Source: an uncultured Psychroserpens sp.
Lineage (GTDB): Bacteria; Bacteroidota; Bacteroidia; Flavobacteriales; Flavobacteriaceae
NCBI RefSeq assembly: GCF_947501425.1
Contig: NZ_CANMVN010000009.1
Span: 62,001-126,000, forward strand
DNA: 64,000 nt
Direction of reading: 5' to 3'
Part shown: positions 1-64,000 of the stretch, in pieces
Position numbering within the stretch: the stretch's first letter is position 1
How the letters are laid out: each line of letters opens with the position of its first letter
Made by a program: the position numbers and the translations under genes
Notes under the pieces: model-generated
What the model was told of the DNA's origin: nothing
Database searches by the model: none
Seen by the model: the letters and a program-made list of their open reading frames with translations, nothing else

Positions 1-979
1 TAGCCGCTAAGGCTTTCAAATCCTTAGTGTCGGCACTCTTAACTACAGGCACAATCAAATTTCCGCTTGGCAATGCTGTTGCCATTCCAATATTGATATC
101 GTCTTTAACAATGATTTTAGAGCCATCTACAGAAGCATTTATATTTGGAAAATCTTTAACAGCTTTAGCCACAGCTTCAACAAATAATGGTGTGAATGTC
201 AGGCGTTCTCCATACTTCTCTTGAAAAGCTACTTTATTAGCATTTCTCCAATTGACCATGTTTGTAAGATCGGCTTCAACATAGGCAGTAACGTGTGGTG
301 AGGTATGTTTGGAGTACACCATATGATCTGCAATCATCTGACGCATTCTATCCATTTCAATAACTTTGCCTTTTCCTTTATCAAATGTGAGTTGCGGAAT
401 TCTATAAGCTGTTGGGTCTTGTTGAACTGTTGGCTGTGCAAACTTATATGGACGACCATCATCTATGTATTGAAATACATCACTTTTGCGCAAACGTCCT
501 TCATGACCTGTAGCTGGAATTCTGGCTAATTCTTCAAAACTAATGTGATGCGCTTTAGCAATTTTAATAACTAAAGGCGAAAAGAATGTATTACTATTAG
601 ACACTGAAAATGATGTCGGTTGAGACATCTCGACTACGCTCGATGTGATAGCTCTCTTCTTTTTTGGCTTTTTCGTTTTCTTTTCTTCAGGCTTTTTTTC
701 TACTTTTTTAATCGCTTTTTTTGAAGCTGAGACCTCTCCATCAACTTTAATGATAGCAATAGGCTCACCTATTTTGATCACTGCGTTTGCTTCGAATAAA
801 ATCTCTTCAATAATTCCAGAGACATTTGAAGGCACTTCTGAATCAACCTTATCTGTAGCTACTTCTAAAAGCATTTCATCTTCCTCAATGGTATCGCCAA
901 CATTTTTAAACCATGTTATAATGGCTGCTTCCGTAATACTTTCGCCCAATTTGGGCATTTTAAATTCTACTTTTGACAT
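1..979 (-). CDS. 2-oxoacid dehydrogenase E2 (dihydrolipoyl acyltransferase), 3' end cut off
   Basis: The reading frame starts at 979 and runs off the left edge after about 326 residues, so the catalytic HxxxDG end is not seen. An N-terminal lipoyl domain (residues 1-80) carries the lipoyl-lysine motif EVATDKVDSEV, with Lys44. A Lys/Glu-rich linker (85-110), a peripheral subunit-binding domain (about 125-165, PLVIKIAKAHHISFEEL) and the start of the acyltransferase domain follow. The protein would be the core of a branched-chain or other 2-oxoacid dehydrogenase complex making acyl-CoA; the substrate cannot be told from this part. In the linker, residues about 109-118 are encoded by a dispersed repeat copy (622-650). 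It lies downstream of the paa operon in the same direction, behind 176 bp of repeats, so it is probably a separate unit. Confidence 0.9.
   Translation of the reverse strand, partial: MSKVEFKMPKLGESITEAAIITWFKNVGDTIEEDEMLLEVATDKVDSEVPSNVSGIIEEILFEANAVIKIGEPIAIIKVDGEVSASKKAIKKVEKKPEEKKTKKPKKKRAITSSVVEMSQPTSFSVSNSNTFFSPLVIKIAKAHHISFEELARIPATGHEGRLRKSDVFQYIDDGRPYKFAQPTVQQDPTAYRIPQLTFDKGKGKVIEMDRMRQMIADHMVYSKHTSPHVTAYVEADLTNMVNWRNANKVAFQEKYGERLTFTPLFVEAVAKAVKDFPNINASVDGSKIIVKDDINIGMATALPSGNLIVPVVKSADTKDLKALAA
622..650. repeat. Dispersed repeat, family C copy inside the E2 coding sequence
   Basis: GAGACATCTCGACTACGCTC followed by GATGTGA matches the intergenic copies of family C. On the minus strand it is read as ITSSVVEMSQ in the flexible linker after the lipoyl domain of the E2 protein, with no frame disruption. 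Confidence 0.7.
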
Positions 980-1002
980 CTTTATTTTTCATTGTTATAT
1001 TC

Positions 1003-1151
1003 CTCGACTGTACTTGCGCTAAAGCTTCAGCGACATGTGTGCGCTCGGAATGACAATCTTTTATTTTATTTTTTTCGCGTTAGCGATTGAACGGCATGTT
1101 TGAGCTCCTCAAAGAGAGCGAGTAGTGAAAGCGCGACCCTTGTGGTAACGC
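1003..1151. repeat. Dispersed intergenic repeats, family A (1003-1057) and family B (1076-1151)
   Basis: The 176-bp gap between the E2 gene and paaY is filled by two elements that recur elsewhere in the window. Family A (starts TCGACTGTACTTGCGCTAAA, ends near GCTCGGAATGACAA) matches 10790-10845. Family B (CGCGTTAGCGATTGAACGG through AGTGAAAGCGCGACCCTT to GGTAACGC) matches 10104-10213. Family B has self-complementary ends (CGCG...CGCG) and would fold as a long imperfect hairpin. No coding capacity is seen. Confidence 0.8.
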
Positions 1152-1155
1152 CTAA

Positions 1156-1752
1156 CTACTTTTTCATAAAATCACGAAGTGTCTTATACACATCTTCTTG
1201 TATTTTCATATGTTTTGGAACCTCTCTCAAAGGCTCTACTTCTTTTAAACTCTCATGGCAATCGGATGGTAATTGTTGATACAATTGTGTTCCTTTTGTT
1301 TTCCAGGCAATCATATCATCACTGACCTCTTTAATCACTTTTGCTGGATTTCCAACAACTAAGCTTCGTTTGGGAATAATGGTCTCTGCTTTCACGAATG
1401 CCATAGCACCAATGATAGATTCGTCTCCTATTTCGGCATCATCCATGATTACTGTATTCATTCCAATCAAACAATTTCTTCCCAAATTAGCACCATGAAT
1501 AATGGCGCCATGCCCGACATGCGCACTCTCCTTCAAGGTAATTGATTTTCCCGGGAACATATGCACTGTACAATTCTCCTGAACGTTAACCCCATCTTCT
1601 AAAATGATTTGTCCCCAATCTCCTCGTATCGCAGCTCCAGGACCTATGTAACAGTTTTTACCAATAATGACATTTCCGGTAACGGCAGCCAAAGGATGCA
1701 CGAAACTACTCTCGTGAACTACTGGTGTATAACCTTTGAAACTGTAAATCAT
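1156..1752 (-). CDS. paaY: PaaY-like gamma-class hexapeptide-repeat protein
   Basis: This 198-residue protein is built of left-handed beta-helix hexapeptide repeats (for example GNVIIGKNCYIGPGAAIRGD and GRNCLIGMNTVIMDDAEIGD) with histidines at the places used for metal binding in gamma-carbonic-anhydrase-like proteins (HMFPGK, HVGHGAIIHG). PaaY is a known auxiliary of phenylacetate catabolism, reported as a thioesterase removing dead-end CoA adducts. Length matches the family. It is the last gene of the paa run: its start codon lies 2 bp behind the stop of the crotonase gene, so the two are co-transcribed and probably translationally coupled. The family match is strong; the exact activity here is inferred from context. 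Confidence 0.85.
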   Translation of the reverse strand: MIYSFKGYTPVVHESSFVHPLAAVTGNVIIGKNCYIGPGAAIRGDWGQIILEDGVNVQENCTVHMFPGKSITLKESAHVGHGAIIHGANLGRNCLIGMNTVIMDDAEIGDESIIGAMAFVKAETIIPKRSLVVGNPAKVIKEVSDDMIAWKTKGTQLYQQLPSDCHESLKEVEPLREVPKHMKIQEDVYKTLRDFMKK

Positions 1753-1753
1753 T

Positions 1754-2506
1754 TCACTTAAACCCTTTTAGTTTTTCTTTGGTAAAATCACTCAATACAA
1801 GGCGTCCGCTTGTTTGAGCACGTTCAGCAAGAAGTTCATCCCAATCATCAGTACCTTTCCAGAATACTTTTTTCATTTCCATCATAGCTTCAGTATTATA
1901 AGTGCATAAATGCTCTGCAGTGGTTTTTACCGCCTCGTCAAGTTCTTCTGTAGACTCATACACATGAGTGTATAATCCTTTTTGTTTGGCCCACTCTGCT
2001 GGATAGAATGAATTGGCATCTATTGCAATTTGTGACATTGCACTGAGTCCCATTTTGCGCTCTATGGTTGGACCGACAACAAATGGTCCTATCCCAATAT
2101 TCAATTCACTTAACTTAATTGCTGCAAATTTGGTACCCATACAGTAATCGGTTGAAGCTGCTAATCCAACACCTCCTCCAACTGTTTTTCCTTGTATACG
2201 TCCGATGATAAATTTTGGACATTTACGCATGGCATTGATGACATTAGCAAATCCTGAGAAGAAGATTTTTCCTGTGGCTGCATCATTAATATTAATCAAT
2301 TCTTTAAAGCTGGCACCTGCACAAAACGTGCGATCTCCTCCGCTTTTAAGCACAATGACTTTGATAGCATCATTTTTACCAGCATCAGTAATGGTCTGAG
2401 CTAATTTTGCTAAAATATCTCCTGGTAAAGAATTATGTGCAGGATGAAAAAATTCGATATATCCTACTTCGTTCTCTATAGTTTGTTTTACGTATGGGTC
2501 GCTCAT
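1754..2506 (-). CDS. paaF: Enoyl-CoA hydratase/isomerase family protein, probable PaaF
   Basis: This is a crotonase-fold protein of 250 residues with the oxyanion-hole segments FCAGASFKEL and GKTVGGGVGLAAS. In the paa pathway a second crotonase besides PaaG hydrates 2,3-didehydroadipyl-CoA (PaaF), and this is the only other crotonase in the cluster. The first of the two catalytic glutamates of classical hydratases seems replaced (GGGVG where GGGCE is usual), while the second is present in the motif SELNIG. A canonical hydratase reaction is therefore not certain. It sits between paaZ and paaY in the operon, 61 bp after paaZ with a family C repeat in that gap. Confidence 0.65.
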   Translation of the reverse strand: MSDPYVKQTIENEVGYIEFFHPAHNSLPGDILAKLAQTITDAGKNDAIKVIVLKSGGDRTFCAGASFKELININDAATGKIFFSGFANVINAMRKCPKFIIGRIQGKTVGGGVGLAASTDYCMGTKFAAIKLSELNIGIGPFVVGPTIERKMGLSAMSQIAIDANSFYPAEWAKQKGLYTHVYESTEELDEAVKTTAEHLCTYNTEAMMEMKKVFWKGTDDWDELLAERAQTSGRLVLSDFTKEKLKGFK

Positions 2507-2527
2507 ATTTTTATTTTATCTATTTAA

Positions 2528-2556
2528 GAGACCTCTCGACTGCGCTCGAGGTAACA
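2528..2556. repeat. Dispersed repeat, family C copy
   Basis: The core TCGACTGCGCTCGAGGTAACA lies in the gap between paaZ and the crotonase gene, with GAGACC in front. Other copies are at 622-650, 8337-8368, 9255-9287 and 11638-11669. The core is partly palindromic (CGACTGCGCTCG), as usual for short interspersed hairpin repeats of Flavobacteriaceae. Confidence 0.8.
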
Positions 2557-2567
2557 TTATTTTTAAT

Positions 2568-5105
2568 TTATATTAATCCAAATTGTTCAAAGTGATGATT
2601 TAGATGCTTTCGTTCTAATAAATACCACTCATATCTATTTAACTCTCCAAAAACCATATTGTTCAATGTAGCTTCAGGATGCTCTTTAAAATATTCCAAA
2701 TAGGCTTCTCTTTGAGATTTAAAACGTTCAATTGCTGAAGTTAGATTCTCGTGTTTTAAATCATCAAGTGTATCTTTTTCTAGCAATGGAAATTGACTAT
2801 TCTTTGGAAATTCATCATAGCTGTATAAACTATTCTTTACTTTCTCAAGAATCTTTTCAGGTGTTGAAATTTCAAAATCTTGGATTTCTCCAGCTGCAAT
2901 TTTGTAGGTATACTCCAAATGTTCAATCATGTGTTGTGGTGTCATGATGCCCCATTTAGGTTTAGTGTCTTCAGAAAGCTTTGCCAGACATTCATCAATT
3001 TTACTATCTGTTATTTCAACAAAAGTATCTTGTTTTTTTTGAACCATAGTTAAAATTGTTGCAACCGCAACCAGAGGACTATCTTTTTCGTTTTTCTGAC
3101 TTTCGGGTCTGTCCTCAAAATTAGCATCGAATACTTCTACATGCCATTTCACAATACCACTTGGATGTTCTGCGGAAGCGACATCACGATCAACTTTTTC
3201 TTTACAAGTCAATCGAACGTAAATGGTATCATTATGGTACAATGGTCTTAAAAATCGAATACTATCTAAACCATAATTAGCTGCTACTGGTCCTTTATTT
3301 GGATAGACAAATAGCCCAGCTGCAGCAGAAATTATAAAATAGCCGTGTGCAGTTCGCTTTTCAAAAATACTTCCATCTAAAGAGGTAATATCGGTATGTG
3401 CATAAAAATGATCCCAGGTAAGATTGGCAAAATTAATGATATCGGTGTCAGTAAGTGTTCGCTTATGCGTTTTAAGAGACATACCTGGTTGAATGTCTTC
3501 CCAATGATATTTAAATGGATGCTGATCTGCTTCCTTATATTTTGCATTTTGCTGATAAATACCTGTAATCTCAGTTATTGTGGTAGGCGAACCTTGAATA
3601 GCAGTTCGTTGTAAGTAATGCTTAATACCTCTCATTCCTCCCATTTCTTCACCTCCACCTGCGCGTCCAGGACCTCCATGAACCAAATATGGTAATGGTG
3701 AACCGTGACCTGTACTTTCTTTTGCACTTTCACGATTTAGAACCAGAATTCTTCCATGATGACTAGCGGCATTAACCACATAATCTTTGGCGATTTTATC
3801 ATCATTTGTAGCTATAGAAGACACCAAAGACCCTTTACCCATTTGAGCCAATGTTACGGCTTCATCTAAATTTTTATACGGCATTATGGTACTCACTGGT
3901 CCGAAAGCTTCACGCTCATGAATAATCGTATTTTTAAAAGGATGATCTGCACGCAATAGTATCGGACTAATAAAAGCGCCTTTTTTAGCATCAGCTCCAA
4001 TAGTTTCGATTTTGTCTAAATCACCATACACAATTTGTGCTTCCTTAGCCAGATCATTTACCGAATCTCTAACCGCATCAACTTGCTGACGGCTAACAAG
4101 AGAACCCATTCGAACTTCTTTTAACCTTGGATCTCCAATAGTGACTTTATCTAGTGCTTTTCCGAGGGAAATCTGAACATCTTCAACTAAGTGCTCAGGA
4201 ACGATAATTCGTCTGATCGCTGTACATTTTTGTCCAGCTTTTACAGTCATTTCTTTTCTAACCTCCTTTATAAACAGGTCAAATTCTGGTGTACCTGGCA
4301 CAGCATCCTCTCCAAGAATAGAGGCGTTTAATGAATCGGCTTCCATAGTAAATGGGACAGACTCCTGTATTAATCTTGGATGCGCCTTAAGCAAGCGTCC
4401 TGTTGCTGCAGAACCTGTAAATGTTACGACATCTTGAGATTCAACAGTATCTAAAATGGTTTTGACTGTTCCGTTTATAATTTGTAATGATCCCTCAGGT
4501 AGTATACCAGAATCAATAATCGTTTTGGCTACTGCTTCGGCTAAATAGGATGATGAAGGTGCAGGCAATACTACTGCTGGCACACCAGCCATCCAGTTAA
4601 CAGCACATTTTTCAAGCATTCCCCAAACAGGGAAATTAAAGGCGTTGATATGAACGGCTACTCCTTTTTTAGGCACCATAATATGATGCGCCATAAAGCG
4701 TCCGCCACGAGACAGATCTATTGGGTCACCTTCGACATGATAAGGCTGATTAGGAAATAATTTCCTTAAAGATGCATTTGCAAATAGATTTCCAAACCCT
4801 CCTTCAATATCTATCCAGCTATCTACTTTTGTAGCTCCTGTTCTGTAACTCAACTCATAAAATGCATCTTTCTTCTTAGTGAGATACAATGCTAATTTTT
4901 TCAGCATATTGCCTCGCTCCTGAAAGGTCATTCTTCGAAGTTGCTCACCTCCTTTTGTTCTTCCGTAGTTAAGAATTTCAGGAATATCTAAACCTTCAAT
5001 AGCGACACTGGCAAATGCTTCTCCAGTGATGGCATCATGAATTGGTGTCCCGTCTTCTTTTCCTGTTGTCCAATGTCCTTGAACGTAATGTTGTATTTTT
5101 TTCAT
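2568..5105 (-). CDS. paaZ: PaaZ bifunctional oxepin-CoA hydrolase / semialdehyde dehydrogenase with extra C-terminal DinB/DUF1569-like domain
   Basis: PaaZ opens the oxepin-CoA ring (hydratase domain) and oxidises the resulting 3-oxo-5,6-dehydrosuberyl-CoA semialdehyde (ALDH domain). Residues about 1-520 are the aldehyde dehydrogenase domain with the nucleophile motif KAGQKCTAIRR and the general-base segment MEADSLN. About 535-690 is an R-hydratase (MaoC) hotdog domain with FANLTWDHFYAHTD. E. coli PaaZ ends there (681 residues); this protein has 845. The extra 154 residues carry TPQHMIEHLEY (His725, His729) and ERKHLNHHFEQFG (His834, His837, His838), the His pattern of DUF1569/DinB-like four-helix proteins, which often bind metal. 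The role of this tail is unknown. The reading frame is continuous, so this is a real fusion. Confidence 0.93.
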   Translation of the reverse strand: MKKIQHYVQGHWTTGKEDGTPIHDAITGEAFASVAIEGLDIPEILNYGRTKGGEQLRRMTFQERGNMLKKLALYLTKKKDAFYELSYRTGATKVDSWIDIEGGFGNLFANASLRKLFPNQPYHVEGDPIDLSRGGRFMAHHIMVPKKGVAVHINAFNFPVWGMLEKCAVNWMAGVPAVVLPAPSSSYLAEAVAKTIIDSGILPEGSLQIINGTVKTILDTVESQDVVTFTGSAATGRLLKAHPRLIQESVPFTMEADSLNASILGEDAVPGTPEFDLFIKEVRKEMTVKAGQKCTAIRRIIVPEHLVEDVQISLGKALDKVTIGDPRLKEVRMGSLVSRQQVDAVRDSVNDLAKEAQIVYGDLDKIETIGADAKKGAFISPILLRADHPFKNTIIHEREAFGPVSTIMPYKNLDEAVTLAQMGKGSLVSSIATNDDKIAKDYVVNAASHHGRILVLNRESAKESTGHGSPLPYLVHGGPGRAGGGEEMGGMRGIKHYLQRTAIQGSPTTITEITGIYQQNAKYKEADQHPFKYHWEDIQPGMSLKTHKRTLTDTDIINFANLTWDHFYAHTDITSLDGSIFEKRTAHGYFIISAAAGLFVYPNKGPVAANYGLDSIRFLRPLYHNDTIYVRLTCKEKVDRDVASAEHPSGIVKWHVEVFDANFEDRPESQKNEKDSPLVAVATILTMVQKKQDTFVEITDSKIDECLAKLSEDTKPKWGIMTPQHMIEHLEYTYKIAAGEIQDFEISTPEKILEKVKNSLYSYDEFPKNSQFPLLEKDTLDDLKHENLTSAIERFKSQREAYLEYFKEHPEATLNNMVFGELNRYEWYLLERKHLNHHFEQFGLI

Positions 5106-5113
5106 AATAACTC

Positions 5114-5716
5114 TTATGCCATTATTCTTAATATTCTTCCTGTGATTTTTCCTTCTATAGATTTCACATACCCATCTACAATTTTATGCATTGGTACTGG
5201 TGTGTTACCTGGAAAATACGCTTTATATTTTTCGAAAGAGTCCTCTACTAAATCTGAGCATACCACATTGATTCGTTTTCCATCGTTTAACTCCAAAGCT
5301 ACTGCCTTCACAAAACTATTGATAGCGCCATTAACCATAGCTGCACTTGTGGTCATATCTACAGGATCATCAGCTAGAATTCCGGTAGATAAGGTAATTG
5401 ACCCACCAGAGTTAAGGTAGTCTTTACCTATTCGCACCACATTAACCTGTCCCATCATTTTACTTTTGATACCAATATAGAAATCGTCTTCCGACAAATT
5501 ATCCAGTTTATCCCATTTTGCATCACCTGCAATAACAACAATGGCATCCAATTTTCCCACAGATTCAAACATCGTTTTGATAGATACTGAATCGGAAAAG
5601 TCTACAGTTACATCGCCAGAGGTTCTTCCTGCAATACGCACTTCATGTTTTTCAGACAAGCGTTCTACTACTTTTTTACCAATAGTTCCGTTTCCACCTA
5701 TGATTAATATTTTCAT
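5114..5716 (-). CDS. Atypical short-chain dehydrogenase (SDR) lacking the Tyr-Lys pair
   Basis: A 200-residue Rossmann protein with the nucleotide-binding loop GGNGTIGKKV near its start and a conserved AxRTSGDVTVDFSD segment. The usual catalytic YxxxK is not there: the aligned stretch reads TTSAAMVNGAINSFVKAVALEL, placing Ala where Tyr is expected and Asn where Lys is expected. The serine (LSTG) is kept. It may therefore bind NAD(P) without classical oxidoreductase activity, or use another mechanism. It is embedded between paaJ (starts one base after the paaJ stop) and paaZ (8 bp), so it is co-expressed with phenylacetate catabolism. No defined role in the pathway is known to me. Confidence 0.75.
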   Translation of the reverse strand: MKILIIGGNGTIGKKVVERLSEKHEVRIAGRTSGDVTVDFSDSVSIKTMFESVGKLDAIVVIAGDAKWDKLDNLSEDDFYIGIKSKMMGQVNVVRIGKDYLNSGGSITLSTGILADDPVDMTTSAAMVNGAINSFVKAVALELNDGKRINVVCSDLVEDSFEKYKAYFPGNTPVPMHKIVDGYVKSIEGKITGRILRIMA

Positions 5717-6925
5717 CTAAACACGTTCTATAATTGCCGCATAGCCTTGTCCAACACCAATACACATGGTAATTAAGGCATACTTTTTATTTTGCTCATG
5801 TAATTCTAAAGCTGCAGAATAAGCAATTCTTACTCCTGTAACTCCTAAAGGATGACCAATAGCAATTGAGCCTCCATTTGGATTTAATCTAGGGTCGTCG
5901 TCTGCTAATCCCCAAGCTCTCGTGCATGCCAAAGCTTGGGCAGCAAAAGCTTCATTTAATTCGATTACATCCATATCGTCCATTGTTAATCCAGCTTTTT
6001 CCAGAGCTTTATTTGAGGCTCGGACAGGGCCTATTCCCATAATTCTTGGCTCTACACCAACCACTGCTGAGCTTACAATTCTGGCTAGTGGTTTGAGGTT
6101 GTATTTTTTAACGGCATCCTCTGATGCTATAATTGTTGCGGCTGCACCATCATTTAATCCAGAAGAATTTCCAGCAGTAACACTTCCTCCTTCTTTTTTA
6201 AATGCTGCTCTTAGCTTACCCAAAACTTCAAGTGATGTATTAGGCTTTACGAATTCATCTTTTGAAAATTGTATCGGATCTTTTTTACGCTGTGGAATTT
6301 CAACCGTTACGATTTCTTTGGCGAGTCGTCCATTGCCTTGAGCTTTAGAGGCTTTCATCTGACTCCAGTAAGCGAATTTATCCTGGTCTTCTCTAGAAAT
6401 ATTATACTTTTCCACAAGATTTTCGGCAGTATTACCCATACCATCAGTTCCATACATTTCATGCATTTTCGGATTTACAAAACGCCAACCAAACGTAGAA
6501 TCATACATTTTAGAATCACCTCCAAAAGCAGTTGAAGGTTTTGACATCACGTAAGGACCACGTGTCATATTCTCAACACCGCCTGAAATGAATACGTCGC
6601 CATCTCCAGCTTTAACTGCACGATTAGCATGAATAATAGCTGATAAGCCAGAACTGCATAAACGATTAACCGTTTCACCTGGAACTGTAAACGGCAATCC
6701 AGCTAATAAGGATGCCATTCGCGCTACATTCCGGTTGTCTTCACCTGCCTGATTGGCACAACCCATTATGACATCGTCATAGGCGGCTTTTGGAATGTTC
6801 GGATTTCGTTTTACAATTTCTGAAATTACTAATGCACCTAAATCGTCTGTTCTCACAGCAGATAGTGTCCCTTTATAATTTCCTATTGGCGTTCTTACGC
6901 CATCTATGATATATGCTTCTTTCAT
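5717..6925 (-). CDS. paaJ: Thiolase PaaJ (3-oxoadipyl-CoA / 3-oxo-5,6-dehydrosuberyl-CoA thiolase)
   Basis: A 402-residue thiolase with all catalytic motifs: nucleophile Cys90 in NRLCSSGL, NEAFAAQA, His358 in IAIGHPLG, and Cys388 in MCIGVGQG. In the paa pathway PaaJ cleaves both 3-oxo-5,6-dehydrosuberyl-CoA and 3-oxoadipyl-CoA, giving acetyl-CoA and succinyl-CoA. The position inside the paa cluster supports this substrate over general fatty-acid thiolysis. Downstream the SDR gene begins one base after the stop; upstream, 13 bp separate it from a small exported protein. Length is normal for the family. Confidence 0.92.
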   Translation of the reverse strand: MKEAYIIDGVRTPIGNYKGTLSAVRTDDLGALVISEIVKRNPNIPKAAYDDVIMGCANQAGEDNRNVARMASLLAGLPFTVPGETVNRLCSSGLSAIIHANRAVKAGDGDVFISGGVENMTRGPYVMSKPSTAFGGDSKMYDSTFGWRFVNPKMHEMYGTDGMGNTAENLVEKYNISREDQDKFAYWSQMKASKAQGNGRLAKEIVTVEIPQRKKDPIQFSKDEFVKPNTSLEVLGKLRAAFKKEGGSVTAGNSSGLNDGAAATIIASEDAVKKYNLKPLARIVSSAVVGVEPRIMGIGPVRASNKALEKAGLTMDDMDVIELNEAFAAQALACTRAWGLADDDPRLNPNGGSIAIGHPLGVTGVRIAYSAALELHEQNKKYALITMCIGVGQGYAAIIERV

Positions 6926-6938
6926 GTAGTTTTATCTT

Positions 6939-7460
6939 TTATTCTTTCTCGATAATCTTAGCAGATCTCACTGCTTTTTCAGCGTATGTTTTAAAGGTTG
7001 CATCCTTACTTGATTCATATATTGCAGTCACCATAATAGTAAACTCATCATTAAGTTCCTTAGCAAACATGAGCATGTAATAGATTTGACCTTCACGCTC
7101 CATTGATTGTTTTAAAAACAAAATACGTTTCCCATCATTTTTAAGTTCGCCTTTATCAAGAATTTCAGAGCCTTTATCTTGTGTTATTTCGTTCGCTAAC
7201 TCTTTTTCTATTTTTTCAAAAGACGATGGTGCAAGCATAGCAACTATACCTGATTTTTGATTCTCAGTAAAATGAGAATTCCCTTCAGACAGGGTAAATA
7301 TAGTTTTATCAATATCCATCTCTATAACAGAATTGAATAGTATATCTAATTTTTTCTCAACTTCAACCTCATTTTTAACTTCTTCCTCTTGTGTAAATCC
7401 GATGCATGTAAATAACATTGTAATAAATACAACGAGATATTTTCTGTTTAACTTAATCAT
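6939..7460 (-). CDS. Small exported protein of unknown function in the paa operon
   Basis: From the ATG at 7460 this is 173 residues; that start gives a clear signal peptide (MIKLNRKYLVVFITMLFTCIG, cleaved before a Glu-rich stretch) and overlaps the paaI stop by 8 bp. A longer frame back to 7493 would begin with GTG, lose the clean signal peptide and overlap paaI further. The mature part is helical and charged, with no motif I recognise; the segment DGKRILFLKQSMEREGQIYYMLMFAKELNDEF looks like a lipoprotein/secreted-protein beta core. It is odd that a periplasmic protein is encoded between two cytosolic CoA enzymes. Function unknown. Confidence 0.7.
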   Translation of the reverse strand: MIKLNRKYLVVFITMLFTCIGFTQEEEVKNEVEVEKKLDILFNSVIEMDIDKTIFTLSEGNSHFTENQKSGIVAMLAPSSFEKIEKELANEITQDKGSEILDKGELKNDGKRILFLKQSMEREGQIYYMLMFAKELNDEFTIMVTAIYESSKDATFKTYAEKAVRSAKIIEKE

Positions 7461-7863
7461 GTGTCCAATCTTTTTGAGTTCTATAAACAACACCTTTGAA
7501 AAGGGCTACTAATTCATTACCACGTTTGACTTCTATAATATTAAACCCTAGTTTATTATTTACTTTTTCTATTACAGATTCAGCTACCAGATAATCTCCT
7601 TCATTTAATGCTTCTATATGGTTGATACTAGTCTCAATAGACACTGCATATTTACCATGTGTATTGGCCGCAAATCCAAAAGCTGTATCAGCTAATGAAT
7701 AACTAATGCCTCCATGAGCTTTATTCATACTGTTAAGCATGTCTTTTCTAATGGTCATACCTAATTTGCAACGACCAATCTCACATTCTAATATTTCAAT
7801 ACCAAGCCATTGGCTAAAAGCGTCCTGACTCAACATTTTATATGGTATTTGTTCTCCTTTCAT
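7453..7863 (-). CDS. paaI: PaaI hotdog thioesterase
   Basis: A 136-residue hotdog-fold acyl-CoA thioesterase with the family signature NKAHGGISYSLADTAFGFAANTHG, containing the catalytic Asp of PaaI-type enzymes. PaaI releases CoA from stalled ring-hydroxylated phenylacetyl-CoA intermediates. The stop overlaps the start of the following exported-protein gene by 8 bp. About 200 bp of repeat-rich DNA separates it from paaH upstream, the largest gap inside the cluster, so an internal promoter is possible although none is clear. Confidence 0.9.
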   Translation of the reverse strand: MKGEQIPYKMLSQDAFSQWLGIEILECEIGRCKLGMTIRKDMLNSMNKAHGGISYSLADTAFGFAANTHGKYAVSIETSINHIEALNEGDYLVAESVIEKVNNKLGFNIIEVKRGNELVALFKGVVYRTQKDWTHD

Positions 7864-8066
7864 ATATTTTAATTTTTCTTTTTTCCATTGATGAAAAAAG
7901 AAACCAAAAAATCTAGACTGACTAAACCTTGACTAAATTTTTCTTTTGAATTCTAAACCTTCCGACCTTTTCAGCTAAAAAGCTGAATTCGAACAAGCGG
8001 AAGCTTTCTACGAATTCTTCAATTCAAATTTTACGTCAACCTTTAGTAGGTCGACTTGTTTATTAA
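7864..8066. repeat. Repeat-like, hairpin-rich intergenic segment between paaH and paaI
   Basis: This 203-bp gap holds no gene. It contains a segment that starts CCATTGATGAAAAAAGAAAC and has the look of a dispersed flavobacterial repeat I recall from related genomes (one copy only in this window). It also has inverted arms TTTTGAATTC (about 7950) against GAATTCTTCAATTCAAA (about 8015-8031) and a small hairpin CAGCTAAAAAGCTG. It would form a long imperfect hairpin in the operon transcript. Confidence 0.5.
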
Positions 8067-9239
8067 TCAAAAAAACTTTAAGTTTTTCTTATTCATTCTT
8101 CTCAGCAATGGGCTACATCTGTAGCGATCTTCATGGTATTCGTTATATAATTCGTCAAGCTTTTGTACACACCATTCAATACCTTTTTCATCTGCCCAAG
8201 CCAGTAATCCTTTAGGATAATTAACCCCTTTGGTCATAGCATTATCAATATCTTCAGCGGAAGCAATATTTAAAAACAAGGCATCGGCAGCTTCGTTAAT
8301 GAGCATGACCAACACACGATCAAAAATTTGTTGCTTGAGAGACGCTTCGACTTCGCTTAGAGCGGCACTATCATCTTCGACTCTCTTTCCGTTTTCATCA
8401 TAATCATAATAACCTTTACCTGATTTTCGCCCTAAATATCCTGCTTCTGCAAATCGCTTTTGAGTGAATGCTGGTTTATATCTAGGATCAAAATAGAATG
8501 CTGTAAATACGGTTTCAGTGACTGTATAATTGACATCATTACCAATAAAATCCATTAATTCAAATGGTCCCATTCTGAAACCACCTAAGGTTTTTAAACT
8601 TGAGTCGATTGTTGTAAAATCAGCAATACCTTCCTCATAGATTCTTAGTGCTTCACCGTAAAATGGTCTGGCCACTCTATTCACAATAAAACCAGGTGTA
8701 TCTTTAGCGACTGCAACTACTTTTTTCCACTCGGAAATAGTTTTCACTGAAACATCTAAAACGTCTTTTGAAGTTTGAATAGCAGGAATGACCTCAACCA
8801 GTTTCATTAAAGGAGCTGGATTAAAAAAGTGAATTCCAATACAACGTTCTGGTGTTTGCAAAGATGCAGCAATAGATGCAATAGACAAACTAGAAGTGTT
8901 GGACGCAATGATACAATCCTCTGCAACGTAACTTTCCAATTCAGAGAAGACCTTTTTCTTAATGTCTAGATTTTCAATGATAGCTTCAATGGTCAAATTA
9001 GAATCTGCTAAGTCCTTTAAGCTGTCTACATAAGAGATATTACTTTGAATCCTGTTTTTTTCATTGGCATCGATACGTCCTTTTTCAATAAGACGACTTA
9101 ATATTTTTTCTAAAGCAGCTTTGGCTTTGTCTAGTGCTTCGTGATTAGTATCGTATAATTTGACTTTACAACCAGCAGTTGAAGCCACTTGTGCAATACC
9201 GCTACCCATAGTTCCACTGCCTATAATTCCTACGTTCAT
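8067..9239 (-). CDS. paaH: PaaH 3-hydroxyacyl-CoA dehydrogenase
   Basis: A 390-residue NAD-dependent 3-hydroxyacyl-CoA dehydrogenase. It has the Rossmann motif GSGTMGSGIAQ at residues 7-17, the substrate/catalytic segments SNTSSLSI and HFFNPAPLMKLVEV, and two 3HCDH C-terminal domains (about 190-285 and 300-385). PaaH oxidises 3-hydroxyadipyl-CoA. Residues about 290-300 (AALSEVEASL) are encoded by a copy of the family C dispersed repeat (8337-8368), placed exactly in the linker between the two C-terminal domains; the frame stays open. It is shorter than E. coli PaaH (475). Upstream lies paaG, separated by 51 bp with another family C copy. Confidence 0.9.
   Translation of the reverse strand: MNVGIIGSGTMGSGIAQVASTAGCKVKLYDTNHEALDKAKAALEKILSRLIEKGRIDANEKNRIQSNISYVDSLKDLADSNLTIEAIIENLDIKKKVFSELESYVAEDCIIASNTSSLSIASIAASLQTPERCIGIHFFNPAPLMKLVEVIPAIQTSKDVLDVSVKTISEWKKVVAVAKDTPGFIVNRVARPFYGEALRIYEEGIADFTTIDSSLKTLGGFRMGPFELMDFIGNDVNYTVTETVFTAFYFDPRYKPAFTQKRFAEAGYLGRKSGKGYYDYDENGKRVEDDSAALSEVEASLKQQIFDRVLVMLINEAADALFLNIASAEDIDNAMTKGVNYPKGLLAWADEKGIEWCVQKLDELYNEYHEDRYRCSPLLRRMNKKNLKFF
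8337..8368. repeat. Dispersed repeat, family C copy inside the paaH coding sequence
   Basis: GAGACGCTTCGACTTCGCTT with the following AGAGCGGCA matches the intergenic family C copies (TTCGACTTCGCTCA at 11646-11659, TTCGACTACGCTCA at 9262-9275). It is read on the minus strand as SAALSEVEASL in the PaaH interdomain linker. Confidence 0.75.
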
Positions 9240-9254
9240 ATTTTATTTTTAAAT

Positions 9255-9287
9255 GAGACCTTTCGACTACGCTCAAGGTGACAGGTC
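9255..9287. repeat. Dispersed repeat, family C copy
   Basis: GAGACCTTTCGACTACGCTC plus AAGGTGACAGGTC fills most of the 51-bp gap between paaG and paaH. The ends GACCT / AGGTC are complementary, so the element can form a hairpin in the operon mRNA. Confidence 0.8.
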
Positions 9288-9290
9288 TTT

Positions 9291-10079
9291 TTATTTGCCT
9301 TTAAATTCTGGTTTTCTCTTTTCAATGAATGCAGCAACACCTTCAGCATAGTCATCACTTCCTGCTGCTTCAATTTGATTTTTCGATTCTAATGCTAACT
9401 GCTCACTCAAATTGTTTGTTAGCGATTTATTAAATGTTTGCTTTATTAATCCTAAAGCCTTTGTAGGTAAGTTGGCCATTTTAGCTGCAATACTATTAAT
9501 GGTGTTTTCAAAGTCTTCGGAAGGCACATATTTATAGATCATTCCAATACGTTCAGCTTCTTCAGCAGATACCTTATCGCCCAACATCGCTAGTGCAGAA
9601 GCTTTTTGGAATCCGATCAATCTTGGCAAAAAGAACGTCCCTGCACTATCAGGTATAAGTCCGATAAGACTAAACGCCTGAATAAAGCTCGCTTTTTCAT
9701 CGGCAACCACAACATCACAAGCCAAAGCAATATTAGCTCCTGCTCCAGCTGCTACACCATTAACGGCTGCAATGATTGGTTTTTCGATATGTCGAATTCT
9801 GGAGATGATTGGGTTGTAATGCTCCTCGAGGATTTTTTTGAAACCCGGATTTAATTCGGGATCGGTAACCTCTTTAAGGTCCTGACCTGCACAAAATGCT
9901 TTTCCATTTCCAGACAGGACTATGGCTCTAACCTCGTTATTAGATTCGCATTCGTCTAGAATAGATTGCAGGCTTAAAGCCATTTCACGATTGAAACTAT
10001 TGAATACGTTTGGTCTGTTAAGCGTGATATACGCTACTTTGTTTTCAATTTTTAAAATAATTGAATTATTATTGCTCAT
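9291..10079 (-). CDS. paaG: PaaG ring-1,2-epoxyphenylacetyl-CoA isomerase
   Basis: A 262-residue crotonase-fold isomerase. It shows the PaaG signature FCAGQDLKEV, the oxyanion segment GVAAGAGANIALACD and LIGLIPDSAGTFFLPRLIG, where the Asp of IPD is the catalytic residue of PaaG-type isomerases in place of the hydratase glutamates. PaaG turns the epoxide made by PaaABCE into oxepin-CoA. Length equals the E. coli enzyme. It is followed by paaH (51 bp) and preceded by paaD across a 197-bp repeat-filled gap. Confidence 0.92.
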   Translation of the reverse strand: MSNNNSIILKIENKVAYITLNRPNVFNSFNREMALSLQSILDECESNNEVRAIVLSGNGKAFCAGQDLKEVTDPELNPGFKKILEEHYNPIISRIRHIEKPIIAAVNGVAAGAGANIALACDVVVADEKASFIQAFSLIGLIPDSAGTFFLPRLIGFQKASALAMLGDKVSAEEAERIGMIYKYVPSEDFENTINSIAAKMANLPTKALGLIKQTFNKSLTNNLSEQLALESKNQIEAAGSDDYAEGVAAFIEKRKPEFKGK

Positions 10080-10103
10080 ACCTTTTATTTTACAATAGAC
10101 CTT

Positions 10104-10213
10104 GGTCGCGTTAGCGATTGAACGGTCTGTTTAAGCTCTTCCCGACAAATAATGGTCGGGAAAGCGAGAAGTGAAAGCGCGACCCTTTGTAGCTTTCAGC
10201 GAAAGAGGGTAAC
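10104..10213. repeat. Dispersed hairpin repeat, family B (long copy)
   Basis: The element has complementary outer ends (GGTCGCG at 10104-10110, CGCGACC at 10178-10184) and an inner perfect hairpin TTCCCGAC-aaataatg... closing with GTCGGGAA (10139-10162). A tail GGTAACGC follows, as in the shorter copy at 1076-1151. It occupies the paaD-paaG gap and has no coding capacity. Confidence 0.8.
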
Positions 10214-10276
10214 GCTATACTTATTTTATTAATTCCTTATGAGATCCTGAATCAAGTTTAGGATCTCAACACGTGA

Positions 10277-10777
10277 TTACTTCAAACATTTAAAATAGTC
10301 GAATGGCTCTTGACAATCATCACACTGAAATTGTGCTTTACATGCGGTAGAACCAAATTGACTTACTAATCGTGTGTTTTGCGAACCACAATTGGTACAC
10401 TTCACGATACGTTTTCCATGGAGCAAAACATCTTTATCAGCCTCAGCTTCCAAAGGTGCTGCTATTCCATAATCTTCGAGCGCTTTACGTCCTCTTGGCG
10501 TAATCCAATCGGTTGTCCAGGCAGGATGCAAAATGAGATCAATTTCAGACTCATAGCCTGCATGTTTAAGTGCTTTTTTTATATCATCTCCAATGACATC
10601 CATTGCAGGACAACCACTGTAAGTAGGTGTGATTTCAACTTTAACTAGATCACCAATAATCGTGGCCGATCGCACAACTCCCATATCCATAATAGACAAT
10701 ACCGGAATTTCAGGATCTGAGACCTGTTCCAATATTGGAATTAAAATCTTATCTATATTTTGTTCTGTTGTTGTCAT
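10277..10777 (-). CDS. paaD: PaaD, MIP18-type assembly factor of the phenylacetyl-CoA epoxidase
   Basis: A 166-residue protein with an N-terminal MIP18/DUF59 domain (DPEIPVLSIMDMGVVRS, TPTYSGCPAMDVIGDDI with the conserved Cys) and a C-terminal zinc-ribbon-like segment with CTNCGS and CDDCQ pairs plus a further Cys (TACKAQF). PaaD is needed to assemble the iron-sulphur or di-iron centres of the PaaABCE epoxidase. Length and both domains match canonical PaaD. It follows paaC across a 76-bp gap with a family A repeat. Confidence 0.93.
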   Translation of the reverse strand: MTTTEQNIDKILIPILEQVSDPEIPVLSIMDMGVVRSATIIGDLVKVEITPTYSGCPAMDVIGDDIKKALKHAGYESEIDLILHPAWTTDWITPRGRKALEDYGIAAPLEAEADKDVLLHGKRIVKCTNCGSQNTRLVSQFGSTACKAQFQCDDCQEPFDYFKCLK

Positions 10778-10789
10778 AATTATAAGATG

Positions 10790-10845
10790 CTTCGACTGTA
10801 CTTACGCTAAAGCTTCAGTAACACGCGTACGCTCAGCAAGCCAAG
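10790..10845. repeat. Dispersed repeat, family A copy
   Basis: TTCGACTGTACTTACGCTAA then AGCTTCAGTAACACGCGTACGCTCAG. It matches 1003-1057 with a few substitutions. Its two ends share the TTCGACT / GCTCAG termini of the shorter family C, so family C may be an internally deleted form. It fills the paaC-paaD gap. Confidence 0.75.
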
Positions 10846-10853
10846 ATTATTAT

Positions 10854-11609
10854 TTACCACTGCATGTTTGGATAAGCGCGTTGCATGTATTGCAATTCGG
10901 CTAAAATATATCCTAAATGCTCTGTATGGATGCCATGTTTTCCACCTTTGTGAAAATATTTGGATTCAGGAACTTGGAGCGTAGCTGCTTCCAATACTTC
11001 TGAGACATAATTGTAATATGCATCCTTAAGCTGGGTCACATCAACACCTATCCCTTCGGCAACCATAGCCTTGTCAGCATCGGTTTGATGGAATAATTCG
11101 TCTGTATACATCCAAAGATCATTGATAGCCTCCTGAATCTTAGCTTTGCTTTCATCGGTACCATCACCTAAACGTTTTATCCAATCTGAAGAGAAACGCT
11201 CGTGATAGCTTACTTCTTTGATACATTTATTAGCTATTGCAGACAGCGTTAAATCTGTACTTTTTTGCAATTCTCTTAAAAACATAAGGTGGTAAGCATC
11301 AAATAGGAATTGTCGTCCTAATGTGTATGCGAAATTTGTATTAGGTTGTTCAACCAACAATACATTTTTATAGTCACGTTCTTTTCTTAGCATAGCGATA
11401 TCATCCTCAGAACGACCATCTCCAGCAATTTTTCCTGCATATTGAAAATAGCTACGTACTTGTCCGAATAAATCCAAAGAGATATTGGTACAAGCGATAT
11501 CGGTTTCCAAATTTGGCCCATGACCACAAAGCTCTCCCAGACGCTGACCTAAGATTAAGCTATTATCTGCAATACCTAAAATATAGTTATATAAATTTTC
11601 GTTTTTCAT
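10854..11609 (-). CDS. paaC: PaaC, non-catalytic structural subunit of phenylacetyl-CoA epoxidase
   Basis: The ATG at 11609 gives 251 residues beginning MKNENLYNYILGIADNSLIL, matching the normal PaaC length and N-terminus. A frame extending back to 11645 would need a GTG inside a dispersed repeat and is rejected. The protein is a ferritin-like helical bundle (GQRLGELCGHGP, LVEQPNTNFAYTLGRQFLFDAY, ISYHERFSSDWIKRLGDGT in part) that pairs with PaaA but lacks the full set of di-iron ligands. It is needed for activity and for docking PaaB/PaaE. Operon position is between paaB and paaD as usual. Confidence 0.93.
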   Translation of the reverse strand: MKNENLYNYILGIADNSLILGQRLGELCGHGPNLETDIACTNISLDLFGQVRSYFQYAGKIAGDGRSEDDIAMLRKERDYKNVLLVEQPNTNFAYTLGRQFLFDAYHLMFLRELQKSTDLTLSAIANKCIKEVSYHERFSSDWIKRLGDGTDESKAKIQEAINDLWMYTDELFHQTDADKAMVAEGIGVDVTQLKDAYYNYVSEVLEAATLQVPESKYFHKGGKHGIHTEHLGYILAELQYMQRAYPNMQW

Positions 11610-11637
11610 CTTAAAATTTGTTTGATGAGATTCTTGA

Positions 11638-11669
11638 TGTGACACTTCGACTTCGCTCAGTGTGACAGT
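11638..11669. repeat. Dispersed repeat, family C copy
   Basis: TGTGACACTTCGACTTCGCT followed by CAGTGTGACAG, a perfect-ended hairpin (TGTGACAC against GTGTGACA in part), lies in the 84-bp paaB-paaC gap. Confidence 0.8.
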
Positions 11670-11693
11670 TCAAGGTATCATATCACTAATTTA

Positions 11694-11981
11694 TTACATA
11701 TGTTTTACGTCATCTGGCACATCATAAAATGTTGGGTGACGATAGACTTTATCTTGAGCAGGCTCAAATAATTCTCCATTATTTTCAGGGTTTGATGCTG
11801 TAATATGTTTAGATTCGACTACCCAAATACTCACACCTTCATTACGTCTGGTGTAGACATCGCGTGCATTTTCGAGTGCCATTTCAGCATCGGCTGCATG
11901 GAGGCTTCCAAAGTGTCTATGTTCTAATCCGTTTTTACTTCTTACGAAGATTTCCCAAAGGGGCCAGTTTTTTGTTGACAT
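11694..11981 (-). CDS. paaB: PaaB subunit of phenylacetyl-CoA epoxidase
   Basis: A 95-residue protein that matches PaaB over its full length: WPLWEIFVRSKNGLEHRHFGSLHA at the N-terminus, then ALENARDVYTRRNEGVSIWVVES and the C-terminal KVYRHPTFYDVPDDVKHM. PaaB bridges PaaAC heterodimers in the multicomponent epoxidase and probably helps PaaE dock. The gene lies 12 bp after paaA. Confidence 0.95.
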   Translation of the reverse strand: MSTKNWPLWEIFVRSKNGLEHRHFGSLHAADAEMALENARDVYTRRNEGVSIWVVESKHITASNPENNGELFEPAQDKVYRHPTFYDVPDDVKHM

Positions 11982-11993
11982 GACTTTATAATT

Positions 11994-12950
11994 TTAAACT
12001 GCTTGTTTTTCTTTACGCTCTTGCTTTTTCTGAGCATGTGCCATTGCTGCATCTCGAACCCATTCGCCTCGCTCCCATGCACCTACTCTAGCTTTCATAC
12101 GTTCTTTATTCATTGGTCCGTGACCTTTAACTACTTGCCAAAACTCATCCCAATCAATAGCTCCGAAATCGTAGCTTTGACGCTCTTCATTCCATTTTAA
12201 ATCTGGATCTGGGATTGTCAGACCTAATACATCTGCCTGAGGCACAGTTTGGTCAATAAATTGTTGACGTAATTCATCGTTGGTCTTACGTTTTAATTTC
12301 CATTTCATTGATTGTTCAGTATGAACCGATTTATCATCTGTTGGACCTAACATCATGAGACTAGGCCACCACCATCGATTTAAAGCATCTTGAGCCATTT
12401 CTTTTTGCTCAGGTGTACCGTTAGCTAATTTGAGCATGATCTCAAATCCTTGTCTTTGGTGGAAACTTTCCTCTTTACAAACACGAATCATCGCTCTAGC
12501 ATAAGGACCATAAGATGTGTTGCACAATGGCACTTGATTAATAATTGCGGCACCATCAACCAACCAACCAATTGCTCCCATATCTGCCCAAGTCAGTGCT
12601 GGGTAATTAAAAATACTTGAGTATTTTGCTTTTCCAGAATGCAATTGCTCATACAATTCATCTCTAGATACACCTAGAGTTTCGCAAGCACTGTACAAAT
12701 ACAATCCATGTCCTGCCTCATCCTGAACTTTAGCCAGTAGTGCTACTTTACGTCTTAAAGAAGGTGCTCTGGTAATCCAGTTTCCTTCAGGAAGCATTCC
12801 TACAATTTCTGAATGGGCATGCTGAGAGATTTGTCTGATATGTGTCTTACGATACTTTTCAGGCATCCAATCTTTTGGTTCGATCTTTTCATCTCTTGCA
12901 ATTCGTTCATCAAATTGTCTTTCTAAACTTTTGATCTGTTCTTCACTCAT
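11994..12950 (-). CDS. paaA: PaaA, catalytic di-iron subunit of phenylacetyl-CoA 1,2-epoxidase
   Basis: A 318-residue ferritin-like monooxygenase. The di-iron ligand motifs are visible: [19 protein letters not shown] (ExxH) and [17 protein letters not shown] (ExxxH-type pair). PaaA inserts oxygen into the aromatic ring of phenylacetyl-CoA, using electrons from PaaE. The length agrees with characterised PaaA and the C-terminal segment is charged ([11 protein letters not shown]). It is transcribed after paaE, across an 85-bp gap containing a TTTTAGCTTTTAGCTGTTGG segment and a long pyrimidine tract. Order here is paaE-A-B-C-D, with the reductase first, unlike the ABCDE order of E. coli. Confidence 0.95.
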
Positions 12951-13035
12951 AGTTTTTTAGCTTTTAGCTGTTGGCTTTTGCCACAAGCGAGTTATTTTTT
13001 CTTTTTCTTTTTTTTATTTTCTTCTTCAAATAGTA

Positions 13036-14109
13036 TTAAACATCGAAATCAACAACTACTTTATCTGTTGTTGGAACTGCTTGGCAGCTCAACACATAGT
13101 TCTGTTGAACCTCTTTGTCTTCAAGTGCATAATTAATCTTCATCTCCACTTCACCTTCTTTTACCTGACATTTACAAGTACTACATACACCACCTTTACA
13201 GGCAAAAGGCAAATCGGCTCCAGCGTTCAATGCTGCATCTAGAATGTTGTCATAGTCTTTAGTCATAGTGAATAAAAACTCTTTTCCACCATCAACAATG
13301 ACTACTTCTGTACCTTCTACATTTTGCTGAGCAAGGCGTTCAGCTCTTTTAATATCTTCTTCAGAAAGCCCAGAGACAAACAACTCGTAATGCACAAGTT
13401 CTTTTGGTAATCCAGCCTGAACAAGATACTCACTTACATAGTTAACCATTTGCTCTGGTCCGCACAGAAATACTTCGTTAGTATCAGGAATATCAATAAA
13501 TGTTTTGGTTAATACATTCATTTTTTCATCATCGAATCTTCCGTTGAACAACTCAATATCTCTACGTTCCTTGGTAAGAAAATAATAGATTTCAAGTCTA
13601 CCAAAAAATGCATTTCTTAATTGCTCTAGTTCTTCTTTAAAGATAATAGATTTTGCTGTTTTATTTACATAAAACAACTTACAAGTTGCGTTGGATTCAG
13701 ATTTAAGATGTGTTTTTATCATGGATAGTACAGGTGTGATACCACTTCCTGCGGCAAAAAACAAATAGTTTTTTGCTTTGTCTGGAGCTATTGACACACC
13801 AAAAGCACCACTTGGAGGCATGACTTCTATGACGTCTCCAGTTTTCAAACTTTCATTAATAAAGGTTGAAAACTTACCACCAGGAATTTGCTTTACAGCA
13901 ACTTTCCACTGACGATCTATAGGGCTTGAACACAACGAATAAGATCGGCGCACATCTTCACCATTGATATCAGCTTTGAGCGTCAAATGTTGTCCTTGTC
14001 TAAACTCAAACTCACTATGAAGTTCTTTTGGAACATCAAATGTGACTACCGAACAATCATTTGTTTCTTTGTATATATCCTGAATTTTTAATTTATGAAA
14101 TTGAGCCAT
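13036..14109 (-). CDS. paaE: PaaE, ferredoxin-NAD(P)H reductase subunit of phenylacetyl-CoA epoxidase
   Basis: A 357-residue reductase with three domains. The FAD-binding barrel (1-105) has RRSYSLCSSP-like RSYSLCSS, the NAD(P) domain (110-235) has FFAAGSGITPVLSM and FLCGPEQM, and the C-terminal plant-type 2Fe-2S domain has CKGGVCSTCKC followed by a distant Cys (VLSCQAVP). It carries electrons from NADPH to PaaA. It is the first structural gene of the operon: the promoter and putative TetR operator lie within 55 bp upstream. Confidence 0.95.
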   Translation of the reverse strand: MAQFHKLKIQDIYKETNDCSVVTFDVPKELHSEFEFRQGQHLTLKADINGEDVRRSYSLCSSPIDRQWKVAVKQIPGGKFSTFINESLKTGDVIEVMPPSGAFGVSIAPDKAKNYLFFAAGSGITPVLSMIKTHLKSESNATCKLFYVNKTAKSIIFKEELEQLRNAFFGRLEIYYFLTKERRDIELFNGRFDDEKMNVLTKTFIDIPDTNEVFLCGPEQMVNYVSEYLVQAGLPKELVHYELFVSGLSEEDIKRAERLAQQNVEGTEVVIVDGGKEFLFTMTKDYDNILDAALNAGADLPFACKGGVCSTCKCQVKEGEVEMKINYALEDKEVQQNYVLSCQAVPTTDKVVVDFDV

Positions 14110-14127
14110 AAGTGTGCAATAATAATT

Positions 14128-14147
14128 AAACTAACGCTTGTTAGTTT
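14128..14147. promoter_or_regulatory. Putative TetR-family operator at the paaE promoter
   Basis: AAACTAACGCTTGTTAGTTT has perfect 8-bp arms around a 4-bp spacer. It begins 6 bp after the -7 element and ends 18 bp before the paaE start codon, so a bound dimer would cover the transcription start. The next gene upstream encodes a TetR repressor, the natural ligand-responsive partner. Binding is inferred, not shown. Confidence 0.7.
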
Positions 14148-14153
14148 GGTCAA

Positions 14154-14161
14154 CAAATATA
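14154..14161 (-). promoter_or_regulatory. -7 promoter element of the paa operon
   Basis: On the minus strand the sequence reads TATATTTG, an exact match to the Bacteroidota -7 consensus TAnnTTTG. No good -33 TTG is seen at the expected distance, which would suit a regulated promoter. Confidence 0.55.
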
Positions 14162-14178
14162 CAAAATTTAATTCTTAA

Positions 14179-14748
14179 CTAAGTGTTAATTCCGTCAATG
14201 AGAACTTCGCTCAGGCTCTGAGCTAAATCGTTTGCGTTAAGGTCTTCTTTTTTTGGTATCCACAGGTACAGAGAACGCAATGTTGAGAGCATAGAAAACA
14301 TAATCACTTCAGGATTACTTTGTTTTATTTCTGAAGCTAAGATTCCCTCTTTAATAATCTGCAAGAAGTTATTTTCATAGTCATCTCGCAATTGCAGATA
14401 ATACTCTAATTGGTCTTCAAGATGCATCCAGTCATTATTTAATGATGCCATACCATTAGTATTGTTGGCTGTTATATCAACATGTAAAGTAACCACACGT
14501 TTCAATTTTGAAATATTAGACATTTCAGAATTAATAATGGTAGTCATTCCGTTGGTAAACTCCTCAGCTATAGAAATAATAATCGCTTTTAACAGATCTT
14601 GCTTGGAATTGATGTGATTATAAAGACTCGCTGCTTTCATTCCCATAGCAGTAGCCAAATCTCGCATGGTTACAGCACTATATCCCTTTTCTTTAAAAAG
14701 TTTAGCTGCAGTATTTATAATTTCGTCCTTCCGGGTTTCTGGTTTCAT
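14179..14748 (-). CDS. TetR-family regulator, probable PaaR-type repressor of phenylacetate genes
   Basis: A 189-residue protein with an N-terminal TetR helix-turn-helix (GYSAVTMRDLATAMGMKAASLYNHINSKQDLL, residues 23-55) and a helical ligand/dimerisation domain. It lies directly upstream of paaE in the same direction, 69 bp apart, with a palindromic operator in that gap, and divergent from phenylalanine hydroxylase. In other bacteria TetR-type PaaR proteins are repressors relieved by phenylacetyl-CoA; that ligand is an inference here. The E. coli-type regulator PaaX is absent. Confidence 0.85.
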   Translation of the reverse strand: MKPETRKDEIINTAAKLFKEKGYSAVTMRDLATAMGMKAASLYNHINSKQDLLKAIIISIAEEFTNGMTTIINSEMSNISKLKRVVTLHVDITANNTNGMASLNNDWMHLEDQLEYYLQLRDDYENNFLQIIKEGILASEIKQSNPEVIMFSMLSTLRSLYLWIPKKEDLNANDLAQSLSEVLIDGINT

Positions 14749-14825
14749 TGGGACTAAGATACATATTCGATTTAAACTATAAAGAGATGAAACATTTGAA
14801 CTGTAACAAGGCCATTTTTAATTCA

Positions 14826-14833
14826 TAACTTTG
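14826..14833 (+). promoter_or_regulatory. Candidate -7 element of the phenylalanine hydroxylase gene
   Basis: TAACTTTG fits the TAnnTTTG consensus 35 bp upstream of the start codon. The nearest upstream TTTG is at a longer spacing than normal, so the promoter is only probable. Confidence 0.45.
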
Positions 14834-14867
14834 TAAGGTTTTAACGCTAATACCATCTCAATATTCT

Positions 14868-16613
14868 ATGACCACTAAAATAGAAACCAATCCTTTAATT
14901 GATAGATTACCTCCTCATTTGAAGCAATTTATCAAACCTCAAAACTATGACGATTATTCACCAATCAATCAGGCTGTTTGGCGTTATGTGATGCGAAAAA
15001 ATGTATCCTATTTGAGTAAAGTAGCACATCATTCGTATTTGAAAGGCTTAGATATGACTGGCATTTCTATTGATAGTATTCCAAGCATGTATGGAATGAA
15101 TCGCATTTTAAAAGACATTGGCTGGGCTGCTGTTGCAGTTGACGGATTTATACCTCCCAATGCGTTTATGGAATTTCAAGCCTATAAAGTTTTAGTCATT
15201 GCTTCGGAAATAAGACAACTTGAAAATATTGAATACACACCTGCTCCGGATATTATTCATGAAGCTGCAGGTCACGCACCAATTATTGCAAACCCCGATT
15301 ATGCCGAATACCTAAGACGTTTTGGTGAGATTGGTGCTAAGGCGATCCTCTCATCTCATGACAATGATATGTATGAAGCTGTTAGGTCATTATCAATTTT
15401 AAAAGAAGCTGCCGATTCTACGCCTGAAGCTATTGAAAAAGCAGAAGCTCTAGTAAACGAACTTCAGAATAAAAAAGTACCACTTTCTGAAATTGCTAAA
15501 ATTAGAAATTTACACTGGTGGACTGTAGAATACGGACTCATTGGAACTGTTGAAGACCCAAAAATATATGGAGCAGGACTATTATCATCCATTGGTGAAA
15601 GTAAATGGTGTATGACTCATAATGTTGAAAAACGACTTTATAGTATTGACGCTGCAGAAATAGAGTTTGATATCACAAAACCTCAGCCACAACTATTTGT
15701 AACTCCCGATTTTGCCTATTTAATGGAAGTTCTTGAGGAATTTTCTGGAACTATGGCATTGAGAAAAGGTGGATTTAGAGGATTACAAAAACTTATAGAT
15801 TCGCAAAAAATTGGAAGTATTGAACTTAATACAGGTTTACAAATTTCTGGTGTATTTACTGAAATGATCACAGATGAAGACAATAATGTTGTTTTCTTTA
15901 AAACCAAAGGACCAACTGCTTTAGCCAATAGAGAAAAAGAGCTGATTGGTCATGGCCAAGATGCTAATCCGAATGGTTTTAGCTCTCCCATTGGAAAACT
16001 AAAAGGCATTAGCTTAGCTATTGAAGACATGCAACCCAGAGACCTGAAAGCTTATAATTTTTACGACGGAAAGCGCATAGCCATAGAATACGAAAGCGGA
16101 ATTACCATTGAAGGTTTAAACGTAACAGGTATTAGAAATGTGTTTGGGAAATTAATCCTCATAGAATTTGAAGATTGCACTGTGGCATACAAAGACAAAA
16201 TACTATTCTCTCCTGAAGACGGCACTTTTAAATTAGCAGTAGGCTCTTCAATTGTTTCTGCTTTTGCTGGTGCTGCCGATTACAGATCATTTGATAATTT
16301 GTATCATGTATCAGATACCAAAACGGTTGTACAGGACAAAAGTAGCAAAACACAAAAATTGGAGTTGCTTTATAAAAGAGTAAGAACTATACGAGAATCT
16401 TCAAACGGTACTGAACAGATAGAAGCCATTTTTGATGTTTTGAAAACAGAACACAACGACGATTGGCTTTTGCCTTTGGAGTTGTATGAATTGACTACCT
16501 ATTCCGACAAAACATTAGGTGAGGCGATTTTAAATCATTTGAAAGGCCTAAAAATTAAACAACCTAAAATAGCCCACTTGATTGATAACGGACTAGAATT
16601 AATAAATAAATAG
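14868..16613 (+). CDS. phhA: Phenylalanine 4-hydroxylase (biopterin-dependent), long form
   Basis: The N-terminal 290 residues form an aromatic amino-acid hydroxylase domain: PAPDIIHEAAGHAPII supplies iron ligands His131 and His136, and HWWTVEYGL supplies Glu221. It converts phenylalanine to tyrosine with tetrahydropterin and O2. At 581 residues it is about twice the length of proteobacterial PhhA. The C-terminal half (about 300-581) is not a regulatory ACT domain and has no motif I recognise; similar long enzymes occur in other Bacteroidota as far as I recall. It is divergent from the TetR gene and could share its control. It is followed 10 bp later by a small rhodanese gene, probably co-transcribed. 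Confidence 0.92.
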   Translation: MTTKIETNPLIDRLPPHLKQFIKPQNYDDYSPINQAVWRYVMRKNVSYLSKVAHHSYLKGLDMTGISIDSIPSMYGMNRILKDIGWAAVAVDGFIPPNAFMEFQAYKVLVIASEIRQLENIEYTPAPDIIHEAAGHAPIIANPDYAEYLRRFGEIGAKAILSSHDNDMYEAVRSLSILKEAADSTPEAIEKAEALVNELQNKKVPLSEIAKIRNLHWWTVEYGLIGTVEDPKIYGAGLLSSIGESKWCMTHNVEKRLYSIDAAEIEFDITKPQPQLFVTPDFAYLMEVLEEFSGTMALRKGGFRGLQKLIDSQKIGSIELNTGLQISGVFTEMITDEDNNVVFFKTKGPTALANREKELIGHGQDANPNGFSSPIGKLKGISLAIEDMQPRDLKAYNFYDGKRIAIEYESGITIEGLNVTGIRNVFGKLILIEFEDCTVAYKDKILFSPEDGTFKLAVGSSIVSAFAGAADYRSFDNLYHVSDTKTVVQDKSSKTQKLELLYKRVRTIRESSNGTEQIEAIFDVLKTEHNDDWLLPLELYELTTYSDKTLGEAILNHLKGLKIKQPKIAHLIDNGLELINK

Positions 16614-16623
16614 ACTATACATT

Positions 16624-16929
16624 ATGGGATTATTAGACTTTATTTTCGGAATAAAAAAACGTCAGGTATCACAATATCTTGATAGAGGTGCTGTGATATT
16701 AGATGTAAGGACACAACGCGAAAGGGACAATGGACATATTGAAAATTCCATTCATATTCCATTAAATGAGTTAAATAATCGCGTAGAAGACATCCAGAAG
16801 TTGGGCAAACCCGTAATTGCTTGTTGTGCAAGTGGTGTTAGATCAGCTAAAGCAGCCAAATTCTTGAATTTAAAAAACATTGACGCTATCAATGGTGGTG
16901 GATGGTTGGATGTTAAGAAAAAGCTATAG
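16624..16929 (+). CDS. Single-domain rhodanese-like protein
   Basis: A 101-residue rhodanese fold with AVILDVRTQRERDNGHIENSIHIPL (CH2A-like motif) and the active-site loop VIACCASGVRSAKAA, with Cys in the expected place. Such proteins transfer sulphane sulphur or act as sulphur carriers; the substrate is unknown. It directly follows phenylalanine hydroxylase and its 3' end overlaps the convergent DUF4230 gene by 6 bp. Confidence 0.85.
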   Translation: MGLLDFIFGIKKRQVSQYLDRGAVILDVRTQRERDNGHIENSIHIPLNELNNRVEDIQKLGKPVIACCASGVRSAKAAKFLNLKNIDAINGGGWLDVKKKL

Positions 16930-17538
16930 CTTTAATTCTAATAACTCTTCTGAAGATTTTACAGGGTTTTGATTGTATTCAAGTGTCCATCCTAGGGAAT
17001 TAGTTAAAATATAGAACTTAGCCAATTCGCTTATTAATCGGTTTTGTGCATTCGACTTTAAATCTGACGCTTCAATTTTTTTCATTAGAGATTTGTTTAC
17101 AATCTCTTTTATCTTATTGTAATCTTTAGCTTCAAACTGATTAAAAAAATCAGCTTGAATATCATAATATTCAAAATCAGGACTTATTTTTATTTCCTCT
17201 TCAGGTATGCTGATAATACGTAAGGTTTTGGTTAGTTCGTCAATTTCATATTCTATCAGACTAAGGTCATAGCCAATGGTCACATCAGCATTAACAATTA
17301 CTATAGCTTGCTTTTTAGCTTCTAGAAGATCGGCAAAAACAGCTTTAGAATTTTTATAGGTAAAGACTTCACTGAAATGTCCTTCGGTAACCACAAGCTT
17401 ACCTACATTTTTCACCTGTTCTTTAATTAGTGCTGTATGTTCTTTAAGCACCATTTGGTCTTCACGTTTATCACCACAATACTTAAACGTGAAGAGCACG
17501 ATTAATGTGATAACAACTCCGAATAGTATTTTCCGCAT
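16924..17538 (-). CDS. DUF4230 membrane-anchored protein
   Basis: 204 residues with an N-terminal membrane segment (ILFGVVITLIVLFTFKYC) and a DUF4230-like body (VGKLVVTEGHFSEVFTYKNSK, then NADVTIGYDLSLIEYEID). The Cys at residue 21 could also make it a lipoprotein, but a proper lipobox is not clear. Function is unknown. It overlaps the end of the convergent rhodanese gene. A hairpin with a U-tract (17555-17600) lies just upstream of the start codon. Confidence 0.75.
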   Translation of the reverse strand: MRKILFGVVITLIVLFTFKYCGDKREDQMVLKEHTALIKEQVKNVGKLVVTEGHFSEVFTYKNSKAVFADLLEAKKQAIVIVNADVTIGYDLSLIEYEIDELTKTLRIISIPEEEIKISPDFEYYDIQADFFNQFEAKDYNKIKEIVNKSLMKKIEASDLKSNAQNRLISELAKFYILTNSLGWTLEYNQNPVKSSEELLELKL

Positions 17539-17554
17539 ATGCTAATTTACACAA

Positions 17555-17600
17555 AAAAACATTAGTTTTCTCCGACGGTTGAAGCCTAACTAATGTTTTT
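17555..17600. terminator. Long inverted repeat with flanking A/T tracts upstream of the DUF4230 gene
   Basis: Arms AAAAACATTAGTT (17555-17567) and AACTAATGTTTTT (17588-17600) surround a 20-nt loop that holds CCGACGG. On the minus strand the U-tract ends 17 nt before the DUF4230 start codon, so it either stops readthrough from gldC or conditions DUF4230 expression. Confidence 0.55.
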
Positions 17601-17620
17601 ATTATTGATTAATAGCATTA

Positions 17621-17648
17621 CAAAAATACATCTTGAGATGTATTTTTG
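17621..17648. terminator. Intrinsic terminator after gldC
   Basis: CAAAAATACATCT and AGATGTATTTTTG are perfect 13-bp arms with only TG between them. A/T tracts on both sides make it usable in either direction. It lies 35 bp beyond the gldC stop. Confidence 0.6.
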
Positions 17649-17682
17649 TATTAACTTATCTTTAAATGATTTATAAGAAATT

Positions 17683-18018
17683 CTATTTTTTAAGCTCTAA
17701 CTTTTCAGCAAAATAATCACAGAAATCTTTCATAGTTGCTGTCATTTTCTCATCCTGAGTAGCCCTGTAAAACGTATTACTCATTTCTACTAAAGTTTGA
17801 TGAAAAAACTGTTTCATTTCATCAACAGGCATGTCTTTTGTCCACAAGTCAATTCGTAAAGTTTCTTTTGCTTTAGCATCCCAAACCGCTAACATCATTG
17901 CTTTAGCTTCTTCATTAGTAATGCCGCCATCTTCTGCTGTCCAATTGAGTTTTTCTGGCACTCTATTTTCGTCAAGTTCAACGCTAAGTTCTATTTTAGA
18001 TGTATGGTTATTTGCCAT
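17683..18018 (-). CDS. gldC: Gliding motility protein GldC
   Basis: A 111-residue cytoplasmic protein matching GldC along its length (KIELSVELDENRVPEKLNWTAEDGG, then WDAKAKETLRIDLWTKDMPVDEMKQFF). GldC is a small accessory gliding protein of Bacteroidota whose exact role is not settled; its loss reduces motility in Flavobacterium. The start codon overlaps the gldB stop by one base, and nadE is divergent next door, the conserved nadE/gldB/gldC arrangement. Confidence 0.92.
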   Translation of the reverse strand: MANNHTSKIELSVELDENRVPEKLNWTAEDGGITNEEAKAMMLAVWDAKAKETLRIDLWTKDMPVDEMKQFFHQTLVEMSNTFYRATQDEKMTATMKDFCDYFAEKLELKK

Positions 18019-18977
18019 TATTTTTGTGGTTTATAATTTGATTTATTAAATATATCTACTGCCTCAGTTTGCAACATTTCTTTTAAAGTCACATCATTTT
18101 TGTTCATGTAAGCTCTTACGATTTGCCATCCTATATACTGACCAAGACGACCTGGAGTTTCTCTGTCTAATTCTAAATAAAATTTAGAGAAAGGTGCATC
18201 TGCAATAAATCGTCCAGGTAAACTACTATCGGTATCATATAGCATTTCTTCTTTAACAAAGTGCGTCCAGATCATGTCTTCATTAACTTTAGCAAATTCT
18301 AACTGTTCTGGTGTATACCCAATTTTCTCTGCATCTGTTTTAAACGGAATCATCTTGTCTTTGAAATAGAGCTGTTTTCCGAAGTAGATCATCTCATCGA
18401 GTAAAGTCTTTCTTTGTGATTGGAATATTTGACGTTTACTGTATTCAGCTGCTAAATCGACTACAATTTGAGACGATTTCATATTATTAGCTAAATACCT
18501 TTGCATGTTACCATACAACTCATGATCTGTTCCTAAATAATTATCAATACCAATTAAAACAATGCTATCTGTTACTGCTATTTTATTTCTGTAATTCACA
18601 AAATCAGTAAGTGTAATAACTCTTGGTTCGTTAAAGGTTTTATCATAATATTTTAGATGCTGAAATAAACCTTCAATATCATTGGTAACTAACTTAAAGT
18701 CTCCAAACGTCTCATGAGTAGCTTTATTAAGTAAAACTTGATTTGAATCTTTCATTCTAGTTACCCAAATTGAATCAGGAATTTTATTTGAGAATAAAAA
18801 GGGAAATGTTTGTTTCAAGTCTGCTAAACCATCTGGTGTAGAATTAGCAAAAGCACGATCAAAACGTTCTACAATAAAATTAGTTTCAATTTTTGAAATT
18901 TCAGTTTCAATGGCGTTATCATCTTTACATCCAAAAAGGGTCAATAGAATAAGACCAAATAATGCTATTTGTTTCAT
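18018..18977 (-). CDS. gldB: Gliding motility lipoprotein GldB
   Basis: 319 residues with a lipoprotein signal peptide (MKQIALFGLILLTLFGC, lipobox LFGC, Cys17) and the GldB body (VERFDRAFA near the start, then a zinc-metallopeptidase-like helical domain with WTHFVKEEMLYDTD). GldB is an essential gliding component anchored in the envelope. It shares a 106-bp divergent promoter region with nadE and is translationally coupled to gldC. Confidence 0.92.
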   Translation of the reverse strand: MKQIALFGLILLTLFGCKDDNAIETEISKIETNFIVERFDRAFANSTPDGLADLKQTFPFLFSNKIPDSIWVTRMKDSNQVLLNKATHETFGDFKLVTNDIEGLFQHLKYYDKTFNEPRVITLTDFVNYRNKIAVTDSIVLIGIDNYLGTDHELYGNMQRYLANNMKSSQIVVDLAAEYSKRQIFQSQRKTLLDEMIYFGKQLYFKDKMIPFKTDAEKIGYTPEQLEFAKVNEDMIWTHFVKEEMLYDTDSSLPGRFIADAPFSKFYLELDRETPGRLGQYIGWQIVRAYMNKNDVTLKEMLQTEAVDIFNKSNYKPQK

Positions 18978-19033
18978 AAGCTGTTATACAAAAACTAAAT
19001 CTTAGTAAATTTTTATTACTAACGCTATTACGT

Positions 19034-19054
19034 TATTTTTGTTTTGCAAAGGTA
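19034..19054. promoter_or_regulatory. Divergent -7 elements for nadE (+) and gldB (-)
   Basis: TATTTTTG at 19034-19041 (plus strand, 43 bp before nadE) and TACCTTTG read on the minus strand at 19054-19047 (70 bp before gldB) both match TAnnTTTG. The two elements nearly touch, so the two transcription units should compete for polymerase. Confidence 0.5.
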
Positions 19055-19083
19055 CTATTATTAGATAAAAAAAACTTACTAAA

Positions 19084-19872
19084 ATGCAAACAGAAAAAGT
19101 TGTTGATTATATTGTAAACTGGCTTAAAGATTATGCTACAAACGCTGGTGTTAAAGGTTTTGTTATTGGAATTTCAGGCGGAATAGATTCTGCTGTAACT
19201 TCAACATTATGTGCAAAAACAGGTTTAGAGCTGCTTTGTATTGAAATGCCTATCCATCAAGCTGCAAGCCATGTAAGCAGAGCACAAGAACACATTACGC
19301 AACTAAAACAACGTTTTTCTAATGTAAGAGACACACGTGTAGATCTTACTCCAGTATTTGAAGAGTTTAAAACTGAAGTCTCACTTGATGGCAAACAGGC
19401 TACTGTAGATATGGCTTTAGCTAATACACGTGCTAGATTAAGAATGACCACTCTATACTATCATGCCGGACTTTTAGGACTATTAGTTGCTGGTACCGGA
19501 AATAAGGTTGAAGATTTTGGCGTAGGATTTTACACTAAATATGGTGATGGCGGAGTTGACTTGAGTCCAATAGCCGATTTACTTAAATCTGAAGTCTATC
19601 AGATAGGAGCCTATCTAAACGTACCCGATTCAATAATGAATGCAGCGCCTAGTGATGGCCTTTTTGGAGACGCTAGAAGCGATGAAGATCAAATTGGAGC
19701 CACTTACCCTGAATTAGAATGGGCTATGCAAATGAAGGATGAGGGCAAAACTGAGAATGACTTTGAAGGACGCCAAAAGCAAGTGTTTCAAATATTTATG
19801 AGATATAATCGCTCAAATACCCATAAAATGATTCCAATTCCAATTTGCGAAATTCCTAAAGAATTAAAATAA
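19084..19872 (+). CDS. nadE: NAD(+) synthetase, ammonia-dependent
   Basis: 262 residues with the ATP-pyrophosphatase P-loop GISGGIDSAVTSTL (residues about 28-41) and the motifs GTGNKVEDFGVGFYTKYGDGG and PSDGLFGDARSDEDQIG typical of NadE. It adenylates and amidates nicotinate adenine dinucleotide. There is no N-terminal glutaminase domain, so it should use free ammonia. Adjacent divergent gldBC is the conserved flavobacterial context. Confidence 0.95.
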   Translation: MQTEKVVDYIVNWLKDYATNAGVKGFVIGISGGIDSAVTSTLCAKTGLELLCIEMPIHQAASHVSRAQEHITQLKQRFSNVRDTRVDLTPVFEEFKTEVSLDGKQATVDMALANTRARLRMTTLYYHAGLLGLLVAGTGNKVEDFGVGFYTKYGDGGVDLSPIADLLKSEVYQIGAYLNVPDSIMNAAPSDGLFGDARSDEDQIGATYPELEWAMQMKDEGKTENDFEGRQKQVFQIFMRYNRSNTHKMIPIPICEIPKELK

Positions 19873-20011
19873 TCATTGAATTTATTATTAAAAACGACCG
19901 ATTATAATCATTTTTTTACTAATTTTATGGTGCAAATCTCCACATTCTTGAACTTGTTTTAATAGGTTCTGGCACTCTATACTAACTAACTAACCAATTA
20001 ATTTATGTATT

Positions 20012-20641
20012 ATGATCAAGGTATTAGTCGTTGACAACCATCCTATCGTAACTACAGGCTTTAGACTATTGTTTGAAAATCATGACGAAATTAAAGTTGT
20101 GGGTACTGTAGCAAGTGGTGTGGATATTTTTGAATTTGTAAGACGACATGAAGTCGATGTCATAGTTTCAGAAATTGAACTCCCAGAATTAAACGGAATT
20201 ACTGCACTTAGAGCAATTAAAAAAGAACATGGACATATTAATATTATCATGTTTAGCTATCATCCTGAGGAGATTTATGCGATAAGCACTATTAAAGCTG
20301 GAGCTTCAGGCTATGTTTCAAAATCAGAACCAACAGATGTCATTATTAAAGCTATCAAATTAGCTCATCAAGGTGAGATTCATTTAAGTGATAAGATGTC
20401 AAAACATCTTAACTATAACGATACTAGGAAATCTAAAAGCAGAATCTATAAACGATTATCCACTAGAGAAGTTGAAGTACTAAAACTGTTATCCTCTGGT
20501 AAGAAAAACAAGGAAATAGCTAAAGAGCTAAACATAAACGAAAAAACCGTAAGCACTTATAAAGCTCGTTTGTTCAAAAAGTTAAATGTAAGTAATCTTA
20601 TTGATCTTGTGAATCAAGGTAAGCAGTTAGATCTAACTTAG
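20012..20641 (+). CDS. NarL/FixJ-type response regulator with Glu at the phospho-acceptor site
   Basis: A 209-residue protein with a receiver domain (1-120) and a LuxR-type helix-turn-helix (about 145-205, LSTREVEVLKLLSSGKKNKEIAKEL, TVSTYKARLFKKL). The acidic pocket has Asp8, but the residue aligned with the phosphorylated Asp is Glu54 (VSEIELPELNG). The switch Ser (MFSYHP) and Lys (YVSKSE) remain. Glu there often mimics the phosphorylated form, so it may be constitutively active. No histidine kinase is adjacent. Its stop overlaps the convergent dnaG stop by 4 bp. Confidence 0.88.
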   Translation: MIKVLVVDNHPIVTTGFRLLFENHDEIKVVGTVASGVDIFEFVRRHEVDVIVSEIELPELNGITALRAIKKEHGHINIIMFSYHPEEIYAISTIKAGASGYVSKSEPTDVIIKAIKLAHQGEIHLSDKMSKHLNYNDTRKSKSRIYKRLSTREVEVLKLLSSGKKNKEIAKELNINEKTVSTYKARLFKKLNVSNLIDLVNQGKQLDLT

Positions 20642-22611
20642 ACTTTACCTCCAACAACTTTACCCAGTTTTCTTGAGAGTAGCATTTTTAGGCCTACGTA
20701 ATCTTTTACATCCTCAAGAATACTTCGTGAGTTAGAGTCTTCTGATAAAGTATCATTTTGGTATTCAGCAACTTTTTTATCAATCAAGAAACATCTTAAG
20801 GTCAAAATAGTTTGTGTAACTAATTGAGCAATGGTATGTTTTTTCTCCTTGGGAATGATATTATTGCGTTCCCAGTCGTGTAATCTGTAACGCTCATCAT
20901 TCATTAAAATCGTTGTAACATCACTAGCCAATTCCTGATCCAATTGATTTACAAAATTTCGTGTAGAAAACTCTGGTTCCTGATGAAGAGTGTCTATGAT
21001 AGAATAGTACAACAATTTGAAATTAGGATTTGTAAACTGCATTTCATCCTCCTGCAAGTCCAGATATATTTTTTCAAAAACTTTAGCACTATGAATCACA
21101 GGCTCTAACTGTAATTCTCCATCTTCTGTTTCCTTCAATACCAAATCTTCAAAATCTTCAGTCTCTGTTCCGTAAAGTAAAAGTATCTCTATAATCTTTC
21201 GCTCTAGCTCATATTGAAGGTCAATTTTGGGCGCTTTAGTTTCAGACTTAACCACATCAAATGCCTTTTGCTTTTGCTGTGCTTTATATGTTTTATTAGC
21301 CTCCTGAGCATCTTTCTTATTAATCTGAGCCAAGGTTGTAAACAAGACATCTTCACTTATATCCATAATACGTGAACATTCTTGTATGTAGATCTCTTTT
21401 TTAATCTGATCGGGAATTTTAGAAATACTATTAACGATATCTCTTATGGTTTCAGCCTTTTTTATAGGATCATTATTAGCTTCTTTGATCAAAAGAGATG
21501 CTTTAAACTGGATAAAATCTTTAGAATTATCGTTGAGATATGAGGTTAACTCTTCTAAGGTATTTTGCTTAGCAAAACTATCGGGATCTTCTCCTTCCGG
21601 AAAACCACACACCTTTACATTCATCCCTTGTTCGAGAATCAAATCTATACCACGAAGTGATGCTCGAATTCCAGCAGCATCTCCATCAAAAAGCACTGTG
21701 ATATTATTGGTCAAACGATTAACAAGTCTGATCTGTTCTGGAGTTAAGGCTGTTCCTGAAGATGCTACAACATTCTTAATCCCTGTTTGATAAAACTGAA
21801 TCACATCAGTATACCCTTCAACTAAATAACAATTATCCTCCTTGGCAATAGACTGTTTAGCATGATAGATCCCATAAAGAATTTTACTCTTATGATATAC
21901 TTCACTCTCTGGAGAATTTAAATACTTAGCTGCTTTTTTATCTGAAGTTAAAATTCGTCCACCAAATCCTAGTACGCGACCACTCATACTATGTATAGGA
22001 AACATAACACGCCCTTTAAAACGATCAAACTTTTTATCAGGCTTAACTATGGTAAGTCCAGTTTTTTCTAAAAACTCTAGTTGATATCCTTTCTTTAAGG
22101 CCTCGTCTGTAAAAGCTTGCCATTCATCAAGACAGTATCCTAAATTAAATTGCTTGATCGTTTCATTGGTAAATCCACGTTCTTTGAAATAGCTCAAACC
22201 AATAGCTTGCCCTTGATCTGTTTTGAACATAATACGCTCAAAATATTCTTTAGCAAACTCGTTCACCAAATACAGACTCTCGCGTTCATTAGCCTCCTGC
22301 TTTTGCTCATCGGTTTGTTCGGTCTCTTCTATTTCAATATTGTATTTTTTAGCGAGATACTTAATAGCTTCTGGGTAGGTAAAGTGTTCGTGCTCCATTA
22401 AAAAAGTAACAGCATTTCCTCCTTTTCCACTGGAAAAATCTTTCCAGATCTGTTTTACCGGAGACACCATAAAACTTGGAGAGCGCTCATCACTAAACGG
22501 ACTCAATCCTTTGAAATTACTTCCAGCCTTCTTTAATTGTACAAAATCACCAATAACCTCCTCTACTCGAGCAGTTTCAAATACTTGTTCTATGGTGGAT
22601 TTTGATATCAA
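20638..22611 (-). CDS. dnaG: DNA primase DnaG, zinc-ligand-free N-terminal domain
   Basis: A 657-residue primase with N-terminal CHC2-type fold, a TOPRIM polymerase domain (about 255-345, NCYLVEGYTDVIQFYQTG, then VLFDGDAAGIRASLRGID) and a C-terminal helicase-binding region. It makes primers for replication. The N-terminal domain keeps its shape (GLSPFSDERSPSF, KDFSSGKGG) but all four zinc ligands of classical DnaG are replaced: Ser37, Ser40, Asp58 and Ser61. I recall similar sequences in other Bacteroidota, so this is probably a lineage trait. Confidence 0.95.
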   Translation of the reverse strand: MISKSTIEQVFETARVEEVIGDFVQLKKAGSNFKGLSPFSDERSPSFMVSPVKQIWKDFSSGKGGNAVTFLMEHEHFTYPEAIKYLAKKYNIEIEETEQTDEQKQEANERESLYLVNEFAKEYFERIMFKTDQGQAIGLSYFKERGFTNETIKQFNLGYCLDEWQAFTDEALKKGYQLEFLEKTGLTIVKPDKKFDRFKGRVMFPIHSMSGRVLGFGGRILTSDKKAAKYLNSPESEVYHKSKILYGIYHAKQSIAKEDNCYLVEGYTDVIQFYQTGIKNVVASSGTALTPEQIRLVNRLTNNITVLFDGDAAGIRASLRGIDLILEQGMNVKVCGFPEGEDPDSFAKQNTLEELTSYLNDNSKDFIQFKASLLIKEANNDPIKKAETIRDIVNSISKIPDQIKKEIYIQECSRIMDISEDVLFTTLAQINKKDAQEANKTYKAQQKQKAFDVVKSETKAPKIDLQYELERKIIEILLLYGTETEDFEDLVLKETEDGELQLEPVIHSAKVFEKIYLDLQEDEMQFTNPNFKLLYYSIIDTLHQEPEFSTRNFVNQLDQELASDVTTILMNDERYRLHDWERNNIIPKEKKHTIAQLVTQTILTLRCFLIDKKVAEYQNDTLSEDSNSRSILEDVKDYVGLKMLLSRKLGKVVGGKV

Positions 22612-22801
22612 AATTAATACATTTTAAAGACGATAAAAATAAACAAATTAAATCATAAAAAACACCTGTAAGGCGAATCAAAATAGCCTATTCAGATTCT
22701 AATTCTTGTAAAATAATGAATCCTACAAAAATGACTCAAGTTTTATATACATACTTTCATTGTGCTAATAAATTCATTATTTTCACCATAAAATTACGCT
22801 C
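22612..22801. other. Non-coding divergent gap between dnaG and the arylsulfotransferase-like gene
   Basis: 190 bp of very AT-rich sequence with no open frame of note, no strong hairpin and no repeat from the families seen at 1-11,700. It should hold the promoters of both divergent genes; no exact TAnnTTTG was found close to either start. Confidence 0.4.
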
Positions 22802-24082
22802 ATGAAGTTTATAACGTACACCATATTGATCTGTGTATCAATCTTATCATTCAACTGCAAAAATGATGACGATATAGGAACAATAGATCCACCAGATCCT
22901 CAACTCACAGAGAATGTTGAGATTTATAACGGTAATCTTATAGATAACAGCTACACATTTGCTATTGAAAATGGAGGCACAGCGTCTTATTTACTGGACA
23001 AAGCTGGACATAAAATCAAAGAGTGGGAATTTGCAGATAATCTTGGCAACGATCTGGAATTATTACCTAACGGAAAACTTCTGGGTATTTTTAAAGTCGA
23101 GGATCCCGACTTCTTTTTTGGAGGTTATGGTGGAAAACTAATGATTATTAATGACGATGGCTCTGTAGATTGGGAGTTTGAATACGCTTCTGAAGACTAT
23201 ATTGCTCACCATGATGCCGAACTATTACCTAACGGAAATGTGTTATTTATCGCCTGGGAAAAAATAGAGACTATGGAAGCTCAATCTCATGGTGTTGAAA
23301 CAGTAAATCCTATTTATCCTGAAATACTTATTGAAATTAATCCACAAACTAATGAGATTGTTTGGCAATGGCGAAGTTTTGAACATATCATTCAAGACTC
23401 GAATGATACTGCTCTTAATTTTGGTAATGTTAGTGAAAACCCGCAACGCATAGACATCAATTATGATGTTATTGATAATGGAGACATAATGCATGCCAAT
23501 AGTATCGATTACGATGCTGACAACGATATTATTTATTTAAGCGTTAACTATTACAGCGAAGTATGGGTCATCGACCATAGCACAACAACTGCCGAAGCAG
23601 CCACTAATTCTGGTGGAAATTACAACAAAGGTGGCGATCTACTCTACCGATTTGGAAATCCAACAGCCTATAAGAACACACAAGGTACCCGATTATTTTA
23701 TAACAATCATTTTCCTAATGTTATCAAAGACAATAATCCAGGAGCTGGACATATTATTGTTTTTATGAATGGTGGAAATACAGGGCAGTCTGTAATTTAT
23801 GAACTTGAAATGCCTGTAAATTTTAATCTCACTCCCAATACTGATAATGAGCCTAATGTGGTCTGGAGCTTTACTGATCCTGATCTATTTCATGGAAGAA
23901 TCTCTGGTGCTGTTCGATTAAAAAATGGAAACACACTAATTGCAGAAGGCGATTATGGCTTTTGGGAAGTTACAGAAGATAGTGAAGTGGTTTGGAAATA
24001 TAACGGACTAGGAAAAAACTTCTGGCGTGCTTATAATTATAATCTTGATGACCAGGAGATATTGGATCTCAATTTAGAATAA
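22802..24082 (+). CDS. Arylsulfotransferase (ASST)-like lipoprotein
   Basis: 426 residues with a lipoprotein signal (lipobox LSFNC, Cys19, followed by KNDDD, a flavobacterial export-type acidic context). The body is an ASST-like six-bladed propeller with repeated LLPNGKLL / LLPNGNVL / RLKNGNTL blades, a conserved HH (YIAHHDAELL) and a His-containing MHANSID. ASST enzymes move sulphate between phenolic compounds. Whether the sulphotransferase site is intact is not certain from sequence alone. It is a single-gene unit with a terminator at 24087-24119. Confidence 0.8.
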   Translation: MKFITYTILICVSILSFNCKNDDDIGTIDPPDPQLTENVEIYNGNLIDNSYTFAIENGGTASYLLDKAGHKIKEWEFADNLGNDLELLPNGKLLGIFKVEDPDFFFGGYGGKLMIINDDGSVDWEFEYASEDYIAHHDAELLPNGNVLFIAWEKIETMEAQSHGVETVNPIYPEILIEINPQTNEIVWQWRSFEHIIQDSNDTALNFGNVSENPQRIDINYDVIDNGDIMHANSIDYDADNDIIYLSVNYYSEVWVIDHSTTTAEAATNSGGNYNKGGDLLYRFGNPTAYKNTQGTRLFYNNHFPNVIKDNNPGAGHIIVFMNGGNTGQSVIYELEMPVNFNLTPNTDNEPNVVWSFTDPDLFHGRISGAVRLKNGNTLIAEGDYGFWEVTEDSEVVWKYNGLGKNFWRAYNYNLDDQEILDLNLE

Positions 24083-24086
24083 ACAA

Positions 24087-24119
24087 AGAGGGTAAGAACA
24101 GCTATGATTCTCACCCTCT
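24087..24119 (+). terminator. Terminator hairpin after the ASST-like gene
   Basis: AGAGGGTAAGAA pairs with TTCTCACCCTCT (one G-U) around a 9-nt loop. The following tract is only weakly U-rich. It lies 4 bp after the stop codon. Confidence 0.55.
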
Positions 24120-24147
24120 AATTTTGGTTGACTAACTTATTAATTGA

Positions 24148-25233
24148 TTAATCCAAATCAAATCTGAAACCCAATGAAAGGTTATTCTGATCAAATGATT
24201 GATCTTCAAATAATGGATTTAAGTCGTACTTAGCATAGATTCCTACTCCACCATATCCAACATAAGCACTTAATCCGTAAACAAATGGAGATACATTATA
24301 ATTACGTCTGATTTTTTGTTTCACACGATCGCCATCTTCCTTGAAACGCAATTTTTGTTGTGTTCCAATTCTAAAACCAGCGTATCCTCCTATTCCAATT
24401 TTAAAACGATCTGAAGTATCATATCTAAAATAATTTTTGCGTTCTACCTTTTTTGATGGTCCAAATTCAAAATGAACTGGAAACACAAGGTTAGTTACTC
24501 TAAACTCAGACTCTTTTAATTCGCTTGGAAATGCTTCTAAGGTTGTTGTATTTCCGTTTTGAACAAAATACCGATCATCTTTTGGAGTTAATTTATTCCA
24601 CTGAATAGAAAACCCATACTTTAATCTAACAGCATTTGATTCTTCAAAAACTCTGGTTTTCCATGCCCATCCTAACTCTACAAAACCTGAACCTAAAAAG
24701 GAATATTCATCTCCTATCTTTTGTCCGTCACCAATGGCATTATTAAATCCGATAGCAAACACTAGATCACTAGTAGTTCGTTTATCATACTTTCTAGGTC
24801 TGTTGTTTCGATTGATTTTAAACCCATTAAATTCTCCTAAACTGATACCAAAACTCAGAGTTTCGTCATTATTCTCATCGTATAGTCCATCATTTCGTTT
24901 GAGCAATTCTATTTTATTATCGACAATAGCTAAGCGATTTTCAATGTTCAGTGCTCTTTTTTGAGCCGCTTCCTTTTTAAGTTGTTCAGCTTCCTCTTTA
25001 GTGATTTCACCTTTGTCTAAACGTTGATTGATGAATTCAACTTCCTTTTTAAGAAATTCCCGTTCTTCCTCCTGGATTGTCTTCTTTAACAACTCCAACT
25101 TATCTATCCTAAATCCATTTTCTCGATATGGAATTGTAGTTGTTGTAGAATCTTTTTCTGTTTCTTGTGCATTCACATTACTTACAATAAAGCATAAGGT
25201 GAGCAGCACTACGTACTTAGTAATAGTGTTCAT
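24148..25233 (-). CDS. Outer-membrane beta-barrel protein with coiled-coil N-terminus
   Basis: 361 residues: a signal peptide (YVVLLTLCFIVSNVNA, cut before QE), then a charged coiled coil (residues about 45-125, with EEEREFLKKEVEFINQRLDKG and EEAEQLKKEAAQKRA), then a barrel of alternating strands ending LSLGFRFDLD, a typical barrel C-terminus. It is the last gene of an operon with an ECF sigma factor and a membrane protein, which suggests an envelope-stress or surface regulon. No specific function is known. Confidence 0.75.
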   Translation of the reverse strand: MNTITKYVVLLTLCFIVSNVNAQETEKDSTTTTIPYRENGFRIDKLELLKKTIQEEEREFLKKEVEFINQRLDKGEITKEEAEQLKKEAAQKRALNIENRLAIVDNKIELLKRNDGLYDENNDETLSFGISLGEFNGFKINRNNRPRKYDKRTTSDLVFAIGFNNAIGDGQKIGDEYSFLGSGFVELGWAWKTRVFEESNAVRLKYGFSIQWNKLTPKDDRYFVQNGNTTTLEAFPSELKESEFRVTNLVFPVHFEFGPSKKVERKNYFRYDTSDRFKIGIGGYAGFRIGTQQKLRFKEDGDRVKQKIRRNYNVSPFVYGLSAYVGYGGVGIYAKYDLNPLFEDQSFDQNNLSLGFRFDLD

Positions 25234-25259
25234 AATGTTTGTTTTAAATTGATGATTAT

Positions 25260-26075
25260 TTAATTGTTGCGCTCGGCAACTGCAGTTTTCACTGTTTTAA
25301 AATTAGATTTTAAGCTTTCAAATACTTTGGTTCTAAACGATTGTTCGAGGTCTTCTTCAACGTCTTGAAGTAGTGCATCTGCATCAACGGTTCGTGTAGT
25401 TTCATTATATATACGTTGTCTTAAAATATCTTTTTCCGCAGCTTTTAAAAGGTCTTCGATCTCAGCATCTGTAACAATATTCCCGTCAGCCTCTAATTTC
25501 TTTATCTCGGCAACAACCTCATTCACTTTAACTTGTTCAAAGGTCAAGGTGTTAAGTGGCGAAACTTCCTTTTTTTCAATACTAGGGCGATCTATAGTTG
25601 CTACTGATTCCTGTGTTTCAAAACCTGGTAAAGCTTCATTTTTATTGATATCTTTAACTTTCTCTTCTTCGGAAACAGTAGCAACTTGAAGTTCGTTTTT
25701 GATTGATGATGTTACAGGAGACTTCTTTTCAGTCATCTCTTGATTTGTAATAATTTCTTTTTCGTTTGAGTTTGCAACTTTAGTATTATCATCAACAGGA
25801 ATAGACACCTTGTTTTTAGGTATCATTTCAACGTCTGTATCTACAACAGTTGGAGACACTGACTGGTTTTCTGAAGATTGGAAAAATAAGGTAGTTACAA
25901 ATAAAACACCAACAATACTCGCTGCTATCCCAATATAGAAGAACAAACTTCTTGAACTCTTTTTATCCTCTGCATCAAGTCTTGCTGAAAGCTGATTCCA
26001 GGCATCATTCGATGGCTGTAATGTACGCTTCTCAAGCTTATCTTTTATTGTCTCGTCAAATTTAATTGGTGCCAT
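25260..26075 (-). CDS. Membrane protein paired with ECF sigma factor, possible anti-sigma factor
   Basis: 271 residues. Cytoplasmic N-terminus of about 45 residues (FDETIKDKLEKRTLQPSNDAWNQLSARLD), one membrane segment (FFYIGIAASIVGVLFVTTLFF) and a long low-complexity Glu/Lys/Val-rich periplasmic part. Topology and gene order, overlapping the 3' end of the sigma factor gene by 14 bp, fit an anti-sigma factor, but no classical zinc anti-sigma motif is seen. This N-terminal sequence type is common after ECF sigma genes in Flavobacteriaceae. Confidence 0.7.
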   Translation of the reverse strand: MAPIKFDETIKDKLEKRTLQPSNDAWNQLSARLDAEDKKSSRSLFFYIGIAASIVGVLFVTTLFFQSSENQSVSPTVVDTDVEMIPKNKVSIPVDDNTKVANSNEKEIITNQEMTEKKSPVTSSIKNELQVATVSEEEKVKDINKNEALPGFETQESVATIDRPSIEKKEVSPLNTLTFEQVKVNEVVAEIKKLEADGNIVTDAEIEDLLKAAEKDILRQRIYNETTRTVDADALLQDVEEDLEQSFRTKVFESLKSNFKTVKTAVAERNN

Positions 26076-26628
26076 AACTTGTTGTGTTTATGTCTTTAAT
26101 TTTTCTTTGAAGCATTTGTCTTGCCTTAAACAATTGCGATTTTGAAGTTCCTTCTGAGATGTTCAATACTTGAGCAATTTCACTATGCTTGTAACCTTCA
26201 ATTGCATACATGACAAATACCATTTTGTAACCTTCTGGAAGCTCGTCTATGACTTGTTGAATTTGAGCAACTTCTATTTGTGATTCTATATTATTGTATT
26301 GCTCCTGATGAATAGTTTCATCTTCAACTGAGAATTCTACATGTTTTTGTTGTCTTAAAAATGAAATAGATTCTCTAACCATAATTCGTCTTAACCAACC
26401 TTCAAAACTTCCTTCATTCTTGAAATTCTTAAGATTTGTAAACGCTTTGAAAAATCCGTTTAACATCACCGACTCTGCATGTTGCATGTCTTTCACATAA
26501 TACCTACAAACACTCAGCATTTTTGGCGCATGAATCTCGTACAGTGTATGTTGAGCATCACGCTTTCCCTTAGCTGCTTTTTTAATAAGCGCTGCATTGT
26601 TTTGATGATGTAGTTGAATGACTTTCAA
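26062..26628 (-). CDS. ECF-type RNA polymerase sigma factor
   Basis: 188 residues with sigma-70 region 2 (LYEIHAPKMLSVCRYYVKDMQHAESVMLNGFFKAF, then GSFEGWLRRIMVRESISFLR) and region 4 (LPEGYKMVFVMYAIEGYKHSEIAQVLNISEGTSKSQL), i.e. a helix-turn-helix for -35 recognition. It heads an operon with a possible anti-sigma factor and a barrel protein. The acidic QHTLYEIHAP type is frequent in Bacteroidota. Confidence 0.92.
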   Translation of the reverse strand: MKVIQLHHQNNAALIKKAAKGKRDAQHTLYEIHAPKMLSVCRYYVKDMQHAESVMLNGFFKAFTNLKNFKNEGSFEGWLRRIMVRESISFLRQQKHVEFSVEDETIHQEQYNNIESQIEVAQIQQVIDELPEGYKMVFVMYAIEGYKHSEIAQVLNISEGTSKSQLFKARQMLQRKIKDINTTSYGTN

Positions 26629-26734
26629 AATAGCTTTCGTTTGGTCTTCTATTTATAAAGACGCACATTTTATAAAAAAGGTTGCCTTGAAATTAAAATA
26701 TTTTTTAAAGCCTTGAAATACAAGGTTTTAAAAT

Positions 26735-27712
26735 TTATTTTTTTCTGTCAATGACATAATTAACCATGAGTTCAAGTGCAGTTTTATATTCAGATTCGGG
26801 ATAAGCTTTTAGGAGTTCTAGTGCTTCTGCCTGAAATTCTTTCATCTTATGAACAGCATACTCCAGTCCGTTATTGGCTTTTACAAAAGCAATCACCTCC
26901 TTAACTCGTTTTTTATCTTTATTATGATTTTTTACTGAATTAATCAACCAGGATTTTTCTTTTTTAGTGCAGTTATTCAATACATGAATCAAAGGTAGTG
27001 TCATTTTCTGCTCCTTAATATCTATTCCTGTTGGTTTACCTATGGCTTCTTCTCCATAATCAAAGAGATCATCTTTGATCTGGAACGCCATACCAATCAG
27101 TTCACCAAACTTTCTCATGGCTTCAACATCAGGTGAATTTGGTTTCACAGAAGCTGCTCCAAGACTACAACATGCAGCTATTAATGTTGCTGTTTTTTGC
27201 CTGATGATATCATAGTACACTTGTTCTGTAATATCTAATTGTCTGGCTTTTTCGATTTGGAGTAGTTCGCCTTCGCTCATTTCCCTTACAGCAACAGATA
27301 TGATCTTAAGCAAATCAAAATCATTATTATCTATAGAAAGTAGTAATCCCTTAGATAGTAAATAGTCACCTATGAGTACGGCTATTTTATTTTTCCATAA
27401 CGCATTTATGGAAAAGAAGCCTCGTCTTCGATTACTATCATCAACCACATCATCATGAACTAATGTAGCTGTATGAATCAACTCAATAACTGAAGCACCT
27501 CTGTATGTGCGCTCACTAACCTGACCATTATCCACCATTTTAGCGACCAAGAATACGAACATTGGTCGCATTTGTTTCCCTTTTCGGTTAACGATGTAGT
27601 GTGTAATCCTATTTAATAAAGCGACCTTACTGGACATGGAGAGCAAGAACTTCTGTTCGAAAAGTTCCATTTCATAGGCAATAGGCTGCTTTATTTGTTC
27701 GGTAATTTTCAA
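26735..27712 (-). CDS. Polyprenyl diphosphate synthase (octaprenyl type)
   Basis: 325 residues with both aspartate-rich motifs of trans-isoprenyl synthases: LVHDDVVDDSNRRRG (first) and FQIKDDLFDYGEEAIGKPTGIDIKEQK (second), and GKQMRP near the N-terminus. It should make the long prenyl chain of menaquinone. Standalone gene, conserved length. Confidence 0.92.
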   Translation of the reverse strand: MKITEQIKQPIAYEMELFEQKFLLSMSSKVALLNRITHYIVNRKGKQMRPMFVFLVAKMVDNGQVSERTYRGASVIELIHTATLVHDDVVDDSNRRRGFFSINALWKNKIAVLIGDYLLSKGLLLSIDNNDFDLLKIISVAVREMSEGELLQIEKARQLDITEQVYYDIIRQKTATLIAACCSLGAASVKPNSPDVEAMRKFGELIGMAFQIKDDLFDYGEEAIGKPTGIDIKEQKMTLPLIHVLNNCTKKEKSWLINSVKNHNKDKKRVKEVIAFVKANNGLEYAVHKMKEFQAEALELLKAYPESEYKTALELMVNYVIDRKK

Positions 27713-27824
27713 TTATGTTAGCTATTAATATCGTGTTTTTACAAAATTACTAATTAAGAGCTTATGGAATTGAAATACCTTTAATAATTAGTTAAAATTT
27801 AAGAGTAAAAAAAAGGCTACAATA

Positions 27825-27832
27825 TATTTTTG
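27825..27832 (+). promoter_or_regulatory. Candidate -7 element of the adhesin gene
   Basis: TATTTTTG fits TAnnTTTG, 38 bp before the start codon. The -33 region is A-rich without a clear TTG. Confidence 0.4.
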
Positions 27833-27869
27833 TATATTTAATTGTTAATTAATTAAAAATCCGAACTTT

Positions 27870-29495
27870 ATGAAAAAAATTACTTTATTGTTATTCTTAT
27901 TATCCATTTCGTTTTCTTTTAGTCAGGTACTAACTGAAGATTTTGAAGGTGGACTTACAATTCCTGCAACATGGTCTAATGATGATATTGCTGGTGGTGG
28001 AGAAGTATGGATCATTGAAGACACAGGAGAAGCTGTTGGTTTTCTAGATCCTAACACCATTTATTACACAGATGGAAATTTATCAGGCAACTACGCTGTC
28101 ATGGATAGTGATGGTTTTGGCCCTGGAACTGCCGAAGAAGTTGCACTAACTAGCCCTGTGTTTAGTTGTGCTGCATTGACTGCAGTTAGATTATCTTATA
28201 ACCACTTTTTTACTGCAGGTTATGGCGGACAAGGTTTTGTTGAAGTTTTTAACGGAACCACATGGTTACAAGTGGCGTCTTACGCAGGAGCAGATCAAGA
28301 TGCTTCTTCTTTTGGAGGAGAGCAAATAGACGTATCAACTGAACTAGCAGGTGTAGCAAATGCCCAGGTTCGTTTTAGATGGGTTGGAGATTATGCCTGG
28401 GGATGGGCCGTTGATGATGTTGTTGTTGAAGAAGGACCTTCTTGTACAGTACCAACTGATTTTACTGCAGGTACAGTAACCACCACATCTTTTGAAGTGT
28501 CATGGTTAGATGGTAATGGCGCAGGTACATCATGGGAATTAGATTGGGGTGCTGAAGGATTTACTCAAGGTACTGGAACTCCAGTATTTGGTTTAACTGC
28601 ACCAACTTATGACTTTATGGGATTATCTGCTGATACTACTTATGACTTTTACATTAGAAGTAACTGTAGTGGTGGAAATGGGAACAGCGAGTGGGTTGGT
28701 CCTATTAGTTTTACTACGCTCTTTGATTGCACTACATTTGGTATTCCATATGATCAAAACTTTGACAATGATAATGCCTTCCAATCGTGTTTTACAGTTG
28801 AAGATGTGGATGCTGATAGTATAGCATGGATCACACAACAAGATCTCGATTTAGATGGTGATATGGTAAACGAAACATTTGCTACAAATGGTAACTCAAC
28901 AGCAAATGATAAAAATGATTGGATGTTTAGTCCAGCATTTTCACTTACTGGTGGTACACAATATGAAGTATCTACTACATTTAATATGTTTAATGGAGAT
29001 GGTAGCTTAGAAGCATTTATTGTAAATGCTCCATCGTCTACTGCTACTGTAGAAGCTACATTATTCTCTCAAGCTAATGTAACTGGACAAACAGCTCTTG
29101 CTGATTTATTACCAACAGCAATTACAGAGGTAAATACATTTACTCCGCTTGCAGATGGTGACTATCACATTGCATACCGTTCATTTGGTGCTGCAAACAC
29201 AGGTTTTGTTTTGATGTTCAATTCGTCATTAGACACTACATTAAGTGTTAGTGAATTTGACAGTAACAACTTTAACTATTCTTACAATAAGGATACTGAT
29301 CAGTTGACTATTGAATCCTCTAATTTACCTTTTGATCGTATTGAGCTTTACAGCATCTTAGGTCAAAAAGTGAAAGCTCAAGTGCTATCACAAACTAGTG
29401 AAGTTATTGACTTGTCTAGATTGACTGATGGTGTATATTTAGCAACGGTTACGATTAACGGAAGCAGTAAGACCTTTAAAATGGTTAAACAATAA
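27870..29495 (+). CDS. Secreted adhesin-like protein with FN3 domain and T9SS sorting tail
   Basis: 541 residues: signal peptide (MKKITLLLFLLSISFSFSQ), a cleaved-adhesin/MAM-like jelly-roll (about 22-190, TEDFEGGLTIPATWSNDD ... WGWAVDDVVVEEG), a fibronectin type III domain (about 195-285, TVTTTSFEVSWLDGNG ... YDFYIRSNCSGG), a second cleaved-adhesin-like domain (about 290-450) and a type A T9SS C-terminal domain (about 465-541, FDRIELYSILGQKVKAQ ... LTDGVYLATVTINGSSKTFKMVKQ). It should cross the outer membrane through the gliding-associated T9SS. Ligand unknown. Confidence 0.88.
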   Translation: MKKITLLLFLLSISFSFSQVLTEDFEGGLTIPATWSNDDIAGGGEVWIIEDTGEAVGFLDPNTIYYTDGNLSGNYAVMDSDGFGPGTAEEVALTSPVFSCAALTAVRLSYNHFFTAGYGGQGFVEVFNGTTWLQVASYAGADQDASSFGGEQIDVSTELAGVANAQVRFRWVGDYAWGWAVDDVVVEEGPSCTVPTDFTAGTVTTTSFEVSWLDGNGAGTSWELDWGAEGFTQGTGTPVFGLTAPTYDFMGLSADTTYDFYIRSNCSGGNGNSEWVGPISFTTLFDCTTFGIPYDQNFDNDNAFQSCFTVEDVDADSIAWITQQDLDLDGDMVNETFATNGNSTANDKNDWMFSPAFSLTGGTQYEVSTTFNMFNGDGSLEAFIVNAPSSTATVEATLFSQANVTGQTALADLLPTAITEVNTFTPLADGDYHIAYRSFGAANTGFVLMFNSSLDTTLSVSEFDSNNFNYSYNKDTDQLTIESSNLPFDRIELYSILGQKVKAQVLSQTSEVIDLSRLTDGVYLATVTINGSSKTFKMVKQ

Positions 29496-29517
29496 ACACA
29501 GATATATTTATATATTC

Positions 29518-29550
29518 AAAAAGAGCGACTCATGAGTCGCTCTTTTTTTT
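29518..29550. terminator. Bidirectional intrinsic terminator between the adhesin gene and rlmN
   Basis: AAAAAGAGCGACT and AGTCGCTCTTTTTTTT form a strong stem with loop CATG, with a U-tract in both directions. It ends on the rlmN stop codon, serving both convergent genes. Confidence 0.85.
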
Positions 29551-30589
29551 AGCCTTTATTAGCGAGTTGCCCACAGGCAGCATCAATATCTTTTCCTCTG
29601 GAACGTCTAACAGTTACTGTAATATGATTGGCTTCTAACATTTGAACATACATGTCTATTGCCTTAGAACTGGCTTGTTGAAACTCGCCATCATCAATAG
29701 GATTATATTCAATTAAATTGACTTTACTAGGTGCAAACTTACAGAACTTGATCAACGCATCTACATCTCTTTTAGTGTCGTTTATACCTTCCCAAACCAC
29801 ATACTCATAGGTAATTCTATTTTTGGTTTTTGCGTACCAATACTCCAATGCTTCTCTAAGATCTTCCAACGGAAATGTAGCATTGAATGGCATTATTGAG
29901 GTTCGTATTTCGTTAATTGCTGAATGAAGCGATACAGCCAGATTGAATTTCACCTCATCATCAGCCATCTTTTTAATCATTTTAGGCACACCTGAAGTCG
30001 ATACTGTAATACGTTTTGGAGACATGCCCAAACCTTCAGGAGATGTAATTTTATCAATAGCTTTAAGTACATTATTATAATTCATGAGTGGTTCTCCCAT
30101 ACCCATAAATACAATGTTAGTCAATGGTCTGTCAAAATATAAGCGACTCTCATTATCGATGGCTACGACCTGATCAAAAATTTCATCAGGATTGAGGTTT
30201 CGCATACGCTTTAATCGCGACGTCGCACAAAACCTACAATCTAAACTACAACCAACCTGACTAGATACACAGGCTGTGGTTCTAGTATTTGTTGGTATGA
30301 GAACAGATTCTACAATAAGACCATCATGAAGGCGAACAGCATTTTTAACAGTACCATCAGAGCTACGTTGCATTTGATCAACTTTGATGTGATTGATTAC
30401 AAAGTTGTCTTCAAGTTTTTGTCGGGTTTCTTTTGAAATATTGGTCATATCTTCAAAAGTGTGTGCCCCCTTATTCCATAACCATTCATAGACTTGATTT
30501 CCACGAAAGGCCTTATCCCCTTCCTTGACGAAAAAGTCTCTTAGTTGTTCTTTAGTTAATGCGCGTATGTCTTTCTTTTTGGTGCTCAT
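29549..30589 (-). CDS. rlmN: Dual-specificity RNA (adenine-C2) methyltransferase RlmN
   Basis: The start at 30589 (MSTKKKDIRALTKEQLRDFF) gives 346 residues, the normal length. Upstream in-frame sequence back to 30691 runs through a repeat element and is not counted. The radical-SAM cluster motif is CSLDCRFC (CxxxCxxC), preceded by ACVSSQVG; the methyl-carrying Cys is in the C-terminal AACGQLANKG. RlmN methylates A2503 of 23S rRNA and A37 of some tRNAs. Confidence 0.95.
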   Translation of the reverse strand: MSTKKKDIRALTKEQLRDFFVKEGDKAFRGNQVYEWLWNKGAHTFEDMTNISKETRQKLEDNFVINHIKVDQMQRSSDGTVKNAVRLHDGLIVESVLIPTNTRTTACVSSQVGCSLDCRFCATSRLKRMRNLNPDEIFDQVVAIDNESRLYFDRPLTNIVFMGMGEPLMNYNNVLKAIDKITSPEGLGMSPKRITVSTSGVPKMIKKMADDEVKFNLAVSLHSAINEIRTSIMPFNATFPLEDLREALEYWYAKTKNRITYEYVVWEGINDTKRDVDALIKFCKFAPSKVNLIEYNPIDDGEFQQASSKAIDMYVQMLEANHITVTVRRSRGKDIDAACGQLANKG

Positions 30590-30658
30590 AAGTTTTGCAA
30601 AAATAGATAAATAATATGACGATATCTGCATTAGTGGTTGAAACGGCATCCTTTTTAC

Positions 30659-30757
30659 GTCAGTTCGAGTGATGCAACCAAAGGGAAGCATTGTATCGAG
30701 AACCTGTAAAAAGATATAGTGTAAAACACGACTCTACGAAGTTTATACGAAGTAGAG
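30659..30757. repeat. Repeat-like inverted elements in the rlmN-queA gap
   Basis: Two imperfect hairpins fill most of this gap. The first pairs GTTCGAGTGATGC (about 30663-30675) with GCATTGTATCGAGAAC (30688-30703); its ends GTTCGAG / TCGAGAAC look like a dispersed flavobacterial repeat that I recall from other genomes. The second is CTCTAC...GTAGAG (30732-30757). Only one copy of each is in the window. No gene is seen in 30590-30816. Confidence 0.45.
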
Positions 30758-30767
30758 GAATGCCCAA

Positions 30768-30795
30768 ATAAAAAAAGCCTCTTAAAAAAGAGGCT
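30768..30795 (-). terminator. Intrinsic terminator of queA
   Basis: AGCCTCTT / AAGAGGCT with loop AAAA, followed on the minus strand by a U-rich tract. It lies 21 bp past the queA stop. Confidence 0.8.
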
Positions 30796-30816
30796 CTTCA
30801 TGTTATGTTATCTTGT

Positions 30817-31866
30817 TTAGATAATTAGCATCGCATCTCCATAGGTGTAGAAACGGTACTTTTCTTTTACAGCTTCTTCGTAAGCCTTTTTCATAAACTC
30901 ATGACCTGCAAATGCAGAAACCATCATTAATAGTGTCGACTTTGGTGTATGAAAGTTTGTAATCATACAGTTAGCAATACTAAAGTCGTAAGGAGGGAAA
31001 ATAAATTTATTGGTCCATCCTGAGAATTCATTAAGCATTCCATTTGAAGACACTGAACTTTCGATAGTTCGCATAGCGGTTGTCCCAACAGCACACACAC
31101 GTTTTTTATCTACAATTCCTTTATTGATAATTTCGGTAGCTTCTTTAGTAATAAAGATCTCTTCGCTATCCATTTTATGTTTTGACAAATCTTCAACCTC
31201 AACTGGGTTAAATGTTCCTAAACCAACGTGAAGTGTAACTTCTGGCAAATGAACACCTTTGATCTCTAATCGTTTTAATAAGTGTTTCGAAAAGTGCAAA
31301 CCTGCTGTAGGCGCAGCAACTGCTCCTTCGTTTTTAGCAAAAATTGTTTGGTAGCGTTCTTCATCCTCTGGCTCTACATCTCGCTTGATATATTTTGGTA
31401 ATGGCGTTTCACCAAGTTCCGTTAATTTTCTTCTAAACTCACCATACGATCCGTCGTAAAGGAAACGTAATGTTCTGCCTCTTGACGTTGTATTATCGAT
31501 AACCTCAGCGACTAAAGTTTCGTCTTCGCCGAAATACAGTTTATTTCCAATTCTGATTTTACGAGCAGGATCTACTAATACATCCCAGAGACGTTGTTCT
31601 TCATTTAACTCTCTTAACAAGAATACTTCAATTCTGGCACCTGTTTTTTCTTTATTCCCATACAAACGTGCAGGAAACACCTTGGTATTGTTCAAAATCA
31701 TCACATCACCTTCATCAAAATAATCAATGACATCTTTAAATAATTTGTGTTCGATTGTTTGATTTTTTCGATCCAAAACCATTAATCGAGATTCGTCTCT
31801 AATATCTGATGGACGTTCTGCTAATAATTCTTCTGGAAGGTCAAAATTGAAGTGTGATAATTTCAT
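30817..31866 (-). CDS. queA: tRNA epoxyqueuosine precursor synthase QueA (AdoMet:tRNA ribosyltransferase-isomerase)
   Basis: 349 residues, full length. Family signatures include [45 protein letters not shown] and the C-terminal YGDAMLII. QueA moves the ribosyl part of SAM to preQ1 in tRNA to form epoxyqueuosine. It stands alone with its own promoter about 120 bp upstream and a terminator downstream. Confidence 0.95.
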
Positions 31867-31893
31867 CTGTAAGTTTTTATTTGTCTCAGTTTG

Positions 31894-31962
31894 GCAGATG
31901 GAATTCGTCTTTTGGTATTTTAGAAATTATTATCTAAATATACTGTGACTCATTTCATCTGC
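31894..31962 (-). promoter_or_regulatory. Long-range stem in the queA 5' untranslated region
   Basis: On the minus strand GCAGATG (31962-31956) can pair with CATCTGC (31900-31894), closing a 55-nt loop in the roughly 110-nt leader. The leader does not match the preQ1 riboswitch types I know. Confidence 0.3.
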
Positions 31963-31984
31963 TATATTTTTATTTTAGAAGTTG

Positions 31985-32016
31985 CAAATATACAATCTCA
32001 ACATAGGGGTTGTCAA
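31985..32016 (-). promoter_or_regulatory. Bacteroidota-type promoter of queA
   Basis: Minus strand TTGACA at 32016-32011, a spacer of 21 nt after the TTG, then TATATTTG at 31992-31985. Both elements match the flavobacterial housekeeping consensus TTG-N17-23-TAnnTTTG. It is the clearest promoter in the window. Confidence 0.75.
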
Positions 32017-32030
32017 GTAAAATGCGGTAT

Positions 32031-33257
32031 TTATTTAGAAAACTTAAATCCTATCGATTCTAAATCCTCCCAAAACGTAGGATATGATTTAGAAACCACC
32101 ATATGATCTTCTATAAAAAGTGTCGTTTTAAGTGCTAGTGGTGCGAAAGCCATAGCCATTCTATGATCGTTATATGTAGCAATTGAGACCTCATTTTCAA
32201 TGTTAGAAGTTGCGTGTAATTTTAGGTTATCTTCAGTGATATCAACTGTTGCTCCTAGTTTTTCCAATTCGTTCTTCAGTGCAACTAATCGGTCTGTTTC
32301 TTTGATTTTCAGGGTATGTAATCCATCCAATACACAGTTAACTCCTAAACCAAGACATGTAACCGCAATAGTTTGTGCAATATCTGGTGAATTATTGAGC
32401 TGAAATTGTAAATGCTGCGATTGATGACTCTCAATTTTTTTTAGTGTTATACTATCCGTTTCAAAACTGGTTTGAACTCCGAAAGCCTGATATAATTCTG
32501 CTAGAACAGAATCACCTTGCAAAGATGTTTTCCTGTAAGCGGATAGTGTGATTTGTGTACCAATTGGACTTAAAGCAATAATACTATAAAAATAAGAAGC
32601 TGAAGACCAATCTGACTCCACAACCAAAGTGCGAGATGATAGCTTTGAATGTTTAGGCTGCACAGTGATCACCTGATCTTTAAATCTTGTTTCAATTCCT
32701 ACTTGGCGTAACAGATCTAATGTCATGTTAATATATGGAACTGATGTTATTTTTCCTTCTAAGCTTAGTTCTAATCCGTTTTCCAAACGGGATGCGATAA
32801 GCAATAATGCTGAAATGTACTGACTACTCACATTGGCTTTTAGAGTCACCTTATCTTTAACAAGGTTAGCGCCTTTTATATGTAATGGCGGACATCCATG
32901 TTGTTCTGTATACGATATGTTTGCACCCAATTGTGTTAAGGCATCAACAAGAATCTCTATTGGTCGTTCTTTCATACGATCAGAGCCTGTGAGCACGACC
33001 TCTCTTCCATTTTGCATAGCGAAATACGCTGTTAAAAAACGCATGGCTGTTCCTGCATGGTGTATATCGATAAGGTTTGAAGTTGACGACAGTGCTTTTG
33101 CCATGACTTTGCTATCATCGGAGTTAGACACATTAGCGATCTCTAATTCTGGGTATAAGGCCTGTAATAATAATAATCTGTTAGATTCACTCTTAGAACC
33201 TGTAATTGTGATCTTTGACTGTGTATTGATGTCTGATTTATGAAGCTTGATTCTCAT
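32031..33257 (-). CDS. aroA: 3-phosphoshikimate 1-carboxyvinyltransferase (EPSP synthase)
   Basis: 408 residues with the EPSP synthase motifs ITGSKSESNRLLLL, GTAMRFLTAYFA, SDWSSASYFY and KETDRLVALKNELEKLG, and the C-terminal YNDHRMAMAFAPLAL. It makes EPSP on the way to chorismate and so feeds the aromatic amino-acid operon at 40,959-45,003. Its start codon abuts the U-tract of a strong hairpin (33258-33283), so expression needs readthrough from the upstream gene. Confidence 0.95.
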   Translation of the reverse strand: MRIKLHKSDINTQSKITITGSKSESNRLLLLQALYPELEIANVSNSDDSKVMAKALSSTSNLIDIHHAGTAMRFLTAYFAMQNGREVVLTGSDRMKERPIEILVDALTQLGANISYTEQHGCPPLHIKGANLVKDKVTLKANVSSQYISALLLIASRLENGLELSLEGKITSVPYINMTLDLLRQVGIETRFKDQVITVQPKHSKLSSRTLVVESDWSSASYFYSIIALSPIGTQITLSAYRKTSLQGDSVLAELYQAFGVQTSFETDSITLKKIESHQSQHLQFQLNNSPDIAQTIAVTCLGLGVNCVLDGLHTLKIKETDRLVALKNELEKLGATVDITEDNLKLHATSNIENEVSIATYNDHRMAMAFAPLALKTTLFIEDHMVVSKSYPTFWEDLESIGFKFSK

Positions 33258-33283
33258 AAAAAAATTCCTGCCTGAGCAGGAAT
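33258..33283 (-). terminator. Hairpin with U-tract directly in front of the aroA start codon
   Basis: ATTCCTGC-tcag-GCAGGAAT (minus strand) is followed by six U residues and then the aroA ATG with no base between. The upstream mazG-like gene stops 4 bp before the hairpin. It has the form of a perfect intrinsic terminator or attenuator. Confidence 0.75.
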
Positions 33284-33286
33284 GGA

Positions 33287-33613
33287 TTATTTTAGTTTTT
33301 CATTATTGTGATGCCTGTCGTGATCTCGTTTGGTTTTTTTATCCATTTTATTGTCGAAAGCACTTTGCAGATCTATTCCTGTTTGATTTGCCAGACACAA
33401 AACTACAAAAACTACGTCTGCCAGCTCCTCACCAAGATCTTTATCTTTGTCACTTTCCTTTTCGCTTTGTTCGCCATAGCGTCTTGCTATAATTCTGGCC
33501 ACTTCACCGACCTCCTCAGTAAGCTGAGCCATATTAGTAAGCTCATTAAAATATCTAACACCATGCTCCTTTATCCAGGTATCAACGTCGCGTTGTGCAT
33601 TTTTTAAATCCAT
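33287..33613 (-). CDS. MazG-type nucleotide pyrophosphohydrolase
   Basis: 108 residues with the MazG-like pattern LTEEVGEVARII (ExxE) and LGEELADVVFVVLCLANQTG (ExxD), the magnesium-binding set of the all-alpha NTP pyrophosphohydrolases. It probably clears non-canonical or damaged nucleotides. It lies 2 bp downstream of the DUF3857 gene stop, so it is co-transcribed with that pair. Confidence 0.88.
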   Translation of the reverse strand: MDLKNAQRDVDTWIKEHGVRYFNELTNMAQLTEEVGEVARIIARRYGEQSEKESDKDKDLGEELADVVFVVLCLANQTGIDLQSAFDNKMDKKTKRDHDRHHNNEKLK

Positions 33614-33615
33614 GA

Positions 33616-35637
33616 TTACACTTTTTTAAGTACTACCTGCTCTGCTTGCTTTTCAACTACCTTTCCAAAAAAATCTTTAAATACCGAATAATCATCTGAA
33701 CTAATAATTGAAGCATTCATTTCAAGTATAATATTCAATTGTAGAAATTTACCATTTTCTTTGATGATATAGGTGAATTTAGCATCACTATTTTTAAATT
33801 CGAAGACTTCACTCTGTGGGAGAGATTCCACCTGATAACCTTCAGGCAACATAATATTGATCATGTATTTGTCCTCAAACGGAAATGCAAAATCTATAGG
33901 ATATTGTCGTTCTTCTAATTTAAAAGGATTTTCTTTTGTACTTAGAAAGAGCATTGGTGAAAAATAAAGATTATCGCCTATTTCATCTACACCATCACGC
34001 AACAGATAGTTATATGAAAGTTTAACCGGTTGTGTAATGTCTTTATCATTTTCAAAGCTCAACTCAGACACCTCAATGTCGCCTTTATCCTTTTCGAGTG
34101 CTTTAATATGCTCATCATCACTAACACCAGTAAAACGATTACGATAGGATAATGCTAAGTGTTCGGTAATATTTTGTCGGACTTTACCATCAATAGTAAA
34201 ATCGCTATTGATCTTTACATTGAGTGACGTGGATTCTTTGGCTTTACCAGTTGGTCTCAGGGAGATCCATCCAGATGTGCCATCATCTTTGATCACGCGA
34301 CCTTGCCAATTCAACGTACGTGTTGGCAATACATTGACCATGCTAAACACATCAGTTGCGTCTAACAAGGCGTAGCTATCCTGACTTTCTACCATACAAA
34401 TCACATAGTTAAATCCTTTACGTGTTGGATATAATGGAATTCCGTTATTTCTGGTACTCACTAAGACAGGATTTGCATTAACCCCTTGTGACCTCAGCAT
34501 GGCAATTAATAACAAGTTAATATCAGCAACATTTCCTTCACCTTCTATATAGGCTTTACGAGTTCCTTTTTGTGCTCTAAACCCATAAACACCATTCCAT
34601 TTTACTTTCGACTTCACAAAAGATTGTAGTAAGAATGCTTTCTGAAAATCATTATTGGCTTTACTTGCTAAAGCGGCTACTTCATCTTTAAAAAATCCAG
34701 ACCTGTTGAGTTGATTTCCAAAATCGGAATCGTCATAAATAGACTTAGACACCTTTTCCCAGGTTGCTGAAAACGATTTTTCCACAGCGCCATAACTATT
34801 CAAAATAGCCGATAGTTCCATACTCATTTTCGCTCTGTAATTATCCATATTGCCAGCAAATGCTTCACCTTTGAGTGCAGGAATATTATACTCTTCTGCT
34901 TTAATAACTTGCTCTTTATAGTCAAAAGTACCCGTTGATATTGTGGTACCAGGAGTTGTATTTTTGGCGATGTAATTTTTTTTATTAGCAATTGTAGCAC
35001 TATTAGCTTTAGTAGATTCGATCAAATTAGGATAATAAAATGCCTTAGGGTTAATTTGCTTATTGTAACGGTAATATTCTGGTGTAGACACACTAAAATC
35101 AAACTTATCTATAGGTATTGCGTATTGAAAATTAATATCATCAATAGCTAAAAACGGAGAGACAATTTCATATTTATACTCGATAATACAACCATCCTGA
35201 ATATTAGGTAATGTAATTGTATTAATTTCTATAAAGTCGTTGGCTTCTTCTTCAAATACGCCATCTTTCTTTAATTTTTCTTTTTTAACTTTTCCTCCCT
35301 CTAAAGTGTACGTATATCCTTTGAGATTAGACAATTTTTCTTTGCTTCCAGCACCAGCTTCATAGAGTAAAATTTTATGTGTAGCCCAATCGTACCCTTC
35401 CTTGTTATATATTTTTATACGCTTGTAAACTTCTCTATGTTGTTCAAAACCTTTATCTCCAGTAAAAAAGAAATAAATATTCTCATTTTTATAAAGAACA
35501 GCTGCACTGGCTGTAGAATCTGATGGATGTTGTTTTTGATTTAATTCCTCTTTAGATACTTTTCCAAATTTAAAATTTTGTGCTGGCGTGGTCCATACAA
35601 ATGCAAAGCAAATAATGGTGGTGAAAATGTATTTCAT
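33616..35637 (-). CDS. Exported DUF3857/transglutaminase-fold protein, catalytic Cys lost
   Basis: 673 residues: signal peptide (MKYIFTTIICFAFVWTTPAQ), a DUF3857 beta-sandwich (about 50-240), a transglutaminase-like core (about 300-430) and a DUF3858-like C-terminal domain. The active-site region reads EGNVADINLLLIAML where active relatives have DCK, and the place of the catalytic His reads GFNYVIC. It should therefore be non-enzymatic. It is 15 bp downstream of a paralogue that has the residues. Role unknown. Confidence 0.82.
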   Translation of the reverse strand: MKYIFTTIICFAFVWTTPAQNFKFGKVSKEELNQKQHPSDSTASAAVLYKNENIYFFFTGDKGFEQHREVYKRIKIYNKEGYDWATHKILLYEAGAGSKEKLSNLKGYTYTLEGGKVKKEKLKKDGVFEEEANDFIEINTITLPNIQDGCIIEYKYEIVSPFLAIDDINFQYAIPIDKFDFSVSTPEYYRYNKQINPKAFYYPNLIESTKANSATIANKKNYIAKNTTPGTTISTGTFDYKEQVIKAEEYNIPALKGEAFAGNMDNYRAKMSMELSAILNSYGAVEKSFSATWEKVSKSIYDDSDFGNQLNRSGFFKDEVAALASKANNDFQKAFLLQSFVKSKVKWNGVYGFRAQKGTRKAYIEGEGNVADINLLLIAMLRSQGVNANPVLVSTRNNGIPLYPTRKGFNYVICMVESQDSYALLDATDVFSMVNVLPTRTLNWQGRVIKDDGTSGWISLRPTGKAKESTSLNVKINSDFTIDGKVRQNITEHLALSYRNRFTGVSDDEHIKALEKDKGDIEVSELSFENDKDITQPVKLSYNYLLRDGVDEIGDNLYFSPMLFLSTKENPFKLEERQYPIDFAFPFEDKYMINIMLPEGYQVESLPQSEVFEFKNSDAKFTYIIKENGKFLQLNIILEMNASIISSDDYSVFKDFFGKVVEKQAEQVVLKKV

Positions 35638-35652
35638 AAATGTTAGGTTGAT

Positions 35653-37551
35653 TTAGTTGGTTAGGACAATTTTGGTTTTATCATGTTTAACAATTTTAGA
35701 CATAAATGCTCTAAACTCGTCGTATTCTTCTTTTGGATAATAGCCTTTATTTAAGATTTGAGTTCTTTTGTAGACTAATGTATGATCTGATTGTTTTTCT
35801 ATGGAAAACTTATAGACTCCAAACTTGTTAGAGATCTCTACAGGTTTTGGCATAGCCTCAACAGTCAAAGCAGGATCTATCTCTATAATAAACTCATCGG
35901 TATCGGTGTAGCCTCTTTCAATTTCAAAATCTAAAGTTCGTTTCGTATATCGTGTTGGAATCTTTTTTATTCGGTTATACACATTAGGTTGAAATAACAA
36001 TCGCTTACCACTTTTATTGGCAAAATTAGAGGATGACATTGTTATTGTTTCAGTAAACACAACATCGTCTTTATCATTATCAAAATTAATAGACTCAACA
36101 GAAAGGTTGTTGATGTAATCCCAGTAATTCTTAAAGTGTAATTCCTGATCTCTTTGCGGTTTATTCTGAATACCTTCATGAAGCGCATACTGATAGCCCT
36201 TGGTGGTTATGGTCACATCACCTTTAATGGCGCCATCTGGAGACAACTTAACTTTTGCTTTTGTTGTTTGAAGATTGTCTTCTGTGCTGTACGTTGTTGT
36301 ATGAACTATTTTTCCACCTTCAGGAGTAACCAACAAGGCATCTCTATCATCTGTAAAACTGGCAATAAAACCGAAGGGATTAGTTTGACTGGTACATTCT
36401 AACCAGATATTCTCATCCTCCCGAGGAATACAAAGCACAACATGATTACCTTCAGTAGCTGAAAAATCCTTATCAATACTGGTCAATTCTCTTCCACCAT
36501 AGATGACTGTATAATGTGAATCTACACCCACTTCTTTCAATAACGCTTTTGTATAATTGGTCAACCCTTTACAATCGGCATAACCTAAACGCTCTACATC
36601 TTTTGCCAGCATGGGTTTCCAACCTCCAATACCAATTTGCACACTGATATAACGTGTTTTATCTTGCATGTACTGATAAACAATTTTGGCTTTCTCAATA
36701 TCAGAATCGGCATTTTTTGTGAGTTCGATAATTTCTTCCTTTATATGATTTGGCAACTCTTCGGTTCCGGTTAGTAGCTTATCATACATCCATTTACCAA
36801 AGTCTTCCCAGGTATTGTTAACGCCTTTTACACCTTCCATATCAAATTCGGTCAAAGCTACCTTTAAAGATGGTGCAAAACTTTGAAATGACGGACTATA
36901 AGATTCTGGTTTTAGAGACGTCAGATTTTTAGCAGAATAATGATAATCACTATGCATCTCAATATCATAATCTTCAAAATTGGTGGTTTTGATCTTAATA
37001 TCAATATCCGAATTATTAATGATCTTATATTCTGAGTTTTCAGTACTTACATAGAACCCTTCAATGGGTCTCCATCCCGGAAAAAAAGCAGTACTAGAAT
37101 ATTCCATTTCAACTTCAAACATCACAGTGTATGGATATTTAATAGGTGTATAGTCTAAATATTTAACACGACTATCAGAATACAACGTACCTCCACTTAC
37201 AGCACTCTCATCTTCAAAATCATTTTTCTTATACTTCTTAAGTTCATCGCCGTTTTTATCGTAAATTTTGGCTTCCAGTGTTTTTATTTTGATATTATCA
37301 TCATAATGCACTACTGTTCCTTGTTTATAAATACCTTCTTCGTTAAAAATAGTAACAATACGCTTCTTTTTTAAGGTGAATTTATCGTAGTCATCCACTT
37401 CTACCTGAGTATCATTATATCGAATAACGGCATTGGATTTGATGAGTAATGCTGGAGGAATGGTGCTTGTGTCAAAAAGAGTTTGATCCTGAGCAAAAGT
37501 GATTGTAATAAAAGACATTAAGAACAATGTCAGCAATATTCTGAAACGCAT
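35653..37551 (-). CDS. Exported DUF3857 transglutaminase-like protein, active-site residues present
   Basis: 632 residues with a signal peptide (LLTLFLMSFITITFAQ), DUF3857 (about 45-230), and a transglutaminase core with Cys327 (GYADCKGLTNY), His in EGNHVVLC and a following acidic position (NIWLECTSQTNPFG). Such secreted proteins may cross-link or cleave amide bonds in the envelope; no substrate is known. It is the first of a three-gene run with its inactive paralogue and the MazG-like gene. Confidence 0.85.
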   Translation of the reverse strand: MRFRILLTLFLMSFITITFAQDQTLFDTSTIPPALLIKSNAVIRYNDTQVEVDDYDKFTLKKKRIVTIFNEEGIYKQGTVVHYDDNIKIKTLEAKIYDKNGDELKKYKKNDFEDESAVSGGTLYSDSRVKYLDYTPIKYPYTVMFEVEMEYSSTAFFPGWRPIEGFYVSTENSEYKIINNSDIDIKIKTTNFEDYDIEMHSDYHYSAKNLTSLKPESYSPSFQSFAPSLKVALTEFDMEGVKGVNNTWEDFGKWMYDKLLTGTEELPNHIKEEIIELTKNADSDIEKAKIVYQYMQDKTRYISVQIGIGGWKPMLAKDVERLGYADCKGLTNYTKALLKEVGVDSHYTVIYGGRELTSIDKDFSATEGNHVVLCIPREDENIWLECTSQTNPFGFIASFTDDRDALLVTPEGGKIVHTTTYSTEDNLQTTKAKVKLSPDGAIKGDVTITTKGYQYALHEGIQNKPQRDQELHFKNYWDYINNLSVESINFDNDKDDVVFTETITMSSSNFANKSGKRLLFQPNVYNRIKKIPTRYTKRTLDFEIERGYTDTDEFIIEIDPALTVEAMPKPVEISNKFGVYKFSIEKQSDHTLVYKRTQILNKGYYPKEEYDEFRAFMSKIVKHDKTKIVLTN

Positions 37552-37649
37552 AAGTTAGGGTTTAGCAACGCAGATAATTGTCGTTATCTCAAATATAAAA
37601 GTTTTATTGAAACAGCATGTGTAAAAAATCGTAAATCTCGTTTAAGTGC

Positions 37650-38174
37650 TTATATCTGGGACTTTAGCTTTCTAGCGACATAATGTACGATTAGAATAAT
37701 AAAACAAGGTATGGCTATATATTTTAATTCGCTCCAAATGACTCGTAGTCCCCATTCAGAAAAAAACTGCTCGACACCAATAGGTGAGACTTTGATGACT
37801 TGCGTTGGAAAGAAGTACCTCGAATTCTCAAAAGGAATGAAGAAACCGACACCTTTTCCTCCAGTAGTCATTGCATCTAAAATGCCGTGAGATACAGTAG
37901 ATAAAAACAAGACAATCATAAAAGTGAGCTTTCTGTTTTTTCCTAACAATAGTGACACAAAGCCACTCCATATCAACGCAAAAAGAATGGAATGTGTAAA
38001 TCCTCTATGGCCTAAAGGATGTAAATAGTCAATACCAAATTTAAATGCAATTACATCTAAATCTGGAAGTATTGCCGATAGAATAGCTAAGAACACCAAT
38101 AGCTTATTACTTTTTGAATCAATGACTTTAGTTGTGGTGTAAGCCACTAACCCGTGACCAAAAATTGATGCCAT
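37650..38174 (-). CDS. YdjM/LexA-type metal-dependent hydrolase-like integral membrane protein
   Basis: 174 residues with four to five membrane segments and conserved HGLVAYTTT, LPDLDVIAF, HRGFTHSILFAL and VSHGILDAMTTGG motifs, the His/Asp set of the DUF457/YdjM family, often described as membrane-bound metal-dependent hydrolases. The reaction is unknown. Its start overlaps the dtd stop by one base. Confidence 0.85.
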   Translation of the reverse strand: MASIFGHGLVAYTTTKVIDSKSNKLLVFLAILSAILPDLDVIAFKFGIDYLHPLGHRGFTHSILFALIWSGFVSLLLGKNRKLTFMIVLFLSTVSHGILDAMTTGGKGVGFFIPFENSRYFFPTQVIKVSPIGVEQFFSEWGLRVIWSELKYIAIPCFIILIVHYVARKLKSQI

Positions 38175-38626
38175 TATTTTTTGTCTTTTGTATCAATAAT
38201 AATGGTTACAGGTCCGTCGTTAAGTAGCTCTACTTTCATATCAGCTCCAAACTCTCCTGTCTGTACAGATTTACCAAGATCTTTTTCGAGTTGTTTCACA
38301 AAAGCTTCATACAAAGGAACTGCAATATATTGCTTTGCTGCCATCATATAACTTGGTCGATTGCCTTTTTTAGTACTCGCATGTAGCGTAAACTGACTCA
38401 CCACAATAGCATCGCCTCCAGACTGTAATAGCGAGCGGTTCATTACACCATCATCGTCAGAAAAAATACGAAGATTAGAAATCTTATTCGATAACCATTT
38501 GATATCCTCTGATGTATCATCATTTACAATTCCAAGAAGAATGAGCAATCCAGAATTAATATCGGCTACTTTTTCACCTTCAATGGTTACTGATGCTTTA
38601 GATACGCGTTGAATAACTGCTTTCAT
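38174..38626 (-). CDS. dtd: D-aminoacyl-tRNA deacylase
   Basis: 150 residues, complete, with the active-site motifs VVSQFTLHAST (SQxTL) and the C-terminal NDGPVTIIID (GP cis-proline motif). It removes D-amino acids and glycine mischarged on tRNA. It lies between rsgA (3 bp) and the YdjM-type gene (1-bp overlap). Confidence 0.95.
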   Translation of the reverse strand: MKAVIQRVSKASVTIEGEKVADINSGLLILLGIVNDDTSEDIKWLSNKISNLRIFSDDDGVMNRSLLQSGGDAIVVSQFTLHASTKKGNRPSYMMAAKQYIAVPLYEAFVKQLEKDLGKSVQTGEFGADMKVELLNDGPVTIIIDTKDKK

Positions 38627-38629
38627 AAT

Positions 38630-39580
38630 TTACTGAGCTTCCCAATTATCGGTTCTATAATGTTCATCTTCACCTTCTAAGATTTGAAGGTAACTTCGAT
38701 ATCTTGAATAGGCAACCTCATCATTATCTAGAGCATCTTTGACAGCACATTTAGGTTCTTCGATGTGCAAACAATTATTAAATTTACAATCTTGCTTCAG
38801 CGCAAAGAATTCGGGAAAATAATCCCCTACTTCCTCTCGATCCATATCGACTACACCAAAGCCTTTGATTCCTGGTGTGTCGATGATCTTAGCATCAAAA
38901 CTCAAATCGAACATTTCAGCAAATGTGGTTGTGTGTTGCCCTTGACTGTGTTGGGTTGAAATTTCTTTTGTCTTAAGTTCTAAACCAGGCTCTATAGCAT
39001 TAACCAATGTGGATTTACCAACACCAGAATGACCAGCAAACATACTTACTTTACCAACCATTAATGATTTAACCTTGTCTACATTTTTTCCAGTTTCCGC
39101 AGATATTCCGATGCACTCATACCCTATTTTTCTATAGACATGAGCCAAATACCTTACCTCGTCTAAAGCTTCTTTATCGTAAATATCGATTTTATTAAAT
39201 AATAATATGGTTTTTACAGAATACGCTTCGGCAGTCACTAAAAAGCGATCAATAAAACTGGTAAAAGTTGGTGGATTATCTATGGTAACCAATAAAAACA
39301 CCTGATCGATATTAGAAGCAATGATATGGGTTTGCTTGGACAGGTTTACCGATTTCCGAACAATATAATTGACACGATCATGAATATTATGAATGACACC
39401 TGTAGTGTCATCGTTATTAGTTTCTAACTCAAAATCCACATGATCTCCAACAGCAATAGGATTTGTACTCTTTATCCCTTTTAACCGAAATTTCCCCTTG
39501 ATTCTGCATTGATATACAGCACCAAAATCAGTCTTAACGGTGTACCAACTTCCTGTAGATTTGTAAACTATTCCTGTCAT
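38630..39580 (-). CDS. rsgA: Ribosome small-subunit maturation GTPase RsgA
   Basis: 316 residues with an N-terminal OB fold, a circularly permuted GTPase domain (NKID before GHSGVGKSTLVNAI, then DTPGIKGFG) and a C-terminal zinc segment (CKFNNCLHIEEPKC). RsgA checks 30S assembly. First gene of the rsgA-dtd-ydjM-like run; the divergent neighbour is a small exported protein. Confidence 0.95.
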   Translation of the reverse strand: MTGIVYKSTGSWYTVKTDFGAVYQCRIKGKFRLKGIKSTNPIAVGDHVDFELETNNDDTTGVIHNIHDRVNYIVRKSVNLSKQTHIIASNIDQVFLLVTIDNPPTFTSFIDRFLVTAEAYSVKTILLFNKIDIYDKEALDEVRYLAHVYRKIGYECIGISAETGKNVDKVKSLMVGKVSMFAGHSGVGKSTLVNAIEPGLELKTKEISTQHSQGQHTTTFAEMFDLSFDAKIIDTPGIKGFGVVDMDREEVGDYFPEFFALKQDCKFNNCLHIEEPKCAVKDALDNDEVAYSRYRSYLQILEGEDEHYRTDNWEAQ

Positions 39581-39660
39581 TTAAAAAAATATTTAACAAA
39601 ATAACGATTTTAATTTTTACGAAATCTTATATTAGAGACTTAATTTTAAAACTTAACAAC

Positions 39661-40116
39661 ATGAAAAAATTAGTACTATTCATTGCACTCGGATTTTTAT
39701 CTTTTTCTGATGCACTTGCACAAGTAGAATACAAAATCATTACTAGTGTAGAATCTATTGTTCCAAATGGTTTAGGACGTTCAAGACTTATCTCTGCTAA
39801 TGATGAAAGAGATTATAAAGAATTTACATCTACAAGAAGTGATGACAAGAAAGAGGACAAAAGAAATAAATCTGACAGAAGTGAGATTAGAGTAAAGAAT
39901 TTTGAAGAAACTAAACTCTTAAACTTTTTTAACTTAGGAGGAATTCGTTTTCAAAATATTGCGGCTAATGATGCTGTTTTAACTTCAAAAGTAAATACGA
40001 TGATTGAAGAAGGCTGGGAATTAGCTTTCGTGACTAGTGCAGTTGAAAGTGCTGGAAAAGGTGATGGAAATGGAATTTTTATCACACGATTCTTATTTAA
40101 AAGAAACAAGCAATAA
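39661..40116 (+). CDS. Small exported protein, DUF4177-like
   Basis: 151 residues: signal peptide (KKLVLFIALGFLSFSDALAQ), a charged middle (about 55-80) and a C-terminal part with GWELAFVTSAVES ... FITRFLFKR that resembles the DUF4177 pattern (WE-L..V.......ITRFLFKR). Function unknown. It stands alone with a terminator at 40138-40166. Confidence 0.7.
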   Translation: MKKLVLFIALGFLSFSDALAQVEYKIITSVESIVPNGLGRSRLISANDERDYKEFTSTRSDDKKEDKRNKSDRSEIRVKNFEETKLLNFFNLGGIRFQNIAANDAVLTSKVNTMIEEGWELAFVTSAVESAGKGDGNGIFITRFLFKRNKQ

Positions 40117-40137
40117 ACCTCATATATATATTGATAA

Positions 40138-40166
40138 AAAAGATCGTCAACAGACGGTCTTTTTTT
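40138..40166 (+). terminator. Terminator after the DUF4177-like gene
   Basis: AAAAGATCGTC pairs with GACGGTCTTTT (one G-U) around loop AACA, followed by T residues. It reaches the stop codon of the convergent T9SS protein gene. Confidence 0.7.
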
Positions 40167-40830
40167 ATATCCTGATCGCTTTTTTTGAAGTGATCTGTTT
40201 TCCGCGGGAACTCAGGTTAACAATATAGATGCCTGTAGGTTGTTGAGAGAGATCTAAAACCATGTTACAATCTAATTTTGTTCTTGTAGTTTTTAAAATT
40301 ACACAACCAGTGAGATCTGCAACAGTTACATCAACATCTGGTATATCATTAGGAATCTTTAGATTGAAGATACCATCTCTGGAAGGGTTTGGGTAAAGCT
40401 TAGACTGTTCAGCAATATCATTTCTGCTTAATAAATTGTCTTCACAACAGCATACAGTTTCAGTGTAGCAACCTAAACGCTTACCACAACAAACTGTAGT
40501 TACTGTTTTATACTTTGGCGTATATCCAATGACGAGAACCTCATCCAGTTGTTCAAACTCATCTAATGTGACCTGTAACTGCTTTTGATCGCCTACACTT
40601 AACTCTTTAGTGGCATACCCTAAACTAGAAATCTGTAAGGTGTCTGTTGATTTGGCTTCTATCTCAAAATTGCCCTTTTCATCAGACAATACACCTTTAG
40701 TAGAATGTTTGATAATGATATTTACAAAAGGGACTTCTCCTTCGGCATCTAAAATAGAGCCCTTAATCAATTGCTGTGCAGAAGCTGAAAATGTTAAAAG
40801 CGTGACGAATAGGAAAAATACATGTTTCAT
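40165..40830 (-). CDS. T9SS-exported protein with CarboxypepD-like domain, TonB-box-like motif and Cys cluster
   Basis: 221 residues: signal peptide (VFFLFVTLLTFSASAQ), carboxypeptidase-regulatory-like domain (about 19-92, IKGSILDAEGEVPFVNIIIKHSTKGVLSDEKG), then LDEVLVIGY, which matches the segment where SusC-type receptors begin their plug. Next comes a Cys-rich stretch (TVCCGKRLGCY, TVCCCED; six Cys within about 18 residues) and a type A T9SS tail (YPNPSRDGIFNLKIPND ... PTGIYIVNLSSRGKQITSKKAIRI). It looks like a receptor N-terminus joined to a sorting tail. Function unknown. Confidence 0.75.
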   Translation of the reverse strand: MKHVFFLFVTLLTFSASAQQLIKGSILDAEGEVPFVNIIIKHSTKGVLSDEKGNFEIEAKSTDTLQISSLGYATKELSVGDQKQLQVTLDEFEQLDEVLVIGYTPKYKTVTTVCCGKRLGCYTETVCCCEDNLLSRNDIAEQSKLYPNPSRDGIFNLKIPNDIPDVDVTVADLTGCVILKTTRTKLDCNMVLDLSQQPTGIYIVNLSSRGKQITSKKAIRI

Positions 40831-40926
40831 GGTTGGCTTAGATTATTATTTTACACTGCAAACCTATATGAAACCTTAATCAACTAAAATCGATAATGAG
40901 TGAATGGTACTTTTGAGTGAGTGAAT

Positions 40927-40957
40927 AAAAAAGCCTCAATTAAATTGAGGCTTTTTT
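40927..40957. terminator. Bidirectional terminator of the aromatic operon
   Basis: AAAAGCCTCAAT / ATTGAGGCTTTTTTT with loop TAA and A/U tracts on both sides. It lies directly after the stop of the DAHP synthase gene. Confidence 0.8.
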
Positions 40958-40958
40958 T

Positions 40959-42041
40959 CTATCCATTAATAATCTTCTCCTGATGATTGATTGATTCCTG
41001 ATGAATCGCTTTAAATACACGCAAGATAAATTCTTCACTTAGATTTTTTTCTTCACCCTGAAGAATCATTTTGCCAAGAATTTCATTCCAACGTTTAGAT
41101 TGTAACACAGCAACATTATGATCTTTCTTTAATTGTCCGATATCATCAGCCACATTCATACGCTTTCCTAACATTTCTATCAATTGATGATCGATTACAT
41201 CAATTTGAGTCCTCATGGTATTAATTCTGTTTTTAAACTCAGTTGCTTCACCTACTTCTTTACGAATACGTAGATCTTCAGTAAATTTAATAAGCGTATC
41301 AGGCGTAATTTGCTGAGCAGCATCACTCCATGCATTATCAGGATCGTGATGTGTTTCAACCATTAATCCGTCATAATTGAGATCTAACGCAGTCTGACAA
41401 AGATCAAATATGATATCGCGACGTCCAGCAATATGCGATGGGTCTAATATCAATGGTAAATCTGGAAAACGGTCTTGCAGGTCAACAGCAATTTGCCATT
41501 CAGGATTATTTCTATATCTGGTTTTTTCATACGTTGAAAACCCTCTGTGGATCACCCCTAAATTTTTGACATCTGCCGTGTAGAAACGTTCTACAGCTCC
41601 TAACCATAATGCCAGATCTGGATTTACCGGATTCTTGATCAATACAGTTTTATCTGTTCCTTGTAATGCATCTGCAATTTCCTGAACAATAAACGGACTT
41701 ACAGTAGTACGAGCACCAATCCATAAAATATCAACATCATGTTTTAATGCCAAATCAACGTGATTGGCATTAGCCACTTCTGTAGTGGTCATCATTCCTG
41801 TTTCCTCCTTTGCCTTTTGCAACCATTTTAAACCTAGAGCACCAACACCTTCAAAATTACCTGGTCGTGTTCTTGGTTTCCAGATTCCTGCTCTCAATAC
41901 TGTAGCATCACTATCTTTCAACTGGTGTGCAATTTTTAAAACTTGTGCTTCGGTTTCGGCACTACATGGTCCAGCGATAACCAACGGATGTTCTAATCCG
42001 AATGCATCTAACCAACCTCTCAATTCCTTTTTATTTTCCAT
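40959..42041 (-). CDS. Bifunctional DAHP synthase / chorismate mutase
   Basis: 360 residues. The N-terminal DAHP synthase domain (about 1-265) has VIAGPCSAETE, RAGIWKPRTRPG, LIKNPVNPD and LDPSHIAGRRD. The C-terminal AroQ chorismate mutase domain (about 270-355) has MRTQIDVIDHQLIEMLGKRM and VLQSKRWNEIL. It combines the first step of the shikimate route with the branch-point step to prephenate, a fusion common in Bacteroidota. Last gene of the operon; feedback by the mutase domain is known in related enzymes. Confidence 0.93.
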   Translation of the reverse strand: MENKKELRGWLDAFGLEHPLVIAGPCSAETEAQVLKIAHQLKDSDATVLRAGIWKPRTRPGNFEGVGALGLKWLQKAKEETGMMTTTEVANANHVDLALKHDVDILWIGARTTVSPFIVQEIADALQGTDKTVLIKNPVNPDLALWLGAVERFYTADVKNLGVIHRGFSTYEKTRYRNNPEWQIAVDLQDRFPDLPLILDPSHIAGRRDIIFDLCQTALDLNYDGLMVETHHDPDNAWSDAAQQITPDTLIKFTEDLRIRKEVGEATEFKNRINTMRTQIDVIDHQLIEMLGKRMNVADDIGQLKKDHNVAVLQSKRWNEILGKMILQGEEKNLSEEFILRVFKAIHQESINHQEKIING

Positions 42042-42050
42042 AGTTTTTTA

Positions 42051-42902
42051 TTAAGCAATTCCTTTTAATATCTCTTTTATATGATTTGTATTTTTCATTT
42101 CGTTGTAGATCTCATCAAAATCATCGGCTTCCATTAAGGATTTAAACTGTTTCAAATTATTGATATACTCTTCTAAAGTCTCTATAACATTGGCTCTGTT
42201 TTGTTTAAAAATTGGAGTCCACATCGCAGGCGAACTTTTTGCCAAACGCACTGTACTCTCAAAACCACTTCCTGCCATATCAAAAATATCACGTTCGTTT
42301 TTTTCTTTTTCAATAACTGTTTTTCCTAACATAAATGAGCTGATGTGTGATAAATGTGACACATAAGCTATATGTTTATCATGAGCTTCAGGATTCATGT
42401 ATCGAATACGCATTCCTAAGTCGGAAAATAATTTCAAGGCTTTCTCCTGAAGTTTAAATGTTGTTTTTTCTACTTCGCAAATGATATTAGTTTTCTTCTG
42501 AAACAGACCTTGAATAGCTGCTTTTGGTCCAGAAAACTCAGTACCTGCTATAGGATGTGTTGCTAGAAAATTTCGACGTCTATTATGAGATTCAACCGTT
42601 TTACAAACCGGAAGTTTAGTAGATCCAACATCGATGACCAAGGTTGAATCTGATATAGCATCCAACACTTTAGGCAATTCTGAAACGGCTTTATCCACAG
42701 GTATGGAAAGTATGACCAAATCAGCATTATGTAAATCTTCATAAGTCGCTTTATGATCTATAATTTGAAGCGCTAAAGCTTCGTCCAAATGATCACTATT
42801 GGTATCTATTCCGAAGATATCAATATTAGCGTCCATAGACTTCATATCTAAAGCCATGCTCCCACCAATCAATCCAACGCCTATGATGTATATATTATTC
42901 AT
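42051..42902 (-). CDS. tyrA: Prephenate dehydrogenase
   Basis: 283 residues with an NAD-binding GVGLIGGSMALDM at the N-terminus, HPIAGTEFSGP (substrate-binding His region) and a helical C-terminal dimer domain with HISSFMLGK. It turns prephenate into 4-hydroxyphenylpyruvate for tyrosine. There is no ACT domain. The start codon is 1 bp after the aminotransferase stop, and 9 bp separate it from the DAHP synthase gene. Confidence 0.93.
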   Translation of the reverse strand: MNNIYIIGVGLIGGSMALDMKSMDANIDIFGIDTNSDHLDEALALQIIDHKATYEDLHNADLVILSIPVDKAVSELPKVLDAISDSTLVIDVGSTKLPVCKTVESHNRRRNFLATHPIAGTEFSGPKAAIQGLFQKKTNIICEVEKTTFKLQEKALKLFSDLGMRIRYMNPEAHDKHIAYVSHLSHISSFMLGKTVIEKEKNERDIFDMAGSGFESTVRLAKSSPAMWTPIFKQNRANVIETLEEYINNLKQFKSLMEADDFDEIYNEMKNTNHIKEILKGIA

Positions 42903-42903
42903 G

Positions 42904-44049
42904 TTAAGTTAATCTTGCTAATGCTTCTTCTAAATCGTCTTGAGATGCGCAAAGTGAAATTCGTATGTATCTACTTCCATTAGTTCCAAAAATGGTACCA
43001 GGCGCTATAAAAATGGATTTTTCTTTTAATATGAGATCTACATATTCTTCAGCATCTAAATAGTCTGGTAATTTTGCCCAAACAAATAATCCGGCTGCAC
43101 CAACGTCGTAAGTACAATTTAGAGCCTCAGCAATTTGCCATACTATTTTCCGACGTTGCTCATAAACGCTATTAAGACTTAGATACCAAATATCTGAACA
43201 GTTTAGCGCTTCAATAGCACCTTTTTGAATACCCAAAAACATTCCAGAATCCATATTACTTTTCACACGTAAAACGGCATTTATGTATTCACTTTTCCCT
43301 AATACCATACCTACACGCCAACCTGCCATATTAAAGGTTTTACTTAAGGAGTTCAACTCTAAGCAAACATCTTTAGCATCTTTATATTTAAGGATACTTC
43401 TTGGGTATCGATTCAGTACAAAGCTGTAAGGATTATCATTAACAATTAAAATATCATTGCGCTTGGCAAAGGTGATGAGATCTTCAAATAATTTGTTAGT
43501 GCCTTGTGCTCCTGTTGGCATGTGCGGATAGCTTACCCACATGAGTTTTACATTTTCCAGACCACGTTTTTCTAAAGCTACAAGGTCTGGAAACCAATTA
43601 TTCTCTTCAGTCAGATCATAAAATACAGGAGTAGCTCCAACCAAATTAGTCACCGATTTATAGGTTGGATAACCCGGATTTGGAATCAATACTTCATCGC
43701 CTTTGTTTAAAAATGCCATTGAAATGTGCAAAATCCCTTCTTTACTTCCCATGAGTGGCAAGACTTCAGTCAACGGACTCAAGGGCACATTAAAGTGTGT
43801 CTTATAGAAATTAGCAATAGCTTCTCTTAGTTCTGGTATTCCTTGATAGCTTTGATATTTGTGAGCACCATCTTCATTAAAGGTTTCAACAAGTGCGTTG
43901 AGTACGCGCTCTGGCGGATTGAGATCCGGACTACCAATACCTAAGTTTATAATAGGTTTCCCCTGAGACTTCAGTAATCTTACCTCACGTAATTTTTTTG
44001 AAAAGTAATACTCTTCTACATTTTTTAGTCGGTCAGCAATCTGTATCAT
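42904..44049 (-). CDS. PLP-dependent aminotransferase class I of the aromatic operon
   Basis: 381 residues, fold type I, with the PLP-Lys motif LNSLSKTFNMAGWRVG, NPGYPTYKS, SYPHMPTGA and the C-terminal RYIRISLCAS. In this operon it is likely to move the amino group to phenylpyruvate and 4-hydroxyphenylpyruvate, or to prephenate. It overlaps pheA by 4 bp (ATGA type), so the two are translationally coupled. Substrate is inferred from context only. Confidence 0.88.
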   Translation of the reverse strand: MIQIADRLKNVEEYYFSKKLREVRLLKSQGKPIINLGIGSPDLNPPERVLNALVETFNEDGAHKYQSYQGIPELREAIANFYKTHFNVPLSPLTEVLPLMGSKEGILHISMAFLNKGDEVLIPNPGYPTYKSVTNLVGATPVFYDLTEENNWFPDLVALEKRGLENVKLMWVSYPHMPTGAQGTNKLFEDLITFAKRNDILIVNDNPYSFVLNRYPRSILKYKDAKDVCLELNSLSKTFNMAGWRVGMVLGKSEYINAVLRVKSNMDSGMFLGIQKGAIEALNCSDIWYLSLNSVYEQRRKIVWQIAEALNCTYDVGAAGLFVWAKLPDYLDAEEYVDLILKEKSIFIAPGTIFGTNGSRYIRISLCASQDDLEEALARLT

Positions 44050-44873
44050 AGTCTTGCATTTTTATATTCTCCCAAAACTTTAAAATCCTGAGCCATTATT
44101 TCCATAATGGATTTAGCTTTTTTGTAATCGTCATAGGCCTCAAAAGTGATATCTACAAAAAAAGCATATTTCCAAGGTGTCTTAATTTTTGGCAGTGATT
44201 GTATCTTGGTTAAATTTAACTTACAATCACTTAAAACATTCAAAATAGTCGCTAAACTTCCTCTTTTATGGTCTAATTCAAATTTTACCGACGCTTTGTT
44301 TATTTGAGCTTCTGATATTTCAGAATTTTTAGTTTTTACAACAAAAAAGCGGGTTTCATTGTGTTTAATTGTTTGAATGCTCTCTGAAATAATCTGCAAA
44401 TCAAAGAGTTGAGCTGCTAATTTTGACGCAATAGCCGCTGTATTTTTAGTTTGATGCTTCTGAATGCGTTGAGCGACTTCAGCAGTATCCTTATCCTCAA
44501 TTAATTTGATATGCGGATATTGTTTGAAGAACTCTTTACATTGTAGAAGTGCCATTGGATGCGAATATACTTCTTTAATATCATCAATGGACTGCCCATG
44601 CAAAGCCATTAAATGATGTTGAATATCTAAATAATGCTCTCCAACAATGTGAAGGTTATGGTGATCTATCAGTGCGTAATTTGGTATGATAGATCCAGCT
44701 ATTGAATTTTCAATAGCCATAATAGCAGCATCAGTTGTTTGACTTATTATACTATCAACAACTTTATCGAAAGTAAGATACTCATTAACAAGAATTGTGT
44801 CATCAAAGAATTGTTGTGACACAATGTGATGAAATGATCCTTTAATTCCCTGTATGGCGACTGATTTTATCAT
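44046..44873 (-). CDS. pheA: Prephenate dehydratase with ACT domain
   Basis: With the start at 44873 the protein has 275 residues beginning MIKSVAIQGIKGSFHH. An upstream ATG at 44894 lies within the terminator hairpin and is rejected. The dehydratase domain (1-180) has GSFHHIVSQQFF, AAIASKLAAQLF and HNETRFFVV (TRF motif). The C-terminal ACT domain (about 190-270, FELDHKRGSLATILNVLSDCKLNLTKIQSLP) has the ESRP-like allosteric segment for phenylalanine. It is the first enzyme gene of the operon, controlled both by this ACT domain and by the leader peptide attenuator just upstream. Confidence 0.94.
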   Translation of the reverse strand: MIKSVAIQGIKGSFHHIVSQQFFDDTILVNEYLTFDKVVDSIISQTTDAAIMAIENSIAGSIIPNYALIDHHNLHIVGEHYLDIQHHLMALHGQSIDDIKEVYSHPMALLQCKEFFKQYPHIKLIEDKDTAEVAQRIQKHQTKNTAAIASKLAAQLFDLQIISESIQTIKHNETRFFVVKTKNSEISEAQINKASVKFELDHKRGSLATILNVLSDCKLNLTKIQSLPKIKTPWKYAFFVDITFEAYDDYKKAKSIMEIMAQDFKVLGEYKNARL

Positions 44874-44901
44874 AAAAAAAGTCTCGATTTTCATCGAGAC
44901 T
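44874..44901 (-). terminator. Attenuator terminator in front of pheA
   Basis: On the minus strand AGTCTCGAT - GAAA - ATCGAGACT is a perfect 9-bp stem with a GNRA-type tetraloop, followed by seven U residues ending at the pheA ATG. The 5' arm also matches GAGAC (44943-44939) in the leader, allowing an antiterminator to form. Confidence 0.88.
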
Positions 44902-44925
44902 CATAGTATTATTATTTTATATAAA

Positions 44926-45003
44926 TTATACATACAACGTCTCTCTCTTTTCGTTAAAAAAGAAATAAAACCAGCTATAATATGTATGATTTAGTGTATT
45001 CAT
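44926..45003 (-). CDS. pheL: Aromatic leader peptide of the pheA operon (attenuation leader)
   Basis: An open frame of 25 codons and a stop, starting ATG at 45003 and ending TAA at 44926. Residues 7-15 read YYSWFYFFF, and Tyr returns at residue 24, giving four Phe, four Tyr and one Trp in 25 residues. It lies 52 nt upstream of the pheA start with the attenuator hairpin between. The Phe codons at 44964-44956 fall in the 5' arm of a hairpin (CTTTTTT 44962-44956 with AAAAGAG 44951-44945). Stalling there would free GAGAC (44943-44939) to pair with GTCTC (44900-44896) of the terminator. The symbol is by analogy to enteric pheL; there is no sequence homology claim. Confidence 0.85.
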   Translation of the reverse strand: MNTLNHTYYSWFYFFFNEKRETLYV

Positions 45004-45128
45004 ATCGTTATTAGATTGCTAATGTAATTATTATTTTAAGAAATCAAAATTGTTAACCCATATTTTTAGGTTTAACATTTCAGTTTTAAAGAATTCTTAA
45101 TTTAAATCATCGCATTAGTTATAATTAG

Positions 45129-45136
45129 TATTTTTG
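45129..45136 (+). promoter_or_regulatory. Candidate -7 element of gldA
   Basis: TATTTTTG matches TAnnTTTG 18 bp before the gldA start codon, leaving a very short leader. No clear -33 TTG. Confidence 0.4.
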
Positions 45137-45153
45137 AATAAACAAATTGATAT

Positions 45154-46050
45154 ATGTCTATTGAAGTAGAAAATGTTTCTAAAGTTTATGGCGAACAAAA
45201 AGCGCTTGATAACATTTCATTTACTGTAAATAAAGGTGAAATTGTAGGTTTTTTAGGTCCGAATGGTGCAGGAAAATCTACGCTTATGAAGATCTTAACT
45301 ACTTATATCAATGCCACCAAGGGTATTGCCAAAGTTAGTGGTTTCCATGTAGAAACTGATAAGAAAGCTGTTCAAAACAATGTTGGATATCTGCCAGAAC
45401 ACAATCCGTTGTACTTAGACATGTATGTTAAAGAATATCTTACATTCAATGCAGGTGTGTACAAAACATCGAAATCCAGAATTCAAGATGTCATAGAACT
45501 CACAGGTCTATCACCCGAAGCTCACAAAAAAATCGGTCAATTATCTAAAGGATATCGTCAGCGTGTTGGACTCGCTAATGCGTTGTTACATGATCCATCA
45601 GTTCTTATTTTAGATGAACCTACAACAGGTCTTGATCCTAATCAATTGGTGGATATCAGACATTTAATAAAAAATATTGGTAAAGATAAAACGATCTTTT
45701 TATCTACACATATCATGCAAGAGGTTGAAGCCATTTGCGATCGTGTGATCATTATCAACAAAGGACAAATTGTAGCCGATAAAAAGCTTAAAGACTTACG
45801 TGATGATCAAGAACAAACTGTTGTGGTTGAATTTGATTATCGTGTGGAAGACACGTTTTTACTAAAACTTCCAAATGCTAAGACCGTAAAGAATATTCAT
45901 GATTTCACTTACGAGATTACGTTCTCTACAACAGAAGACATGCGATCTCACGTATTTGATTTTGCTCATGATAATGAATTGAAGATTCTTCAGCTCAATC
46001 AGAAAAATGCAAGTTTAGAAAGTCTGTTCAGAGAGTTGACTTCAGAATAA
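45154..46050 (+). CDS. gldA: Gliding motility ABC transporter ATP-binding protein GldA
   Basis: 298 residues with Walker A GPNGAGKST (about 36-44), signature LSKGYRQRVGLA, Walker B VLILDEPTTGLDP and the switch His (LSTHIM). Sequence and length fit GldA, the ATPase of the GldAFG exporter linked to gliding and T9SS function. gldF and gldG are not next to it here; this separation is common in Bacteroidota. It is divergent from the pheA operon. Confidence 0.85.
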   Translation: MSIEVENVSKVYGEQKALDNISFTVNKGEIVGFLGPNGAGKSTLMKILTTYINATKGIAKVSGFHVETDKKAVQNNVGYLPEHNPLYLDMYVKEYLTFNAGVYKTSKSRIQDVIELTGLSPEAHKKIGQLSKGYRQRVGLANALLHDPSVLILDEPTTGLDPNQLVDIRHLIKNIGKDKTIFLSTHIMQEVEAICDRVIIINKGQIVADKKLKDLRDDQEQTVVVEFDYRVEDTFLLKLPNAKTVKNIHDFTYEITFSTTEDMRSHVFDFAHDNELKILQLNQKNASLESLFRELTSE

Positions 46051-46051
46051 A

Positions 46052-46801
46052 TTATTCAAAAATAAGTTGTCCTGTGTAAAACTGTTCTACATCAACAGTT
46101 ACAGGAGTATTTACTAAGATTACATCACCTGTACTTCTAATTTCACCTATTATAGATTGCTGTGCATTGATGATCATATCATTACTACTCCTCTGAAAAA
46201 CAGTCATGTCTTGAGTAATAAAATGACGTCCTTCAAAGCGTGCATCTCCTGAGAAAAAGCCAACATAGGCTGTATTGGCCTGACCAGAAATAAAGCAGCT
46301 TGACAAATTATTAACTACCACTCTAAAGTTGTCACAGTTGACTTCTAATATGAAATTACCATCTGTGTTAACATTGTTCTCTTCATTAAAATCTTCAGAA
46401 ATTAACTCTAAAGAATCGTAAGTCAGCACACCATTACTTCTAACTGGCAAACTAGATCCATTAGTAATTTTTGTCAAATTTGGCGCACTTACAAACACCT
46501 TTGTTAATCCATAATCTCTGGTTAGATTACACGAATTATTATTATATACCTTAAGTTGTCCCTCCTCTACAATAACTTCAATATCTTCCATGAGATATTC
46601 TCCAGTTTGGACTGTGACTCCTTGTACAGGTGCATCTGTAATAATTAATTCAACACGTGGAAAAACTATAATTTCAGAAAAAGCATTGACATCAAAGTCT
46701 TTTTCGATAATGTCTCCAGCATTTTGAAAACAATCAGGCACATTCTCGCCATTACAAGACCAGAGTACAATTGACAACAATATAATTACAACACCTCTCA
46801 T
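46052..46801 (-). CDS. GIN-domain (DUF2807) lipoprotein, adhesin-head-like
   Basis: 249 residues with a short lipoprotein signal (VVIILLSIVLWSC, Cys16) and a DUF2807 beta-helix (IIVFPRVELIITDAPVQGVTVQTGEYLMEDIEVIVEEGQLKV with later short repeats SLELISEDFNEE, FRVVVNNLSS). The family is described as an auto-transporter-adhesin-head-like fold. It lies 3 bp after the PagL-like gene, so the two are co-transcribed, and convergent with gldA. Confidence 0.82.
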   Translation of the reverse strand: MRGVVIILLSIVLWSCNGENVPDCFQNAGDIIEKDFDVNAFSEIIVFPRVELIITDAPVQGVTVQTGEYLMEDIEVIVEEGQLKVYNNNSCNLTRDYGLTKVFVSAPNLTKITNGSSLPVRSNGVLTYDSLELISEDFNEENNVNTDGNFILEVNCDNFRVVVNNLSSCFISGQANTAYVGFFSGDARFEGRHFITQDMTVFQRSSNDMIINAQQSIIGEIRSTGDVILVNTPVTVDVEQFYTGQLIFE

Positions 46802-46804
46802 ATT

Positions 46805-47902
46805 CTATAATCTTACACCTATTCCAAATTCAACAGCTTCAGCTTTTGCTCCATGCGATTTTAAGGTAACAGCACCAAAGAATCTATCTCCAAAATAACG
46901 TTTGAGTCCAATTCTATTGTACACTTGCCCTTCAAAATCATAAGGATAATATACATAGTAACCCAATTGGGTTATAATAGACATTTTATTAATAAACAGC
47001 TCATGTCCAACAAATACACCTAAACGTTTCCAATCCTCATCACCTTTGACATTGAGTTCAGGAAATGCTACAGAATAAAAATAAATCAATTCCTCCAAAA
47101 ACTTTGAAAAGAAAACTTCTGTACCTAATTGAATGGCACTTTTTCTATTCAAACGTTTATCGGCATAAGCAGATATAATATAAAACGGATATTGGCCTAA
47201 ACCAATAATATCACTTTCATTCACGCCAGATCTAAATACAAGATTGTACTTGATAGGTTCCTTATAGGTTTTCTCTTCGGAAGATGGTATATATTCAGGT
47301 GTATTTTCATAATCAAACACATAATTGGTTCCGAGGTGGAATGCTATAGTATTCGTTGATGTATTTGGCGCTCTGAAATTTGCATTAGAATAATGAATGA
47401 GAGAAATACCAGCCTGCAAACCAAATCCTTTAAACAGGTTTTCCTTTTTATAATCGAGCATCACGTAGGTTGTACTCAGTAAATCTGATCCATAGGCACT
47501 GTTTCTAAAGTTAGTCACTTTATCATATGGATTAGTTGTGTAAGCAATACCTTGACCGATACGCAAATTCAAATGTCGTTTTAAAAAATAGAAGTTGTAA
47601 TGTGCGTAGAGTCCGTAATTTTCACCAAGTGTTCGGTCTTTCATATTCTGATAAACGAAAGAAAATCCCCAATCTGGATAATTATAGCGACTTTCCCAGT
47701 CTTCATATCCGAAAGTTTTTCGGTTATAGCTCAAAATCAATCCTGTAGGATGTCCTGTAATTAAATGTGAAATATCCGAATTATGCTCAAAGATGGTTCC
47801 GTAGTATACACTGGCATCAATACTGAATACATTAGGATCTTTATCTTGAGCTAATACAGAACTACAAAGCAAGTAAAAAAAGCAGGTAAAAAAACGCTTC
47901 AT
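46805..47902 (-). CDS. Acyloxyacyl hydrolase, PagL-like lipid A deacylase
   Basis: 365 residues with a signal peptide (FFTCFFYLLCSSVLAQ) and a beta-barrel. The PagL active-site motif HYSNANFRAPNTSTN supplies the catalytic His and Ser in the correct spacing. It removes an acyl chain from lipid A in the outer membrane. The protein is about twice as long as proteobacterial PagL, which is usual for Bacteroidota. Co-transcribed with the GIN-domain lipoprotein. Confidence 0.82.
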   Translation of the reverse strand: MKRFFTCFFYLLCSSVLAQDKDPNVFSIDASVYYGTIFEHNSDISHLITGHPTGLILSYNRKTFGYEDWESRYNYPDWGFSFVYQNMKDRTLGENYGLYAHYNFYFLKRHLNLRIGQGIAYTTNPYDKVTNFRNSAYGSDLLSTTYVMLDYKKENLFKGFGLQAGISLIHYSNANFRAPNTSTNTIAFHLGTNYVFDYENTPEYIPSSEEKTYKEPIKYNLVFRSGVNESDIIGLGQYPFYIISAYADKRLNRKSAIQLGTEVFFSKFLEELIYFYSVAFPELNVKGDEDWKRLGVFVGHELFINKMSIITQLGYYVYYPYDFEGQVYNRIGLKRYFGDRFFGAVTLKSHGAKAEAVEFGIGVRL

Positions 47903-47945
47903 TAAATTTAGTTATGGGGCAAAAATAACATTTTTAATGACAGTC

Positions 47946-50027
47946 TTAGTTTTTAGATTTCTCAATAAAATCGTAAATCGATTTTGTCAAATCAACTATA
48001 GTTTGATTCTTTGAAAAATCTTCCCATGTAATTTCATTTTTTCTAACTTTTTCAAGAACGATTTGACTTAACTCAGCCTTTGGAATAAACGTGCCTAGAG
48101 ATTTATCTTCATTAACTTTATAAATAGATTTATTTAATTCAGTAATCTTTAGATCGTTTAAAAACTCACCGATGTATTTACTTTTATATTTTTCAGATTT
48201 AACATCTTTTAAAGATGCATCAATTCTTTTCTGAATATTTGCCTTGTTTTTTTTGACATCATTTTTATTACAGAATTCTATCAAAACTTTTTTCCAAACT
48301 GAATCGCTAAGTAGGTTCTCTATCTCTCGATATGGTTTTGTTGTTTTATATTCAAAGCCATCTGTAGATTTCGCTATTTCTTCAATATTATTATGTTTAG
48401 CATCCTTACCTGAATCTAAATCTGACAGTAATAAAATTCTATTATTTAAAGCATAAGAGGTGATCAAGTCTTTAACTTCATCATAATCATTAGTGCCTTT
48501 TTTAAAGTTATAATGTACCAAATTAGAGCCTGCATATTCAAAAAATGCAAAATCAATATCTTCTCGAGGTTTAGCTTTTTTATATTCTTCACAATAAGCT
48601 AGCAAAAAGGCCTTAATAAAATACCTATCAGAAACACCTTCAACCCAAATACTAGAATTTGCTAAAAAAACTGAAGAATTATTAACTCCTAAATCTCTTA
48701 GCATTTGATTATCTCCAGCATTAACATTTCTTATCAAGAACTTATCCTTCTTTAAGGAGCTAAATGAGTAAATGGAAACATTATCCTTTTCTAAAGTTAA
48801 ATCCAAAAAGTGATTAGAATGAGAAACTATAATATAGGTTAAATCTTTTTCAGTTAAAATCGGATTAGATGTAATTTGCTCCAGAAATAAGCGTTGATAA
48901 CCTGGATGTAAATTAAGCTCAGGTTCATCTATAAAAACCATAGAATTCTTATCTGCCAAGAATATTTTATACATCAGAATAATTAATGCCTGAACTCCAT
49001 CTCCCAAATTATGTAGGGATTTAGTATTATCACCAATATATATTTCTATTAAATCTTCATCTTCAATTCCCTCATCTTTACGATGAATATTGAAATTTGC
49101 TATGATGTCTATATCCTTTCCATTGAAAAAATTATCTCTTAAAAACCTTTCAAATGCATGAAAACGATTTCTTTTCTCCTTGCGACTATTTCTAACATTA
49201 ACTATTTCGTTGTATAAACTAAGCCCTGTAAAAATATCGATATTATCTCTAAGGCTACTATAATTCTTTCTTATTGTGTCATGAAATATATCTTCTCGTA
49301 TTTTTTTTGTCTCTAAGATTGAGTTGTCACCTTTTATTTCTTGAATTTTAAATAATGAATGAGCAGATCTTAATGTTGGTATATATATTTTCTTATTTAT
49401 ATATGTTTTACGATACTTTATTAGGTTTAAAACTCGGGTAAAAATCTCGCTAATTTTGAGGTAATGAGAGCTTTTGCGTGAAAAAGTTACACCTGAAGTT
49501 TCTATCCTACCGTTATAAATTCCACGAAAAAAAGAACTATTTAGAGGCAATTTCCTAGACTCAATAAACTTGAAAATGAGATTTATTTTATCAAATGCTG
49601 CAATATTACTTTTTATTTCTTTTACAAAAGTTTCTATATTAGTTTCAGTAGAAATTTTGGAAAGAAAAATAACTTCCGACTGATTAAACTTAAGTTCGTC
49701 TATTAAAGTTTCCCCATATTCTTTTACCAATATCGCAATAGGATGAGAAGTTAACTTTAATTTTAAATCTAAGCTCTCAATAGATTTGTTATACTCATCA
49801 ACTAAATTGAGCAAATATTTAGTGTTATTAATTCCATCTATTTTGGTCAAATTCATGAAAGTTCTTAGGAACCTACTCTTCCCACTATTATTTGCTCCAA
49901 TAAATATGTTTATAGAGTTAAAATTATATAAATATTTTAATGACTCCTCTGCTTTAATATTTAAATAATAATTATTAAAATTGGACTCCTTGTTGTAATC
50001 TAAATATATATCGTAAGTATCCTTCAT
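47946..50027 (-). CDS. OLD-family nuclease: AAA/ABC ATPase with C-terminal TOPRIM domain
   Basis: 693 residues. Walker A GANNSGKSRFL (about 43-53), a long coiled-coil insertion, an ABC signature-like segment (LGDGVQALIILMYK), Walker B MVFIDEPELNLHPGYQRLFL and switch His (IIVSHSNHF). The C-terminal TOPRIM has the Glu/Asp set WVEGVSDRYF and LLSDLDSGKDA. OLD-type nucleases include phage-defence proteins such as OLD itself and GajA. It has no helicase partner next to it. Base composition is visibly more AT-rich than its neighbours metF and the PagL gene, and it interrupts housekeeping genes, which suggests acquisition. Confidence 0.85.
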   Translation of the reverse strand: MKDTYDIYLDYNKESNFNNYYLNIKAEESLKYLYNFNSINIFIGANNSGKSRFLRTFMNLTKIDGINNTKYLLNLVDEYNKSIESLDLKLKLTSHPIAILVKEYGETLIDELKFNQSEVIFLSKISTETNIETFVKEIKSNIAAFDKINLIFKFIESRKLPLNSSFFRGIYNGRIETSGVTFSRKSSHYLKISEIFTRVLNLIKYRKTYINKKIYIPTLRSAHSLFKIQEIKGDNSILETKKIREDIFHDTIRKNYSSLRDNIDIFTGLSLYNEIVNVRNSRKEKRNRFHAFERFLRDNFFNGKDIDIIANFNIHRKDEGIEDEDLIEIYIGDNTKSLHNLGDGVQALIILMYKIFLADKNSMVFIDEPELNLHPGYQRLFLEQITSNPILTEKDLTYIIVSHSNHFLDLTLEKDNVSIYSFSSLKKDKFLIRNVNAGDNQMLRDLGVNNSSVFLANSSIWVEGVSDRYFIKAFLLAYCEEYKKAKPREDIDFAFFEYAGSNLVHYNFKKGTNDYDEVKDLITSYALNNRILLLSDLDSGKDAKHNNIEEIAKSTDGFEYKTTKPYREIENLLSDSVWKKVLIEFCNKNDVKKNKANIQKRIDASLKDVKSEKYKSKYIGEFLNDLKITELNKSIYKVNEDKSLGTFIPKAELSQIVLEKVRKNEITWEDFSKNQTIVDLTKSIYDFIEKSKN

Positions 50028-50088
50028 ATCTTTATTTAAAATAAAAATACGATTTCTATTTCAATAATTCCAACGAACATTATTTACA

Positions 50089-51045
50089 TTAAAACACCTG
50101 CGACGCAACAGCTTTTATATTATCACTTTTTCCCATCGAATAATAATGCAACACTGAAATTCCAGCATTTTGAAGCGCTTTAGATTGTTGAACACACCAC
50201 TCTACTCCAACTTGCCTCACCGCTTTATTGTCTTTACACTTTACAATTTCGACAATTAGATCTTCAGGTAAATCTACATGAAACCGATGCGGAATCAAGT
50301 TGAGTTGCTTTTTGGTTGCAATGGGTTTTAGACCAGGAATAATTGGAACTGTGATACCTGCATTTCTACATTTCTCAACAAAACTAAAGTACTTCTCGTT
50401 GTCAAAGAACATTTGAGTCACAATGTACTCTGCGCCATTTTTTATTTTCTTTTTCAGAAAATGGATATCACTATCTAAGCTTGGTGCTTCGGCATGTTTT
50501 TCGGGATAAGCTCCCACTCCAACACAAAAATTAGTTGGTGATGTGTTTTCTAAAGCCTCATCAAGATAAGTGCCTTGGTTTAATTCTGAAATTTGATGCA
50601 CCAGATCACTGGCATAATGATGACCCTCTGGTTCAGGCTTGAAATAAGTTTCAGTTTTAACTGCATCTCCACGAAGTGCCATCACATTATCAATACCTAA
50701 AAAATCCAGATCGATAAGAAAGTTTTCTGTATCCTCTTTGGTAAATCCTCCACACAAGATATGAGGAATTGCATCCACACCATATTTATTTTGAATTGCT
50801 GCACAAATCCCAACAGTTCCAGGTCGCTTTTTTACAATTTGTTTTTTTAACAGACCATTACCAACATCTTTATAGGTGTATTCTTCCCGATGATAAGTCA
50901 CATCAATAAAAGGTGGTTTAAACTCCATCAATGGATCAATATTATCAAAAATAGATTGAATATGTTGGCCTTTTAGAGGCGGTAATATCTCAAATGAAAA
51001 TTGTGTATTTCCATTGGCATTTTTTATGTGTTCAGTTACTTTCAT
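50089..51045 (-). CDS. metF: 5,10-methylenetetrahydrofolate reductase
   Basis: 318 residues with the MTHFR barrel features FEILPPLKG, DVTYHREEY, LALRGDAVK-like VMALRGDA and PIIPGLKPI. It makes 5-methyl-THF, the methyl donor for MetH, whose genes lie upstream in the same direction. The 174-bp gap to metH contains a possible 31-codon membrane peptide. Confidence 0.94.
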   Translation of the reverse strand: MKVTEHIKNANGNTQFSFEILPPLKGQHIQSIFDNIDPLMEFKPPFIDVTYHREEYTYKDVGNGLLKKQIVKKRPGTVGICAAIQNKYGVDAIPHILCGGFTKEDTENFLIDLDFLGIDNVMALRGDAVKTETYFKPEPEGHHYASDLVHQISELNQGTYLDEALENTSPTNFCVGVGAYPEKHAEAPSLDSDIHFLKKKIKNGAEYIVTQMFFDNEKYFSFVEKCRNAGITVPIIPGLKPIATKKQLNLIPHRFHVDLPEDLIVEIVKCKDNKAVRQVGVEWCVQQSKALQNAGISVLHYYSMGKSDNIKAVASQVF

Positions 51046-51055
51046 ATTAAGTTAT

Positions 51056-51151
51056 TCATGTCACAGAGGCAACTAGTAATGCTGTTACTGCCAACAATAA
51101 TAATTGTAGGGCAAACCTTATTTCTGATTTATACTTTTTAATACTCTTCAT
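51056..51151 (-). CDS. Possible small membrane peptide upstream of metF
   Basis: An ATG at 51151 opens 31 codons to a TGA at 51058-51056, 10 bp before metF. The product is basic at the N-terminus (MKSIKKYKSEIR) and then purely hydrophobic (FALQLLLLAVTALLVASVT), a single membrane helix. The positive-inside pattern is what real small membrane proteins show. No homology could be tested. Confidence 0.35.
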   Translation of the reverse strand: MKSIKKYKSEIRFALQLLLLAVTALLVASVT

Positions 51152-51219
51152 ACCTTAAATTTTGATACAAGATTACTAATTGATTACGATCTAATTGTGA
51201 GTATATTCCTAAGAAATCG

Positions 51220-53904
51220 TTAAGTTTCATTAAGATTTGGATTAAGCCACTTTCTGGCTTCATCTTCACTAATATGCCGTCGTTTGGCGTAATCTTTTAA
51301 TTGATCATCGCTTATTTTTCCTAATCCAAAATACTTAGCTTGCGGATTAGCAAAATAATAACCACTTACACTTGCTGCTGGCCACATTGCTAAATTTTCG
51401 GTAAGTTTTACACCAATATTTTTTTCTACATCTAACAGATTCCAAATTGTATTTTTTTCCAAATGATCAGGACATGCTGGATAACCAGGTGCTGGTCGAA
51501 TACCTCGGTATTGTTCTTTAATTAATTCATCATTGGATAAATCTTCATGTCTAGCGTAACTCCAATAGACAGTTCTCACTTCCTTGTGTAAATATTCCGC
51601 AAAAGCTTCGGCTAAACGATCAGCTAATGCTTTTATCATAATTGCATTATAAACATCATTATCAGCTTCAAATTGCGCAGCCAGTTCATGAGTTCCGAAA
51701 CCTGTAGTAACACAAAACGCACCAATATAATCTTGTTTATTTAAGGTTTTAGGTGCAATAAAATCAGCCAATGCCAAATTTGGAATACCTTCTCTCTTTT
51801 TAAGCTGCTGACGTAGTGTTAAAAATATTGCTTTCACATTACCAGCATCATCATAGACTTCAATATCATCATCGTTAATGGTTTTAGCAGGGAATAGTCC
51901 AAAAACAGCCTTTGCTTTCAGTAAGTCTTCATCAAATACGCGCTTAAGCAAGTATTGTGCATCTTTAAACAAGTCGGTTGCTTGTTGCCCAACAATATCA
52001 TCATTTAAAATGTCTGGAAATTTTCCATGGAGATCCCAACTTCTAAAAAACGGACTCCAATCGATATAGGATTCTAATTTGGTAATATCGAAATCGCTTA
52101 TAATCTGCAGACCGAGTTGCTCTGGTTTTACAATTTCAGAAGTCGTCCAATCCATATGAAATTTATTTTTTCGAGCACTTTCTAGAGTTAGATATTTTTT
52201 GTGCTTTCCACGATCTAAAAACTTAGCACGAAATGTATCATATTCTTCTCTTATTTGTGCTTTATAGATATAGCTATCCTCCTGTAATAAATTACCAACA
52301 ACGGTTACAGCTCTTGACGCATCATTTATATGAACCACAGCATGGTCATAATTTGGTGCAATTTTTACAGATGTATGTGCCTTGGAAGTGGTAGCACCAC
52401 CAATGATTAATGGAATCGTTAAATTCTCCTTTTTCATAGCTTTCGAGAGATATACCATTTCATCTAATGATGGTGTTATTAAACCACTTAATCCAATGAC
52501 ATCTACATTTTCTTTGATTGCTGTTTCAATAATTTTTTCTGGCGGAACCATAACACCCAAATCGACAATTTCATAATTATTACAGCCTAAAACCACGCTG
52601 ACAATATTTTTACCAATATCATGAACATCACCTTTTACAGTAGCCATTAAAATTTTACCAGCGAACTCTTGTTTTCCCTCTTTTTCAGCCTCAATAAATG
52701 GCTGCAAATAGGCAACTGCTTTTTTCATCACACGTGCTGATTTTACAACTTGAGGTAAAAACATTTTTCCACTTCCAAAGAGATCACCAACCACATTCAT
52801 GCCAATCATAAGATGTCCTTCTATGACTTGAATAGGTCTAACAGATAACACACGAGCTTCTTCAACATCGTCTATAATAAAGGTATCTATACCTTTAACT
52901 AAAGCGTGAGTAATGCGCTCTTGTAAAGGTGCATTTCGCCATTCTAGAACTTCTATATTATCTACTTTTTTCTGTCCTTTTACGGTTTCAGCAAATTCTA
53001 TTAATCGCTCTGTTGCTCCATCATCTCTATCAAAAAGTACATCTTCAACATGCTGTAATAAATCCTTCGGAATCTCATCGTATACCTCAAGCATTGTTGG
53101 GTTGACAATTCCTAAATTCATTCCGTGTTGAATCGCGTGATATAAGAATGCTGAATTGATAGCTTCTCTAACCACAGTATTTCCTCTGAATGAAAACGAC
53201 ACATTGCTCACTCCACCAGAGACATTGGCATGTGGTAAATGCTCACGAATCCATTTAGTAGCTCTAAAAAAGTCTAATGCATTTAAACGATGTTCATCCA
53301 TCCCTGTAGCTACAGGAAAAATATTAGGATCAAAAATGATATCCTGTGGTGGAAAATTCACCTTCTGTAATAAGATGTCATATGAACGTTTGCAAATTTC
53401 TATTCGTCTTTGATATGTATCAGCCTGACCTTTCTCATCAAAAGCCATTACAATTACTGCTGCGCCATAACGCTTCACCAATGTTGCTTGTCGGATAAAC
53501 TCTTCCTCTCCCTCTTTTAGACTAATAGAATTGACTACACTTTTTCCTTGTACAACACGCAATCCTGCTTCAATAATTTCCCATTTAGAGCTGTCGATCA
53601 TTATTGGAATTCGCGCAATATCAGGCTCTGATGCAATAAGGTTAAGAAACTTGATCATTGCGTGCTTCCCGTCGAGCATACCTTCATCCATATTGACATC
53701 GAGAATTTGTGCACCACCTTCAACTTGATCTCTTGCCACATCTAAGGCTTCATCAAATTTTTCGTCTTTAATTAATCGGAGAAACTTTCGTGATCCAGTA
53801 ACATTTGTTCGCTCTCCAACATTGATAAAATTACTCTCTGGAGTAACGACCAATGGTTCAAGGCCTGATAAGGTTAAATATGCTTTAGTGTGACGTTCTC
53901 CCAT
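51220..53904 (-). CDS. metH: Cobalamin-dependent methionine synthase, folate/B12/activation part
   Basis: 894 residues covering the C-terminal three modules of MetH: pterin-binding domain (about 20-285, [25 protein letters not shown]), B12 cap and Rossmann modules (about 300-540, [11 protein letters not shown] with the cobalt-ligand His, and [13 protein letters not shown]), and the AdoMet-activation domain (about 560-890, [12 protein letters not shown]). The homocysteine domain is encoded separately just upstream; the start codon shares one base with its stop. Together they form methionine from homocysteine. Confidence 0.95.
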
Positions 53905-54911
53905 TATACTTCAACATTAATTTCTCTTGGTTTATATGTATTAGCAACCTCAGCAATTGCTTTAATATGTTCTGGATTTGTTCCGCAGCAACCTCCAATG
54001 ATATTTACCAAACCATCTTTTAAGTAGGCTTCAATCAATAGTTGCATCTGCTTAGCCGATTGGTCATACTCACCAAATGCATTAGGCAAGCCTGCATTGG
54101 GATGTGCTGATGTGTAGTATTGAGTTTCATATGATAAGCGTTGTAAATACGGCTTGAGCTGTTCTGCTCCTAAAGCACAATTAAAACCGACACTTAACAA
54201 AGGCACATGAGAAATTGAAGTTAAAAACGCTTCTACCGTTTGACCCGATAATGTTCTACCTGAAGCATCTGTAATAGTGCCAGATACCATTATTGGAATA
54301 TCTATTTGACACTCTTCTTTGACTTCTTCAATAGCAAAAAGAGCTGCTTTAGCATTTAGTGTGTCAAAAATAGTTTCTACCAGTAACACGTCTACTCCTC
54401 CATCAATCAAAGCTTCCACTTGTGTTTTATAAGCCACACGTAATTCTTCAAAAGTAATCGCGCGATACTCAGGTTTATTAACATCTGGAGACATGGAGGC
54501 CGTTTTATTGGTAGGACCAATACTACCTGCTACAAATCGAGGTTTCTCAGGATTTTGTTTTGTGAATTCATTCGCAACTTGTTTGGCAATTTTAGCCGAT
54601 TCGAAATTAAGTTCGTAAACTAAATCCTCCATGTTATAATCAGCCATAGCAACTGTTGTCCCTGAGAAAGTATTGGTTTCTACAATATCAGCTCCTGCTT
54701 CAAAGTATTTACGATGAACTTCAGCAATGGCTTGTGGTTGTGTTAAAGACAATAGATCATTATTTCCTTTTAATGGTGTTGGATAATCTTTAAACCGTTC
54801 GCCTCTAAAATCGCTTTCGGAGAAATTATAGCGTTGTAGCATGGTTCCCATAGCACCATCAAGGACTAAAATTCGTTTTGATACTTCTTCTCTTATTCTA
54901 CTCATTTTCAT
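53904..54911 (-). CDS. metH: Methionine synthase homocysteine-binding subunit (split MetH N-domain)
   Basis: With the start at 54911 ([30 protein letters not shown]) this is a 335-residue zinc-dependent homocysteine S-methyltransferase barrel. The zinc Cys are in VGFNCALGA and [11 protein letters not shown] frame back to 54983 would start at TTG immediately after a terminator and is not favoured. The domain is fused to the rest of MetH in most bacteria. It leads the metH operon behind a SAM-I riboswitch and its terminator. Confidence 0.93.
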
Positions 54912-54983
54912 AATCTGTAAAACAAACATCAAAAACTCATGACGAGCTTGTGTTGTCTGTAGGTTAAATGAAAATGTTATCAA

Positions 54984-55014
54984 GAAAAAGAGTAACTACA
55001 GATGGGTAATTACT
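54984..55014 (-). terminator. Expression-platform terminator of the SAM riboswitch
   Basis: On the minus strand AGTAATTAC - CCATCT - GTAGTTACT (one G-U pair) is followed by CTTTTTCTT. It lies between the SAM aptamer and the split metH genes, where a SAM-controlled terminator is expected. Confidence 0.7.
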
Positions 55015-55060
55015 TTTGAGTTATCTATCTAAATCGCAATAAATGAATCACGCTTTTAAG

Positions 55061-55140
55061 TAGAATTTAGCACCTTCTTAATGGCTTAAGGGTTGCTAAG
55101 GCTTCTTCGGGTCTATTCCCTCCGCCTTTCTTGATAACAT
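55061..55140 (-). ncRNA. SAM-I (S-box) riboswitch aptamer
   Basis: Read on the minus strand, the segment has all conserved SAM-I blocks in order: TTATCAAGAAAGGCGGAGGG, then GACCC-GAAGAAGCC, TTAGCAACC, a variable stem, and AAGGTGCTAAATTCTAC. The kink-turn/pseudoknot pieces are present in order. It should turn off metH transcription when SAM is high. The divergent gene is metK, which makes SAM. Confidence 0.93.
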
Positions 55141-55393
55141 TTCAATAAGTTATTGAACTTTGTGAATACAAATATTGCGACAGAATAGTTTAAAATCCAA
55201 ATAAATCATAAAAAAATTAAAATAAATCTACTTTCACTTTTATTTTTTTACTTTTGCCAAAGATTAATTTAGAGGAAAAATTTGTTCTGATTGCAACCTC
55301 ATAAAAAAAATGCTAAAGCAGTTAGTTTTCAACTTCTCTAGCGACTCAGCAATCTCAATTTATTTTTCAGAAAAACAAAATTTAAAAGGCTAT
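55141..55393. promoter_or_regulatory. Divergent metH / metK control region with metK -7 element
   Basis: This 253-bp stretch has no gene. On the plus strand TACTTTTG at 55249-55256 fits the TAnnTTTG motif for metK. No second SAM aptamer precedes metK. An in-frame ATG at 55310 would add 28 residues that metK homologues lack. Confidence 0.5.
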
Positions 55394-56647
55394 ATGGCAT
55401 ATTTATTTACATCGGAAAGTGTCTCAGAAGGTCATCCAGATAAAGTTGCAGATCAAATTAGTGATGCTCTAATAGATAATTTTCTAGCATTTGATAAAGA
55501 ATCAAAAGTGGCGTGTGAAACCTTAGTTACTACTGGTCAAGTTGTTCTTGCAGGTGAAGTAAAATCAAATACTTATTTAGATGTGCAAAAAATAGCACGT
55601 GATACTATCAATAAGATTGGATACACCAAAAGTGAATATATGTTTGATGGAAATTCTTGTGGTGTATTTTCTGCTATTCATGAGCAATCAGAAGATATTA
55701 ATAGAGGCGTTGATAGAGCGAATAAAGATGAGCAAGGTGCAGGTGATCAGGGAATGATGTTTGGTTATGCTACTCGTGAAACCGAAAACTACATGCCTCT
55801 TGCACTCGATCTATCTCATAGAATATTAAAGGAACTTGCCGACTTAAGGCGTGAACAAAAAGATATTACATATTTACGTCCAGATTCAAAGAGTCAGGTG
55901 ACCATTGAATATAGCGATGATAATATTCCGCAACGAATTGACGCTATTGTTATTTCTACGCAACATGATGATTTTGGAGCAGACGATGAAATGCTATCTA
56001 AAATCAGAAAAGACATTGTCGAAATTCTCATTCCTAGAGTAGTCGCAAAGTTACCAGAACATATTCAGGTCTTATTTAATGATGATATTACTTATCATAT
56101 AAATCCAACCGGAAAATTTGTAATTGGTGGGCCTCACGGAGACACTGGTTTAACTGGTCGTAAGATTATTGTAGACACCTATGGTGGAAAAGGAGCTCAT
56201 GGTGGTGGAGCGTTCTCAGGGAAAGACCCTAGTAAAGTAGATAGAAGTGCTGCTTATGCAACAAGGCATATTGCTAAAAACATGGTCGCAGCAGGTATTT
56301 GTGACGAAATATTGGTACAGGTGAGTTATGCTATTGGTGTGGTAGAGCCGACATCAATTTTTGTGGATACCTATGGTACTTGTCCGTTTAATTTAACTGA
56401 TGGTGAAATTGCAGAAAAGATTTCAAAAATCTTTGATATGCGACCTGCAGCTATTGAGGAACGTTTAAAGTTACGTCAACCAATGTATAGCGAAACAGCA
56501 GCATATGGTCATATGGGACGTGAAGCAGAAATGGTAAGTAAAACCTTTGACCAGCCCAATGGTGACCCTGTAACTATGGATGTTGAATTGTTTACTTGGG
56601 AAAAGCTTGACTACGTAGACAAAGTAAAAGATGCTTTTGGGTTGTAA
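55394..56647 (+). CDS. metK: S-adenosylmethionine synthetase
   Basis: 417 residues from the ATG at 55394 ([25 protein letters not shown]), the standard start. Motifs [35 protein letters not shown] and the Lys/His ligands of the ATP site are intact. It forms SAM from methionine and ATP and so closes the loop with the SAM-riboswitch-controlled metH operon. A terminator follows at 56671-56703. Confidence 0.97.
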
Positions 56648-56670
56648 GATCTAAAACGCTTTATATATAC

Positions 56671-56703
56671 AAACCTCTAAACATTACATTTAGAGGTTTT
56701 TTA
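56671..56703 (+). terminator. Intrinsic terminator of metK
   Basis: AAACCTCTAAA / TTTAGAGGTTT, loop CATTACA, followed by TTTT. It lies 23 bp past the stop codon. Confidence 0.85.
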
Positions 56704-56815
56704 TTTTATAGCTTGTTAGATATAGTGTTGACATTACAATCAATATTGATGTTAAATATTCAAATTAGTTGCTTTCATTCTTTTGACTTAAATTGTGATC
56801 CGTTATTTATAATGA

Positions 56816-57466
56816 ATGCCTAAATTAAAGCCTAACTTTTTTCTTGATTCGATCTCTCATTTGAGAACGCATGGTCATTTGATCATTAGTGATGACTTAC
56901 TTAAAACCACTAGAACAGAAGATGACGAGATCGTTTTATACTTAGAGCAGGAATTTGAAAAAGAATGTCTGACCTTACCCATTGAAGCTCCTCAATTTAG
57001 TGCTAAAGCAGCCTTGTGGGCAGCTAAGATTGTGTATTATGCTTCATTGCTATTATTACATCGCAAAGACACTAAAAAAGAGCTAGAGGTATTATTTCCT
57101 AATTTTAACGAACCACAAAATGTATCCACTATACTCTCTGTAGATCTTACACTACGTTATTTACCTCAAATCTATATGGAGCTAGAAAGTATTGACCATC
57201 AAGACCCTTTGCTGGACATCATTAAAACACTATTAGAAATCTGGCAGTATTCATCTATTCGATCCAACTTTAAAGTTGATGAGATCAATGCAAGTCATTA
57301 CTTAAAATCACCTGTATTAAAACAACTATTTTTAGATAGAATTGTAAATAAAAAAGCACTAAATTGGGCTCAGGATGAGACCATCAACCCCATTCTTGTT
57401 CAGTATTTAGGATTCTATAAAAATGACATTTGGAAAGCCCTCCAACCTATAAAAAATAACACATGA
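56816..57466 (+). CDS. First component of a MoxR-vWA ternary system, unknown helical protein
   Basis: 216 residues, mainly helical, no signal peptide. I recognise no domain. The centre (AKAALWAAKIVYYASLLLLHRKD) may be a buried helix pair. It overlaps the MoxR ATPase gene by 4 bp (ATGA), so it is a stoichiometric partner of the operon. In the ternary systems described for MoxR-vWA-beta-propeller operons a small extra component often precedes the ATPase; this would fit that role, but the specific family is not assigned. Confidence 0.7.
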   Translation: MPKLKPNFFLDSISHLRTHGHLIISDDLLKTTRTEDDEIVLYLEQEFEKECLTLPIEAPQFSAKAALWAAKIVYYASLLLLHRKDTKKELEVLFPNFNEPQNVSTILSVDLTLRYLPQIYMELESIDHQDPLLDIIKTLLEIWQYSSIRSNFKVDEINASHYLKSPVLKQLFLDRIVNKKALNWAQDETINPILVQYLGFYKNDIWKALQPIKNNT

Positions 57467-58599
57467 AGTCGAACAACATAGAACAACTTAAAGCCGTTTT
57501 AGACCATATCAAAGCCACATTTGTTGGAAAAGATGACATTATCGATTTACTTGGCATTAGTCTTATAGCAAAAGAAAATACTTTTTTGTTAGGCCCTCCA
57601 GGAACTGCAAAAAGTGCTATTGTCAAATCCTTATCAAAAGGCATTGAAAATGGTAAAAACTTTGAATATTTGCTAACAAGATTCACAGAACCTAACGAGT
57701 TATTTGGACCCTTTGACATTAAAAAACTAAGAGAAGGTGAACTAGTAACCAACACAGATGGAATGATGCCAGAAGCTTCTATGGTCTTTCTGGATGAAAT
57801 CTTTAATGCTAATAGTGCTATACTTAACAGTTTACTTATGGCACTAAATGAAAAAGTATTGCGTAGAGGTAAACAAGTTTTAAAATTACCTGCATTAATG
57901 TTTGTTGGAGCTAGTAACGTCTTACCAGAAGATGAAGCCTTGAACGCCCTTTTTGATCGGTTTCTAGTTCGTGTGAAATGTGATTACGTCAATCCAGATC
58001 TTCTCAATCAGGTGTTACTTGCTGGTTGGAAATTGGAAAAAAACACAACTGCAGAGTTTCCTGTCATTCAACCTGAAACCATCATTGAACTTCAAAACCT
58101 CACTAAGAAAGTTAATCTTAATCCTATTATATCAACTTATGTTGATGTTATCCATAATTTGAGAAACACAGGTATTAATGTATCAGACAGGCGTGCCGTT
58201 AAACTTCAAAATCTTATTGCTGCAAGTGCTATTATGTGTGGAAGAGAGGAAGCCATCTTAAGTGATCTTTGGATATTAAAATATATTTGGGATACCGAAG
58301 AGCAAATTGAAATTCTTGAAGGTATTATCAATAATATCATTGAAAAAGACATTACTGATGATTCTCATCCACAGGCCTTATACAATAAAGCACCAAATCC
58401 TGAAGAGGTAATCAAGGAAGTCAATCTATTAAAAGAACGATGGGAAAAAGAAACCTTATCGTTTGAAGATCAGAATGTCATTAAAGATAAATTAAGATAT
58501 ATCCAAAGTCGTGCAGATTGGATCAACAACGATGAGCAAAAACAATTTATTAAAACCGAAATAGATACTTTATGGCAAAAAATTCTGCAGACATTATAG
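57463..58599 (+). CDS. MoxR-type AAA+ ATPase
   Basis: 378 residues: Walker A LLGPPGTAKS (about 42-51), Walker B MVFLDEIFNAN, sensor 1 MFVGASNVLPED, arginine-finger region ALFDRFLVR and sensor 2 SDRRAVKL. The C-terminal part is a helical lid of the RavA/MoxR type. MoxR ATPases act as chaperone-like remodellers of vWA partner proteins; a vWA-like protein is encoded two genes on. It overlaps both neighbouring genes (4 and 28 bp). Confidence 0.93.
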   Translation: MKSNNIEQLKAVLDHIKATFVGKDDIIDLLGISLIAKENTFLLGPPGTAKSAIVKSLSKGIENGKNFEYLLTRFTEPNELFGPFDIKKLREGELVTNTDGMMPEASMVFLDEIFNANSAILNSLLMALNEKVLRRGKQVLKLPALMFVGASNVLPEDEALNALFDRFLVRVKCDYVNPDLLNQVLLAGWKLEKNTTAEFPVIQPETIIELQNLTKKVNLNPIISTYVDVIHNLRNTGINVSDRRAVKLQNLIAASAIMCGREEAILSDLWILKYIWDTEEQIEILEGIINNIIEKDITDDSHPQALYNKAPNPEEVIKEVNLLKERWEKETLSFEDQNVIKDKLRYIQSRADWINNDEQKQFIKTEIDTLWQKILQTL

Positions 58600-59312
58600 A
58601 ATTTTTAGTCCGTGTTGACAAAACCGACCTTAACACATTAGCACAGATTCGTCATTTTGAAAATTTAAAAATGGCCCTCAGCGAAAATGATGTTTGGGTC
58701 TCTGGTTTTAGTATGGAACAAATCAATGGTGCAGAGGTTAAAACGCTTCCGAAGAAAGATATATTCTACGTCAATAATTCAAAGCTATTTCCTAAAGGAA
58801 GTCTGCTTCCAACTGATAAATTACCAACGTCTTTACTATGGACACCCATTCAAAAAGCACTCTTGTTAGAGGAACCTCAACTCAATCACAACTTTTTTGG
58901 CATCCATGAGCATATCGATATTCAAATAGCACCATTTAGGGAAGAGATGCAAACTTATGCTATTCTTATTAACCTTGATGACCATACAAAATCAGTAATT
59001 CAAAGTTCACCTGATTTCCGTTTAGAACATCTGAAATATGTCATACTCAACAATTCAAAATTGTTGGTCTTAGGTCATCCTGCATTAGCCATTAGAGGAC
59101 AATCCTTTTGGTTATACGATGATTTCATTTTACCTAACGGATTTCATTTCAAATTTCCAATACTTAGTAAAAGTATTAAACAAACCGCCAATCCGTCTGG
59201 AGATCATTACGTGTTATGGCAAAAAAATAACAGTTACGTATTGATCAAAAAAACAGATTTTAAACCATTGTCTATTAGCTCTTTTAGACGAACAATACGT
59301 TTGCTTGAATAG
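58572..59312 (+). CDS. Ternary-system component, unknown beta-rich protein
   Basis: 246 residues with no signal peptide; predicted beta-rich (SKLLVLGHPALAIRGQSFWLYDDFILPNGFHFKFP). It resembles one of the uncharacterised components that accompany MoxR-vWA operons, to judge by that segment and its context, but this is from memory. The start lies 28 bp inside the moxR-type gene and the stop is 2 bp before the vWA gene, indicating tight co-expression. Confidence 0.7.
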   Translation: MAKNSADIIEFLVRVDKTDLNTLAQIRHFENLKMALSENDVWVSGFSMEQINGAEVKTLPKKDIFYVNNSKLFPKGSLLPTDKLPTSLLWTPIQKALLLEEPQLNHNFFGIHEHIDIQIAPFREEMQTYAILINLDDHTKSVIQSSPDFRLEHLKYVILNNSKLLVLGHPALAIRGQSFWLYDDFILPNGFHFKFPILSKSIKQTANPSGDHYVLWQKNNSYVLIKKTDFKPLSISSFRRTIRLLE

Positions 59313-59314
59313 CT

Positions 59315-61861
59315 ATGACTAACTATTTTAAAACATACAAAGACTATTTTTGGCACTGGGAATCTGACTATGAAAAGGGTCAGGAAGGATATGTTGCCAC
59401 GATTAGAGATGGGCAATCTATAGCTTATTTTCCTCAAGTCTACGACGTTTTGGAAGATCTTGCACCTCAGGGGCTCCCTCCTTTTGGGGCCATTTTATTG
59501 GTCATGATTGCTACCAATCAAAATATAGACGAGATTACAATCAACCATCTGGAGCGTATTCTTTTAAATAACGAACAGTCCAGAACCACACTTAATGCCA
59601 TTGAAGTTTTAGATCTCATAAGAGAATTACCATATCGTCTCAAAACCGGATCCAATCTCACCCTATTATTTCAAACACTATTTAAGGATTGTCATAACCG
59701 ACTTGGAAAAGCTAGATCTAAAGAATTGTTACAAAATGTTGCAAATGATTATTACCAAAGCTACATAACCGCTTATGTTCATGAAGAGCCAGATTTTAAA
59801 GTTTTTCATAAAGACATCAGAGCTATTGCCTTACTCATAAGACGTTTTAAAAGTACTCAGGATATTATTAATGCGATGCAAAATATACCTGATACTGATA
59901 TTTCTGAAACCGTTGAGTTAGAAGAGCAAATTTCAAATGAAAATGATATAGACAAGTCGTTTGTTGAGCAACTCACCGAACATAAAAACACCTATCAAAT
60001 AGGAAGTTTAATCAAACGCATTTGGTCTGGATTAAACATCCCAATGCACCACAATTTACCAAGCTCTCAACCACTTGGAGGCGTTTCTGATATTACTAAT
60101 AAAGGTGATTTTAGTCGTTTATTAATTTCAGAATTTGCTTATGAAGATGACACTTTCATGTCGCGTATTGCCAATAATGAAGCGCTCTATATTGAACGAG
60201 AAACACCACCAGAGACTAACGATAAACACCGTGTGTTTTTAATAGATGCTTCTTTAAAAAACTGGGGCATTCCAAAAGTGTTGTCGTTTGCGACAAGTCT
60301 TGCCATTGCACAACATCCAAAATCTGATTATGACTATAGTGCTTATATTGTTGGTGAGGATTATAAAGAAGCACCTATAAAAACAGTCTATGATGTTATT
60401 GATAGTCAGCAAATTTTATCTGGCGGATTACACCCTTCGGAAGGTTTAACACAATTCTTTGGAGACTTCAACGACAATTCAAACAGAGAACTATTCTTTC
60501 TAACCGAAGCCAAGAATTTGGAACAACCAGAACTTCAAAATGTGTTGTATGCTTATCATGATCAATTCAATTATATTATCACTACACAAACTAGTGGAGC
60601 AATTGATTTTTACAAACATCAAAACAGAAGTCGAAAACATTTTCAACATATCCTTTTGCCTTATGAAGAACTTTGGGAAACTCATAGACCTAAAGTAGAG
60701 CAAAAACATATCACTACTGGTAAGGATATAGATATCAATCATCTTTTATTAGAACCAATAGATACTGCTTCGGCAGTTATTATACCATTTGAAGACACGT
60801 ATTATCTTGTTCAAAATGAAAATCTTTACACGTTAACTTCAGTGGCTTTTGAGAAAGGGATTCAGTTAGTTTATGAAGGAATTCCATACCATCATAACAA
60901 CCAGTTTACAATGGTAAGAGATGAGGCCATGGCATTAATTTTAGTATGTTTTAATACTTCGGAAAAACGCCTCTCTAAGACTAATTTAAAAACTAAAATT
61001 ACAACAGGTAAACAAATTAATAATGTTGAAATTACAGATAGTAATACTGTGCTCTTTTCCGAAGGAAACAATATTGTATTAACTGATGATAAACAGTTTT
61101 GGAATGTAACAAACGACTCTAAACTATTTTTGCTTTCTGGACATCTAGCCTTTTCGAAATCTTTAGATCAATACAGAAATCGTATTTATGAGTTTAGGCA
61201 ATCCCTACGAATTCATAAGGTGAGATATAACATCCTTAAAAACATTAATCAATTTAGCATCAAAGAGACCTCTTATGATATTCTCTATCTTTTGATTAAC
61301 GATTTTATTTTGGAGAATGATCATATAAAACTTGGCAACCGAAGTCGATATAACTATGTGATCAAAGCAGCTGAATCTCACGACATAAGTCAAAGACAAG
61401 ACTTAATTTTAAAACGTACGAATGGTCACACCATATCAATCATAAAGTATTTAAATGATAATAAAATATACAGTTTAAAAGACGCTAAAGAATTAGTTTC
61501 TATTCCTCCATGCACACTATTTAGTGGTTTATTGGCTGAAAGTGCTGAAACGCTAAAAAAAACCATTGAAGATCTAGGAGCAACTTGCTATGTAAAAACA
61601 GCCTATTATGAAAGTAAAGACGGAAGCACGATTCATATAAAGAACGGACAACTTATTTTTAATAGTAGTAAAGATTTTATTCCTACGTTTTATATCACTT
61701 CTGTGATTAACCAAACTGTTGCTATGGCCACTGATGGAGAGTTTGCTGGAAACTCCTATTTTTTACCTGTTAACCATAAACTAACTGTTATTGAAGTACA
61801 GGAATTTTACAAAAAATATATTAATCCTTTTCTAAAGCATATTCTAGATTATGAAGATTAA
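59315..61861 (+). CDS. vWA-like domain protein of the MoxR operon with degenerate MIDAS
   Basis: 848 residues. A helical N-terminal region (1-230), a linker with PLGGVSDITNKGDFSRLL (about 253-270), a vWA-like domain (about 303-450, VFLIDASLKNWG, where the metal motif DxSxS appears as DASLK), and a C-terminal beta-rich region (about 490-848) with repeated strands that could be a propeller. The MIDAS is thus incomplete. MoxR ATPases typically remodel such vWA proteins. It overlaps the last gene by 11 bp. Confidence 0.75.
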   Translation: MTNYFKTYKDYFWHWESDYEKGQEGYVATIRDGQSIAYFPQVYDVLEDLAPQGLPPFGAILLVMIATNQNIDEITINHLERILLNNEQSRTTLNAIEVLDLIRELPYRLKTGSNLTLLFQTLFKDCHNRLGKARSKELLQNVANDYYQSYITAYVHEEPDFKVFHKDIRAIALLIRRFKSTQDIINAMQNIPDTDISETVELEEQISNENDIDKSFVEQLTEHKNTYQIGSLIKRIWSGLNIPMHHNLPSSQPLGGVSDITNKGDFSRLLISEFAYEDDTFMSRIANNEALYIERETPPETNDKHRVFLIDASLKNWGIPKVLSFATSLAIAQHPKSDYDYSAYIVGEDYKEAPIKTVYDVIDSQQILSGGLHPSEGLTQFFGDFNDNSNRELFFLTEAKNLEQPELQNVLYAYHDQFNYIITTQTSGAIDFYKHQNRSRKHFQHILLPYEELWETHRPKVEQKHITTGKDIDINHLLLEPIDTASAVIIPFEDTYYLVQNENLYTLTSVAFEKGIQLVYEGIPYHHNNQFTMVRDEAMALILVCFNTSEKRLSKTNLKTKITTGKQINNVEITDSNTVLFSEGNNIVLTDDKQFWNVTNDSKLFLLSGHLAFSKSLDQYRNRIYEFRQSLRIHKVRYNILKNINQFSIKETSYDILYLLINDFILENDHIKLGNRSRYNYVIKAAESHDISQRQDLILKRTNGHTISIIKYLNDNKIYSLKDAKELVSIPPCTLFSGLLAESAETLKKTIEDLGATCYVKTAYYESKDGSTIHIKNGQLIFNSSKDFIPTFYITSVINQTVAMATDGEFAGNSYFLPVNHKLTVIEVQEFYKKYINPFLKHILDYED

Positions 61862-63740
61862 TATTACACCAACAAAACTGAGTAGATATCCTAAAACAGG
61901 GATTCTTATTAGAAGTAATCAACCGTATGAGTGGATACATGAATTGCAAAATCTTGGTGTTACTTTAGAGAATGCAAAAGCCTATGCAATACCAAGTCAT
62001 AAAGCTAATACATTGTATGGTTGTTTTGTGATCTTAAATTCATTAAAAAACAACCTACATGTATCTAATGTAACAGTCTTTCAATCGGTAAATAATCACA
62101 TTTACATTCCTGATTTTTCAAAGATCACACCAATATTATCAGAACAAGAATGTACTAAATTATTTAAATTTCCTCACATTTATCATCCTGATTTTGGATG
62201 GGTAGAACTCCAGGAAACGATCAACTGGTCTGAGATTATACAATTGAGACCACCTGTCTTGTTAAACATCACAGTGCCGCAGGATGCTGTTCAAATTCAA
62301 AATGATATATTAAGTTTTCAGCTGGTATCAAAATCTGATGAAGCCATTACAAAAGATCTGGATCTAAAGCTAGAAACACCTAAGAAAGACAAACTCAATA
62401 CACTTGACAAGATAAAACTGAATGTTTTAAAACGATTGTTCACATCATCAAAAACAAGTAACGGAAATTTTTCGGTGGAACGTAAAGGGTTTATGAAATG
62501 GCTGGATAATTTATCTGGTTCCGGGTCTAAGTCTAAAAGCAGACGCAGTTCTAAATGGGAAAAGAATTTAGAGAAGCTATTGTATAGAAATCAAAAAGAA
62601 GCCGACAAGCTTTTACATATGCTTAAGCTCAATCCTAAATCGGCCTTACAATTTGCTGTTCCTTTGGATCTCATAGGATCATCCAGAGATTCAGGGCATA
62701 ATCCCATAAATATCTTTTCTAAAAACACTGATGGAGATAGTGCTTTTTCTAACATTGTGATTAGAATATTAACCCTCTTTACTTTGTTTGCTATAGTATA
62801 TCTGGTTTATCTATTATTCTCAGGTATTTTTAGTGGTAACTTAATACCTTTTCTAAGTGTCTTAATTAAAACTATTGGAATCATTGTGGCAGTTGTAATA
62901 CTCATTGTTATTTTTGAGCGACTTTTTGGAGGAAACCGAGGTAGCGGAGGCTCAGGCACTGTAGATGCTGATCGATTAAATGCCTTAAGAGAACAATACG
63001 AGAAATTAGCAAAAGAAGCCATAGCTGAAAAGGATTATAAGAAAGCTGCATCCATATACATCAAACTTTTAAAAGACTACTATGCAGCAGCAGACACATT
63101 AGAAGATGGTAATTACTTTCAGGAATCTGCACTCATTCATTTAAAATATAATAAGGATAAAGTTAAAGCGGCTAATGTCTATGAAAAGGGTAAGATCTAT
63201 GACAAAGCAATAAGACTTTACAAAGAACTCAATGCTCATGAGAAAGTTGGCGATATTTATAAAGCCATACACAATACCAATGAAGCTAATACCTATTACC
63301 AAATGGTTATTGAGGACTATTTGGAACATGACCAATATGTAAAGGCATCATTGATCTACAAATATAAAATTGAAGACGCTCCCAAAGCACAAACTATTCT
63401 ACTCAAAGGATGGCGAGAAGATAAAGATGCCTATAACTGTTTGACTAATTATTTCAGCAATTTTCCAAATACTGACATTCTAAAAAAAGGCATTGAATTC
63501 ATCTACAAAAAAGAAACAAGCCCAAAAAACCTCACCTTATTTTTAAAAGCTTTAAAGGTCGAACACCAGAAGCACGAATCCATCCAGGATTTTACTCAGA
63601 CTATAGCTTATGAGATTGTTGCCAATAATTTAAAAGATAATCCGGGTATTACCTACGAACTTAAATCTTTCAATAAAGAAAATCATCTTATTCAAAATGA
63701 TGCCACTCGTTTTGTTAAGCGAAAAAAGTACAAAAAGTAA
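61851..63740 (+). CDS. Membrane-anchored TPR-like protein of the MoxR operon
   Basis: 629 residues: a beta-rich N-terminal region (1-160), a basic linker (about 190-240), two close membrane segments (about 302-322, VIRILTLFTLFAIVYLVYLLF, and about 335-360), a Gly/Ser-rich hinge and a C-terminal array of helical TPR/SEL1-like repeats (about 378-560, YKKAASIYIKLLKDYYAAADTL, DKAIRLYKELNAHEKVGDIY). It could tether the ATPase complex to the inner membrane. Function not known. Confidence 0.75.
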   Translation: MKINITPTKLSRYPKTGILIRSNQPYEWIHELQNLGVTLENAKAYAIPSHKANTLYGCFVILNSLKNNLHVSNVTVFQSVNNHIYIPDFSKITPILSEQECTKLFKFPHIYHPDFGWVELQETINWSEIIQLRPPVLLNITVPQDAVQIQNDILSFQLVSKSDEAITKDLDLKLETPKKDKLNTLDKIKLNVLKRLFTSSKTSNGNFSVERKGFMKWLDNLSGSGSKSKSRRSSKWEKNLEKLLYRNQKEADKLLHMLKLNPKSALQFAVPLDLIGSSRDSGHNPINIFSKNTDGDSAFSNIVIRILTLFTLFAIVYLVYLLFSGIFSGNLIPFLSVLIKTIGIIVAVVILIVIFERLFGGNRGSGGSGTVDADRLNALREQYEKLAKEAIAEKDYKKAASIYIKLLKDYYAAADTLEDGNYFQESALIHLKYNKDKVKAANVYEKGKIYDKAIRLYKELNAHEKVGDIYKAIHNTNEANTYYQMVIEDYLEHDQYVKASLIYKYKIEDAPKAQTILLKGWREDKDAYNCLTNYFSNFPNTDILKKGIEFIYKKETSPKNLTLFLKALKVEHQKHESIQDFTQTIAYEIVANNLKDNPGITYELKSFNKENHLIQNDATRFVKRKKYKK

Positions 63741-63881
63741 TTGATTTATAATTATTTACAGAAAAGTACGCAACCATTTGCGAGTTTTTCCATCTTAGTA
63801 GAAATCAATCTACTATAACAATAGTAAGACTAGTAATTTTTACACTTTAACTGTTATAATTACAACAACAAAACAACATTT

Positions 63882-64000
63882 ATGAAATCAATTCAACTAT
63901 TTCAAAAATCCATTACCCTCGTTTTTATTAGCCTCATATTGGTGTTATCGTGTGAATCAGACGATACTCGAAGTACACCACCTCAAAATCAAGGCCCAGA
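63882..64000 (+). CDS. Lipoprotein, 3' end cut off by the window
   Basis: The frame starts ATG at 63882 and runs past the right edge. The first 39 residues are a lipoprotein signal (ITLVFISLILVLSC, lipobox VLSC) followed by an acidic/Ser/Pro-rich spacer. The rest, and so the function, is not visible. It lies 141 bp after the ternary operon with a short inverted repeat (TAGTAG ... CTACTA, 63796-63815) between. Confidence 0.7.
   Translation, partial: MKSIQLFQKSITLVFISLILVLSCESDDTRSTPPQNQGP

Follow-up and report, generated by a model that had tools for sequence, protein, structure and literature searches.

A putative leader-peptide attenuator with mixed aromatic codons upstream of pheA in Flavobacteriaceae and other families of its class

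The region directly upstream of pheA in the DNA examined here (a 64-kb stretch, hereafter the window) very probably acts as a ribosome-mediated transcription attenuator, judging from its sequence and that of its relatives. We identified the component parts and examined how well they are conserved, which pairings exclude each other, whether the antiterminator covaries in a wider set of genomes and how far the codons lie from the pairing element. An attenuator had been proposed in a preliminary description of this DNA, and conservation, exclusive pairings, covariation and spacing all support that interpretation.

Layout of the pheA leader region

The features of the locus are as follows.

45019-45048 (-): promoter-like site of the Bacteroidota type, read from the sequence: TTTG (45048-45045), 18 nt, then TACATTAG (45026-45019)
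44926-45003 (-): candidate leader peptide ORF of 25 codons, MNTLNHTYYSWFYFFFNEKRETLYV and a stop codon, holding the run TYYSWFYFFF (sequence and translation)
44956-44982 (-): putative sensor codons Tyr-Tyr-Ser-Trp-Phe-Tyr-Phe-Phe-Phe (sequence)
44945-44962 (-): Phe-codon hairpin (44962-44956 with 44951-44945) in the minimum-energy fold, within a longer 1:2 (protector) structure that also includes GAGAC
44939-44943 (-): GAGAC, putative 5' strand of the antiterminator; GAG kept in 51 of 51 close loci, covariation in the wider set
44896-44900 (-): GTCTC, putative 3' strand of the antiterminator and also terminator 5' arm; identical in 51 of 51 close loci
44874-44902 (-): predicted intrinsic terminator, 10-pair stem (44902-44893 with 44888-44879), 4-nt loop, seven T (44880-44874)
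44046-44873 (-): pheA, prephenate dehydratase (Pfam PDT, 2.1e-55)
42904-44049 (-): class I/II aminotransferase (Pfam Aminotran_1_2)
42051-42902 (-): tyrA, prephenate dehydrogenase (Pfam PDH_N, PDH_C)
40959-42041 (-): DAHP synthase-chorismate mutase fusion (Pfam DAHP_synth_1, CM_2)
45154-46050 (+): ABC transporter gene, the divergent upstream neighbour of the leader

The preliminary description had placed a 25-codon frame encoding TYYSWFYFFF upstream of pheA, a terminator whose seven U reach the pheA start codon, and a GAGAC able to pair with GTCTC. Each of these was found where it had been claimed: the frame at 45003-44926, the T run at 44880-44874 with the pheA ATG directly abutting it at 44873, and the two pairing strands at 44943-44939 and 44900-44896. 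It had also described the operon as one that makes DAHP, Phe and Tyr, in agreement with the Pfam matches, which show enzymes of the Phe/Tyr branch together with DAHP synthase. The gene upstream runs divergently, so that there is no codirectional gene for the terminator to end. A predicted intrinsic terminator thus stands between the candidate leader and the first structural gene, as it would in an attenuator.

The 130-nt leader region folds at -30.6 kcal/mol (z = -4.2), and only 1 of 200 dinucleotide shuffles was equally stable. A terminator scan found one site, whereas shuffles averaged 0.2. GTCTC has two alternative partners, GAGAC or the 3' arm of the terminator. The antiterminator of the window is longer than GAGAC-GTCTC, continuing through TTGTATGTAT paired with ATACTATGA.

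The box ahead of the leader also recurs. Of 166 family loci, 152 have a TAnnTT(A/T/G)G box no more than 60 nt from the leader start, compared to 13 of 165 control windows, and the box combined with a TTG 14-26 nt ahead of it occurs in 112 of 166 and 4 of 165, respectively. In the available text of one study, TAnnTTTG is given as the flavobacterial sigma-A consensus (PMC9723704). A short ORF rich in aromatic codons therefore appears to lie behind a promoter-like site, an arrangement proper to an attenuator, and the region upstream of the leader presumably has promoter activity.

Rfam includes models of leaders, T-boxes and riboswitches. A search of the 64-kb window at the gathering score gave no match at the leader, the only matches being SAM and SAM-II. 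These two, a SAM (S box) riboswitch at 55018-55140 (-) and a SAM-II riboswitch at 55266-55326 (+), lie back to back in the window; the former precedes what we take to be a metH-like gene consisting of two ORFs (54983-53904 and 53904-51220), and the latter presumably a metK-like gene.

Conservation and covariation

The pheA gene was found in all 23 genomes of the window's genus and in 226 of 249 genomes drawn from its family. Family upstream regions were those of the best 150 of the 226 pheA-bearing genomes, the 76 lower-scoring ones being left out, and 171 family loci were read: 30 from the family search, 21 more from the genus search and 120 fetched afterwards. Among the matches listed, 170 of these 171 loci have an aromatic leader and then a terminator ahead of pheA, and the sole miss (L016) is a contig that begins inside the leader, so that the leader start is absent. 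Under a fixed rule, 7 or more aromatic residues out of 11 inside 600 nt, 169 of the 171 regions among the matches listed qualified, compared to 12 of 513 dinucleotide shuffles; the two misses were the cut contig L016 and L007, whose leader lies beyond 600 nt. The best 80 named records among the matches listed behaved likewise: 78 qualified by the aromatic-leader rule, one of the others having only 150 nt of upstream sequence and the other a less aromatic leader. The named records put the window near Psychroserpens, and its relatives include Olleya, Lacinutrix, Bizionia, Formosa, Gelidibacter, Tamlana and Algibacter, which we take, in part from general knowledge, to be Flavobacteriaceae.

The aromatic codons persist while the leader RNA sequence diverges. 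Among the matches listed, the last 14 positions of 170 runs contain 800 F, 528 Y and 124 W; Tyr is present in all 170 runs, Trp is absent from 46, and F and Y swap for each other between loci. The terminator stem has 100% of its cells paired across 51 close loci. In two loci, L005 and L007, 228 and 568 nt separate the leader stop from pheA, with repeat-like stretches between them. A covariance model (R1) found one strong match and 16 weak ones (E 0.0089 and above) in the window's own genome. At E 0.01 it matched 178 of 249 family genomes, a count that takes in matches anywhere in a genome and hence gives no prevalence of the pheA leader.

We also examined 159 genomes drawn from the class, which we take to be Bacteroidia; at E 1e-10 pheA was matched in 42, of which 38 lie outside the family. 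Of these 38 loci, 22 reached a threshold of 6 aromatic residues in 11, compared to 13 of 380 shuffles, and 19 reached one of 7 in 11, compared to 1 of 380. The 22 loci span 13 families and include leaders such as MKLFNTYYFGYFYYFSKSRG and MNTFATYFFFFFYYFYFSNEVKREFVYVR. The putative mixed aromatic attenuator is thus seen in 14 families, that of the window included. The remaining 16 of the 38 had no leader at the 6-of-11 threshold; loci L222, L230 and L239 appear leader-like by eye and fall under that threshold. In another of the 16, L219, an ORF ends 2 nt before pheA, which may be internal to an operon there.

The antiterminator also draws support from covariation of its two strands. The 51 close relatives have GAGRY as the element and GTCTC as the terminator 5' arm without exception, and an inner stem of the AATTTA-TAAAT type in 39 of 51. 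In this close set the predicted energies of the hairpins alone are -9.4 to -16.7 kcal/mol for the antiterminator and -10.7 to -13.9 kcal/mol for the terminator. Pair counting in the 51 closest loci gave no covariation of the antiterminator above shuffles (250 of 500 shuffles reached the observed pairing), because the arms hardly vary. In the wider family the two strands change together, the matched pairs being GAGAC/GTCTC, GGGAC/GTCCC, GGGACT/AGTCCC, CAGGACT/AGTCCTG, TCGGAAC/GTTCCGA and CGGGAT/ATCCCG; the leader element GAGCGGGA likewise covaries with the terminator 5' arm TCCCGCTC. Outside the family the matched pairs include AGGCGGGA/TCCCGCCT, GGCAGGA/TCCTGCC and GAAGCGGGA/TCCCGCTTC.

Exchange of terminator arms between loci lowered the mean pairing score in every set. 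The family mean was 16.64 for cognate arms compared to 13.88 for exchanged arms (sd 0.23, maximum 14.65, 2000 permutations, n = 170, with L139, which has no helix by the rule used, scored as zero). For 73 rows dereplicated by pair type the values were 17.93 and 13.78 (maximum 14.99), and outside the family 18.74 and 14.38 (maximum 17.37, 5000 permutations, n = 19). A shuffled leader stretch scored 10.71 in 167 family loci and 12.13 in the 19 outside loci. These permutations ignore relatedness, an objection that is weaker for the outside set, which spans many families, and is not removed by it. The terminator caller omitted L010 and L149 (family) and L224, L234 and L240 (outside) from the dereplicated or outside-family test, although their hairpins are visible by eye, and L007 is absent from the dereplicated test since its leader lies beyond the stretch examined. 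Covariation in the wider set thus argues for an antiterminator that would be mutually exclusive with the terminator, as attenuation requires.

This constraint appears to act on the RNA rather than on the peptide. Six genes of the window use GAA for Glu 97 times and GAG 32 times, and yet the GAG of the element is kept in 51 of 51 close loci. In L031, L032, L040 and L043 the leader stop precedes the GAGRY element and GAG is still retained. The element also occurs in all three leader frames, its G-triplet being distributed 103/3/58 in the family and 5/7/6 outside it. Both the retention of GAG against the codon preference of the window's genes and its retention behind an earlier stop, together with the three frames, therefore point to the RNA.

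In the minimum-energy fold of the leader region the Phe-codon hairpin of the preliminary description does form, within a longer helix, and it is conserved, the wider 1:2 structure having 91% of cells paired in the 51 close relatives. However, its covariation in these 51 was not above shuffles; the structure tested contained one pair (columns 50-77) that is unformed in 47 of 51 sequences. The comparison with relatives that had been proposed found the frame, the aromatic codons and the terminator kept and, in the wider set, compensatory changes in GAGAC-GTCTC, but no covariation above shuffles for the Phe hairpin.

Ribosome position, proposed mechanism and alternatives

Spacing and truncated-RNA counts cover 166 family loci (among the matches listed) and 19 outside loci. 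Pairing begins 10-12 nt past the last aromatic codon in 125 of 166 and 6 of 19, respectively, and 9-12 nt past it in 155 of 166 and 12 of 19, with full ranges of 4-15 nt in the family and 7-14 nt outside. As scored, the last aromatic codon lies 12 nt ahead of GAGRY in 48 of 50 close loci, and an earlier GAG and a Tyr replacing the last Phe account for the apparent exceptions L013 and L025.

In our folding model the RNA was kept unpaired between the first base of the leader and a point 12 nt past the first base of the A-site codon, and was cut before the 3' arm of the terminator. With the ribosome over the aromatic codons, the mean antiterminator probability in this truncated RNA was 0.97 in the family and 0.92 outside it, and with the ribosome on the last aromatic codon it exceeded 0.5 in 164 of 166 and 18 of 19 loci. 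With the stop codon in the A site the mean was 0 and the probability exceeded 0.5 in none of the 166 or the 19, a result largely built into the masking rule. All eight aromatic codons of the window's run fall in the permissive zone (probability 0.81-0.99). When the assumed leading edge of the ribosome is displaced a few bases, the boundary changes by roughly one codon. Under the assumed footprints, then, a stalled ribosome would free the element and a terminating ribosome would cover it.

When full-length RNA was folded to equilibrium with the ribosome mask, the terminator won wherever the ribosome was placed (mean antiterminator probability no more than 0.06, 50 loci). Therefore, the order of synthesis must matter, the antiterminator forming first during transcription, as it does matter in classic attenuators. 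The ribosome-free truncated RNA prefers the antiterminator, whose probability exceeds 0.5 in 112 of the 166 family loci and in 16 of the 19 outside, unlike the textbook attenuation scheme, where a 1:2 hairpin restores termination if the RNA is not translated. The model predicts that readthrough, not termination, may follow when the leader is left untranslated.

We propose that RNA polymerase would start just upstream of the leader and be followed by a ribosome translating it. Where charged Phe-, Tyr- or Trp-tRNA is scarce, the ribosome would stall within the aromatic run with its leading edge just short of GAGAC, which could then pair with GTCTC before the 3' arm of the terminator is made, and with the antiterminator formed the polymerase would continue into pheA, the aminotransferase, tyrA and the DAHP synthase gene. 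Where aromatic amino acids are plentiful, the ribosome would reach the stop codon and cover GAGAC, leaving GTCTC to pair with the terminator 3' arm, and transcription would end before pheA. Promoter activity, ribosome stalling, transcript termination and responsiveness to the individual amino acids are what we infer from these comparisons. Provided that the mechanism holds, sensing of Phe would be very likely, of Tyr likely and of Trp plausible.

How many amino acids are read is less certain than the attenuation itself. The boldest interpretation, about which we are slightly more doubtful than convinced, is a class-wide OR gate for aromatic supply in which Phe, Tyr and often Trp would be read jointly, so that a shortage of any one opens the DAHP-Phe-Tyr operon. 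The switch would have been rebuilt repeatedly with new sequences in all three frames, the distance from codons to element staying near the ribosome footprint, and readthrough may be the default of untranslated RNA, in contrast to enteric trp. The same attenuator might instead sense chiefly phenylalanine, with the Tyr and Trp codons as passengers or fine tuning, a possibility to be taken seriously even if we lean against it. Phe is the commonest residue of the runs and Trp is missing from over a quarter of them (46 of 170, among the matches listed), and according to the available text on Corynebacterium glutamicum the aroR leader, which contains Phe-Tyr-Phe, answers to Phe limitation and not to Tyr (PMC11802643). 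However, Tyr occurs in every run among the matches listed and interchanges with Phe between loci, and in the model the element is freed to about the same degree whichever aromatic codon the ribosome stalls on.

The remaining alternatives depart further from the attenuator. That the hairpin buries the start region of pheA and so acts mainly on translation, not on transcription, is suggested by the T run abutting the ATG in the window; we consider it quite unlikely, since several relatives have a pheA start further downstream, L002, L005 and L007 for instance at 140, 228 and 568 nt past the leader stop, and in the 170 scored loci the stem is followed by T-rich sequence, as the scoring rule required. 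If the ORF were there by chance, a T-box or a riboswitch that binds a metabolite or a protein would account for a structured and strongly conserved RNA. It would not account for aromatic codons that outlast divergence of the RNA sequence, nor for an element that changes reading frame yet keeps a near-fixed distance from the codons, and the Rfam search that found two SAM riboswitches in the window found nothing at the leader. We regard this explanation as very improbable.

Relation to known systems

The preliminary description knew of no described aromatic attenuator in Flavobacteriaceae, a statement that is too strong. According to the available text of a 2021 study, F. psychrophilum and other genera of Flavobacteriaceae have a structured 5' element upstream of pheA, and in F. 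psychrophilum the regions ahead of amino-acid operons give strong hints of control by leader-peptide attenuation (PMC9723704). The F. psychrophilum element resembles the present one in gene, family and the lack of an Rfam match, and is likely identical with it; in its available text, that account comes without sequence, codons, pairing or spread beyond the family (PMC9723704). Attenuation is therefore not wholly new to Flavobacteriaceae, and what is new is the anatomy, the covariation, the codon mix and the spread. A full-text literature search, of partial coverage and without supplements, turned up PMC9723704 as the single directly relevant paper and found the anatomy, the covariation or the spread described in none. 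In their available text, PMC2965389 and PMC8632094 contain no words beginning with Bacteroid- or Flavobact(er)-, and a map of Bacteroides thetaiotaomicron reports short ORFs reminiscent of leader peptides (PMC7366714, available text).

In other phyla, two systems are comparable. The E. coli pheL-pheA attenuator is governed by charging of Phe-tRNA. The present locus differs from it in that Tyr codons and often Trp codons join those for Phe, the operon adds tyrA and DAHP synthase, and Rfam gives no match; the two share a leader peptide before pheA, as far as the available text describes E. coli (PMC11802643). The same text places a leader containing Phe-Tyr-Phe before an operon with DAHP synthase in C. 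glutamicum (aroR-aroF), as here, although with a shorter aromatic run, a response to Phe and not Tyr, and in another phylum (PMC11802643).

A mixed aromatic attenuator in 14 families would add a large regulatory system to another group and give testable predictions for flavobacterial amino-acid physiology. The leader set is also a natural sequence series for measuring the reach of the ribosome over RNA, and the element could become a curated RNA family, from which annotators could name the leader gene.

Elsewhere in the window's own genome, five-His patterns occur at 6 sites, none of which resembles a his leader. The trpE gene of the same genome is preceded by an ORF, MIINLNHTWWWNSRNSNFVS, that resembles a leader and has a terminator-like hairpin after it (L260, contig C7, upstream of 81822). 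This ORF belongs to a separate operon and has a Trp run where the pheA leader has Phe and Tyr, and both contain LNHT.
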